Part shown: positions 1-36,939 of the stretch, piece by piece
Numbering within the stretch: the first letter of the stretch is position 1
Layout: each line of letters opens with the position of its first letter
Source of the DNA: a virus
Virus record (IMG/VR): IMGVR_UViG_3300033995_000630
Span: 1 to 36,939 of that record
DNA length: 36,939 bases
Strand: one strand, 5' to 3'
Translations under genes and position numbers: made by a program
Notes under the pieces: generated by a model
The model's database searches: none
Told to the model about the DNA's origin: nothing
Seen by the model: the letters and a program-made list of their open reading frames with translations, nothing else

Positions 1-3
1 GTT

Positions 4-31
4 TATATAAAACGGTCAAAAGTTTTAACAA
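4..31 (-). promoter_or_regulatory. candidate late promoter firing leftward off the window edge
   Basis: On the minus strand a -35-like TTGTTA (31-26) and a -10-like TATATA (9-4) are separated by 16 bp. The spot is strongly AT-rich in an otherwise GC-rich window. The start point would fall just beyond base 1, so the promoter only makes sense if the molecule is circular, when it would drive the small terminase and the late operon. The same 16-bp spacing recurs in the promoters of the switch region. This is inferred from sequence only. Confidence 0.45.
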
Positions 32-79
32 TCCGACGCTGCCATTATGGCTGTTGCATTTTGCTACATCCGACGCTGC
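31..79. repeat. 12-bp direct repeats upstream of the candidate late promoter
   Basis: The 12-mer ATCCGACGCTGC occurs at 31-42 and again at 68-79, a spacing of 37 bp. Read on the minus strand each copy contains AGCGTCGG, the same 8 bases found in the early-region operators at 16691 and 17603. The left copy abuts the -35 box of the candidate late promoter and the right copy overlaps the 3-prime end of the HNH gene. They could bind a late regulator or the terminase; neither is shown. Confidence 0.45.
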
Positions 80-393
80 GTAGCGTTGGCCGCCCTCCAC
101 CCCTCATGCTTCGAGTGGCACGAAACACACAGACAACGGAGGTTGCTAACCTCATCGCTGCCGCCTTGGCTCTTCGGCACGATGTGGTCAACGTGCGCCC
201 GCTTGCCGGCCACCACTGCCTTGCATACCTGGCACTGGTAGTTATCACGCAGCAGCACCTCACGCCGTGCGGCCTTCCACCCTGCCGAGCAATAGCCTCG
301 AGCGGTTGCCGATGGCCGATTCGTGTCAGGTGCCCGTGGCCGCTTTCGCTGCCCAACCCACGGCGGCTTGAACGTCGGCAGCCTGTCTGGCAC
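64..393 (-). CDS. HNH endonuclease
   Basis: A 109-aa protein with a zinc-bound HNH fold. CxxC at residues 54-57 and 89-92 would hold the structural zinc, and the catalytic face carries the DH pair at 69-70, Asn84 and His93/His96. The start is GTG, one base after the stop of the gene at 395-751, with AAGGG ahead of it. In HK97-type phages an HNH protein is commonly encoded just upstream of the small terminase and can be needed for DNA packaging. On a circular map this gene lies immediately upstream of the terminase genes at the right edge, so a packaging role is more likely than free-standing homing, though homing is not excluded. Confidence 0.88.
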   Translation of the reverse strand: MPDRLPTFKPPWVGQRKRPRAPDTNRPSATARGYCSAGWKAARREVLLRDNYQCQVCKAVVAGKRAHVDHIVPKSQGGSDEVSNLRCLCVSCHSKHEGWRAANATQRRM

Positions 394-394
394 G

Positions 395-751
395 TCAGCC
401 CTTGAACATCACCGTACCCACGGTGCCAGTGCTGTTGGTGGTCGCGGACACGAACTTGATGAACTGGGCCGCAAACACCTCGTCGGGCATCGAATACGCC
501 CGGCCGTCAGTCGTGGACGCAGACAGCGTGATCTTCACCACGGCCCCGTCCTTGTCGTACAGCTGGTAGAACGGCCCAGCCTCAACGTCGGAGACCCACA
601 GATTGAGTTGAGTGGCGTTCGTGCTGATGGTGCCCATCTCAACGATCCCGCCAGCCATGTCAAACATGGGGATCGTATTTGCCACGGACGTTGCCGTGGA
701 CAGCGTGAACGAGTGCACCTTGCTCTTGCGGCGGATCTTGGATTCGCTCAT
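395..751 (-). CDS. hypothetical beta-rich structural protein
   Basis: A 118-aa protein of unknown family, rich in Thr, Ser, Val and Ala with alternating hydrophobic residues, as in phage decoration or tail-tip beta-sandwich proteins. I use the second ATG (751) because AGGAG lies 6 bases ahead of it, whereas the ATG at 757 directly abuts that motif. It has a basic start (SKIRRKSK) and no signal peptide or membrane segment. It lies between the fibre-like gene and the HNH gene, consistent with a virion component. Its composition resembles the products at 23490-23870 and 28667-29074, but I cannot claim homology. Confidence 0.6.
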   Translation of the reverse strand: MSESKIRRKSKVHSFTLSTATSVANTIPMFDMAGGIVEMGTISTNATQLNLWVSDVEAGPFYQLYDKDGAVVKITLSASTTDGRAYSMPDEVFAAQFIKFVSATTNSTGTVGTVMFKG

Positions 752-836
752 CGTCATCTCCTGGTATGGCTCGGGTCGTGCCCGAATCGTGGCCTACGTC
801 CAGCCTACGCTGCGGCGTGGCGTATCGTGCAGTTTG

Positions 837-1154
837 CTATGGCTCGGTCGGATCGGGCGGCAGCATCGCGACGGCGTCGGCCCACGGGATCACCTCGACG
901 CTCGCCAGGAGCGTCGCTTGGTCGGCGTGAATCCACATGGCGTGGAGCAAGCCGCCTGGCATCACCTCGGTGAGCACGTCGCCGCAGAGCATCAGGCGGC
1001 CGTCAGTCAGGACGCGAGGCACAGGGACGCAGTTTGTCGAGCCGTGCTGGGCGTGGAGTTCCGAGAGGCGGCCGGCGATCGCTGGCTTAAACACCAACGC
1101 GAGCGCTCGCGCTTCGGTATACGGCAGCGGCAGCGTCAGGTCGGCGAGCGTCAT
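837..1154 (-). CDS. hypothetical protein following the fibre gene
   Basis: A 105-aa protein of unknown family. It starts with an ATGA overlap with the stop of the fibre-like gene, so it is probably translationally coupled to it. The sequence is hydrophobic-rich without a clear membrane span. A small partner downstream of a tail fibre is often a fibre assembly chaperone, but nothing in the sequence proves that here. About 85 bases without a gene follow, containing a short TCGGG/CCCGA hairpin. Confidence 0.6.
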   Translation of the reverse strand: MTLADLTLPLPYTEARALALVFKPAIAGRLSELHAQHGSTNCVPVPRVLTDGRLMLCGDVLTEVMPGGLLHAMWIHADQATLLASVEVIPWADAVAMLPPDPTEP

Positions 1155-2017
1155 ACGTTTCGGCCCAGGGAGGTCTGCAATGCCTGCATTGCCGAATTGT
1201 AGGCCGAGACCTGCGCCGCACTCATGCCCAGTCCAAACGAATATCCGAGCAGTCGGTAGGTCCAGCCTATAAAACTAGGCCCGGTGCCTATATCGCGCAT
1301 GAACACTAGGAACGGCCTGTTGCTGCCGGCAATCGTTACGGCCCCCGATGTGCTGGCAACGGAGGCCGCGTTTTGGTAAAGGACAAACGATGCGGAACCA
1401 TTCCGCGACGCCACTAAAAAATTAGTGGCTGACGAGACTGTCGCATTGTTAATAAAACTGCCGCCGGAGGCGCCCGGCCCGCTGCACGCGTGAACCTTGT
1501 GATCGCCTCCGACTTGGGCGCGGCCCTGGATGTAATAGTAGTCGTCGGCGTCTCTTGCTCCGATGATTTCTATGTTGCTGTTCCAAGTCCCAGCGCCCTT
1601 GAATACACCGATGTGGTTGGTCGATGGCACGCCCATGGCGTCATACGTCAGCCCAGTATCCAGATACTTTGATGTGCCGTTGCCAGTCAGCCCTCCGCTC
1701 GCCCCCGTCTCCGCGTAGTCTCCACTGACAAACGGCCCGTTGTTGGCATCGGTCGTTCCGCCGTACTGCGTCCCGCCGAGCGACTGCCCGCGATACAGCG
1801 GCACAAGGCACGCCGACAGGTTGTCGCCCGCGAAAATCCCCATGCGGTAGAAGCGGTCGCGAATGCCTGCCGCCGAGATCGAAGCACAGAACTGCGACAC
1901 CGCAGACAGCGTCGTGCCTCTCACACTTCCGCCGTTCGCAACGACGCGAGTGGCCCACGCTGCCGCTTCGGGGTGAACGGTAGAACGTGGCCGCAGCAGC
2001 TTCGGATTCATCGCCAT
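1151..2017 (-). CDS. tail-fibre-like protein with a probable lectin-type (LamG/ConA-like) fold
   Basis: A 288-aa protein. The first 70 residues have the pattern (AAAWATRVVANGG, then ..IRDRFYRMGIFAGDNL) that I recognise from phage tail-associated proteins. A long Gly/Ser/Asn/Thr-rich beta region follows (about residues 75-260), with aromatic clusters such as DADDYYYIQGR and a closing helix at about 262-284. Such proteins usually bind host surface glycans or serve as receptor-binding tips. It starts at the ATG at 2017 with GGAG nine bases upstream. The second ATG (2011) is a less good fit. Family assignment rests on pattern recognition only. Confidence 0.6.
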   Translation of the reverse strand: MAMNPKLLRPRSTVHPEAAAWATRVVANGGSVRGTTLSAVSQFCASISAAGIRDRFYRMGIFAGDNLSACLVPLYRGQSLGGTQYGGTTDANNGPFVSGDYAETGASGGLTGNGTSKYLDTGLTYDAMGVPSTNHIGVFKGAGTWNSNIEIIGARDADDYYYIQGRAQVGGDHKVHACSGPGASGGSFINNATVSSATNFLVASRNGSASFVLYQNAASVASTSGAVTIAGSNRPFLVFMRDIGTGPSFIGWTYRLLGYSFGLGMSAAQVSAYNSAMQALQTSLGRNV

Positions 2018-2020
2018 GCG

Positions 2021-2260
2021 TCAGTTCTCCACCTTGGCTGCCTTAGGCTGCAGGGCGTAGAGCAGCCGCGTCTGCTCTGCGACGGCCTTGCTGATCTCGC
2101 GTTGCGTCTCGCCCAACTGTTTAACGAATGTGCGGTGCTCTTCTACCAGAGGCAGTAGCACGTCGTTCCGCAGTATCCACCCGGCTGCAAGTGCCACGAG
2201 CACTGGAAAGCCCCATCGCTCCATGATGCCGAACGCAGTGTCTTTCGCCGCCTCAGTCAT
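2021..2260 (-). CDS. small membrane protein, holin-like candidate
   Basis: A 79-aa protein with one N-terminal membrane span (about residues 13-31) followed by a charged helical tail. I choose the ATG at 2260, which overlaps the preceding stop by 8 bases. The ATG at 2275 has no ribosome-binding site. It is one of four consecutive small membrane or exported proteins next to a cysteine peptidase, which looks like a lysis cassette. A holin or spanin-like role is an inference from size, topology and position. Confidence 0.65.
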   Translation of the reverse strand: MTEAAKDTAFGIMERWGFPVLVALAAGWILRNDVLLPLVEEHRTFVKQLGETQREISKAVAEQTRLLYALQPKAAKVEN

Positions 2261-2603
2261 GGTTTCGTGCCTCACGCATCAGTAGACGCATCTGCGTGCG
2301 GTTCTCCTGGCGGTCGAGCCACCATTGAACCAAGAGCTTTACGACCTCTTGCACAAGAGCCCCGAGCACGAGCGTCAGGATGATGCCCATGCCGTACTCG
2401 TGGCGGGCGGCCCGCTCGATCTGCTTGGTGTAGTGCTTGGCAACTACCTGGGTTTCGTCGGCGTTGCACTGCTCGAGCACCGGCACGGGCCAGCCTCGCA
2501 CGGCTGACTTCACGATCCGCGAGACGATGCGACGGCCGGCAACCGTTCGCTGTAGCGTCGGTAGGCGATCCCAGACGTGGGCCTGGAGTTCTGGAAGCGT
2601 CAT
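2253..2603 (-). CDS. membrane protein in the probable lysis block
   Basis: A 116-aa protein. The first 70 residues are soluble and charged, a single hydrophobic span lies at about residues 72-96 (GMGIILTLVLGALVQEVVKL), and an Arg-rich tail follows. The start overlaps the upstream lipoprotein gene by ATGA, and its end overlaps the next membrane gene by 8 bases, so the three are co-translated. I do not recognise a family. A holin or holin-partner role is plausible from context only. Confidence 0.62.
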   Translation of the reverse strand: MTLPELQAHVWDRLPTLQRTVAGRRIVSRIVKSAVRGWPVPVLEQCNADETQVVAKHYTKQIERAARHEYGMGIILTLVLGALVQEVVKLLVQWWLDRQENRTQMRLLMREARNHD

Positions 2604-2836
2604 TTCTTCCCCGTTCCTTTGCAGATGGGGCAGACGATTTTGATTTTCCCGTCACCGATGAAGCCGTCCACGCAGTTGTCACACTTGTCGCTCGCCGGGC
2701 TGGGGGCGATCTCGTTCCGCAGCTGCACGACCATGCGGGCTGTCTCGCAGGCCAGGTCGGCGGTGACGCCGTTGTCGCCAGGCAACGTGGCAACGCAGCC
2801 AACGAGCACGACGGCGAACGCGAGCAGGAATCTCAC
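2600..2836 (-). CDS. small lipoprotein with a DnaJ-like double CxxC motif
   Basis: A 78-aa protein. Residues 1-14 form a lipoprotein signal peptide ending in the lipobox LVGC (Cys14). The C-terminus has two knuckles, CDNC and CPICKGTG, about 15 residues apart, resembling one DnaJ-type zinc repeat (CxxCxGxG). The gene starts with GTG in a GTGA overlap with the peptidase gene. A lipoprotein in a lysis block would fit an outer-membrane spanin, but the zinc-knuckle tail is unusual for that. Function unknown. Confidence 0.65.
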   Translation of the reverse strand: MRFLLAFAVVLVGCVATLPGDNGVTADLACETARMVVQLRNEIAPSPASDKCDNCVDGFIGDGKIKIVCPICKGTGKK

Positions 2837-3756
2837 AGGATGCCCTCCAGCCAGTTGCCGGGCATCTGCGACGGCTTGAACCCGCTGTACCCGGCATAGA
2901 CGTAGGAATCACGGCCCGAGCACATGCGGTCAATCACATCCGCATCAGCCCAGAACGAGCAGTTACGAACGGCCTGCGGCATGTCGTTGGGGTAGTGCTT
3001 ACCGACTGTGTTGGATTCGCCCCAACTGTTCCAGATATGCACGCCTGGGCGTTTGCCGAACCGGACTCCGCCCCCAAAGAGGCAATGCCACCAGACCCCG
3101 CCGGCCTTGCAAAAGCCGTCTTCATCGCGGCTCATGCTGAAGCCTTGGCCGCTGCAGAAAACGACCCCATAGCCATTGCTGATGGCTCGGGCACAGTCAT
3201 CAAACGACAGGGCCAGCGTTGTCTCCGAGCACCGCCGCTCCTTGGCGTACGGCTCAAGCACGTCGGGCACGCCGTTGCGGCCCCACTCACGGTCCCGCTG
3301 CTGCTTGCCTTCCTCGCGAACTACGGTGCCGCCGTAGTCCACGCCGTAGTGCAGGGCACCGAAGTCGCGGATCGCCTTGGCGGCATGGAAGCCCGTGCTG
3401 CCGTCTCCTCCGGTGTTGGAACGCTGGCCCCGAGCCTCCACGCGGGAGAAGCCATACAAACTCGATTCGATGGTCCGGCCGTGCCAGGCTTCGGGCTCTT
3501 TCCGCCAGTGAATGTCGCACGCAGCCAGAACGTCTACGGCAAGGCTCGCGCCCCAGCCGACGCATGAGCCGACGTTACCTTGCGAGCCACGCTTCCACTT
3601 GCTGTCGCACGCCAGCAGGGCTGGGTACAGAAGCACGTCCTGATCGGCCGCCTTGAGGTCAGGCCCGGCCGTCGCGAGCGTCGGATGCGGAAGCGACGCC
3701 ACGAATGCGGCGGCACCTTCCGGGTCGGGGACGTAGCCCATGCCGTGCTCTGCCAT
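2833..3756 (-). CDS. papain-like (C1) cysteine peptidase, candidate lytic enzyme
   Basis: A 307-aa protein that keeps the papain landmarks in order. The nucleophile is Cys65 in QGNVGSCVGWG, matching the Q-x(n)-GSC block with Gln59 as the oxyanion residue. A His follows at residue 224 (VWWHCLFGG), and Asn243 lies in HIWNSWG, matching the family NSWG motif. There is no signal peptide, so export would need a holin. It sits upstream of, and is overlapped by, small membrane and lipoprotein genes, the usual place of an endolysin, and no classical muramidase or amidase is encoded anywhere in the window. A role in lysis or in entry is an inference. Confidence 0.78.
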   Translation of the reverse strand: MAEHGMGYVPDPEGAAAFVASLPHPTLATAGPDLKAADQDVLLYPALLACDSKWKRGSQGNVGSCVGWGASLAVDVLAACDIHWRKEPEAWHGRTIESSLYGFSRVEARGQRSNTGGDGSTGFHAAKAIRDFGALHYGVDYGGTVVREEGKQQRDREWGRNGVPDVLEPYAKERRCSETTLALSFDDCARAISNGYGVVFCSGQGFSMSRDEDGFCKAGGVWWHCLFGGGVRFGKRPGVHIWNSWGESNTVGKHYPNDMPQAVRNCSFWADADVIDRMCSGRDSYVYAGYSGFKPSQMPGNWLEGIL

Positions 3757-3759
3757 GCG

Positions 3760-4365
3760 TCAGCCCCCGTTGACGCCGGCCCATGCCACGGCACGACAGA
3801 ACGCCACATAACGGCCCCGGAGGTCCGCAGTGACCGGCACAACGTCCGTGCCGACAGCGGAGCCGTAGGCGGCCTCTACGGCCTTCCTGAGCGATTCGTT
3901 GGAGCCGGGCACATGCTGCCCGATGCGCCGCCAGGCGATATCCACGGCGAGAGCGGTGAAGGCCCGCAGCGAGCGGGTGTCCGTGAAGACCACCTCGGTG
4001 GTCACGGCATCGCCAGCCGCAACGGTCGCGGCCTTGGTCCAGACTTCAGCCCACAGGGCACGGTCCACCGCCGACGCACCACGCAGGGCATCGGCAATCG
4101 GCGTAACAAGGCGTTGCATCTCGTCACTCGGCGTATCAACCGTCACGCGGGCCGGGCCGGTCGGCAGCGTCGGCAGCGGCACCTTGCCCCAGGCGGCAGC
4201 GACCAGCAGAGCGACGGCCGCAAGCCTGGTCAGGAGACCGGCTTTTTCTTTGCCGGCTTCCACCGCACGACTCGCGGCCGCTCGGATTTGCGGCCAGTAG
4301 GGAGCCACCGCGAGAGCAACCGCCAGAGCGAGGGCACCGGCACGAAATGCGAGTTCAACATTCAC
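3760..4365 (-). CDS. two-span membrane protein
   Basis: A 201-aa protein with two Ala/Val/Leu-rich spans, about residues 6-24 and 44-59, followed by a soluble domain of about 130 residues. It starts with GTG in a GTGA overlap with the gene upstream, with GAGGG six bases ahead. Size and topology would suit a holin with a large tail or a membrane anchor. I recognise no family. It directly precedes the papain-like peptidase gene, three bases apart. Confidence 0.65.
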   Translation of the reverse strand: MNVELAFRAGALALAVALAVAPYWPQIRAAASRAVEAGKEKAGLLTRLAAVALLVAAAWGKVPLPTLPTGPARVTVDTPSDEMQRLVTPIADALRGASAVDRALWAEVWTKAATVAAGDAVTTEVVFTDTRSLRAFTALAVDIAWRRIGQHVPGSNESLRKAVEAAYGSAVGTDVVPVTADLRGRYVAFCRAVAWAGVNGG

Positions 4366-4664
4366 TTGCGGCCCTCGACTTGCATCAGGCAGAACCGCAC
4401 GAGTGCCTCGCCTTCCTTGGTCTTCAGCACGTCGGAGACGAGCCGCACCAGTTGGTCATCGGTCACGGCCTTGGTCTTCGACGCCAGCCATTCGCAGGCT
4501 TCGCCGACGATGATGGAACGCTTGTACGGGTCCACTTCGTTGACGAATCGCTGGCCGTAGCCAATCAGCGGCGACCAAGCGGACAGCAGTTGAATCTGCT
4601 GCCAGACGTTGAGGTTAACCCCGTACTTGTCGATCTCGGCGGGCGTGGCTTCGTATGACGGCAT
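4362..4664 (-). CDS. hypothetical 100-aa protein
   Basis: A protein of unknown family, mostly helical, starting MPSYEATPAEIDKYG. I choose the ATG at 4664 because GGAGG lies about 9 bases upstream. The open frame extends another 50 codons but that part looks non-coding. It ends in a GTGA overlap with the membrane protein downstream, so the two are coupled. The central WSPLIGYGQRFV stretch is the most distinctive part. No function can be assigned. Confidence 0.6.
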   Translation of the reverse strand: MPSYEATPAEIDKYGVNLNVWQQIQLLSAWSPLIGYGQRFVNEVDPYKRSIIVGEACEWLASKTKAVTDDQLVRLVSDVLKTKEGEALVRFCLMQVEGRK

Positions 4665-4845
4665 AAGGTGCGTCCTCCGTGACGTGATCTTCCCGCGACT
4701 GTATCTGCCGTCGCTGTGACAGATGCCGACAGCATGTCGCGGTATCTCGACACGCCGCAGTGATCCATCACGGTCGCGTCGAAAGCAGCCCATACAGCGG
4801 CCTCTGTGCCACACACAGTCAGTCTACGGACGAAAACGGGGTGCC
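4665..4845. other. 181-bp intergenic region between glycosyltransferase and lysis blocks
   Basis: No gene I would defend. A minus-strand open frame crosses it without a good start and runs into the next gene in the wrong frame. It is a natural place for a promoter of the lysis block, but I see no convincing -35/-10 pair. Confidence 0.4.
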
Positions 4846-5490
4846 TTACGGCTTTCCAGACACGGCAACCTGCTCGAGCATCTGCAATTTCGCCTCGACG
4901 CCGACGCACCAATTGGCGTGCCAGATGTAGCACGTCTTCGGCACGGCAATCGGCTCTCCCTGCCACACCGATGTATTTCCGATGGTCGCCCAGTTGGCGA
5001 CCTTGTCAGACGGCAGCACGCTCATCGGCACGGGCAGCGACTTGGCGTTCGTCCGCAGAGCGTGGATCACGTCCTGGTCGGGCTGATCGAGCAGCCGGCT
5101 CATGTCGGCCACCAGCTCCCACCACCGCCTGGTCTTCGTCGTGGGCCGGAACAACATCACGCCTGCACACCATTGCACCACGTCATCGCTATACGCGATC
5201 TCGTCGAACGACATGCCACGGATGTGGTTCTCAGCCCACTGGCATGCCCCAGGCCACAGGATCACGTCCGAGTCCACGTACAGCGTCGGCTCGCCGTCCA
5301 CCGGCAATCGCAGCAAAGCATCAAGCTTGTCATCCATACACCGATTCCAGCCGGGCTGCTTGAATGCTCCGGTCGGGCACGTCTGCTGGTACTCGATGGC
5401 TCGCACCTCGGAAAACGCCCAGGCACGCGAAAGCACAAATCGACGGCACATGTCGGCATGGCTTGCCGTGTAGTAGGTGAGCAGTCGCAT
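4846..5490 (-). CDS. glycosyltransferase, GT-A fold
   Basis: A 214-aa protein. The sugar-nucleotide and metal-binding DxD motif is at residues 73-75 in TLYVDSDVILW. It is followed by FDEIAYSDDVVQWCAGVMLF, the typical second half of small nucleotide-diphospho-sugar transferases. The start ATG at 5490 is two bases after the stop of another glycosyltransferase, and a SAM methyltransferase lies two genes upstream, so the cluster probably builds or modifies a glycan. Candidate targets are virion proteins, host surface polymer or phage DNA; the sequence does not say which. Confidence 0.8.
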   Translation of the reverse strand: MRLLTYYTASHADMCRRFVLSRAWAFSEVRAIEYQQTCPTGAFKQPGWNRCMDDKLDALLRLPVDGEPTLYVDSDVILWPGACQWAENHIRGMSFDEIAYSDDVVQWCAGVMLFRPTTKTRRWWELVADMSRLLDQPDQDVIHALRTNAKSLPVPMSVLPSDKVANWATIGNTSVWQGEPIAVPKTCYIWHANWCVGVEAKLQMLEQVAVSGKP

Positions 5491-5492
5491 GG

Positions 5493-6263
5493 TTAGCAGG
5501 GGGCGTCAGCCCGCAGTGCCTTTGTCTGGGATGCTGAAACCTCGTGCCATTCATCAACGCGTGGGCCGGGCACGCTCTCGACCCAATGGCGGTTCAGGTG
5601 GTGCGCAGCGTGCCACGCCGCGCCGGGCACGTGCGCACCACCTTCCGCGCCGATGTTTTGAATGCGAGCCAGCATCGGCCGAACTTCAAACCTATGGCCG
5701 CGCGTCATCTTGTCGATCACCGTGTCCCACGAGACCTGGCGATCATCTGCAGGCCAGTGCTCGCGGATGCTGTGCCAACGATCTCGCCACGTTGCCCATC
5801 CCCACGGCGTGAACCAAGGCTCACGAAACACGGCGTTGCGGTAGCCAACCTCGGGCACTGGTGTCCGCTGATACCCGCACACCGAGAAGACCGTTTCGTC
5901 CTTTTCGTATTGCGTCAGCCCCCAGTCGGCAAATCGCAGGAAGTCCCTGCCGGGGACGGTGTCATCCTCGAGGGCAATCACGCGATCGTGGTGGTCGAAC
6001 CCATACGCCAAGGCCGAATACGTGTTGACGTTGCAGCCGACACGCTGCGAACCGACCATCACGAACGCCTTGACGTGCGGCAGTTGCGTGAACTGAGCAG
6101 CGATGCTAATCACTTCGTCGCTGACGGGCTCGCATAGCAGGCCAATGGGGAAGCGGTCCACGTCATCGCAGCGAGCCAAGGCGTCGAGCACCGTCTTCGT
6201 GTAGCCAGGCCGGCTGCAAAGAGTCATCACGACGCAGGTATTCTTTGATCGGTTAGTCGCCAT
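5493..6263 (-). CDS. glycosyltransferase with EDD metal-binding motif
   Basis: A 256-aa protein. Residues 8-20 (NTCVVMTLCSRPG) look like the first strand of a GT-A fold. The metal-binding acidic triplet is E99-D100-D101 (VIALEDDTVPG), followed by the WGWATW block that I associate with sugar transferases. I use the ATG at 6263, which overlaps the stop of the HTH gene upstream by 11 bases; the 45 extra codons further upstream read as shadow. It forms a pair with the glycosyltransferase at 4846-5490. Confidence 0.8.
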   Translation of the reverse strand: MATNRSKNTCVVMTLCSRPGYTKTVLDALARCDDVDRFPIGLLCEPVSDEVISIAAQFTQLPHVKAFVMVGSQRVGCNVNTYSALAYGFDHHDRVIALEDDTVPGRDFLRFADWGLTQYEKDETVFSVCGYQRTPVPEVGYRNAVFREPWFTPWGWATWRDRWHSIREHWPADDRQVSWDTVIDKMTRGHRFEVRPMLARIQNIGAEGGAHVPGAAWHAAHHLNRHWVESVPGPRVDEWHEVSASQTKALRADAPC

Positions 6264-6510
6264 ATCCCTGCGTGTCGTGGTAGATGGTGTGCGGCATCCC
6301 TTGCCACCGCATGCGTCGCTCTGTCGGCGTCCAGTTCGTCTGCTGGGCCATGCACCGCAGCCGGATGACTTCTGGCGATGGCGGTGCTTCGTCGTCATCT
6401 GCTCCGTATCGCTTTGCGAGTCCGTAGATCATCCGCAGCTTGGCAAGCGTCGAGAACGAATAGCCGAGCGTGGCGGCGATGTCGGCAAGCCCGACGCCGT
6501 CTTTCCACAT
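6253..6510 (-). CDS. small HTH protein
   Basis: An 85-aa product if started at the ATG at 6510. Residues about 1-35 fit a helix-turn-helix (VGLADIAATLGYSFSTLAKL) as in terminase-small-subunit or transposase-type HTH proteins. The frame stays open and reads sensibly for 12 codons upstream (IIDKRTRQRFER) to the stop at 6547-6549, and the ATG has only a weak GAG ahead of it. The true start may therefore be upstream at a non-standard ATC. The tail is Arg/Trp-rich. It may regulate the glycan cluster, but the function is unknown. Confidence 0.6.
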   Translation of the reverse strand: MWKDGVGLADIAATLGYSFSTLAKLRMIYGLAKRYGADDDEAPPSPEVIRLRCMAQQTNWTPTERRMRWQGMPHTIYHDTQGYGD

Positions 6511-6546
6511 CCGCTCAAACCGCTGGCGAGTTCGCTTGTCGATGAT

Positions 6547-7077
6547 TCACCCCACCATGACCCACCATGAAGGGCACGCTTCGTGCGTGATACCGCACGG
6601 GCCGCCGCACGTTTCCGCAACGGCTCGACGCACCTCGAACGGTGGCATGTTGTAGTAGTCGTGCCCAGCCAGCACGCCGCCGACCTTCACCTTCGGTGCC
6701 CACGCCAGGATGTCACGCCTGCATCCGGCGTAGCTGTGGTCGCCGTCGATGTAGACGAAGTCGAGCGAGCGATCCGCGAACGTGGCGGCAGCCGTCACGG
6801 AGTCCATGCGGCAGATGCGGCATCGGCTCGCGTGATAATTGGCCACGCCGAGGGCTTGCTTAAACCGCAGCTCGTGCTCAGCGTCTGGCCCGTTTATCAC
6901 ATCGTCGTAGCCTTCCATGTGGCACCAGCGGTCCACCATGACGTACTGGCCGGGCCACAGATCAAGGAACGTACGCGAGTAGTTCCCTTCGGCAACGCCA
7001 ACCTCGACGGCCGTTCCCGTGTGGCCGAGCGACTGCAGGAACAGCGGGAACATATTGCGATGCACTGGCTTAATCAT
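6547..7077 (-). CDS. class I SAM-dependent methyltransferase
   Basis: A 176-aa protein. Motif I, the SAM-binding loop, is at residues 24-31 (VEVGVAEG). The acidic strand end is VMVDRW (about 47-51), and the LDFVYIDGDHSY block (about 105-116) is the hallmark of the Methyltransf_24/FkbM-like group, which often acts on sugars. The start ATG at 7077 overlaps the RusA stop by ATGA. Together with two glycosyltransferases downstream it probably decorates a glycan. The substrate is unknown, and no DNA-target motif (NPPY type) is present. Confidence 0.8.
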   Translation of the reverse strand: MIKPVHRNMFPLFLQSLGHTGTAVEVGVAEGNYSRTFLDLWPGQYVMVDRWCHMEGYDDVINGPDAEHELRFKQALGVANYHASRCRICRMDSVTAAATFADRSLDFVYIDGDHSYAGCRRDILAWAPKVKVGGVLAGHDYYNMPPFEVRRAVAETCGGPCGITHEACPSWWVMVG

Positions 7078-7472
7078 CCGATTCGCACGGTTGTCCGTGC
7101 CTCCGTGCCGTACGACTTCTCGATCACCAGGCGAGCCACGCATGTGTCATCGCCGATCACGTCTTGCAATGCGTCCAGGCACGCCTTGGCGATGTTGTCC
7201 ACGTCGGGCCTGGGCAGTTTCGGTGCGTCTGGTTTGACGCCGCTCTTCCGCACGTGCGACTTCGGACGCACGAAGACTGCGTCGATCACGACGTTGAGCG
7301 GCTCTCCGGTGTCGCTGAGCCCAGCCGCTCGAGCAGCTGCTGCCAGCGATTGCCGGTAGGCATGCACCGGATGCTTCGCGGGCACATACGCCCGTGCGAA
7401 CCCGCCCCGAGTCGAGACGCGTGGCCTCGGCTGCGGGACGGGCTCGCCAGGTACTGAGAACGTGATGCTCAC
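7074..7472 (-). CDS. rusA: RusA-family Holliday junction resolvase
   Basis: A 132-aa protein. It begins SITFSVPGEPVPQPRPRV, the RusA N-terminal strand plus the conserved PRPR. The metal-binding acidic residues D90, D92 and D100 lie in PRPDVDNIAKACLDAL, as in RusA. The enzyme would cut four-way junctions and clear branched DNA before packaging. I use the GTG at 7472, which makes a GTGA overlap with the upstream stop and matches the usual N-terminus; the extra eight codons are not needed. Confidence 0.9.
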   Translation of the reverse strand: MSITFSVPGEPVPQPRPRVSTRGGFARAYVPAKHPVHAYRQSLAAAARAAGLSDTGEPLNVVIDAVFVRPKSHVRKSGVKPDAPKLPRPDVDNIAKACLDALQDVIGDDTCVARLVIEKSYGTEARTTVRIG

Positions 7473-7747
7473 CGGTAGCGAATCACGGCGAACCACTGGC
7501 GGCGGGCCGGCGAGTAGGCGACGCCTTCCTCGACGATCACACGCTTGCCGAAGAAACAGCAGTTCCTCCGAGCGGCCTCGGGCGTCGAGCCGCAGCCGAT
7601 CCCTTCGTACTGGCCGCAGCTCGAATGCACGAGCACGCCGCGACGGGCGATCACTGTGGCGTGATCCTGAGCCGTCACGATGACAGTCGGGGCGGCTTCA
7701 ACCGTGAAGCACACCAGGGCCACAAGGCAAGCGAGAAGCAAACGCAT
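7469..7747 (-). CDS. small secreted cysteine-containing protein
   Basis: A 92-aa protein with a clear signal peptide (MRLLLACLVALVCFTVEA, then APT). The mature part holds four cysteines in the order SSC..GIGC..NCC and would form disulfides outside the cytoplasm. GGAGG stands eight bases ahead of the ATG at 7747. I recognise no family. An exported phage protein next to surface-glycan genes suggests superinfection exclusion or host-surface change, but that is speculative. Confidence 0.65.
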   Translation of the reverse strand: MRLLLACLVALVCFTVEAAPTVIVTAQDHATVIARRGVLVHSSCGQYEGIGCGSTPEAARRNCCFFGKRVIVEEGVAYSPARRQWFAVIRYR

Positions 7748-7891
7748 GAGACATCCTCCGTGAGCGCCCGGTGTCCGCCGGGTCAAACGGAAGATGGCAT
7801 GCGTGTCAAACGTTCACGCTTGCGAGCAACTGTCGCTTTCCGTCAGTTTCTGTCCACTCGCCGCTTCGCCGTCTTTCGCGGCGACTTCCTC

Positions 7892-7931
7892 GCCTAGCGG
7901 CCGTGAAACCCATTTCCGCGCCGTGTTAGGC
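7892..7931. repeat. attC-like imperfect palindrome, copy 1
   Basis: On the plus strand this 40-base element begins GCCTAGC and ends GTTAGGC, a match to the integron R box (GTTRRRY). The inner arms pair as GGC-CG-GAAA with TTTC-CG-GCC, leaving one unpaired base in each arm around the loop TGGG. It lies after the stop of the DUF551 gene. A plain hairpin terminator is an alternative, but no T-run follows. Confidence 0.5.
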
Positions 7932-7963
7932 GGCGAAGATGCCGGCGAATACTTGTTCTGTGG

Positions 7964-8239
7964 CTACTTGCTGCCATGCTCTGCGGGCGGCTCTGGCATC
8001 GGCATCCAATACTGCGGGCCGTCCACAGCGTTGTTCTCTCGGCAGACCTTGTAGGTGCCGACGCTGGTGTTGGGATACCACCAGCCTTCGCCCGCAGGGT
8101 CAATGGCTCCGAGTTCGATGTCAAAGCCGTCTTCCCACCAAGCGTTTCGCACAATCCACACGCCTGCTGACCACCAGGCGACAAGGATATCGGTGCCGTC
8201 CTTTGGTGCGGTTTCGATTGGTTGCCAGTTGTTGTCCAT
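7964..8239 (-). CDS. DUF551 protein
   Basis: A 91-aa protein. It starts MDNNWQPIETAPKDGTDILV and ends near YWMPMPEPP, the two halves of the DUF551 signature (WxPIETAPKDGT... W.P.P.PP) common in phages and of unknown function. The start ATG at 8239 has AAGGG five bases ahead, and the 50 codons further upstream are shadow. The gene has an attC-like hairpin on each side, so it looks like a one-gene cassette. It is Trp-rich, which is typical of the family. Confidence 0.82.
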   Translation of the reverse strand: MDNNWQPIETAPKDGTDILVAWWSAGVWIVRNAWWEDGFDIELGAIDPAGEGWWYPNTSVGTYKVCRENNAVDGPQYWMPMPEPPAEHGSK

Positions 8240-8257
8240 GTTTCCCTTTCTACGCTC

Positions 8258-8313
8258 ACAGAACCAGCGGATGAAGCGGACGGCGCAGCCGCCGCTTATC
8301 CTGCGTGTTATGC
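8258..8313. repeat. attC-like imperfect palindrome, copy 2
   Basis: The plus strand folds as GGAT(G)AAGCGG(A)CGGC, loop GCA, GCCG-CCGCTT-ATCC: 14 pairs (8269-8301) with two bases bulged from one arm, as in integron attC sites. It is flanked by CAGAAC (8259-8264) and GTTATGC (8307-8313). On the minus strand the stop TAA of the upstream gene lies inside GCATAAC, the usual position of a cassette stop in the R box. It aligns with copy 3, with matching changes in both arms. Confidence 0.55.
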
Positions 8314-8700
8314 CTGCAAGTCTCGCCGCGTCATTCCGTCGTAGAAGTTCCACATCGCGTGAGCAAACAGCGCGGGCGGCATCCACCATTTTTCCGTGAG
8401 CATGGTAAGCGTAAACACAAGCACCGCCGTCACAGCAACGTCGATCAGCCGTCTCTTTGCTAGATCGCTCACAGCATTTCCTCTGCCTTCATGGCTATCG
8501 GCAGAACCACGCGATGCAGCGGACGGTGCCGCTGATCGCTGGCTGTCTCGCTCAGTGGCCGGCCCCGCCTCGCCTGCATCAGCGACGGCGTCATCAGGAA
8601 TCACCCAGCCAAATCGCGTATCCAGCCACACGCCGTCGCGCGTGAATCCGTAGCACAGCGGCCCCTCCTGGTCATGAGTCGCTGTCGTTGGATCACTCAT
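8308..8700 (-). CDS. possible fusion of two small cassette genes; C-terminal membrane span
   Basis: A 130-aa open frame. Residues 1-45 are soluble (MSDPTTATHDQEGP...). Residues 50-75 are translated straight through the attC-like hairpin at 8501-8545 and read as low-complexity Ser/Ala/Arg. The rest is a membrane protein with one span (about 87-105) and a Trp-rich tail. A second start, GTG at 8476, has AGAGG about seven bases upstream and would make the 55-aa membrane protein alone. The long frame overlaps the preceding gene by 8 bases. I think the original stop of the first gene, inside the repeat, has been lost. Function unknown. Confidence 0.55.
   Translation of the reverse strand: MSDPTTATHDQEGPLCYGFTRDGVWLDTRFGWVIPDDAVADAGEAGPATERDSQRSAAPSAASRGSADSHEGRGNAVSDLAKRRLIDVAVTAVLVFTLTMLTEKWWMPPALFAHAMWNFYDGMTRRDLQA
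8501..8545. repeat. attC-like imperfect palindrome, copy 3, inside an open frame
   Basis: The plus strand folds as GCGAT(G)CAGCGG, loop ACGGTG, CCGCTG-ATCGC (8511-8539), 11 pairs with one bulged G at the same place as in copy 2. The first 25 bases after CAGAAC-start alignment match copy 2 at 21 positions. Two of the differences are compensated on the opposite arm (A-T to C-G and G-C to C-G), which supports a conserved structure. The right-hand R box is degraded. Confidence 0.5.
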
Positions 8701-8920
8701 GCGATGCCCCTGATCCCGCGTGTCGGTGCAGCAGTCCCCGCAGCGTGTCGGCCCTTTCATGCGCAGTCGCCGCCTCGTCGTCGGCAACGCACGCCGCGAT
8801 TGCCTCTCGCTCCGCGTCGGTGAGCCGCAGGCGATCCACCTCCGCGTGCGCCGCCTGGAGTCGCAGCCGCGATATCTCGGCGTCACCACGCAGATCCTCG
8901 CGAATGATCTGGTCGCTCAT
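8693..8920 (-). CDS. small helical protein with LTDAEREAIA module
   Basis: A 75-aa, highly charged, helical protein (probable coiled coil over residues 8-40). Its C-terminal half, RLTDAEREAIAACV ... ADTLRGLL, resembles the tail of the next gene upstream (LTAEERGAIAYYV ... DATLRSLL), so the two probably share a module. It starts with an ATGA overlap and ends overlapping the next frame by 8 bases. Such tails recur in small planctomycete proteins as I remember them. Function unknown. Confidence 0.6.
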   Translation of the reverse strand: MSDQIIREDLRGDAEISRLRLQAAHAEVDRLRLTDAEREAIAACVADDEAATAHERADTLRGLLHRHAGSGASHE

Positions 8921-9219
8921 TTCGTTCGCTCCAGCAGTGAGCGGAGCGTGGCGTCCACCCTATCCGGCCCTCCAGTTCCGACATAGTAGGCAATCGCCCC
9001 CCGCTCCTCTGCCGTCAGCGCGAACGGCGTCAGCGAGCAGTGCAGCGTTGTGCGGCCAACAACGTGGGGGCAAGTCTGCGGGGTGCGGTAGAGCGGGATG
9101 ACTTCCGCCATGCCGACAACCGCACCCTCAGCGTCTTGGCGGCTGTATGCCAGCCACATCGGCTGACCGTTCTTGGCGACCGCCGCCCACGCCACTGGAT
9201 CCTGTTTCGCATCGTTCAC
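8917..9219 (-). CDS. small protein sharing the LTxAERxAIA tail
   Basis: A 100-aa protein. The N-terminal half (DPVAWAAVAKNGQPMWLAYSR ... VIPLYRTP) is the motif of small phage proteins that end in PLYRTP or PLYTHP and are often tandem with DUF551-type genes. The C-terminal half carries the same helical module as the gene downstream. I use the GTG at 9219, which forms a GTGA overlap with the upstream stop and has AGAGG ahead; the longer frame is shadow. The function is unknown. Confidence 0.65.
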   Translation of the reverse strand: MNDAKQDPVAWAAVAKNGQPMWLAYSRQDAEGAVVGMAEVIPLYRTPQTCPHVVGRTTLHCSLTPFALTAEERGAIAYYVGTGGPDRVDATLRSLLERTK

Positions 9220-9524
9220 GCCACACCTCTCGGTTGGAATATGCCTCGCCGCCACTTGGACACCTTGCTCTGCGTGTTCGTCACGTCTTCCCGCATCCGC
9301 TCTTGAATGTGCCGTTCCTTTAGCACAGCCTTGAGCCGCTCGATCTCTTCTGGCGACGGGTCTGCGAACTTGTTCTTTTGCGGTCTCTGTCGCTTTGGCA
9401 ATTTGTACTTCTGCGCCCAATGGCAGACGGTGCTGGCAGAGACCCCGAAGCGTTTGCCAATCGCCTCGGCAGTCTCGCCAGCAGTCCACATCTGGTGCAA
9501 TATGACTGCACGCTTGTTTTCCAT
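9216..9524 (-). CDS. HTH DNA-binding protein (GcrA/transposase-type HTH)
   Basis: A 102-aa protein. Residues about 8-40 (LHQMWTAGETAEAIGKRFG, then VSASTVCHWAQKY) fit the trihelical HTH seen in GcrA and in transposase N-termini, where a W-x-x-G-x-x-x-x-x-I pattern precedes the recognition helix. A basic linker and a charged helix follow. The ATG at 9524 has GGAG five bases ahead and is preferred to the GTG at 9530. It lies directly after the beta-clamp gene, 2 bases beyond its stop, and may regulate this operon. Confidence 0.65.
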   Translation of the reverse strand: MENKRAVILHQMWTAGETAEAIGKRFGVSASTVCHWAQKYKLPKRQRPQKNKFADPSPEEIERLKAVLKERHIQERMREDVTNTQSKVSKWRRGIFQPRGVA

Positions 9525-9526
9525 CG

Positions 9527-10633
9527 TCACTCCGTTGCCAGGGGCATGATGACGCCCACGAACGTGTCCGTGCGGAGCACCACCGCCGACTGCGAGTCGG
9601 TGGCCTGGACGCTCACCGTGGGCTCGCCGTCAGCCGGAAGGCCCGAGAGCCACTCGCGGACGAACACCGGATCGAGCTTCACGCTGCACGCCTTGCCGGC
9701 CTCCACGATCTCGCACGTCACGCTCGACTCGCCGGCCTCGGCCGACTGCCCATGCAGGTGGATGCCCTCAGCCGTGAACGTGTACTGCACGCCCTTCGAC
9801 TGCTCGCTCGTCACGATGGCTGCCGCCCTGGTCGCCGACAGCAGCTCCGTAGCCAGCACCGTGGTCGGCTCGCCGCCGTCCGCCGGGATCACGTCGCGCC
9901 ACCGGGGAAACCGCCCCTCGGTCAGCCGTGCCGTGACGGTCGTGCCACCGATGGTGGCCAGCAGCTCGTTCGCCGTGGCCTCCAGCTGCACCGAGTCCTC
10001 GCCGGCCGCCACCGCGACGCGGGCCAGGATCTGCATAACCCGGCTCGGCACGAGAGTCGTGGTGTCATCCACCGCCAGGTCGTGTTCCATCTCGCACGAG
10101 CACAGCCGGCGGCCGTCCGTGGCCACGAAGTTGACCACGCCGTCCTTCACGTCCACGAGCACCGCCCCGAGGGCGTAGCGGCTCGACTCCTGGTCGGCGG
10201 CGAACACAACGCCACGCACCGCCCGAGCAAACTGGTCAGCCGGGAGCCGCGTCACGGGCCGGGCGTCCTTCGGCTCCCAGATCGGGTACTCAGCCGCGTC
10301 CTCGACGGGCAGCGTCCACGTCCCGTGGCCACACCGCACCACGCACGACGTGCCCTTGGTCTCCAGCGTCACGTCCTCGCCACCGGCGGCGTTCAGGATC
10401 GCCATGAGCCGTCCGTGCGGTAGCAGCATCGCATCGCCGTGGTAGTCGATAGCGGCGTCGATCCGCACCTCGAGATCCGTGCCGGTCACGAGCCCGTCAC
10501 CCAGACGCACGTTCGTCAGCACCGGCTTTGGTGCCCTTGTTAGCACAGCCGGGCTTACAGCCGCGAGCGCACTCTTCAGCTCGGCGGCGCTCAATGTGAT
10601 GCCACCACGCTTCCGTTCCTTCGTTGCGACCAT
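9527..10633 (-). CDS. dnaN: DNA polymerase III beta subunit (sliding clamp)
   Basis: A 368-aa protein, full length for a bacterial clamp (about 366-378). It shows the three-domain pattern: LSAAELKSALAAVSPAV and VTGTDLEVRI in domain 1, FVATDGRRLCSCE at about residues 188-200 ending domain 2, and the C-terminal DPVFVREWLSGLP with a final hydrophobic stretch VGVIMPLA. It would encircle DNA and tether a polymerase; no polymerase is encoded here, so the partner must be the host enzyme. The ATG at 10633 has AAAGGA about eight bases ahead. Phage-coded clamps of bacterial type are uncommon in genomes this small. Confidence 0.9.
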   Translation of the reverse strand: MVATKERKRGGITLSAAELKSALAAVSPAVLTRAPKPVLTNVRLGDGLVTGTDLEVRIDAAIDYHGDAMLLPHGRLMAILNAAGGEDVTLETKGTSCVVRCGHGTWTLPVEDAAEYPIWEPKDARPVTRLPADQFARAVRGVVFAADQESSRYALGAVLVDVKDGVVNFVATDGRRLCSCEMEHDLAVDDTTTLVPSRVMQILARVAVAAGEDSVQLEATANELLATIGGTTVTARLTEGRFPRWRDVIPADGGEPTTVLATELLSATRAAAIVTSEQSKGVQYTFTAEGIHLHGQSAEAGESSVTCEIVEAGKACSVKLDPVFVREWLSGLPADGEPTVSVQATDSQSAVVLRTDTFVGVIMPLATE

Positions 10634-10742
10634 GTGAAGTCCTTTTCTTCGAGAGAGACAAACCAACCAAAACGCCAAGCACGAACGTGCAGGCGAGACT
10701 GATATGACCGATGCTGATGAGGGCGAATTGCTCAAGCGTCAT
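10497..10742 (-). CDS. small membrane protein overlapping the clamp gene
   Basis: An 81-aa open frame starting in an ATGA overlap with the gene upstream. Residues 5-28 form a strong membrane span (FALISIGHISLACTFVLGVL), followed by a basic anchor (SKKRTSHGR). Its last 45 codons overlap dnaN in another frame, which is a long overlap and makes the C-terminus doubtful. The coupling and the clean span argue that at least the N-terminal part is real. Function unknown. Confidence 0.45.
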   Translation of the reverse strand: MTLEQFALISIGHISLACTFVLGVLVGLSLSKKRTSHGRNEGTEAWWHHIERRRAEECARGCKPGCANKGTKAGADERASG

Positions 10743-11014
10743 AGCGACATCCCCGGGTCTTCGTTACCCAACAGCGGGAACCGCATCGACGCTAGTTCTG
10801 CCTCGACAACCTCAAGAATCTTTGCCGTGCGAACCGAACGGTTCATCAACTGCCGAATCGTGTGGCGCTGCCTCTCGATCACGTCTAACTGCTCCGTGAT
10901 CGTGTCGTGGGCCTGCTCGAGCAGGATTCTCGACTCGTCGTCAATCTCGTCACGCCACGCCGAGGCAAGGCAGACATCCGCGACGGCTTGCGGGGAAGGC
11001 TTGCGGCGGCTCAT
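10739..11014 (-). CDS. small coiled-coil protein
   Basis: A 91-aa protein of unknown family. Residues 20-75 form a charged heptad-like helix (RILLEQAHDTITEQLDVIER). It has ATGA overlaps at both ends, with the LexA-domain gene upstream and the small membrane protein downstream, so it belongs to the same translationally coupled run. There is no catalytic or metal-binding motif. It may be a replication or regulatory accessory protein, but nothing proves this. Confidence 0.62.
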   Translation of the reverse strand: MSRRKPSPQAVADVCLASAWRDEIDDESRILLEQAHDTITEQLDVIERQRHTIRQLMNRSVRTAKILEVVEAELASMRFPLLGNEDPGMSL

Positions 11015-11232
11015 GACACCACCTCGATTCCACGCGTCTGGCCGGCGCGACGGCGGATGAGACCCTTACGCTCCAGGGCCAGGATGTGGCACATCGCACC
11101 GTTGGGCGAGCGGAACCCAAAGTGTTCCATGATCTCGCGGACGGTCGGGCCGCAGAGCGCCGTGCGTTCGCGGACGAAGTCGAGGATCTCGCGCTGGCGG
11201 TCGGTGGCGGGTGGCTGAATCGTCTCGCTCAT
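11011..11232 (-). CDS. LexA-type DNA-binding domain without protease domain
   Basis: A 73-aa protein that matches only the winged-helix N-terminal domain of LexA: TDRQREILDFVRERT, GPTVREIMEHFG, SPNGAMCHILALERKGLI, and a final basic wing RRRAGQTRGIEV. LexA is about 200 aa; the self-cleaving Ser/Lys domain is absent, so this protein could bind SOS-type operators but could not be removed by RecA-driven cleavage. The ATG at 11232 has GGAGGAGG ahead and overlaps the replication gene by ATGA. Phage use of a stand-alone domain to hold down or mimic SOS control is an inference. Confidence 0.82.
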   Translation of the reverse strand: MSETIQPPATDRQREILDFVRERTALCGPTVREIMEHFGFRSPNGAMCHILALERKGLIRRRAGQTRGIEVVS

Positions 11233-12098
11233 AGATCCTCCTCCTTGAGTTTCATTCCGGCCGCAAGCGCGGCGACTTCCTTGGGGCTGCGGTACGGTGC
11301 GGGGCGGTACTCGTCCCGCCATGCCTTCGGTGGCGGCTTCTCATCCGGTCGCCTGCCTGGCTCGCGGTGCGTCCCGCCACGGTCCTGCGAGCGAGTCAGC
11401 CAGGACACAAGGAAACGTCGCCAGTTGCTCTTATGGGCCTTGGTTGGGTTCGCCCTGAGCCAAGACGTGGCTTTGGCGAGTTCTGCCGCCAGATCGCACG
11501 CTGGGTACGCCAGACGCCATTCCTGCCGGTCGGCGTCCGTGATGCCCGTCCACCCTGCGTCAGCAGTCCACGAGACGGCATCGTGGGGCTGCGAGCGTTT
11601 CCGCCGCTTCGGCGGATCGCTCGTAGCTACCGGCGCAGCCGGTTGTATTTCTTCTCTTGTTCTGTCCTGTTCTGTTATGTCCTGTGGTAGACGCGCTTGT
11701 AGACGCACCTGCGCCTCGCACGCGTCTACACCAGCGTCTACAGGTGCGCCTCCGGTGCGCCTCCACTTGTCCTGACGCCTGTTTTTCAGGGCTCGCCGCT
11801 TGGCGGCACCGCCAAAACGCTCCTCCCATTTGGGAATCTGGGCAGTTTCGCCGTCAAAGATGATCCAGCCGACAGCGGCAACCGCCTCCCAGAACGCGGC
11901 TTCGCCACCGCAGATCCGGCCAAGTCGGGCAGGCGTCGAGCGGAACCGGCCGTCTGCCGTGTTGAGTTGCACCCAACCCCAGAGCTTGAGCAGCCGGAAG
12001 ACGATCACCTCCACCGGCTCGCCGGTAAGGTCAACGAGCTCCTGCACCTCGGGCTTGGTGTCGAGAGACACATCTACGGGGAACCATTCAGCGGCCAT
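11229..12098 (-). CDS. DnaD-like replication initiation protein
   Basis: A 289-aa protein. The N-terminus (MAAEWFPVDVSLDTKPEVQE, then a helical domain to about residue 110) looks like the winged-helix domain of phage replisome organisers. A Lys/Arg/Pro-rich linker follows. The C-terminal block (DRQEWRLAYPACDLAAELAK ... NWRRFLVSWLTR) is the pattern I associate with phage DnaD/O-type proteins. It would recognise the phage origin and load the host helicase; no helicase or loader is otherwise encoded. Its first 11 bases overlap the gene upstream, in a junction copied exactly at 12307-12322. Confidence 0.65.
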   Translation of the reverse strand: MAAEWFPVDVSLDTKPEVQELVDLTGEPVEVIVFRLLKLWGWVQLNTADGRFRSTPARLGRICGGEAAFWEAVAAVGWIIFDGETAQIPKWEERFGGAAKRRALKNRRQDKWRRTGGAPVDAGVDACEAQVRLQARLPQDITEQDRTREEIQPAAPVATSDPPKRRKRSQPHDAVSWTADAGWTGITDADRQEWRLAYPACDLAAELAKATSWLRANPTKAHKSNWRRFLVSWLTRSQDRGGTHREPGRRPDEKPPPKAWRDEYRPAPYRSPKEVAALAAGMKLKEEDL

Positions 12099-12322
12099 TT
12101 ACGCATCTCCAGACCACAACTTTTCGCTCTCGGCCTTTTGCCCACTGTCCTGACTCGCAGTGATGCGGAAGGAACTGCGGGACAGTCCACGACGCGCCGT
12201 CCTCAATCATCTTTCCCTGCCTTGCGCTTCGCTCTTCATCACTCCATGAACGCTGAAACTGCTGGCACATTTCAGCGATGAACTCACTCGGTGGATCGCG
12301 GCCAATCCATTCAGCGGCCATT
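12084..12322. repeat. 16-bp direct repeats flanking one small gene
   Basis: CCATTCAGCGGCCATT is present at 12084-12099 and 12307-12322. Each copy spans a gene junction: on the minus strand it encodes the NGR-stop end of one gene and, in another frame, the MAAEW start of the next. The 77-aa gene at 12088-12321 is thus a module bounded by identical junctions, which would allow its gain or loss by recombination without damage to its neighbours. Confidence 0.7.
12088..12321 (-). CDS. hypothetical 77-aa protein in a repeat-bounded module
   Basis: A protein of unknown family, rich in Trp, Gln and charged residues, with the pattern PSEFIAEMCQQFQRSWSDEE. It begins MAAEW and ends CVNGR; the gene after it also begins MAAEW and the gene before it also ends NGR, because both junctions carry the same 16-bp sequence. 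The start overlaps the upstream stop by 11 bases. There is no signal peptide and no metal motif. It may be a dispensable module inserted between two older genes. Confidence 0.6.
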   Translation of the reverse strand: MAAEWIGRDPPSEFIAEMCQQFQRSWSDEERSARQGKMIEDGASWTVPQFLPHHCESGQWAKGRERKVVVWRCVNGR

Positions 12323-12772
12323 GCTGTTCTCCGTCATCGAAGCGTGGTGCCGATCTAGCCACGCCACAACTTGGTGCGGGCGAGAAACCCACTCAGTAAC
12401 AAGGGTCTGCCACTGTGACTTTTCCAAGAGCAGTTGCTTAGTTCCAAGACACCAACGAACGGCTACCGCCTCGATGTCGTGAAACGTGTCAATGTCCCTG
12501 TCTGCCGGCACGGAATGGCGGGCAAGGCAGACGATGTGATTGCCTGGCACCTTCGCTAGAGAGTCGTAAAGAATCCGCTGGCCCGTCTTTAGGCTCTGCC
12601 AATCGCACCCGCCCCTCGTGAGCTCGGCCCAAAGAAAGCAGCCGTAGGACTCAACCACCATGTCGATGTCGCTTGGCGTAACTCCGCGCGCTAAACGCCA
12701 GCCTGAATGGTCCAGCATCTTTCCTTGGGCATACCGCTGACGGCAGATAATCGCCCCGCCAGACTGGCTCAT
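12311..12772 (-). CDS. PD-(D/E)XK nuclease-like protein, catalytic motif degenerate
   Basis: A 153-aa protein. The block RGVTPSDIDMVVESYGCFLW followed by AELTRGG resembles phage proteins of the PD-(D/E)XK type, where the order is TPSDID, strand, E-x-K, then a Gln-rich helix (here SLKTGQRILYDSL) and a strand with hydrophobic residues (NHIVCLARHS). Here the expected Lys of E-x-K is a Thr (AELT), so it may not cut DNA. The ATG at 12772 overlaps the ParB-Dam stop by ATGA, and the first 62 codons of the longer frame are shadow. Family assignment is tentative. Confidence 0.5.
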   Translation of the reverse strand: MSQSGGAIICRQRYAQGKMLDHSGWRLARGVTPSDIDMVVESYGCFLWAELTRGGCDWQSLKTGQRILYDSLAKVPGNHIVCLARHSVPADRDIDTFHDIEAVAVRWCLGTKQLLLEKSQWQTLVTEWVSRPHQVVAWLDRHHASMTENSNGR

Positions 12773-13899
12773 TTGAAAGCCTCCATGCAGAACCCAAACT
12801 GCGAGAACGCACGAGCGAACTCGTCGGTGTTTGGGCCGAGAAAAAGAATCGCCTGGCCTTGGAGCGGCGCAGCGGACGGCTTGGCCGGATGCCAGAACTT
12901 CACGCGGCCCTTCGGGAAACAGATGGCAGAAGCCTGCTCCGCAAGCGACTGAAACCACCTTGTTTCCGTAGCGTTATTGACCAGCACAATCGCATTTGTG
13001 ACGGCCCCGCTGGCATATGAATCGCACAGCTTCTCGACGAACTGGCCGATGAGGCCCGACTCATACGGCGGGTTCATCCACAGCGTGCCTTGCCAGTCCT
13101 TGTCGAGCCCGCTGTCTTCCGCCGTGTAGTAAGTCGCGGCCCGCACAAGCTCGTTTGCGATAGGGTTTGATGCAGGGTCTAAGTCGATCTTGCCGAGCAC
13201 TTGGCGGGCTGCCTCGATGTACTCCTTCGGCGTATACCACTCGTTGTCACCGCTGTTGTTGGCGACGTGCGGCCGGGCCTTCACTGTCTCGACGGCCTGC
13301 TCAATGTCGGCTGCAGTGGGCTTCTCCGGGAGTGCTGCAGCAGCCGCCACTATCTCGTGCTTCGGCGCGTCGATCTCGCCCGCTATAACCTCACGCTCGA
13401 TACCAAGTGTTTCGACGGCCTCTGCAAACTTGCCGTCACGCTCTATCGTTCTCGCCGAAACGCCGTGTTCTTTGGCAAGCCTTTCGGCGGCCTGACCTTC
13501 CGACAAAATGTCGGAAGGTCGTTTCCTGCGAGCACCGGCTTCCTCTGGCGGAAGCCTGTTCCTGAGATACCTCCGCCCGCGCAGCAGACTCATCGCACGA
13601 GGGTCAAGGTTGCGCCGCCCAAGCTGATTCCTGTCGATCCAATCAGCAGCCTCCTCGCGGCTCTTAAACCGCATCTCGTGAATGTCGAACGGCAGCCCCA
13701 GCCGCGTGCAGATCTCGTAGCGGTTGTGGCCGTCGAGCAGCGTGAGCGTTCCCTTGCTGGCCCACACCACCAGCGGGTCGCGTGCACCGCCGTGCTCAAT
13801 GATGTTCTCTTCCAGCTGCTGCCGCTCTTCCGCCGACAGCGGCGGAATCAGTGCGGCGAACTCGGCGTCAACGATGATGTCTTCAAAAACCTGCGGCAT
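12769..13899 (-). CDS. ParB-like domain fused to phage DNA N6-adenine methyltransferase
   Basis: A 376-aa two-domain protein. Residues 1-150 carry a ParB/Srx-like domain (ENIIEHGGARDPLVVW, DGHNRYE at 56-62) and an HTH at about 133-155 (GQAAERLAKEHGVSARTIER). Residues 215-370 match the phage Dam family: WYTP, DPASN (241-245), the NPPY catalytic motif (276-279) and a C-terminal GQAILFLG strand. It would bind DNA through the ParB/HTH half and methylate adenine, probably to block host restriction. AAGGAGG precedes the ATG at 13899. Confidence 0.88.
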   Translation of the reverse strand: MPQVFEDIIVDAEFAALIPPLSAEERQQLEENIIEHGGARDPLVVWASKGTLTLLDGHNRYEICTRLGLPFDIHEMRFKSREEAADWIDRNQLGRRNLDPRAMSLLRGRRYLRNRLPPEEAGARRKRPSDILSEGQAAERLAKEHGVSARTIERDGKFAEAVETLGIEREVIAGEIDAPKHEIVAAAAALPEKPTAADIEQAVETVKARPHVANNSGDNEWYTPKEYIEAARQVLGKIDLDPASNPIANELVRAATYYTAEDSGLDKDWQGTLWMNPPYESGLIGQFVEKLCDSYASGAVTNAIVLVNNATETRWFQSLAEQASAICFPKGRVKFWHPAKPSAAPLQGQAILFLGPNTDEFARAFSQFGFCMEAFK

Positions 13900-13952
13900 A
13901 CGTGTGCCTCCTTGCGTTGTGTTTTGAACCCGTGCCTACCGTGGCACACCCG

Positions 13953-14147
13953 TCAAATCACCTTCCCGCGTCGCGCGTACCAATCGCGTTTGAACAAATC
14001 GAACGAGCCTTGGTGCCCGTCCTTTCGCCAGTTGCAGTAGGCGATGACGCACTCCTCAAAGTCGAGATCCCGCGTCGCCTCGTATGCAGCCTTGCGGGCC
14101 GAAAGTTCGTCGCGTTCCTTGTCCTGCAGCCACTGCGGCTTCGCCAT
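13953..14147 (-). CDS. hypothetical 64-aa protein
   Basis: A protein of unknown family, basic and Trp/Tyr-rich, starting MAKPQWLQDKERDELSARK. The ATG at 14147 shares its A with the stop of the gene upstream (TGATG) and has GGAGGG about eight bases ahead. The five extra codons upstream in the open frame are unlikely to be used. The 53 bases that follow hold the ribosome-binding site of the ParB-Dam gene. No motif identifies a function. Confidence 0.6.
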   Translation of the reverse strand: MAKPQWLQDKERDELSARKAAYEATRDLDFEECVIAYCNWRKDGHQGSFDLFKRDWYARRGKVI

Positions 14148-14467
14148 CACGCAACCCTCCACACCGTGGCCATCCGTCCGCTAGCCGTCTTCCGCGTCCC
14201 GGCCTCGACCACCAGACCACGCCGTGCAAGTTCGATCCGCCGTGGCCGCTGCGTGGACGGGTTCATACCCAAACGGGTCTGCTGCTCTTCGTCAGTGAGC
14301 CCGTCTGGCGTCGCCGCGAGCAGCTCAAGCACACGCCGCTGCATCGCGTTCAACGTCGCCGGCCCGAGTAAGTCGGCCGCCTTGGCCGAGGTGATTGAGC
14401 CGTTGACGCTCGGTGCTCGCTGCGTGAACAGCGGCAGGTCACACTGCGAGTCGATGAAGACGCTCAT
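14147..14467 (-). CDS. winged-helix DNA-binding protein
   Basis: A 106-aa protein. After a 35-residue leader, residues 41-105 form a winged helix (NAMQRRVLELLAATPDGLTD, STQRPRRIELARRGLV, then a Gly/Arg wing and MATVWRVA). This is the fold of small phage helix-turn-helix proteins with the LTDEE turn. It is coupled to its neighbours by ATGA upstream and TGATG downstream. It may regulate the early operon or help replication; the sequence does not decide. Confidence 0.68.
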   Translation of the reverse strand: MSVFIDSQCDLPLFTQRAPSVNGSITSAKAADLLGPATLNAMQRRVLELLAATPDGLTDEEQQTRLGMNPSTQRPRRIELARRGLVVEAGTRKTASGRMATVWRVA

Positions 14468-14787
14468 GGCTTGGCCTCCATGGCGTTCGCGATTCGCTCA
14501 AGCTGATAAGAGATGGAGTTGATCGCCAGCAATAAGGCGTCAGACGCAACATCGACGCAAGGCTTTTGCGTAGCCGTCGATGGCTTCGCGTGTTTCGCAA
14601 GGTATGCGTCAGCCTGCGTCTTGTTGACCAGTTTTCCGCGAATGCCTGCGACAGTCATCACGTCGATTTCTCGGCGCGATGCAGCAGCAAGCAAAACGCG
14701 ATACTCGTCCCCTGGGTTTCCATGCTTCTTATCTGGCCGCGTGTCATACGCCGCCATGCGAACCCATCCATTTGGAATCAGACTCAT
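14464..14787 (-). CDS. hypothetical 107-aa protein
   Basis: A protein of unknown family. The first 40 residues (IPNGWVRMAAYDTRPDKKHG) look like a small beta domain, and a C-terminal helix follows (DALLLAINSISYQLERIANA). AAGGAG stands about eight bases ahead of the ATG at 14787. It opens a coupled run with the winged-helix gene downstream. There are no cysteines arranged for metal binding and no membrane span. Confidence 0.6.
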   Translation of the reverse strand: MSLIPNGWVRMAAYDTRPDKKHGNPGDEYRVLLAAASRREIDVMTVAGIRGKLVNKTQADAYLAKHAKPSTATQKPCVDVASDALLLAINSISYQLERIANAMEAKP

Positions 14788-14942
14788 GTCTCACGCTCCT
14801 TCGTGTATTGGCCCCGTGACGTGGGGCGTTCGGTCGCATCACGCTGGGAGGTAGCGCTGCGACTGCGGTGGTTACTCGCCACTCACCGCGTGGCGACCAA
14901 TGCGGCCAGGTGAGCCGCTGGGGCAATGGCGTGCCGGCTGTG
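14788..14942. other. 155-bp intergenic region with two hairpins
   Basis: Two perfect short inverted repeats are seen: GCCCC/GGGGC around GTGACGT (about 14811-14827) and TCGCCAC/GTGGCGA around a 7-base loop (14876-14896). Neither is followed by a T-run on the minus strand, so they may be processing or attenuation elements rather than simple terminators. I see no gene and no convincing promoter. Confidence 0.4.
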
Positions 14943-15167
14943 TCAATCGCTCGACTCTGGTTTGGCTATGTAACTCCTCCACCCCGGCGTTGCCGGCGGT
15001 GGCTCGTGCTTCATCTTGAGTTCGTGGTACGCCTTGAGGTTCGTCTCCGCAGCCTTGCGGCAACGTTGCGCCTCATCACGCATTCCGCTTGCAACGGTCG
15101 CCATGTCGGCTTTGCCGTGCTCGCGGAGGTACGCGACAACGTCATCGAAGGTGGGCCAGCCGCTCAC
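14943..15167 (-). CDS. hypothetical 74-aa protein
   Basis: A protein of unknown family. It reads SGWPTFDDVVAYLREHGKAD and then a charged helix (DEAQRCRKAAETNLKAYHEL). The GTG at 15167 forms a GTGA overlap with the stop of the RecT-like gene; the 26 extra codons of the longer frame lie inside that gene in another frame and look artificial. Translational coupling to the annealing protein suggests a recombination accessory, but this is only context. Confidence 0.58.
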   Translation of the reverse strand: MSGWPTFDDVVAYLREHGKADMATVASGMRDEAQRCRKAAETNLKAYHELKMKHEPPPATPGWRSYIAKPESSD

Positions 15168-16078
15168 GATGCGTTCTCCGTGGCGGCAGCCTCGTGCTCG
15201 AACTCCTGGCCGTTGTCCTCTGGCTCGCTTTCCAGCCACTCGCACTTGCCGTCGATCAGGTGCACGAGCTCGTTGCGTTGGGCCGCGGTGAAAGTGCCCT
15301 CCTTGTGCCGCTGGTTGACGCGATCCCGCAGGGCGGCAAGCAGCTCGAGGCTGTTCGTCCTCTGCACGGCGAGCCGGGCATTGGCGACGGGATCATTCGT
15401 GGCCGAGAGGGCCGGCGGCTGTGCCGTCTGCTGCGCGTGGCTATCAACGGCTGTTGCAGGGGCGTGGCCGCGCTCCACAGCCGCCGGGCGACTCTCGGTT
15501 GACGGGAACTTGGGACGCACCACGACGGGCTCGCGGGCGGGCTCGGGAGCCGGGGCATCTGCGATCTCGTCTGGGTCGTAGATGCCGACCGAGCCTTCCC
15601 AGCCGATGCTCTTGAGCCCTGCCGTGATGGCACGGCTGCGAAGCATCGCCTTCGGGTGCTTGGCGTAGTTGTCATTGGACGCCAGGCCAGCCCTCTTAGC
15701 GTCCTCAATCGTGAACGTCTCCGTGTGCTCGTCACCGTTGGGATGACGCAGCACGAGCACTGCCCGAGCCTCGGTCAGTTCCTTGAACTGGGCACGGCCG
15801 CCGCACGACTTAAACCGTGCGAGCTGCGAATCAGCCCGCTCGGTCACGGTGCCTTTGATGACCTGCAGTTTGCGGCAGGCAGCCATCGTGCCCATGCCCA
15901 ACTCGCGGCCCATCAAGACAATCGCGGCAAACGAAACGCCGTCGCGGATGTGGCTTGGCAGGAAGCCGGTTCTCCGCAGGGCATCTCCCATGCTGACGAG
16001 TGACTCAAACGAGGGCTCGCTTTGGGTTGTCACGGCCAGCGAACCAGCCGCGTTGTGGGTTGTCAGTGCAGTGCTCAT
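15164..16078 (-). CDS. RecT-like single-strand annealing / recombination protein
   Basis: A 304-aa protein. The core at about residues 25-165 (LRRTGFLPSHIRDGVSFAAI, VLMGRELGMGTMAACRKLQV, GTVTERADSQLARFKSCGG, then NYAKHPKAMLRSRAITAGL) is the pattern of phage proteins annotated as RecT-family recombinases. The C-terminal 120 residues are a low-complexity Pro/Ala/Glu linker and a helical end. It would anneal complementary single strands in phage recombination. No partner exonuclease is evident. AAAGGA precedes the ATG at 16078. The family link is remote, so confidence is moderate. Confidence 0.65.
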   Translation of the reverse strand: MSTALTTHNAAGSLAVTTQSEPSFESLVSMGDALRRTGFLPSHIRDGVSFAAIVLMGRELGMGTMAACRKLQVIKGTVTERADSQLARFKSCGGRAQFKELTEARAVLVLRHPNGDEHTETFTIEDAKRAGLASNDNYAKHPKAMLRSRAITAGLKSIGWEGSVGIYDPDEIADAPAPEPAREPVVVRPKFPSTESRPAAVERGHAPATAVDSHAQQTAQPPALSATNDPVANARLAVQRTNSLELLAALRDRVNQRHKEGTFTAAQRNELVHLIDGKCEWLESEPEDNGQEFEHEAAATENAS

Positions 16079-16318
16079 CGTCGCGTCCTTTCGTAAGAAA
16101 CCTTGCGTCACTTTTCTTTGAAAATCCCGCTCGGCGTCCTGCGTTGCGGGTCGTTCTTGCGTCCTTGCTGCTGGCGTCTCCGACGCCCTCCTTTCCACCG
16201 GTTGACTCCGTCTTCCGGTGGTCCTGTACGTGCGTGATCCTTGAAGTTGGGGGGAAAACGTAAACGGGAGGGGGGGGGGGGGGCAACCCCCGTGCCATAT
16301 CCGCCGTGATTTTTGCGT
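16079..16318 (-). other. 240-nt leader upstream of the RecT-like gene
   Basis: No gene is evident. On the minus strand the region holds a GC hairpin with a 14-base G run on the opposite strand (16264-16294), a perfect 7-bp inverted repeat CCACCGG/CCGGTGG (16195-16221), and a perfect GGCGTC/GACGCC palindrome (16173-16187) just beyond an AGGAGG. The stacked structures in front of the RecT-like gene look like a regulated leader or terminator-antiterminator, but I find no clear promoter. Confidence 0.4.
16264..16294 (-). terminator. possible terminator with a G14 tract
   Basis: Read on the minus strand, ACGGGGG, loop TTG and a long C run can fold, followed shortly by GTTTACGTTTT. It lies 25-55 bases after the stop of the gene at 16319-16588. 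On the plus strand 16270-16283 is fourteen consecutive G, prone to slippage, to G-quadruplex formation and to sequencing error. Confidence 0.4.
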
Positions 16319-16588
16319 TCAGAACGGCACGATCTGGTCGGCCGTCACTGCGTAGTGCAGGTTGCCGTGGTCGGGAACGTGACGCCGCACGTGGTACGTG
16401 TCATCCGTCAGCACCTCGACCACGACGCCGTTGAGCGTCTGGCCCTTCTCGATCCAGCGGATCCTGTCGCCGACCGCGTAGGTCGTGACCAGCTGCCCGT
16501 CGATGAGCCGCGTGGTGCCGCCCGAAACGGTGTGCTCGGGCATGGCGGCGACGGCGGCGAGATACTCAGCGTGGTGGGGATCACTCAT
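16319..16588 (-). CDS. hypothetical 89-aa protein, SH3/KOW-like
   Basis: A small protein with a short helix (SDPHHAEYLAAVAAMPEHTV) and then a beta-rich part: VGDRIRWIEKGQTLNGVVVE, TYHVRRHVPDHG and YAVTADQIVPF. That pattern fits the SH3-like barrels of small phage proteins that bind nucleic acid or protein. AAAGGAAA stands about eight bases ahead of the ATG at 16588. It is the first gene after the operator-bearing promoters at 16616-16742. Function unknown. Confidence 0.62.
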   Translation of the reverse strand: MSDPHHAEYLAAVAAMPEHTVSGGTTRLIDGQLVTTYAVGDRIRWIEKGQTLNGVVVEVLTDDTYHVRRHVPDHGNLHYAVTADQIVPF

Positions 16589-16615
16589 GGCGATTTCCTT
16601 TCGTGTGAGTGGGGA

Positions 16616-16643
16616 ACTGTACCGATGTTCACTACGGCGTCAA
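16616..16643 (-). promoter_or_regulatory. candidate leftward early promoter
   Basis: Minus strand -35 TTGACG (16643-16638), 16-bp spacer, -10 TACAGT (16621-16616). It stands about 30 bases ahead of the ATG at 16588 and some 50 bases downstream of the operator at 16691-16707. It would start the early operon. Confidence 0.5.
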
Positions 16644-16690
16644 GCGGTCGGACCAACAAAATGAGGGGACTGGAAATTGCGTACAGTGTT

Positions 16691-16742
16691 TAGCGTCGGC
16701 GTTAGAAAGACCGCATGGTAGCGGCGGCGTTAGAACTGTCAA
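16691..16742 (-). promoter_or_regulatory. tandem operators and a promoter with the operator in its spacer
   Basis: Two copies of a near-palindrome occur on the plus strand: TAGCGTCGGCGTTAGAA (16691-16707) and TAGCGGCGGCGTTAGAA (16719-16735), 28 bp apart. On the minus strand the second lies between a -35 TTGACA (16742-16737) and a -10-like TACCAT (16720-16715) with a 16-bp spacer. The -35 overlaps the stop codon of the 47-aa gene. A bound repressor would block RNA polymerase directly. Confidence 0.6.
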
Positions 16743-16882
16743 CTGGGAAGGACGCCGGCCACGCTGGCCAGCAGTTCCAGAAGATCGTGCACGGCTCGAG
16801 CAGCGGGCGAATCCGTGCCGAGTTCCTGGCCGATGCGGATGAGTACAAGCGACTGCAAGGCGGCGTTCCAGCGGCGTTTCAT
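16739..16882 (-). CDS. 47-aa hypothetical protein
   Basis: A short gene supported by a strong ribosome-binding site, AAGGAGGG, about eight bases ahead of the ATG at 16882. The product is a basic N-terminus (MKRRWNAALQSLVLIRIG) followed by a helical Leu-rich part (AVHDLLELLASVAGVLPS). Its stop overlaps the -35 box of the promoter at 16715-16742. It could be a small regulator of the early region or a leader peptide; nothing identifies it further. Confidence 0.55.
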   Translation of the reverse strand: MKRRWNAALQSLVLIRIGQELGTDSPAARAVHDLLELLASVAGVLPS

Positions 16883-16927
16883 CGTGTGGCCCTCCTTGGC
16901 CGTGAGGTTAGTAATCCAGGCCGCGAA

Positions 16928-17305
16928 CTAACGTCGCTTCCTAGCAGCCCTCTTTTTGACTTTTGGTGCAGAGGCAGGCTTTGCGTTCGCGTGAAACAAG
17001 CCCAGCCACCAAAACGCCATAAAGTATTCGCTGGCCACCGAGTCTTCGCTGCACTCGTTCACGTCGCCACGGAGGTCTTCGTCTTGCAGAAGCCAGCCCC
17101 ATGCCGACGCCACAGCTGTCGCTGCGATAACTCCAGGGCGGCCGTGGCGGTTGATGATGTCCTGCATCGTGTCTGCAACGGAAAATCCGTCTATTTCCAT
17201 GTCGCCAACGCTGTGCCAATGGTCAGCAAATGGTTTGAGCTCCTTGCAAGCCTGGAGGAAAAGTGTTCGCGTCCATGCATCGCGCTTTGATTTCTTTTTT
17301 GCCAT
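16928..17305 (-). CDS. hypothetical 125-aa protein with basic ends
   Basis: The N-terminus MAKKKSKRDAW and the C-terminus KVKKRAARKRR are both strongly basic, and the middle (about residues 30-105) is helical with several Trp and an acidic patch. AAAGGAGC precedes the ATG at 17305. A nucleic-acid-binding role is suggested by charge only. It is the second gene downstream of the operator-controlled promoter at 17599-17626. No family is recognised. Confidence 0.6.
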   Translation of the reverse strand: MAKKKSKRDAWTRTLFLQACKELKPFADHWHSVGDMEIDGFSVADTMQDIINRHGRPGVIAATAVASAWGWLLQDEDLRGDVNECSEDSVASEYFMAFWWLGLFHANAKPASAPKVKKRAARKRR

Positions 17306-17334
17306 CGTGAATGCTCCTTTGGCGGCCAAGTCTA

Positions 17335-17366
17335 ACTTCCAGCCGGCCCGATTGCCGGCTGGAAGT
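17335..17366. terminator. perfect 13-bp hairpin between early genes
   Basis: ACTTCCAGCCGGC (17335-17347) and its exact complement (17354-17366) enclose a six-base loop CCGATT. It follows the stop of the gene at 17374-17547 by a few bases. No T-run follows on either strand, so it may be a factor-dependent terminator, an RNA-stability element or a protein-binding palindrome. Confidence 0.5.
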
Positions 17367-17373
17367 CCGTCGC

Positions 17374-17547
17374 TCAGCGGCTCTCGCAGCGGAGACTCGC
17401 GGCCTCGGCAGCCTTGGCCGTGGCGTAGCCCTTGCGGTTGTTGGCCGGAAGATTGAACCCAGGGCGGCCCATCGTGATGAAGTAGCGGACCTCGCCGCGA
17501 ACCTCGATGGCCACCACGCGGTCAGTGCTATTGAGAAGGGCGTTCAT
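17374..17547 (-). CDS. hypothetical 57-aa protein under operator control
   Basis: A small protein reading MNALLNSTDRVVAIEVRG, then EVRYFITMGRPGFNLPANNR and a helical end. The ATG at 17547 has GGGAG about nine bases ahead. It is the first gene of the transcript from the promoter at 17599-17626, whose spacer is filled by the shared operator. Position just past a regulator suggests a Cro-like or antirepressor role, but the sequence has no clear helix-turn-helix. Confidence 0.58.
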   Translation of the reverse strand: MNALLNSTDRVVAIEVRGEVRYFITMGRPGFNLPANNRKGYATAKAAEAASLRCESR

Positions 17548-17598
17548 CGTTTCGTCTCCCGGCTGGCGGCTGCGAGTCTCATTCGCTCGCATGAGCCT

Positions 17599-17626
17599 AT
17601 TCTAGCGTCGGCGTTAGAACGTGCAA
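17599..17626 (-). promoter_or_regulatory. promoter with operator filling the -35/-10 spacer
   Basis: Minus strand -35 TTGCAC (17626-17621), 16-bp spacer GTTCTAACGCCGACGC, -10 TAGAAT (17604-17599). The spacer contains the operator; on the plus strand TAGCGTCGGCGTTAGAA at 17603-17619 is identical to the copy at 16691-16707. The same arrangement is seen at 16715-16742. Confidence 0.7.
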
Positions 17627-17630
17627 GGGG

Positions 17631-17671
17631 TGAGAAAAAAGATTTTTCCGGCCTGCTTTTGCCGGGGAAAA
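17631..17671 (-). terminator. intrinsic terminator after the regulator gene
   Basis: Minus strand: flanking TTTT, stem CCGG/CCGG around a GC-rich loop with outer T-A pairs, then AAAAATCTTTTTTCTC. It lies 3-45 bases after the stop of the HTH regulator and isolates it from the promoter at 17599-17626. Confidence 0.6.
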
Positions 17672-17673
17672 CG

Positions 17674-17910
17674 CTAGTTGGCCTTGAATCCGCCCCTGGG
17701 GCGGCCGGTGGCCCGTTTGGCCTTGGCCCGCTTGCGGATCTCTTCGGCGTCAAAAACGCGGGCCGTGGGGGCCGCCAGCCAGGACTGCAGGCCGCCCTTG
17801 TCGGGCTCGAGCAGGGCCAGCTGCCGCATGCGCCCCATAGTGACGCCGAGGATCTTGGCCGCCTCGGCGGTCGAGATCAACTTCTTGCCTTCTGGTAGTG
17901 CCACAACCAT
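17674..17910 (-). CDS. HTH regulator, candidate phage repressor
   Basis: A 78-aa protein. Residues 10-35 (KLISTAEAAKILGVTMGRMR) form a MerR/excisionase-type helix-turn-helix, and residues 45-60 form the wing and second helix (TARVFDAEEIRKRA). The end is basic (KAKRATGRPRGGFKAN). It diverges from the integrase, has its own terminator, and is surrounded by four copies of one operator, so it is the best candidate to bind them. Its own -10 box ends six bases before the ATG, so the message would be leaderless, as for lambda cI from PRM. An excisionase-like role is the alternative. Confidence 0.68.
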   Translation of the reverse strand: MVVALPEGKKLISTAEAAKILGVTMGRMRQLALLEPDKGGLQSWLAAPTARVFDAEEIRKRAKAKRATGRPRGGFKAN

Positions 17911-17916
17911 GCCCCA

Positions 17917-17944
17917 ATACTAACGCCGCGAATAGGCGCGTCAA
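17917..17944 (-). promoter_or_regulatory. promoter of the HTH regulator with inverted operator; leaderless start
   Basis: Minus strand -35 TTGACG (17944-17939), 16-bp spacer, -10 TAGTAT (17922-17917). The operator core GCGGCGTTAG overlaps the -10 in the opposite orientation to the other copies. The expected transcription start, seven bases after the -10, is the A of the ATG at 17910. Confidence 0.55.
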
Positions 17945-18125
17945 ACTGTCCTGCCGCCGCATCCAGCAGAATCTGCCCACCTCCGCCAATCCGAGAATCG
18001 CAGTCCCAACACCGCGACAATCGAACTAGTGAACAAAAGTAGTAGCGGAGGGCATGGGAGTAGGGAACTCGTACACCCTGGACTTCTGTATACTACTGCC
18101 ACAACACCAAAAGGGAGGCAGTGGC
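17945..18125. other. divergent control region upstream of the integrase
   Basis: About 180 bases without a gene between the regulator promoter and the integrase. A -10-like TATACT (18089-18094) lies 31 bases before the integrase ATG at 18126 but has no good -35. The phage attachment site is expected here or at 19038-19153, but I cannot see a tRNA-like core or a defined repeat. Confidence 0.35.
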
Positions 18126-19037
18126 ATGACTATTCGGGAGCTGTTGATCGAGCGGTACGCACCGTTGCACAACCTGTCGGCCAGGAGCGTCGTGCTCTTT
18201 GGCCATTCCATCGACCGGCTGCGGGACTTCCTGCAGCGAGAGCCACAGATTGCCGACTTTGACGATCTTGTGATCGCAAAGTTCTTGCGGTGGCGGGCCG
18301 TCACGCCGCATCGCGGCAAGGTCTGCTCGCCGGCCAGCGTGGCAAAGGACAAGGCCCACCTGTCGGCCCTGTGGAACTTCGCCGCACGGAAGCGGATCGC
18401 GGCTGAGTTCCCAGACCTGCCACGCCTGAAAGTGCCTACGCGGCCGCCACGGGGCTACACGGTCGCCGAGGTGTCTGCACTCGTCAGGGCAGCGAGAACG
18501 GCACACGGCTCAATCGGTGGTGTCCCAGCCCCATGGCTGTGGATGACGCTGATTCAGTCGCTCTGGTACACGGGCGAGCGGATCGGAAGCCACCTTCGGC
18601 TGCGGTGGTCGGAAGTGGATCTCGACGCCTGCCGCATCACCTTCCTCGGCGAGACCCGCAAGGGCGGCATCGAGACGATCCAGCGGGCCATTCATCCCGA
18701 CCTGGCCCAGCAGCTGCGTCGCTACCGCAGGGCGGATGCCGATCTCGTCTGGCCGTGGCTCGAGCACCGCCGGGCCAATAGTCTTTTCCAGACGCTGCGG
18801 CTGCTGTGTAGGCGGGCAGGCGTCAAGGCTAGGGGCTTCCACGCCATCCGCAAGGCGAGCGGTTCCTACGTCAAGGCCGGGGGCGGCGATGCCACGGACC
18901 ACCTGGGCCACGCCAACCCGAAGACCACGAAGGATCACTACCTGGACACCACCATCACCGGGCAGCAGTCGGCCCTGGACTTCCTGCCGCCGCTCGACCT
19001 CGAAGGCCCGCAGGACGGCACTAGCCCGGCGGCTTGA
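18126..19037 (+). CDS. int: tyrosine recombinase (phage integrase)
   Basis: A 303-aa protein. It has an N-terminal core-binding SAM-like domain (about residues 1-95) and a catalytic domain carrying all the usual residues: Arg152 (YTGERIGSHL), Lys179 (ETRKGG), His239 and Arg242 (HAIR), His262 (LGHAN) and the nucleophile Tyr272 (DHYLD). It would recombine attP with a host site. The ATG at 18126 has GGGAGG seven bases ahead; the 24 codons before it overlap the promoter region and are not used. It is the only strand-switched block together with the excisionase-like gene that follows. Confidence 0.93.
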   Translation: MTIRELLIERYAPLHNLSARSVVLFGHSIDRLRDFLQREPQIADFDDLVIAKFLRWRAVTPHRGKVCSPASVAKDKAHLSALWNFAARKRIAAEFPDLPRLKVPTRPPRGYTVAEVSALVRAARTAHGSIGGVPAPWLWMTLIQSLWYTGERIGSHLRLRWSEVDLDACRITFLGETRKGGIETIQRAIHPDLAQQLRRYRRADADLVWPWLEHRRANSLFQTLRLLCRRAGVKARGFHAIRKASGSYVKAGGGDATDHLGHANPKTTKDHYLDTTITGQQSALDFLPPLDLEGPQDGTSPAA

Positions 19038-19153
19038 GTTGGCGTCGGCTGGCACGTTGCGGCACTTTGAGCGTGATTGATCGCTGTTGACGAGTTTGCA
19101 GCGGTAGAAATTGCCGCTATCGTGCGAGCGTTGTTCAACCAAAGGAGGTTCGC

Positions 19154-19627
19154 ATGGACAAGCTTTTGACACGCAAGCAGGTCGCAGAGTTTCTTGGGAT
19201 TGAGCCTGGCACACTTGCACGGTGGAAGTGGGCAGGCAAGGAAGGTCCGCCGAGCGTGATGGTTGGCACGCGTTCGATTCGATATCGGCAATCTGACGTT
19301 GAGGCGTGGATGCGAGGCGGGGCCGTCATCGCAGACAGTGCAGACACTGAGTCAGCAGATAACTTTGCTTTAGCCTGTCGCTTCGGTGCCCTTTACAAGC
19401 TCAGCAAAGAGGATCGCCGCAAGATCTGCCGCGAAATTGCTGAGGCGTGCGAGAAATCCTTTCGGAGAGGATTTCATCAGGGCCGTGAAGGCGCAGGCGA
19501 TGTCGTTGTTGATCTTATGGATTGGCGATTCAATACGCCGCTTTCGCAATCGCCTTCACCGCACGGAACCTATGATTCCGACGCAATCACTCGCCATTCG
19601 GCAGAGGTTGGATTGCCACGCAGGTAG
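19154..19627 (+). CDS. excisionase-like HTH protein with a C-terminal extension
   Basis: A 157-aa protein. Residues 1-55 match the AlpA/excisionase HTH_17 fold (LLTRKQVAEFLGIEPGTLAR, then GTRSIRYRQSDVEAW). Known excisionases of this type are 60-80 aa; here another 100 residues follow, with a helical charged stretch (SKEDRRKICREIAEACEKSF), of unknown role. AAAGGAGG precedes the ATG by seven bases. It follows the integrase on the same strand, 116 bases apart, and would direct excision or regulate integration. Confidence 0.72.
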   Translation: MDKLLTRKQVAEFLGIEPGTLARWKWAGKEGPPSVMVGTRSIRYRQSDVEAWMRGGAVIADSADTESADNFALACRFGALYKLSKEDRRKICREIAEACEKSFRRGFHQGREGAGDVVVDLMDWRFNTPLSQSPSPHGTYDSDAITRHSAEVGLPRR

Positions 19628-19714
19628 GTGAGCGACATGAACCGGACACGGAGCGGAAGCGACGCGTGGCGGAAAGGGATAAACACCGCGCGTGCCTCAA
19701 CGCTCCGGCCCGGC

Positions 19715-19939
19715 TCAATCTCCACGAATGTGCGACAGCGACGGCATCTCGTCGCGCTGGGCGATGGTCACGGCCAGGCGTCCCTTCACGCGGCTCAACT
19801 CCGCGAGCAGTCGCATGACGTGGCCGGCGAGCGTGCCAGCGGTCCCGGTGTAGGCACCCTGGTAGCGGCGAGCGTCGAACTCGCACTGCTGGAGGTAGGC
19901 GTCAGAGAGGGGCTCGCGTGACGTATCGGAGTGGCTCAC
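19715..19939 (-). CDS. hypothetical 74-aa protein ending the late operon
   Basis: A small helical protein (SDAYLQQCEFDARRYQGAYT, AGHVMRLLAELSRVKGRLAV) of unknown family. The GTG at 19939 forms a GTGA overlap with the MazG-like gene; the 53 extra codons of the longer frame are shadow. It is the last minus-strand gene before the convergent excisionase-like gene. The 87 bases between them show no clear terminator. Confidence 0.58.
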   Translation of the reverse strand: MSHSDTSREPLSDAYLQQCEFDARRYQGAYTGTAGTLAGHVMRLLAELSRVKGRLAVTIAQRDEMPSLSHIRGD

Positions 19940-20502
19940 TTGCCAGATTCCTCCCGGTAGAGAACGAGCGCCAGCAAGGCATACGAAGCCAAGTCCATGA
20001 GGTTGTCTTCGACGCTCTCGTGAGAAAGGCGGCCCGTCTTGTTGAACGTCGCGAGCCTCGTCACCTTGTCTGACAGCCGCACCATCGCGCCCTTCCACGG
20101 CGGAATGCCAACGAACGACGCCCCATTGCGAATGTTCAGCAGAGGATCGGTGCCGTCGGGACAGCCGTACCCTGCCGACTTGCTCAAATGAAGCTCACGC
20201 ATCTCGTCCAGCAGGTCGAAGTACGCCTGGCTCGTGGGGTGCACGTCGGGCTTGATCAGCCCGTCGCCTGCGAGCCGCTGCAGCAGGTGCTCGATGTACG
20301 GCCCGTCCGCCAGCCTGTCCCACTCGGCATAGGTCTCGCTATCGTGTTGCAATTCCTCGGTACTTGCGTCAATGTCCCGAGGTTCTGTCGCGGGCTGCGA
20401 TACATAACCCACCATCTTCGGGTCATCCTTTGGCGTAGCTTCCAGCCTGGTCTTCACTGCCGCCCGCATTGCGTCGTTCGCGGCCTCAAGTGTCGTGGTC
20501 AT
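19936..20502 (-). CDS. MazG-like nucleotide pyrophosphohydrolase-type protein
   Basis: A 188-aa protein. The C-terminal 110 residues (YFDLLDEMRELHLSKSAGYG, then NIRNGASFVGIPPWKGAMVR, LSDKVTRLATF, ESVEDNLMDLASYALLALVL) match the all-alpha phage family related to MazG/dUTPase-type NTP pyrophosphohydrolases. The acidic E-D pair in ESVEDNLMD would bind metal. The N-terminal 75 residues are a variable leader. Such enzymes adjust nucleotide pools during infection. AAAGGA is six bases ahead of the ATG at 20502, and the frame upstream of it is shadow. Confidence 0.7.
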   Translation of the reverse strand: MTTTLEAANDAMRAAVKTRLEATPKDDPKMVGYVSQPATEPRDIDASTEELQHDSETYAEWDRLADGPYIEHLLQRLAGDGLIKPDVHPTSQAYFDLLDEMRELHLSKSAGYGCPDGTDPLLNIRNGASFVGIPPWKGAMVRLSDKVTRLATFNKTGRLSHESVEDNLMDLASYALLALVLYREESGK

Positions 20503-20543
20503 GGCATTCCTTTTTCTGGAAAATGGAAAGCATGCGGCGTGCG

Positions 20544-21554
20544 TCAAGCAGACCGCACGGTGCCGTCGCTCATGACGCGATAGTTGTTCACGTCGAACGC
20601 TCCACCCTTGTGGATCGTGGCCATGGCGAAGCCCCAGTTCCAGCGGTTGAACTTCGCGTACTCGGGCCGCAAGTCGCACAGACAGCCGGTGGACCAACAC
20701 GCCGTCTCATGGTGCCACATGTCGGATTCGGCATGGTTGCTTGTGCGGTGCGAATGTCCCACCAGCACCGTCGAGAGCGTCCGCAGGAAGGCACCTCGAG
20801 CGACGTTCACCGGGGCCGCCATTCCCTTGGGTAGCTCGTGGCCGTGCAGCACGGGCAACTTCCCCAGCATCACCGGCCGCTGGTCATCCACGAGCGTGAT
20901 GCCGTTCTTGTCGAGATCCAGCCACGCACAGAGTGACATTCGCGGATCGTCGCTGATCTCGGCGGCGTGTTGCCACAGCCAATGCTGCCACCTGTCTTCA
21001 TGGTTCCCGAGTTTGTAGATGATCGGGATCTGCGGGAACTCTTGCCGCAGCCATTCGATGAAACGCCGCACCGCTTCAAGCTCGCCTTTGAAGTCCCGCT
21101 GTGTCGGGTCTTTCATGTACCGCGAGATCGCGTAGAAGTCGGCGATGTCGCCGTTCAAGAGCAGGCCCGACAGTTCCTGCTCTTTGAGGAAGCCGATAGC
21201 GGCAGCCACCGCGATCTCAGAGTGATACGGCACATGCACGTCGGACAGAATCCCGACAGGCCCAAGCACGTCGAGAACGTGCGGCGTCCACGGCTGGGCC
21301 AATGTTTTCGGCATGGCGTAGATTTCGCCGGCCTGGCGTTTCGCTCGCGGAGCAGCCGCCTTGATCTGGCCGCGAGCCTGTTTGCCCTGCACGCCGAACT
21401 GCCTGGTTATACGCAGCCTCGCCTGGTTCAGCGTGATTGCACCGTTGGCCTCTTTCACCAGGCGGCGAGCCAGCGTCCGAGCCGGGGCATCGGGATGCTT
21501 GCGGCACAACTCGCGGGCCATCTTCGTGATCGCGTCGCCACGGTCATAGGCCAT
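20544..21554 (-). CDS. calcineurin-like metallophosphoesterase
   Basis: A 336-aa protein. All five metallophosphoesterase motifs are visible: SDVH (104-107), GDI (135-137), GNHED (183-187), HGH (237-239) and GHSH (266-269), so two metals can be bound. The N-terminal 85 residues form a basic, HTH-like region (RTLARRLVKEANGAITLNQA) not found in minimal family members, perhaps for DNA binding. GGGAGG is six bases ahead of the ATG at 21554, which overlaps the metallopeptidase stop by 11 bases. A DNA- or RNA-processing role is likely; the substrate is unknown. Confidence 0.88.
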   Translation of the reverse strand: MAYDRGDAITKMARELCRKHPDAPARTLARRLVKEANGAITLNQARLRITRQFGVQGKQARGQIKAAAPRAKRQAGEIYAMPKTLAQPWTPHVLDVLGPVGILSDVHVPYHSEIAVAAAIGFLKEQELSGLLLNGDIADFYAISRYMKDPTQRDFKGELEAVRRFIEWLRQEFPQIPIIYKLGNHEDRWQHWLWQHAAEISDDPRMSLCAWLDLDKNGITLVDDQRPVMLGKLPVLHGHELPKGMAAPVNVARGAFLRTLSTVLVGHSHRTSNHAESDMWHHETACWSTGCLCDLRPEYAKFNRWNWGFAMATIHKGGAFDVNNYRVMSDGTVRSA

Positions 21555-21831
21555 CCTGCACCTCCCTATAGCCCAGGCTCCACAACACGCGTGCAATATC
21601 CTTGCCCTGCTGCTCGACGTGCTCTTCGCTTTGCGTCGGGTTCAACGCGTGCAGCAGCTCGTGCACCAGCACCTCGAGCTTCTTTCGCCCACGCATGCGG
21701 GCGTCAAGGATGATTCGCGGGTTCTTCGCCTTCTGCGAGAACGTGTAGCCGTATGCTGCGCCCTTCAGCGTGGTGAACCGGATGAGCCACCGCTCGTCAC
21801 CGTTCAGCGTGAAGACATGATCCTCGGGCAC
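21544..21831 (-). CDS. HEXXH metallopeptidase-like protein
   Basis: A 95-aa protein. The zinc motif HELLH is at residues 57-61, followed by an acidic/His site (EEHV, 69-72) that could give the third ligand, resembling a SprT-like or minimal zincin core. I choose the GTG at 21831 because AAAGGA lies about eight bases upstream; the frame could also start at the GTG at 21855 (103 aa), which lacks such a site. It may cut virion or host proteins. Placement after the tail genes suggests a virion-associated or late role. Confidence 0.72.
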   Translation of the reverse strand: MPEDHVFTLNGDERWLIRFTTLKGAAYGYTFSQKAKNPRIILDARMRGRKKLEVLVHELLHALNPTQSEEHVEQQGKDIARVLWSLGYREVQDGL

Positions 21832-21868
21832 GGCGAGAGTCCTTTCACCGGCCACCCTAGCGGGGGCG

Positions 21869-22267
21869 TCAACTCGACACCGGCCCCCACTTCCCCACCG
21901 GGCAGGACTCGGCGGCCCACGAGAGCTTGCTGATGAACTTGGCCTGACGAACGACCGGGCACCCGCACTTCGAGCACGCCCCGCCTGATAGGAACTCGCA
22001 GCCCTGGCAGATAGCGAACCGCTCGGCTACTTGCTCATCGGTGGCGCGGGGCATCCCGGCGGCAACGTGCTTTGCGGCCGAGGTGGCGAAGTTCGCGGCC
22101 TTCTGAATCAGCGACACCCCGGGCTTCGCTCGCGGGTACGCCGGGTGCGTCTCATCAACCACCAGGCGGTCGCCGTCCTGACTCACGATGCACGCCCGCA
22201 CCTGCTCGAGCGTGTAGCCACGCTCGCGGCACCGGGCCTCAAGGTGATGCAGGCGGCAGCGGATCAT
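21869..22267 (-). CDS. Cys-rich phage protein with zinc-ribbon-like motif
   Basis: A 132-aa protein. The N-terminus RLHHLEARCRERGYTLEQVR and the phrase VSQDGD..VVDETHPAYPR are a pattern I know from phage proteins near the tail genes. The second half carries CQGCEFLSGGACSKCGC and a further Cys, enough for a zinc ribbon. The ATG at 22267 overlaps the upstream stop by ATGA. Its function is unknown; a role in tail-tip assembly or in host takeover is possible. Confidence 0.65.
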   Translation of the reverse strand: MIRCRLHHLEARCRERGYTLEQVRACIVSQDGDRLVVDETHPAYPRAKPGVSLIQKAANFATSAAKHVAAGMPRATDEQVAERFAICQGCEFLSGGACSKCGCPVVRQAKFISKLSWAAESCPVGKWGPVSS

Positions 22268-22971
22268 GGCAGCGGGTTGGCACAGGACAGCGACACACTA
22301 ACGCCACAGCCGCACATGCGATCAGTCCACGCGGCGTCCCAGGCTTCGCACACGGACAGAATGCCGAAGTACTCGCATTCATCTGGAAATAGCTCCACGT
22401 CCTCGCCGGCAGTCATTGACGACTCGCCATTGCACGACGGGAGGGCATCGAGCGTGTAGTCGGCGTACCACAGTCGTCCAGCGTTTGTGTAACCACCTGT
22501 ACCGTCGCAAAACCGGCAGCCATAGTAAAACAGCGAGTAGAAGTAGACCCTTGCCGTAATGCCCGACTCCGTGCAGTACAGACAGGCACGAGCCCGATAG
22601 TTGCAGGAAGAAATTAGCGTCTCAAATCCATCCTGAGCCAATGGATTGCAGGAGTATCCATCGCACAGCTCGAAAGCGTCTTCGCACGCAGTTTGGTAGG
22701 CAGGGGGAGTGCCGCACTCGACCAGCGTCCATCCGGACTGGTCGGTCTCGGCAGGGTTGAACCAGCTTGGAGATCCAGAACAGCCGGTCCCTGCGCATTC
22801 GGTTTCAAGCGACGCAGATCCGACAACCACCGTGTTGACTCTGACGCCGTTTACAACGACCGCCAAGGCACACTCGCCACACGAGCAACCGCCGCAGCAA
22901 CACGCCTGCTCAGTGCCAACCTGCCCGTCACGCAGGACGGGCTTGCCGTCTTGGAACGTGATGAGCGTCAT
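22264..22971 (-). CDS. very cysteine-rich minor structural protein
   Basis: A 235-aa protein with 23 cysteines by my count, about one in ten residues, including the cluster CCCGGCSCGEC near the N-terminus. The rest is rich in Gly, Thr, Tyr and aromatic residues and reads as an extracellular disulfide- or metal-stabilised beta protein. It has no signal peptide. It overlaps both neighbours by ATGA and sits between minor tail proteins, so a tail-tip or receptor-contact component is likely. I recognise no family. Confidence 0.62.
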   Translation of the reverse strand: MTLITFQDGKPVLRDGQVGTEQACCCGGCSCGECALAVVVNGVRVNTVVVGSASLETECAGTGCSGSPSWFNPAETDQSGWTLVECGTPPAYQTACEDAFELCDGYSCNPLAQDGFETLISSCNYRARACLYCTESGITARVYFYSLFYYGCRFCDGTGGYTNAGRLWYADYTLDALPSCNGESSMTAGEDVELFPDECEYFGILSVCEAWDAAWTDRMCGCGVSVSLSCANPLP

Positions 22972-23486
22972 GCGGAGGTAGAGCAGGTGGTGATGTCGTA
23001 CCAGCGGATGCTGACGCAGTCCGTGCTATCACTGGCGGTCGTGCCGCTGTTGTGGCCAAGCAGCTGAATCTTGGTGCGGTCAAACCCCGGCAGGGCCGAG
23101 AAGTCCACGCCGGCGTAGTCCATCGAGCACGTAGTCGTGCACGCCTTTTCCTGGCTGATTGCGTACCAGCCCCAGCCGTTGTGGCCGAGAGCCACCCACC
23201 GCTGCGTACACGCCGTCGTAGTCGAGAACGTGAGGAACTGGTTGTGGGCCACAACCGTGATGGCAGAAGCGAGGGGCTCGCCGTTGTAGACGGTCACAGT
23301 GGCTGTCGTTTGCTTGGCCCAGCCGTTGGTGCCTTCGTGCTTGGCCAGGAGCAGACGAACGCCGCGAGACACAGTCCCGTCCAGCGAGCCGCTCAGATCC
23401 TGCCGTGGCTCGTCACGCTCGACAAGCCGAACGGCCCGCCCGATACGCTTGGCGTCGTTAAGAGAAAAGCCGAACGTGTCAGCCAC
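22968..23486 (-). CDS. minor tail protein, putative
   Basis: A 172-aa protein of unknown family. The N-terminus (FSLNDAKRIGRAVRLVERDE) is helical, and the remainder is beta-rich with Thr/Ser/Cys and Trp (HNGWGWYAISQEKACTTTCS). It is the kind of small protein that accompanies tail tips. The GTG at 23486 has AGGAG six bases ahead, which itself overlaps the stop region of the gene upstream. The Cys content (six) links it in style to the Cys-rich gene downstream. Confidence 0.6.
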   Translation of the reverse strand: MADTFGFSLNDAKRIGRAVRLVERDEPRQDLSGSLDGTVSRGVRLLLAKHEGTNGWAKQTTATVTVYNGEPLASAITVVAHNQFLTFSTTTACTQRWVALGHNGWGWYAISQEKACTTTCSMDYAGVDFSALPGFDRTKIQLLGHNSGTTASDSTDCVSIRWYDITTCSTSA

Positions 23487-23489
23487 GGC

Positions 23490-23870
23490 TTACTCCTGAA
23501 ACACGACGTAGCGGATTTTTCCGGTGGTGCCGTAGCCCTTGGCTGCCAGCGTGATCGTCGGCACGAGCGGCAGGACAGCGGCAGCCCCACGGCCAAGCTT
23601 GCAGAACTCTTGGATGTTGGTGCCGTCATAGGAGCCGATGGCCACGTAGGCCGTCCCGCTGGTGGCGGTGCTCATGTTGCGGAACCCAGCGTAGCCAGCC
23701 GCAGAGACAGCCCCGATGGACAGCGTTGCCACGGCCGTGCTCACGCTGACGATCTGAGCGTGCACGCCCTGGGCCGCCTGGTCAAACTTCAGGCCCGACG
23801 CCGTGAACGTCTCGTTATGGTTTCCGTTGGACACGGCAACCGAGAGCGACAGTGTGACTTCATTCGCCAT
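23490..23870 (-). CDS. structural protein, putative minor tail component
   Basis: A 126-aa beta-rich protein with little charge: ANEVTLSLSVAVSNGNHNET, TSGTAYVAIGSYDG, KIRYVVFQE. It resembles other small decoration- or tail-type proteins of this genome in composition. The ATG at 23870 follows the stop of the next upstream gene by nine bases. No enzyme motif and no membrane span are seen. Family unknown. Confidence 0.6.
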   Translation of the reverse strand: MANEVTLSLSVAVSNGNHNETFTASGLKFDQAAQGVHAQIVSVSTAVATLSIGAVSAAGYAGFRNMSTATSGTAYVAIGSYDGTNIQEFCKLGRGAAAVLPLVPTITLAAKGYGTTGKIRYVVFQE

Positions 23871-23879
23871 GGCTATCTC

Positions 23880-24785
23880 CTACAAAAGCCCGCAAGTGCG
23901 GAGCATGATGGTGTGGTCTTTTTCGTCGTACGGCTTGATGCTCAGCACGCGTGGGTCTTCGCCGACAGCCTTAGCTGAACCATCGGCATTGAGCGGCACG
24001 GGCTTGCTCACCGGATTGCCGCTTTTGTCCATGATGGCCAGACGCTCGCCGTTCACGATTTCGTGATAGCCAACGTCGTAGTAGCGGATCTTCCAATCTG
24101 ACGGGTTGTACGTCCACTCGACAGACACGGACCACACCTGATTCTTTTGGTCGAAGTCGGCCCCGTAGCCAGTGACGCGAAGCGTGTACGGCGCAGCACC
24201 GAGGAACGCTGTCTGGTTGCACGTATTGAGGTAAGAGAACAGCGCCAGGAAATCAGGAGCCGTCGCGTTGGAGTTGGTGAACGTCAGCCGCAGCAGGGCC
24301 GTGTCTTCCTCGAGGCCGTCCACGGGATCGCCGGCCGAGTTCAGCGGCGGCTTTATCGGATCGTTTGGGTTCTCTTGATTCGACTCGCTTGCCGGCCGCC
24401 GCTCTTGTAGCGACTGCATAGAGATCTTCAACCACGTCCGCTCTTCGTCAGTCTTGCCCGGCTCGTCGCTATCGGCATCCGGCTTGCTGTCGTATTGAAT
24501 CGTCGCCTTGACGCAGAACTCGTTTTCGTCGTCGTAGTATTCAAAGTCGCGGCCCGTCACATAGAACTCGATGCCGCCGACGTTCTCTTTGTCGTTGACT
24601 TGCGGAATCTTGCGGTTGTAGAACTCCGGCCATGTGCTGGTGTCGTTCTTGATAGCGCCAAAATCCGGCGCTGCATCGCAGATGATGAGCAGCTCCACAG
24701 AGCCGGCGTACTGGATGCTGCCCTTTTCGGACTTCGTTTCGTTGAACTGAAACGAACGCAGCTGGCGGACGGTGCGAATTGCCAT
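23880..24785 (-). CDS. minor tail protein downstream of the tape measure
   Basis: A 301-aa protein of the type that follows the tape measure in siphoviruses. The first 100 residues are beta-rich with an acidic, aromatic patch (FEYYDDENEFCVKATIQYD), followed by a Pro/Asp/Glu-rich linker (about 105-155) and a second beta domain (APYTLRVTGYGADFDQKNQV). It may be a distal tail or baseplate-hub component. The exact family is not recognised. The gene starts three bases after the tape-measure stop. Confidence 0.62.
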   Translation of the reverse strand: MAIRTVRQLRSFQFNETKSEKGSIQYAGSVELLIICDAAPDFGAIKNDTSTWPEFYNRKIPQVNDKENVGGIEFYVTGRDFEYYDDENEFCVKATIQYDSKPDADSDEPGKTDEERTWLKISMQSLQERRPASESNQENPNDPIKPPLNSAGDPVDGLEEDTALLRLTFTNSNATAPDFLALFSYLNTCNQTAFLGAAPYTLRVTGYGADFDQKNQVWSVSVEWTYNPSDWKIRYYDVGYHEIVNGERLAIMDKSGNPVSKPVPLNADGSAKAVGEDPRVLSIKPYDEKDHTIMLRTCGLL

Positions 24786-24788
24786 TGG

Positions 24789-26258
24789 TTACACCATCGC
24801 CAGTTGGGCCTGGCCGAAGCCTGGGATCTCACGCACGGCAGCGGCCACGTCTTCGATGCCGTCGGCAGCCCGCTCGGTGTTGTCGGCCGTTTGCTTGGCA
24901 GCGTCGGCCCCGCTCAGCCGAGGATCGCCACCACGGGCGAGCATGTTGCGATAGGACTCTCCGCCGGACGAGCCGACCACCAGGGCGCTCAACTCAGAAG
25001 ACGCGGCCTTGATGGCAGCGCCGATACTCTCGCCGGCAGCTGCCCCAGCACCGGCAGCGCCGGCCTTTTGGGCATCCGCCTGGGCGGCAGCAAACTCACG
25101 GTCGAAGGCGGCAAACGGGCTGCCGATGTTCTGCACGGCCTGGCCGAACGTGTCGGCGGCTGACTGGCCGTACATCTCGCCCATCTGGCTGGCACCATTC
25201 GCCAGCTGTGCCGCTCCTTGAGCGCCTTGGCTGAGCGAATCTGCGAGCCCTGCGAATCCGGCAGCCTCGGCAAGCCCGGCCATGCCGTCCATGACGTTGG
25301 CCACGCCGTCGAGGATGATGCTGAACACTTCGCTGAACATCTGCCCGATCTTCGAGCCCAGGGCCATGAACACCTGGAAGATGCCTGTCAGCAGCGTCAT
25401 TGCGCCAACGACCATGCGAATACCGGAGACCAGCCCGTCCGCAAGCGTCTTCGCCATCGTCCAGCCGGCAGTGTTCTTGGCAAAGAAATCGACAATCAGG
25501 TTGGACGCAGCCGTAATGGCCGGCGCGAGTTCCGCCAGGAACTGATTGACGAATCCTTGCATCGGCAATGACAGCCGGCCAATCGCATCACCCATGGACT
25601 CGATGGCCGCAACCTGCGGGCCGCTCATCTTCACGCCCAGGTCGGTGAGCAGCCGATCCATCTCGCGGAAAGCCTGCCCGCCTTGCCGCAGGAAGTTGAG
25701 CATCCCCTGGCCGCTGCGGCCGAAGATGTCGATGGACGCTGCGGCCTGCATGTGCGGCGGCAGGGCTGCGATGCGGTCGGCAATCAACGCCAACTGCTCG
25801 GTCGTGCTCAGCCCAGCCAGATCGTCCATCGTCAGGCCGAGTTGAGCGAACGCCTTGGCCGCAGCCGGCGTGCCTTGGGCCAACTCGCCGACCATTCGAG
25901 CGGTACGACGCAGGCCCGTAGTGAGCAGCTGCTGACTCACGCCCGACTCGGCAGCCACCTGCTGCATCACCTGCAATTCACCAGCCGCCACGCCCAACTC
26001 TTGCGACAGGTTGTGCAGGGCTTCCGCAGAGCGGGTCGCCGAAGTCAGGGCGGCAACCGCTCCAGCCAGAGTGGCGAACCCGCCCACCACCGGCATCAGC
26101 ATCGGCATCATTCCGCCAAGCGTTCCGCTCAAGGCAGAAAGCCCGCCGACGCTCTTCTGAAATCCCTTCAGCTGTCGCCCGGCCTTAGACAGCCCAGCCG
26201 TCAATCCGCCCGTGCTGGCGGTGATGCTGACGTTTACGCGGCCAAAGTTGTTTGCCAT
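24789..26258 (-). CDS. tail tape measure protein
   Basis: A 489-aa protein, long, Ala/Gly-rich and helical, with hydrophobic segments at about residues 40-72 and 285-330. The N-terminal part (VNVSITASTGGLTAGLSKAG, VMQQVAAESGVSQQLLTTGL, DIFGRSGQGMLNFLRQGG) matches tape-measure proteins. Tape-measure length sets tail length; by the usual rule of about 0.15 nm per residue the tail would be some 70 nm, short for a siphovirus. It lies directly after the frameshifted chaperone genes, the universal order in this virus group. Confidence 0.85.
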   Translation of the reverse strand: MANNFGRVNVSITASTGGLTAGLSKAGRQLKGFQKSVGGLSALSGTLGGMMPMLMPVVGGFATLAGAVAALTSATRSAEALHNLSQELGVAAGELQVMQQVAAESGVSQQLLTTGLRRTARMVGELAQGTPAAAKAFAQLGLTMDDLAGLSTTEQLALIADRIAALPPHMQAAASIDIFGRSGQGMLNFLRQGGQAFREMDRLLTDLGVKMSGPQVAAIESMGDAIGRLSLPMQGFVNQFLAELAPAITAASNLIVDFFAKNTAGWTMAKTLADGLVSGIRMVVGAMTLLTGIFQVFMALGSKIGQMFSEVFSIILDGVANVMDGMAGLAEAAGFAGLADSLSQGAQGAAQLANGASQMGEMYGQSAADTFGQAVQNIGSPFAAFDREFAAAQADAQKAGAAGAGAAAGESIGAAIKAASSELSALVVGSSGGESYRNMLARGGDPRLSGADAAKQTADNTERAADGIEDVAAAVREIPGFGQAQLAMV

Positions 26259-26262
26259 GGTT

Positions 26263-26912
26263 TCATCGCGGGATCGCGTTCAGCGTGGCGAGGATCTGAT
26301 CTGGTGTCTGTGCCCGCTTCGGAACCGGCAGAAACTCCTCTGGCCGCTTGACGGGCTGCCGCTTGCCTCGGTTTGCGTTGTATCTCTGAGCAATCGCCAC
26401 GGCGTCCCTAAGCCACTCGTCGCCCCACGGCTCGAGCAGGTAGTAGCCCATCCAGCCGTACAACTGATCGACGCCCATCTCGTCGGCCAGCCGCTCTACG
26501 TCCCAGATGCCAAGCTTCAAGGCCAGCCGGTACAGGAACGCGAGCACCGGCTGCCGTTCTATTTTCCCGCCGCCTCCTCCACTGCGTTGCCGCCGATGCC
26601 GTTCAGTTTGAATCCCGCATCGACGATGGCCTGCACGATGTCCGTGTCCAGTTCGCCGATCCACTCCGCGTCTGCGTCCTCAAACATCCGCGTGCCGTCT
26701 TCGTTCACCACCACCATGGCAACGAATCGTGCCCGCACGTTGTCCAGGTTGACGCCGCCAACCTTGCCGCCGGTCACGATCTGCTCGAAGCGGTCGCGGT
26801 CTTTGGCAGAGAACTTGGCGACGTAGATGGTGCCGCCAAGTTCTGGAACGTCTAACGCCACGCGGGGACGAACGCCACGCTTGGCTTTGATCTGCTCACG
26901 AGTAAGAGCCAC
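26263..26912 (-). CDS. tail assembly chaperone, long form made by -1 frameshift (GT type)
   Basis: Two overlapping frames joined by a -1 slip at 26562-26568. Codons 1-117 are shared with the short form; after the slip translation continues ATA GAA CGG (I-E-R-Q-P) for 99 more residues to the stop at 26263, giving 216 aa. The added part (AFLYRLALKLGIWDVERLAD, YGWMGYYLLEPWGDEWL) is typical of the T half of G-T chaperones and has no ribosome-binding site of its own. As in lambda, the long form would bring tail-tube subunits to the tape measure. Confidence 0.82.
26559..26912 (-). CDS. tail assembly chaperone, short form (G type)
   Basis: A 117-aa protein starting at the GTG at 26912 with AGGAGG about eight bases ahead. 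It reads TREQIKAKRGVRPRVALDVP, then GGTIYVAKFSAKDRDRFEQI and DTDIVQAIVDAGF, the pattern of siphoviral tail assembly chaperones encoded between the tail tube and tape-measure genes. The stop TAG directly follows the slippery sequence. It would coat the tape measure during tail assembly and is absent from the mature virion. Confidence 0.82.
   Translation of the reverse strand: MALTREQIKAKRGVRPRVALDVPELGGTIYVAKFSAKDRDRFEQIVTGGKVGGVNLDNVRARFVAMVVVNEDGTRMFEDADAEWIGELDTDIVQAIVDAGFKLNGIGGNAVEEAAGK
26562..26568 (-). promoter_or_regulatory. -1 ribosomal frameshift site GGGAAAA
   Basis: Minus-strand heptamer G-GGA-AAA in the chaperone frame, followed at once by the zero-frame stop TAG (26561-26559). 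It fits X-XXY-YYZ and is one base different from the lambda G/GT site GGGAAAG. The -1 frame is open for 99 codons after it. Confidence 0.85.
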
Positions 26913-26933
26913 AGTCCGCGCCTCCTGTCAGCA

Positions 26934-27335
26934 CTAGCTCGGCAGCGTGCCGCTGAGCTTGATGGTGAGCGTGCCGCTCATCATGTCTTCCATCTGGGCA
27001 CCAGCCTCAAAGCCGGTGGCATAGCCGAAGGCGCTCCAGAGCGTGGTGGTCGTGCCTCCACTGGCCCAGTAGACGTTCACGACTTGGTTGGTCGCGACGT
27101 TGGCCATGTCGGCGGTCGGCTTCACGCCTGGGTCGAAGAGCACCTCGACCGAGAGCTCGCCGGGGTCGTAGATGGCGGAAGCCACAAACTCCTTGGCAGA
27201 CGATGTCATGTGCGTCGCATCGGCAACGGCACGCGAAACGCCGCCGTGATTGACGCCGGTGATCTTGTAGCCGGTCGCCGTGTGAAGCGCCGTCCCGAAC
27301 GACACAAACGTGCCCTGACCAATATCGACTGCCAT
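26934..27335 (-). CDS. major tail (tube) protein
   Basis: A 133-aa protein just upstream of the tail chaperones, where the tail-tube gene always lies. It is beta-rich with Gly/Thr/Val (DIGQGTFVSFGTALHTATGY, SVEVLFDPGVKP, EDMMSGTLTIKLSGTLPS); the last strand, with TLTIKLSG, is the usual tail-tube C-terminal strand. It would polymerise into hexameric rings around the tape measure. The ATG at 27335 has a weak GAG-type ribosome-binding site. Confidence 0.8.
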   Translation of the reverse strand: MAVDIGQGTFVSFGTALHTATGYKITGVNHGGVSRAVADATHMTSSAKEFVASAIYDPGELSVEVLFDPGVKPTADMANVATNQVVNVYWASGGTTTTLWSAFGYATGFEAGAQMEDMMSGTLTIKLSGTLPS

Positions 27336-27342
27336 GGCTTTC

Positions 27343-27756
27343 TCAAGCCTCCGTAAAGGTGATCTCTACTGACAAATCCGTGCGGTAGATCGGGAGTTGC
27401 TCCCCGTTGTTTGGCGGCTCCTGCGTGTCATCGTCGCTCTTGACGACGGCCAGCCGAATGCTGCCTGTTACCTTGAATTGTAGGGCGAGGCGAATGGCTC
27501 GGGCGAGGTTTCGCACGCCCACGAGAGAGTCACCGATGGCCGAAATCGTGAACGTCGCACGAGTGATTCCCGTCATGCCCTGCATGTGCATGAACGGCCC
27601 TCGGCCAGTGTTCTCACGCTGGTAAACAATGCACGGCAGGTCGGCCCCTTGCGGAGCCTGGACGGCATAGATTCGCCCGCCAACATGCATGGCAATGTCG
27701 GCGTCAGCCGACAGCAGCTGCACGAGCGACTCGTCGATATGAGTGGTGGTGGGCAT
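27343..27756 (-). CDS. tail terminator / DUF3168 protein
   Basis: A 137-aa protein with the DUF3168 pattern: DESLVQLLSADADIAMHVGG, RIYAVQAPQGADLPCIVYQR, TFTISAIGDSLVGVRNLARA and a closing strand DLSVEITF. Members cap the tail tube and join it to the head. It starts directly after the HK97 gp10-like stop, as is normal, and ends just before the tail-tube gene. Confidence 0.82.
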   Translation of the reverse strand: MPTTTHIDESLVQLLSADADIAMHVGGRIYAVQAPQGADLPCIVYQRENTGRGPFMHMQGMTGITRATFTISAIGDSLVGVRNLARAIRLALQFKVTGSIRLAVVKSDDDTQEPPNNGEQLPIYRTDLSVEITFTEA

Positions 27757-28343
27757 TACTTCTTGCTGTACATCTTGCGAATGGCTTGCCGCTCGGCCTC
27801 GGAAATCGCCTTGCCGAGAGCCCCGTCAAGCTTGCCGATCAGCCGTTGCTTGATCTGCGGAAGGTTGGCGTCGGCCCACTGCTTGAACCTGTCGCTCGCG
27901 GGCATGCCTTTGACCTGGCCAAAGAAGATCATGCCGCCTTCGTTGCCGCCGATGCGAGCCACCTTGCCACGCAGATACGGGTACTTGGCCGCGTTTGCCA
28001 TCGGCACCTTGAGCGCGTAGTTCTTGGGCTGCCGGTACTTCGTGCCGTTCTCCACCCACCAGGCGTGGAAGCCTTTTTCCGAATTGTTCCCGCCACGCTT
28101 GGAGCGGTAGCCCAGGATGCCGACGGCCGTGGCGTTTCGCTTCTTCTTCTCCACCTTCACGCCGACACTGCGTCGGAGGTTGCCGGTCGGGCCTCGAGGC
28201 GTCAGCGCCTTGATTTCGGGAATCTCGTCTTTCGCAGCCTCGCGGACGGCGGCCCCGAGGTACTTCTTCTGGATGCTGCTGGGCAGGATGGCAAATCCCT
28301 TCAGGATCTCTTCGACGCCTTCCACGGTCATGTCGGTACGCAT
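27756..28343 (-). CDS. HK97 gp10-like head-tail connector protein
   Basis: A 195-aa protein. VEGVEEILKGFAILPSSIQK opens the family pattern, then AAVREAAKDEIPEIKALTPR with the conserved PRGPTGNLRRSVGV, and FHAWWVENGTKYR. Gp10-type proteins sit between the head-tail adaptor and the tail terminator in HK97-like phages and help complete the tail joint. The ATG shares its A with the stop of the upstream adaptor (TGATG). A strongly basic C-terminus is normal for the family. Confidence 0.85.
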   Translation of the reverse strand: MRTDMTVEGVEEILKGFAILPSSIQKKYLGAAVREAAKDEIPEIKALTPRGPTGNLRRSVGVKVEKKKRNATAVGILGYRSKRGGNNSEKGFHAWWVENGTKYRQPKNYALKVPMANAAKYPYLRGKVARIGGNEGGMIFFGQVKGMPASDRFKQWADANLPQIKQRLIGKLDGALGKAISEAERQAIRKMYSKK

Positions 28344-28663
28344 CAGTCCACGACCTCCGACACCAGGAGCTCGTGTTCCTCGCGGCGTCCACGCTCGACG
28401 GCCGACATGATTTCAAACGTGCGACCCTCGGCCACCACCCGCATCTTCGGCTTGAGCCCGCTGGTGTACCGCATGCGGATGCGGTGCGTGACCACGCCTT
28501 CGTTGGCCATGGCACTGACGGCTTCATTGCCAGACAGCGGCAGCAGTGCGATCCACCGCTGGGCGAATGCGGACCACGTCAGTTCCGGCTCGCCGATGCT
28601 GTTAGTGCTCTCCGTAGGAGTCTGCACCTCGGCGAGCTTGTCCATGAGTCCAGAGCGGAGCAT
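28343..28663 (-). CDS. head-tail adaptor (Phage_H_T_join / SPP1 gp16-like)
   Basis: A 106-aa protein with the family landmarks: a short N-terminal SGLMDKLAEVQTPTES, then TWSAFAQRWIALLPLSGNEA, THRIRMRYTSGLKPKMRVV and TFEIMSAVERGRREEHELL. It would close the head below the portal and receive the tail. It precedes gp10-like and DUF3168 genes in the standard order. The start ATG lies four bases after the stop of the structural gene upstream. Confidence 0.85.
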   Translation of the reverse strand: MLRSGLMDKLAEVQTPTESTNSIGEPELTWSAFAQRWIALLPLSGNEAVSAMANEGVVTHRIRMRYTSGLKPKMRVVAEGRTFEIMSAVERGRREEHELLVSEVVD

Positions 28664-28666
28664 GGC

Positions 28667-29074
28667 CTACGCTCCGTAAATGACGAGCGTGTACGAGGCC
28701 GTGCCCGAGTAGGCAGAGACATTGAACCCAGCCGTACCGCCAGATCGAGAGTCGCAGATCGCCACGCGGCTGCCACCGGAAATGGCCACGCCGGCCCCGG
28801 TCGCTTCGCTGCACACGGCAGCCGACGAAGCCGCGAACGCGAACCGGCTCACGCTGGCAAACGATACGGCCGATCCGCTGGAGTCCTTGTAGGCACTGGG
28901 AGCCACGGCGATTGCCACCGCTGCCGTACCGCAAGTACCAGAGAGCACGGCCACCTTGCCGCTGCTGTAGGCGTCGGTGCTGGTCAGTGCAAGCCGCTTG
29001 AGCGACTGCACGCCGGTGCCGGCGGCCGAGTCCGAGAACGCCACGTCGATGGCAATGCGACCTTCAAGGCTCAT
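28667..29074 (-). CDS. beta-rich structural protein, possible decoration protein
   Basis: A 135-aa, low-charge, Ser/Ala/Gly/Val-rich protein (ALTSTDAYSSGKVAVLSGTC, GAGVAISGGSRVAICDSRSG, GTASYTLVIYGA), starting at the ATG at 29074 in an ATGA overlap with the connector gene. It is inserted between the gp6-like connector and the head-tail adaptor, where many phages have no gene, and looks like an extra beta-sandwich. A head decoration or neck whisker role is possible; no family is recognised. Confidence 0.58.
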   Translation of the reverse strand: MSLEGRIAIDVAFSDSAAGTGVQSLKRLALTSTDAYSSGKVAVLSGTCGTAAVAIAVAPSAYKDSSGSAVSFASVSRFAFAASSAAVCSEATGAGVAISGGSRVAICDSRSGGTAGFNVSAYSGTASYTLVIYGA

Positions 29075-29724
29075 GCGTACTGCTTCCACTTCAAGGGCTC
29101 AAGCAACGCATGCACCCCAAGCGGCACGTTCTGGCCAGCGCTGCCGATGGCCTCGCGGTTGGCATACCAGTGCCCCACAAGCATCTTGATGGCGTGCACG
29201 GCCGGCTTCGGCACGTTGGCGGCCCCGCCGTATCCGGCGAGGTAGGTGATCTGCACGGCCTTGTCATCCAGCCGCACGTTGGGCCAGTCCTCGAGGTACA
29301 GCGGATAAGCCAAGGCAGGAACGTGGTCGCGGTCTACGCGGAACTGCTGCGTTCCAGACTGCGACCACGTGAGGGTCTGTGTGGTGCCGGCGGAATCCAC
29401 ATACGAGATAGTCACCGTGGCGCTCGTGGCCGTCGCGTTCAACCGCACCGGCGGGCGCGGGAGCTCGATGCGGAGGCTCGGAAAGTCATCGAACGCCACG
29501 GTGTACGCTTTGTCCGCAAAGGTGCGGTCGCAGTAATCCTCGCACCACTGCACGGCAGCATCGATCAGCACGCCGATATACGTGTCGTCGTCGGTAAAGT
29601 CCACGATGCGAAGGTGCTCCTTCGCTTCGGACACGCTGACAGGGCGCTCGTTCGTGCCGCTTGCCGTCGAGACAACCAGGCTGCGGTAGCGGCTGCCGGT
29701 GGCAGGAAGCTCCCAGTTACGCAT
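29071..29724 (-). CDS. head-tail connector (HK97 gp6-like)
   Basis: A 217-aa protein. SVSEAKEHLRIVDFTDDDTY, IGVLIDAAVQWCEDYCDRTF and AGYGGAANVPKPAVHAIKML follow the gp6/gp15-type connector pattern; the extra beta insertion between them is common in these longer members. It would bind under the portal. The ATG at 29724 overlaps the stop of the small basic gene upstream by 8 bases; the 13 earlier codons are not needed. Confidence 0.8.
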   Translation of the reverse strand: MRNWELPATGSRYRSLVVSTASGTNERPVSVSEAKEHLRIVDFTDDDTYIGVLIDAAVQWCEDYCDRTFADKAYTVAFDDFPSLRIELPRPPVRLNATATSATVTISYVDSAGTTQTLTWSQSGTQQFRVDRDHVPALAYPLYLEDWPNVRLDDKAVQITYLAGYGGAANVPKPAVHAIKMLVGHWYANREAIGSAGQNVPLGVHALLEPLKWKQYA

Positions 29725-29947
29725 GCTTGCGCCTCCGCTGCTTGGCGACCGGCGACTCCGCACGCTCCACCTCGGGCTCCGGTGCCGTAGCGAATCGCAG
29801 TTGCGGCTGCTCCTGGTGACGGACGGCGTACCGCTGCAACTCCAGCGTGCGGGCCAGCCCGCCGGTCACATGCACGACCTGGCCGGGGCGGTACGACATA
29901 TACGACCGCAGCATGCGGACGGGAATCATTTGGACGGTCTGCGTCAT
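29717..29947 (-). CDS. small basic protein in the head-tail region
   Basis: A 76-aa protein. Its middle, RMLRSYMSYRPGQVVHVTGG and LARTLELQRYAV, resembles the short proteins found beside gp6-type connectors in head operons, and its tail is basic (AKQRRRKHA). It starts in an ATGA overlap with the glycosyltransferase gene. No specific function can be assigned, but the position argues for a virion or assembly role. Confidence 0.6.
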   Translation of the reverse strand: MTQTVQMIPVRMLRSYMSYRPGQVVHVTGGLARTLELQRYAVRHQEQPQLRFATAPEPEVERAESPVAKQRRRKHA

Positions 29948-30714
29948 TTCCACACGTTCTCCGGTGGTCGGCCGCCGCGATCCCAGAAGTCGCCTGGGTG
30001 CTGCAGGCTCGCTCGCATGTTCTGGTCGGGCCACTTGATCCACACCTCGGCATGCCCCAGTGCCACGCGAGGACAGACACCGATCTTGCATCCCGCCTTC
30101 TGGGCAGCGATCCAAAATGCGATGTCATCATCGACCCGCCCGTCTTCCCATCGGCCCGCCTCGTTGGGCTTGCCGATGAACCACGGGTGAGGCATCTTCT
30201 TCAACGCCTCTGCCTTCAGCATCGTCAATCCGAAGTGGGCCGTGTTGGCTTGGGTGACGTTGTGGTAGACGAAGTGATCCCGGCTCACCTCTGCCACCCG
30301 CTGACCGCCATCCGCAACCATGGTGAACAGCGGCTCGTCCGTACGCCGCTTCATCTGCACAGCGGCCACGAAGTCGAAGCCGCTAGCTACGGCGTAGGTG
30401 AGCAGACGCGGCACAGCGTCCTGTTCAAAGATGCTGTCGTAGTCGAGCGTGAGGATCCACAGCGGAGGCTCTTTGGGGTCCGTGTCCGACTCGACGATGT
30501 CGGTCATCACACGCTCAAGGCACTGCCCCCAGAACGCACCCTCGAGTCGGATCGGGGAAATGCCGAACGGCACCAAGCCCCTGGCCCAGCAGAACATGTG
30601 ATCCTGCCAGCCGAGCCGAGGCACTGACATTGCACAGTGCAATCGGATCGGCCCGCTGCCGGTCTGAATGATGGCAGGCTTTACGCCAGCCACCGCCGAA
30701 GTCGCCGCGCCCAC
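29944..30714 (-). CDS. glycosyltransferase inserted among head genes
   Basis: A 256-aa protein. The DxD motif is D91-Y-D93 in LWILTLDYDSIFEQDA, the typical metal- and sugar-nucleotide site of a GT-A fold; the acidic DGRVDDDIAFWIAAQKAG further on would be the catalytic/acceptor part. It starts with GTG preceded by GGAGGAG. It lies between the capsid-associated gene and the connector genes and is expressed with them, so glycosylation of the virion is a reasonable guess. It is the third glycosyltransferase of this genome. Confidence 0.75.
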   Translation of the reverse strand: MGAATSAVAGVKPAIIQTGSGPIRLHCAMSVPRLGWQDHMFCWARGLVPFGISPIRLEGAFWGQCLERVMTDIVESDTDPKEPPLWILTLDYDSIFEQDAVPRLLTYAVASGFDFVAAVQMKRRTDEPLFTMVADGGQRVAEVSRDHFVYHNVTQANTAHFGLTMLKAEALKKMPHPWFIGKPNEAGRWEDGRVDDDIAFWIAAQKAGCKIGVCPRVALGHAEVWIKWPDQNMRASLQHPGDFWDRGGRPPENVWK

Positions 30715-30754
30715 GGCTCCTCCTTCGTTGGAGTTGTCGTTCTACCGTCTTCGA

Positions 30755-31216
30755 TCAGCCGAGGACCACGCGATTGGTGACGTTCGCATCCGACGCCGAA
30801 TCGACGCCCACCTCGCCACGACCCAGCCGGGCCGCCACGACGATGTCGTTGTTCGTGCCGTTCGCCGTCGCATCCGCAGACGGCGTGACCGCCACCTGCA
30901 GATAACGCCGCAGAGCCTTCGTCGGGATCTCGAACCGCGTCACGTTCACGACCGCCGTGTTGGTCACGCCGGCCAGCGTGTAGTCGGTGCCCTGAACCAG
31001 ACCCGAGATCGTCGCGTAGCTGCCGTCCGTGTCGCTGTGCTTGATGGTCACGACGCTGGGGGCAGACGTGTTGGCGAGCGAGCGGTAGCACACGTCGATG
31101 CTGACCGAGTCGTAGCCGAGGCAGTCAATCGCCACGGTGTGCGTGCCAGCAGAGGCAACGCCCGCAACGCCGGGGCTGATCGAGATGACGGACTTTCCGT
31201 TGGCCGCGTGGTTCAT
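30755..31216 (-). CDS. capsid-associated beta protein, possible decoration or fibre
   Basis: A 153-aa protein directly downstream of the major capsid gene. It is Thr/Ser/Val/Ala-rich and beta-structured (TIKHSDTDGSYATISGLVQG, VNVTRFEIPTKALRRYLQVA), the pattern I know from proteins encoded next to HK97-type capsid genes, probably head decoration proteins. AAGGAA lies about eight bases ahead of the ATG at 31216. The domain resembles virion beta-sandwiches only in general character. Confidence 0.62.
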   Translation of the reverse strand: MNHAANGKSVISISPGVAGVASAGTHTVAIDCLGYDSVSIDVCYRSLANTSAPSVVTIKHSDTDGSYATISGLVQGTDYTLAGVTNTAVVNVTRFEIPTKALRRYLQVAVTPSADATANGTNNDIVVAARLGRGEVGVDSASDANVTNRVVLG

Positions 31217-31244
31217 GGATTCTGGTTCCTTGGGTTGGTTAGGT

Positions 31245-32549
31245 TCAGAGGATGAGAGCCACGACCGGGCCAGCCGTCGAAGCGTCGCCCACGTCCGAGG
31301 TCACCGCGTCGTAGGACACCGTGGCCTGGAAGTAGGTCTGATCGAACTCGATGTAGCGGTCGGTGCTTGCCCGCACCGCCACGGCACGCCGCAGGGCGAA
31401 GTGGCTCGACCGCTTGAGGTCGCCGAACAACGCCACGCACTGACCGGCCGAGGCCGTCTTCCGCATGACGTTGTTGAGGAACACCGGCCACCCCAGGAAC
31501 GTCGGCCGGCGGGCGCCGTCCAGCACCTCGTTGGCGAGGGCACCGTTGCCGCCGAGGGCCAGCGACTGCATCGCCAGAGCGTGCATCTGCGGGGTGCAGT
31601 ACCAGCCGCAGGTCGGGCTCTGGGTCGCGTAGGTCGGAGCCTTGGCGACGGTGGCGAGGAAGTCATCGACCGTCAGGGCCGTAACCGCCGACTGCGAAGA
31701 GTCGTTGATGCCAGCCGTCAGCGTCTCGTTCTCAAACTTGTACTGGATGCCACGGATGCCACCGTAAAGGCTGGCCCCGGTGCCGATGAAGCCGTCCTCG
31801 TCGATCCGCTGGGCGATGGCCAGAGCGAACTCTTCAGCCACGAGCCCGGCGAGATCAATCGCCGAGTCGTCGATCAGCTGGTTGGGGACGCGGGTGCCGA
31901 CGCGAACTTCCTTGCTGGAAAGCGTCACGTTGTCGGTCGCCATGTCGGTCGCCTGGGTTTCGGCATTGGCGCCCGTGTGGTACGCCGTGTTGCCGCCAAC
32001 GCGACGCGGGATGTAGAGCGTGTCGCTCGTCATCGTCAGGTTGTTGGCCTGCGCCGGGAACGCACCGAAGGACTCCACCAGCCGGATGACCGTCGAGGCG
32101 AAGGTGTCGGGGATGAACACACCGCCCTTGTTGTTGTCGTTGGGCGACAGGGCGCGAGCCTCGACGTTCTTCTCGTACCACGAACGATCCTCGGCACGGC
32201 CGAGAACGTAGCCACGAATCCATCGGCCGCACGCCTCAGCGTCGCTGGACGAACGGAAGTGGCGTGCCTTGCCACTCAGCGAACGCTCGGCAGCCGGGGC
32301 CGGGGCCGCATGAACGGCCGCAACCTCGACGGGCTTCGCAGTCGCAGCCACCTTGCCACGCAGGGCAGTGATCTTCTCGGCGATGGCGTGCTCGCGGGAC
32401 AGCTCCTTCTCAAGCTGCTCGGCTTCGCCGGCCAGCTTCTCCATTTCCGCGACCTGCTCGGCGGAACGCTCCTCGACCTTCGAGAGATCGTCGAGCATGG
32501 CGGCCACAGCAGCGGCCCGGTCCTGAAGCTTGGTGAGTTGGCTGGCCAT
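31245..32549 (-). CDS. HK97-type major capsid protein
   Basis: A 434-aa protein. Residues 1-75 are a coiled coil that serves as the scaffolding delta domain (DRAAAVAAMLDDLSKVEERS). The capsid fold follows from about 130: GGVFIPDTFASTVIRLVESF, NQLIDDSAIDLAGLVAEEFA, GTGASLYGGIRGI, RRPTFLGWPVFLNNVM and a C-terminal VALFGDLKR strand. I use the ATG at 32549 because GGAG lies eight bases ahead. The prohead protease two genes upstream would remove the delta domain. Confidence 0.93.
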   Translation of the reverse strand: MASQLTKLQDRAAAVAAMLDDLSKVEERSAEQVAEMEKLAGEAEQLEKELSREHAIAEKITALRGKVAATAKPVEVAAVHAAPAPAAERSLSGKARHFRSSSDAEACGRWIRGYVLGRAEDRSWYEKNVEARALSPNDNNKGGVFIPDTFASTVIRLVESFGAFPAQANNLTMTSDTLYIPRRVGGNTAYHTGANAETQATDMATDNVTLSSKEVRVGTRVPNQLIDDSAIDLAGLVAEEFALAIAQRIDEDGFIGTGASLYGGIRGIQYKFENETLTAGINDSSQSAVTALTVDDFLATVAKAPTYATQSPTCGWYCTPQMHALAMQSLALGGNGALANEVLDGARRPTFLGWPVFLNNVMRKTASAGQCVALFGDLKRSSHFALRRAVAVRASTDRYIEFDQTYFQATVSYDAVTSDVGDASTAGPVVALIL

Positions 32550-32618
32550 CCTTGGCACTCCGTAGTTGTGAACGGTGACAGTCCGTGTCTGTCGTTCACA
32601 CTACGGCACCAATGCCGA

Positions 32619-32813
32619 TTAACCTCGCCGGGAGTTTGTATCTACAAAAGCACGACGGCAGACGTACTCCGCTGGCACGACTTGCTTAGACCGAAACGTG
32701 CAGCACTGGCACTCGATGTACCGCACCTGCGAGTGCTCGCCGGCCTGCACGCTGGAGCGAGTGCGGATCCGACCCTTGCAGCACTGTGGGCAGATGTCAC
32801 CCGGTTTTGCCAC
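32619..32813 (-). CDS. small zinc-ribbon protein
   Basis: A 64-aa protein. Two pairs of cysteines, CPQCC and CQCC, about 28 residues apart around a beta hairpin (RTRSSVQAGEHSQVRYIE) make a zinc ribbon. I use the GTG at 32813 with GGAG eight bases ahead; it overlaps the end of the protease gene by 17 bases. Its place between protease and capsid is unusual. A transcription or DNA-binding role would fit a zinc ribbon, but the function is unknown. Confidence 0.62.
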   Translation of the reverse strand: MAKPGDICPQCCKGRIRTRSSVQAGEHSQVRYIECQCCTFRSKQVVPAEYVCRRAFVDTNSRRG

Positions 32814-33498
32814 GCAGAAAGCTCCGAAGACGTGCGGCACGAAGCCGCAGACCAGCAGCCGCTGCCGGCCGCATATCTGGCTTCGCATCAAGCACCGGCA
32901 CTTGCGCCGGCTCCTGGGATGCTAGCCACGCCTCCAAACTTCGACGGGCAACGCTCGTGGTCGAAGATGGGTACGCAGGGTGCGTCACTACGGAAACATC
33001 GAAAAGGCCCGACACCTCGCGGATCGAGCGTCGCGGCTTGCCGTCTTCGCCTGGTGCCCACTGCTCGCCGCGTGGTTCCACGGTGAACGCGAACGATGAG
33101 CCACGCAAATCGGAACGGGCCACGAGCTCGCCGATCGTGCGACCCAGTTCCGTATTGGGCAGCACAACCGAATACCGCAGCCCCTTGTCATCGCTAGCGA
33201 GCTCAAGCGTCCCGCTCGACGTGCGGCCCAGCAGTTGATTCGGGTCGTGATTGAACAACGCGACCACGTCGCCTTTGCCACGCTGGCGATTCAGTACCTT
33301 GTCGAAGGCACCCGGCAGGATGGTCTCGCGGAACCCGCCGAGATCGACGCTCAGCGTGTTGTAGCGAACGGCGTAGCCTGTGAGCACGGGCCGCCCGTCG
33401 GCACGGGTCTCGACAACGGCACCGCCGTCTTCAGCGAACTCCCAATCGCGGCGCTCGATCTGCTCGGCCACTATGACGCCGTTGTGCTCGTCAGCCAT
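32797..33498 (-). CDS. HK97-family prohead protease
   Basis: A 233-aa protein. The catalytic pair is His84 (VVALFNHDPNQLLGR) and Ser134/Ser135 (LRGSSFAFTV), in the order and spacing of the U35/S78 family, and LTGYAVRYNTLS and FRETILPGAFDKVL are its N-terminal landmarks. It would cleave the capsid delta domain during head maturation. The ATG at 33498 overlaps the portal stop by 8 bases; the 45 earlier codons lie inside the portal gene in another frame. Confidence 0.92.
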   Translation of the reverse strand: MADEHNGVIVAEQIERRDWEFAEDGGAVVETRADGRPVLTGYAVRYNTLSVDLGGFRETILPGAFDKVLNRQRGKGDVVALFNHDPNQLLGRTSSGTLELASDDKGLRYSVVLPNTELGRTIGELVARSDLRGSSFAFTVEPRGEQWAPGEDGKPRRSIREVSGLFDVSVVTHPAYPSSTTSVARRSLEAWLASQEPAQVPVLDAKPDMRPAAAAGLRLRAARLRSFLRGKTG

Positions 33499-34747
33499 TT
33501 GAATCGTCCTCCGTGTCTCCTGGCATGTCTTCGCTTGTGCCGTCCGCAACCTCTGCAACGTCTTCGCCCATGTCGCCTGGCGTGTCTTCAACTTCGCCGG
33601 GCGAGTCGTTCTCTGGAGACTGCATCGGCCCAAGGTTCTCCCTCTGCCGCACTTCCTCGGGCGTCATCCACCGATTTCGCAGGGCAATCTCATACGCCTG
33701 GTAGCGAGTCGTGATGTCGCCACGCAGCAGTCCTTCGACCAGGAACTCGGCGTACAAATCGCCGTCCTCGGGCAGCACGTCACGCTCAATGGCACCCTCG
33801 ATGCGACGCAGCCACGGGGCGATAGTGAACTTCTCGAAGCTCACCATCTCGCTCTGCAGGTTGCCCCAGGTCGCCCGGCCCAACTCCTGAATCATGTGCG
33901 GTGGCATCCGCCAGCAGCGGCAGATGGCGAGCAGCGACTGCATCCAGAGCTCGGCCAGTTGGCTCTCTTGGTTCGTAGCCGAGACACTGTCGGCCTTGAG
34001 CCCGTTGCTGAGGATCGCCGTTCGCCCAGCCTTGGCCGGGCCGCGATGGGCGCTCTCCCATTGGTCTCGCAGCTGCTCGCGGACTTCGCGTGGCAATGCC
34101 TGATCGGTGTGCAGAATGATGCCGGGCTGGGCGTTGTTCCGATAGAACGTCGCGGCGTACTGCTCCAGGGCGCGAGCCAGGCCGATGGCATCCTTGCCGA
34201 GTTCTACCGGCACCTCCCCGTGCACGCCGTCAAACGACAGCCACCGCACGTGCATGATCTGATCGTCTCGGTACGCCTGCTGCCGGCCCGTGCTCGGGTC
34301 CGTGTAGACGTAAGAAAGAGACATGTCTTTTTCTTGCACCACCTTCATGCCGCCGGGATGCAGCGGGTGAAGCTCGCTGACGCTGCCACGGTCGCCGGCC
34401 ACCTTGAACTGGTACGAATTGCCGTAGAAGCCCAGATGCAGGCACATCTGCTCGACCCACTCATAGCGGGTCTGCCACTTGTTGGGCCGGCGGGCAAGCA
34501 CGTTGTAGAGCGGCAGATCCTTGGCCCGCTCGCTGTTGTGGTCATCCAGACGGCGGTAGAGGTGGAGCGGAAGGCTTCCAACCGTCTCGGCCACCACGCG
34601 GGCACAGGCGAAGTACGCCGCCGTCTTCATCGCCGTCTCGGGCGTTATCCTCACGCCGCTCTCGCCGGCCATGGCCACGAGGTCATCCCAGCGGGACATG
34701 CGGGTATCAAGGAACTTGATTTCAGGCAGTGCTGCCGTCGCTTCCAT
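33491..34747 (-). CDS. HK97-family portal protein
   Basis: A 418-aa protein. The core (TAAYFACARVVAETVGSLPL, HLYRR, WVEQMCLHLGFYGNSYQFKV, MHVRWLSFDGVHGEVP, MPPHMIQELGRATWGN) is the standard portal pattern of HK97-type phages. The tail is a strongly acidic Asp/Glu/Gly/Pro extension (about residues 370-418). Twelve copies would form the packaging channel. The ATG is three bases after the large-terminase stop. Confidence 0.93.
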   Translation of the reverse strand: MEATAALPEIKFLDTRMSRWDDLVAMAGESGVRITPETAMKTAAYFACARVVAETVGSLPLHLYRRLDDHNSERAKDLPLYNVLARRPNKWQTRYEWVEQMCLHLGFYGNSYQFKVAGDRGSVSELHPLHPGGMKVVQEKDMSLSYVYTDPSTGRQQAYRDDQIMHVRWLSFDGVHGEVPVELGKDAIGLARALEQYAATFYRNNAQPGIILHTDQALPREVREQLRDQWESAHRGPAKAGRTAILSNGLKADSVSATNQESQLAELWMQSLLAICRCWRMPPHMIQELGRATWGNLQSEMVSFEKFTIAPWLRRIEGAIERDVLPEDGDLYAEFLVEGLLRGDITTRYQAYEIALRNRWMTPEEVRQRENLGPMQSPENDSPGEVEDTPGDMGEDVAEVADGTSEDMPGDTEDDSNG

Positions 34748-34750
34748 GCG

Positions 34751-36408
34751 TCACCAGAAGGAAATCTCGGGCATATCGGCGGGCTTCATGCTCTCGCCCA
34801 TGTGAACGCCTACGGCCATGATGGTGGCTACCACCGCGTCCACGCGTTCCGTGCTCTTGGCCTTGCTCACCTTCAGATTCCCGGCCGGATCGGTCTGTAC
34901 GGCCGCGTTTCCTAACTGCCAACCTACCAACGGATTCAATCCAAACCGCACCTTTCCATCGACCACAAGAGCCTCCAGGCGGCGCGTCGGCGCTGTCATT
35001 GACGCAAAACCCTGCCCGTACAACGTCACCGGCAAGCCTTCGTCAGAGAGCTCGGTGGCCAGTTGCGTCGCGTTCCATCTGTCGATGGCCAACTTTCGAA
35101 CGCGGTGCTTCTGGGCGAACTCCAGAATGTCGGCCTTCACTCGCTTGTAGTCCGTGCTGCGGCCCTCGGTGTATGTGAGCCACCCATCCCGGTGCCACGC
35201 CGTGTACTGCACGCGGTCGTTTCGTTCTCGCTCGGCGGCGTTGTGCTCAGGGATCCACGCCATCACATGCACGTCGTAGCCGCCGGATTCGTTGGGGGCC
35301 ACGGCCGAAAAGCATGTGGTGTCATAGTTGCTGGCGAGGTCAAGCCCGCACCACACCTCGCGGCCCTCAAGCGACTCCGACAGCGGCCCCATGCACGCGG
35401 CGATCTGGTCGGGCCGCAGCCACCGAACGTCGGAGGTGGTGGGGATGTTGAGGCGGTATCGCAGGAAGCTGTTGAGCTTGGTCGCGGAGTTCTCGGCCTC
35501 CCTGCAGTCAGCCGCGAATGACTCCTCGCTGATCGTCTCGCCAAGTGATGGGTTCGCCTTGTGCCACACCTTCGGTGACTTCCAATCGTCTTCACGGTCG
35601 GCGGCATAGATGCAGCCAAAGAAGGCTGGGTCAAAGGCCGGGTCGGCCATGCACCGCTCTGCGTAGTCGTGCTGCTCGTACCACAAGTGCGACTTGTTGG
35701 CCTCGCCGGCCGTCGTGATCGACAGCACAAGCGGCTGCCGCCGGGCCGCGCCGCCGTACCGAAGGGCATCCCACAGCCGGCGATCGCCACGTTGGGCATG
35801 TAACTCGTCAAAGAGCAGGCACGAGATATTCAGTTAAGACTGGCTTGAGCCCCCCCAGCCGAAGCCGGAGGGGCTCAAGCCAGTCCCTCGGCTCTGAATG
35901 CGTCAGCACTCAGCACCCGGTAGAACGAGTTACTCCCACGATGCACGATGGTCTTCCGCGAGTCGAGCACCTCCAGCACCTTCGACAAGGCCGGCGATGA
36001 GCGGACCATCGACGCGGCCTCGCGGTAGATGATGCCCGCCTGCTCGCGGTCGCTCGCCGCCCCGTAGCACTCGCCGCCTGCTTCGCCGTCTGCCAGCAAG
36101 GCGTAGAGGCTGATGCCGGCAAGCAGGGTGCTCTTGCCGTTCTTCTTCGGGATCTCGATATACGCCTGGCGGTACTGCCGCGTGCCATCCGGCTTGCACC
36201 GCCCGAAGATTTCGCCGAGCACGTACTTCTGCCACGGCAGCAGCAGGAACGGCTGCCCGGCCGTCTGGCCCTTTGAGTGCTTCAGCACCTTCTCAAAGAA
36301 CTCATAGACCCGCTTGACCTTGGCTTCGTCCAGGCCAGGCCGATGCTTAGCCGTGGGCGGCGAAGAACTCTTCGAGCTCGTCTTTTTTGACTTCGACTTG
36401 CGTGGCAA
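34751..36408 (-). CDS. large terminase (TerL), frame broken by a 50-nt gap
   Basis: The N-part (TTG start at 36408 with GAGGA ahead; 176 codons) carries the Walker A motif PKKNGKST (87-94). The C-part (359 aa) begins NISCLLFDELHAQ, which holds the Walker B motif LLFDE, and continues into the RNase H-like nuclease (GLDLASNYDT; final Asp in ERVDAVV). Between them is a 50-nt hairpin insert with an in-frame TGA one codon after its start. Deleting the 50 nt joins EGL to NIS and gives a normal 535-aa terminase. The C-part has no start codon before Walker B, so two separate proteins could not rebuild the ATPase. The gene is either read by ribosome bypassing or inactivated. Confidence 0.85.
35831..35885 (-). 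repeat. hairpin insert in terL between matched CTG codons
   Basis: On the minus strand GACTGGCTTGAGCCCC (35885-35870) pairs perfectly over 16 bp with 35853-35838, around a loop that can form CCG-GCTT-CGG. The 50 nt from 35880 to 35831 are absent from the expected coding sequence. CTG stands at both edges (35883-35881 and 35833-35831), within a 4-base duplication ACTG. Confidence 0.85.
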
Positions 36409-36814
36409 GCTTCGTCCTCGAGGAAGGCGTCAGCCCGAACTCACTCAACAGGCTAGCCTTCATGGCAACCAGCGAGCGGTAGAGCGGCCCGGCCGGGTTT
36501 GGCTTGACGCCTCCCAGGTCGGTGTGCATCACCGCACCGCCCGCCCGCAGCTGCAGTAGGCACGACTGCTCAGCCGAGTGCACCTCGCATAGCGTGGCCA
36601 GGGCTTCGCCGTCGCCAGTGGTCAGCACGCCCATCCGCGACAAGATGCCGGCGAGCTCGTGCCACTTCGCCACGGCGATCTCGTCAACGGCGAGACGCTC
36701 GGGCATCGGAGGCACACCGATTGGTGCCGATGGCTCACGCTTTCGCGGCCCCTTAGCGGTGCCTTCAAGAATCCGAAGGGCTGTCGGCTTCGGCCTGCGT
36801 CCTGCTTTTGCCAC
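36347..36814 (-). CDS. small terminase (TerS), P27 family
   Basis: A 155-aa protein. AKAGRRPKPTALRILEGTAK at the N-terminus, NPAGPLYRSLVAMKASLLSE in the middle and FGLTPSSRTKL near the end are the P27-family landmarks. It would recognise the packaging site and load TerL. I use the GTG at 36814 with GAGGAG about seven bases ahead. Its last 62 bases overlap the TTG-started N-terminus of terL. It is the first gene of the late operon. Confidence 0.9.
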   Translation of the reverse strand: MAKAGRRPKPTALRILEGTAKGPRKREPSAPIGVPPMPERLAVDEIAVAKWHELAGILSRMGVLTTGDGEALATLCEVHSAEQSCLLQLRAGGAVMHTDLGGVKPNPAGPLYRSLVAMKASLLSEFGLTPSSRTKLATQVEVKKDELEEFFAAHG

Positions 36815-36939
36815 GATTACTCCTCGGGCGATTGTTAGGAACCACACGAAACTGCACGTTGCGTACCGCTCTAAGGGGCCAACTATCCCGGCTAAATTGT
36901 TGAAAAACCCCGGCGATTTCGATGCCGCGCACGCGGGCT

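Follow-up and report, generated by a model that had tools for sequence, protein, structure and literature searches.

Integrons are regarded as a bacterial system for gene capture, and integron-like hairpins in the genome of a phage raise the question of what they are doing there. An earlier note on this DNA had proposed that three imperfect palindromes (here called copies 1 to 3) are attC-like sites bounding two small gene cassettes, one encoding a DUF551 protein and the other a membrane protein. Clusters of attC sites without an integron integrase (CALINs) were described in 21 phages by Qi et al. in 2023, IntI1 acted on five of the six phage attC sites that were tested, and the cryptic Shewanella prophage M16-3 has an attI site at a CALIN (PMC9892861). 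For the phage examined herein, we consider it very likely that the locus is an integron platform without an integrase, comprising an attI site and cassettes, that is served by the IntI enzyme of the host.

The DNA analyzed is IMG/VR virus record IMGVR_UViG_3300033995_000630, whose full length of 36,939 bases is referred to as the window. It represents a tailed phage with lysogeny-type genes, encoding terminase, portal, capsid, head-tail adaptor, neck, and tape-measure proteins as well as a replication initiator, a sliding clamp (9527-10735), and a RusA resolvase (7074-7496). A megablast search of deposited phages with the window gave no match. The array of interest lies between the sliding clamp and RusA genes, where genes lie on the minus strand, and it spans 7956-8545 as two single-gene cassettes inserted after G7955 (Table 1). 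One possibility is that such arrays are pieces of bacterial chromosomes misfiled as virus contigs, given that IMG/VR has errors and that some array-bearing contigs carry no hallmark gene. However, the window has terminase, portal, capsid, adaptor, and tape-measure genes, TerL is present in 27 of 50 array-bearing records (including the one with the most attC sites), and near relatives have phage backbone on both sides of the array. We therefore rejected this explanation, whose probability we regard as negligible.

Table 1. Features of the window, with positions counted from the first base of the record
Feature	Coordinates	Strand	Remarks
Copy 1, phage-backbone palindrome, not attC	7892..7931	+	No cassette boundary here
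attI-like platform site	7925..7961	+	Crossover G7955^T7956; all relatives keep the backbone to G7955
Cassette 1	7956..8307	+ (attC orientation)	From TTCTGTGG to the G of its attC
Cassette 1 gene, DUF551-like protein, 91 aa	7964..8239	-	Weak PF04448 match, E 0.83
attC of cassette 1 (copy 2)	8257..8313	+	R'' CACAGAAC, R' G^TTATGC
Cassette 2	8308..8545	+ (attC orientation)	Absent from relatives
Cassette 2 gene, small membrane protein, GTG start, 54 aa	8308..8472	-	From sequence
attC of cassette 2 (copy 3), last of array	8500..8551	+	R' G^TCTCGC
RecT-like gene	15164-16198		
Phage tyrosine recombinase, not IntI	18054..19037	+	PF00589, 28.8 bits; phrog_1 integrase; no TIGR02249 match
Excisionase-like gene	19154..19627	+	phrog_66, E 2.8e-10; TIGR01764 below cut-off

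By folding alone, the attC assignment of copies 2 and 3 is not convincing. Their folding energies are modestly better than those of shuffled sequences (z -1.7 to -2.5), and Rfam searches, at the gathering threshold and at a relaxed E-value, returned nothing meaningful. Rather, it is the attC family to which they belong that makes the case. The pattern CAGAACCANNNNATGNAGCGGACG matches 91 stretches in IMG/VR viral contigs, and in nearly all of these the element runs on into a matching second arm and GTT at an apparent gene junction, with up to 18 attC sites per contig (nhmmer matches, L047); the contigs are fragments gathered by patterns, and these frequencies are not estimates of prevalence. 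When 18 attC variants from phages and a few bacterial loci were aligned, 95.7% of pairs were kept and 8 pairs were doubly changed, a level of pairing reached by none of 500 shuffles and approached by no slid register. The family thus consists of imperfect hairpins with an extrahelical base and a conserved stem. Copies 2 and 3 conform to this description as the earlier note had read them, with agreement at 21 of 25 leading positions (81% over 31 nucleotides in our repeat search), a bulged base in the folded 5' arm, and compensated changes in the arms; the stem of the cassette 1 site has an extra G and A in its 5' arm.

Class 1 sites such as attC(aadA7) combine GTT in R' with the stem AAGCSG-A-C ... 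G-CSGCTT, whose top strand has an additional base in its 5' arm. The phage family shares this stem, the extra 5'-arm base, and GTT, but its R' box is mostly G^TTCT rather than GTTRRRY, and the loops of the window's two sites are very short. The R' boxes of the window itself are GTTATGC (copy 2) and GTCTCGC (copy 3). Because planctomycete integrons located beside intI likewise use GTTCT, we take this box to be a trait of the lineage and not grounds for exclusion. With two attC sites and no intI gene, the window contains a CALIN (at least two attC sites, no intI) and not a complete integron, which includes intI.

In a circular cassette the R'' and R' boxes are complementary, and once the cassette is linear R' stands at its start and R'' at its end. 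The R' box after one site should therefore match the R'' box of the next site, which provides a check specific to integrons. Among 112 distinct cassettes, mostly viral and a few bacterial, 4.20 of 6 positions matched in this way, compared with 2.55 (sd 0.10) in shuffled sets, of which none of 5,000 scored as high, and with 2.67 of 6 in a control with the neighbor reversed. The R'' and R' boxes at the same junction matched at 2.75 of 6 positions, hardly above the shuffled value of 2.63, as expected if those two boxes are parts of different cassettes. The window follows the same rule. In cassette 1, R' TTCTGTG pairs with R'' CACAGAAC at 8257-8264 (8 of 8), and in cassette 2, R' TTATGCC corresponds to R'' GGCAGAAC at 7 of 8 positions.

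Comparison with relatives, found through the sliding clamp, reveals whole-cassette replacement. L124 and L125 align to window positions 8893-8503 and 7959-7065 and not in between, and L171 behaves likewise. The relatives retain the phage backbone to the left and right of the array and carry different cassettes, with cassette 1 replaced by others in L124, L125, L128, and L171. On the left, the backbone runs to ...GAATACTTG (GAATGCGTG in L131), and after that G the cassette differs between contigs, such that at least eight different first cassettes occur at a single base in close relatives (window, L124/L125, L171, L128, L131, L174, L176, L178, and L179). Wherever a contig includes the first attC, the R'' box of that site matches the start of the new cassette at 7 or 8 of 8 positions. 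Elsewhere, 24 pairs of similar cassettes, most of them 95-99% identical, have differing neighbors on both sides. The right-hand attC body tends to move along with its cassette, and the body of the cassette 2 site recurs as the right-end body in L124, L125, L128, L171, and L174. Thus, the comparison that the earlier note had called for uncovered swaps between near-identical phages exactly at the R box, and not the same hairpins conserved in all relatives as plain terminators.

The swaps also bear on two other explanations. The hairpins are intergenic and fold, as would simple terminators of transcription or structured RNA leaders. However, no T run follows either hairpin on the minus strand, there is no Rfam match, and the hairpins bound whole exchanged units with integron box logic. 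On the basis of the swap data and the missing T run we rejected this reading, which is very improbable. A second proposal is that homologous recombination between repeated attC hairpins, aided by the phage RecT-like protein, shuffles the cassettes. The window has a RecT-like gene, and attC repeats of about 50 nucleotides are common to many phages. We nevertheless find this proposal quite improbable. The breakpoints of the swaps fall at a single base, G^TT, and the left site there lacks homology to attC; nor would homologous exchange be expected to yield R' and R'' boxes that are complementary within one cassette.

Two additional observations concern the ends of the array. In all relatives of the window's lineage, the last attC has G^TCTCGC in place of G^TT (8545-8551 in the window), and this replacement may lock the right end. 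In four contigs (L132, L133, L134, and L135), the left backbone runs straight into the last attC body at its second half, which indicates that the attI-like site and all cassettes were deleted.

The left end of the array required a different interpretation from that of the earlier note, which had taken copy 1 as a third attC with its own R box and had placed the left limit of the DUF551 cassette there. Copy 1 is indeed a palindrome (folding z -3.2), but its left arm is not conserved, being replaced in L075, L176, L177, and L178 while the right part, GTTAGGCGG, is kept. The true boundary is G7955^T7956, which lies 24 nucleotides further right, and the cassette starts at 7956. On both grounds copy 1 was rejected as an attC, so that of the three proposed hairpins copies 2 and 3 are genuine, and copy 1 is instead part of the attI-like platform.

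In unrelated arrays, a common motif precedes the first-cassette starts that are predicted from the R'' boxes. Planctomycete chromosomal integrons have a site of this kind, such as TATACGGACCGTATAAATACAAG^TTC, at a distance of 110-270 bp past the stop codon of intI. When phage sequence totaling 1.5 Mb was searched with a profile HMM built solely from nine of these host sites, 21 sites scored E<1, and a reversed control gave none. All 21 are located at array starts and end at most a few nucleotides from G^TT. This model replaced the column conservation of a right-anchored attI alignment, which was set aside because indels and wrongly assigned boundaries diluted the signal. Used by itself, the attI pattern occurs at 32 viral sites, which are followed by 28 distinct sequences; a matching attC lies downstream in 21 of these 28, compared with 105 of 560 control positions.

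The left site of the window matches host attI weakly and has diverged. However, host-type attI sites occupy the orthologous place in L130, which has the same backbone as the window, and in L141, and for this reason we call the window site "attI-like." An attI site therefore adjoins the array in the phage group, and in the window it is recognized by position and exchange, with a weak sequence match.

Which enzyme might act on these sites? A search for IntI (TIGR02249) in 86 virus records gave no match over the cut-off and none in the window. In the planctomycete family of genome G007, 27 of 72 genomes pass the IntI cut-off, and the attC pattern, allowing one mismatch, occurs in 17 of 72, with none for a reversed control. 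One planctomycete chromosomal contig (L098) carries intI, attI, and, in first place directly at attI, a phage-type DUF551 cassette. Inspected translations of its open reading frames (ORFs) include an ABC-F protein, a sulfurtransferase, SufE, a ROK protein, and a radical SAM protein, and its attC region is 96.8% identical to window positions 8245-8307 over 63 nucleotides. The match to PF04448, weak for the window's protein, is clear in its homologues from other phage cassettes (E 1.6e-9 and 3.4e-7) and from the host integron (E 5.7e-12), whereas the cassette 2 protein had no match in a search against Pfam.

These findings bear out the earlier suggestion that the phage has captured cassettes or shares a cassette-like repeat with its host, as the same attC subtypes are found beside intI in a planctomycete chromosome and cassettes swap between phages. 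Site homology and one shared cassette type suggest that the host of this phage is a planctomycete. Because the phages encode no IntI and their attI and attC sites match those of the host, the IntI of such a planctomycete is most likely the enzyme involved, and it is the most economical candidate.

The main competing explanation is that the tyrosine recombinase of the phage moves the cassettes through host-like attC and attI sites. A recombinase of this type is encoded in the window and in most of the array-bearing records longer than 27 kb that were searched. However, the protein is an integrase of phage type, encoded next to an excisionase, and is not matched by the IntI model, its gene is 10 kb from the array, and the attC and attI sites of the phages match those of host IntI systems. 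To our knowledge, recombination of folded attC sites is known for IntI only. We therefore judge this explanation to be unlikely.

In the preferred model, a fixed attI-like site precedes two single-gene cassettes that each carry an attC, and exchange would involve circular cassettes recombining at the G^TT of an attI or attC site. The reaction would be carried out by the planctomycete host IntI during infection, as the sequence comparisons suggest. The cargo presumably helps the phage.

The orientation of the cassette genes is unusual. The top strand of attC(aadA7) is the one whose 5' arm contains the extra base. Where the ORFs on the two strands of a phage cassette differ clearly in length, the gene lies against the attC top strand in 43 cases and with it in 5. 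The opposite-strand ORFs group into real families, 45 DUF551-type proteins among them, whereas the same-strand ORFs do not. In planctomycete arrays, genes with Pfam matches run with the top strand (Fic, ParE-like, and DUF4345); for the few bacterial cassettes, the longest ORF gave no clear direction by itself, which was settled by such matches. The cassettes of the window are bounded by attC sites as originally claimed, with the correction that their genes run opposite to the usual cassette orientation.

Given this arrangement, phage cassette genes have the attC at their 5' end and often terminate in or close to the R' box. The cassette 2 gene provides an example already pointed out in the earlier note, as its TAA (8308-8310, minus strand) lies within G^TTATGC of copy 2. 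Because the genes are opposite to the canonical orientation, they would be read by the phage's own leftward transcription, with each attC located in a 5' leader.

Loops of phage attC sites are either short, as in the window, or about 40 nucleotides long. A ribosome-binding site (RBS) and start codon in frame with the cassette gene lie inside the long-loop attC at 82 of 115 phage sites. The corresponding count was 41 of 115 when random flanks were used and 1 of 115 for the opposite strand; in bacteria it was 3 of 25. In L047, L059, L066, L124, and about 80 other long-loop sites, the loop of about 40 nucleotides often contains the RBS and start. The attC arm of these sites also codes for N-terminal sequences that recur, among them MTNEVDEMSAASRGS and MNTDNTQDAAEPSLASAGS, and that continue in frame into the cassette gene. 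For the group as a whole, we think it likely that many planctomycete phages keep a dedicated attI locus and swap small accessory cassettes there through the host IntI while they infect, that phages and hosts draw on one cassette pool, and that the cassettes are built backwards, with the attC carrying the RBS and start codon in many other phages of the group.

Like the phage CALINs (PMC9892861), the arrays considered here are attC-flanked cassettes in phage genomes without intI. They differ in that a whole phage group has a fixed attI locus, inverted genes, and turnover between near relatives, and in that a host integron lineage with the same sites can be named. Planctomycete attC sites have been modeled previously (PMC8352920). 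The sedentary chromosomal integrons of Planctomycetota (L098, L102) share with the phages the attC core GATGNAGCGGAC...CCGCTGATC, an attI with TATNCGG and AGAATTACAAG^TT, and the cassette logic, but they have intI, mostly long attC loops, and the canonical direction of Pfam-matched genes. Our literature search, which included few subscription papers and no bioRxiv preprints, found the phage CALIN paper and no report of a platform phage group. In the papers searched, phage CALINs were already known, but an attI platform that lacks an integrase, holds inverted cassettes, and shows turnover across an entire phage group was not described.

If phages keep their own attI and use the host IntI, then integrons would serve for rapid exchange of accessory genes among phages and between phages and hosts. 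This would offer a testable answer to the question of how cassettes travel between cells. It predicts that cassette turnover is driven by phage infection and that many small phage genes of unknown function, including DUF551 genes, are cassette cargo.

Several further features were observed. Elements resembling attC, with the same core and GTTATG, are present in other phyla (L095, Demequina silvatica; L103, an Acidobacteria MAG). A phage-type attC with the same leader sequence is found in Cyanobium sp. FGCU52 (L099, contig JANWUS010000013), whose assembly has two IntI genes; this could reflect either cross-phylum spread of cassettes or a contaminated assembly.

In the phage genomes themselves, the terminase large subunit of the window is divided over two ORFs (34751-36408), and the TerL match has an internal stop or is in two pieces in many array-bearing phages, including G028, G033, and G059. 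An intron, an intein, a frameshift, and recoding are candidate causes. Another gene of the window (12769-13899) encodes a DNA methyltransferase with an N-terminal part for which phage families of unknown function were the only matches. To the right of the array (8546-9530), where no attC is now present, the encoded proteins end in LLERTK or LLHR motifs, as do many cassette proteins, and their genes may be former cassettes that became fixed in the backbone.
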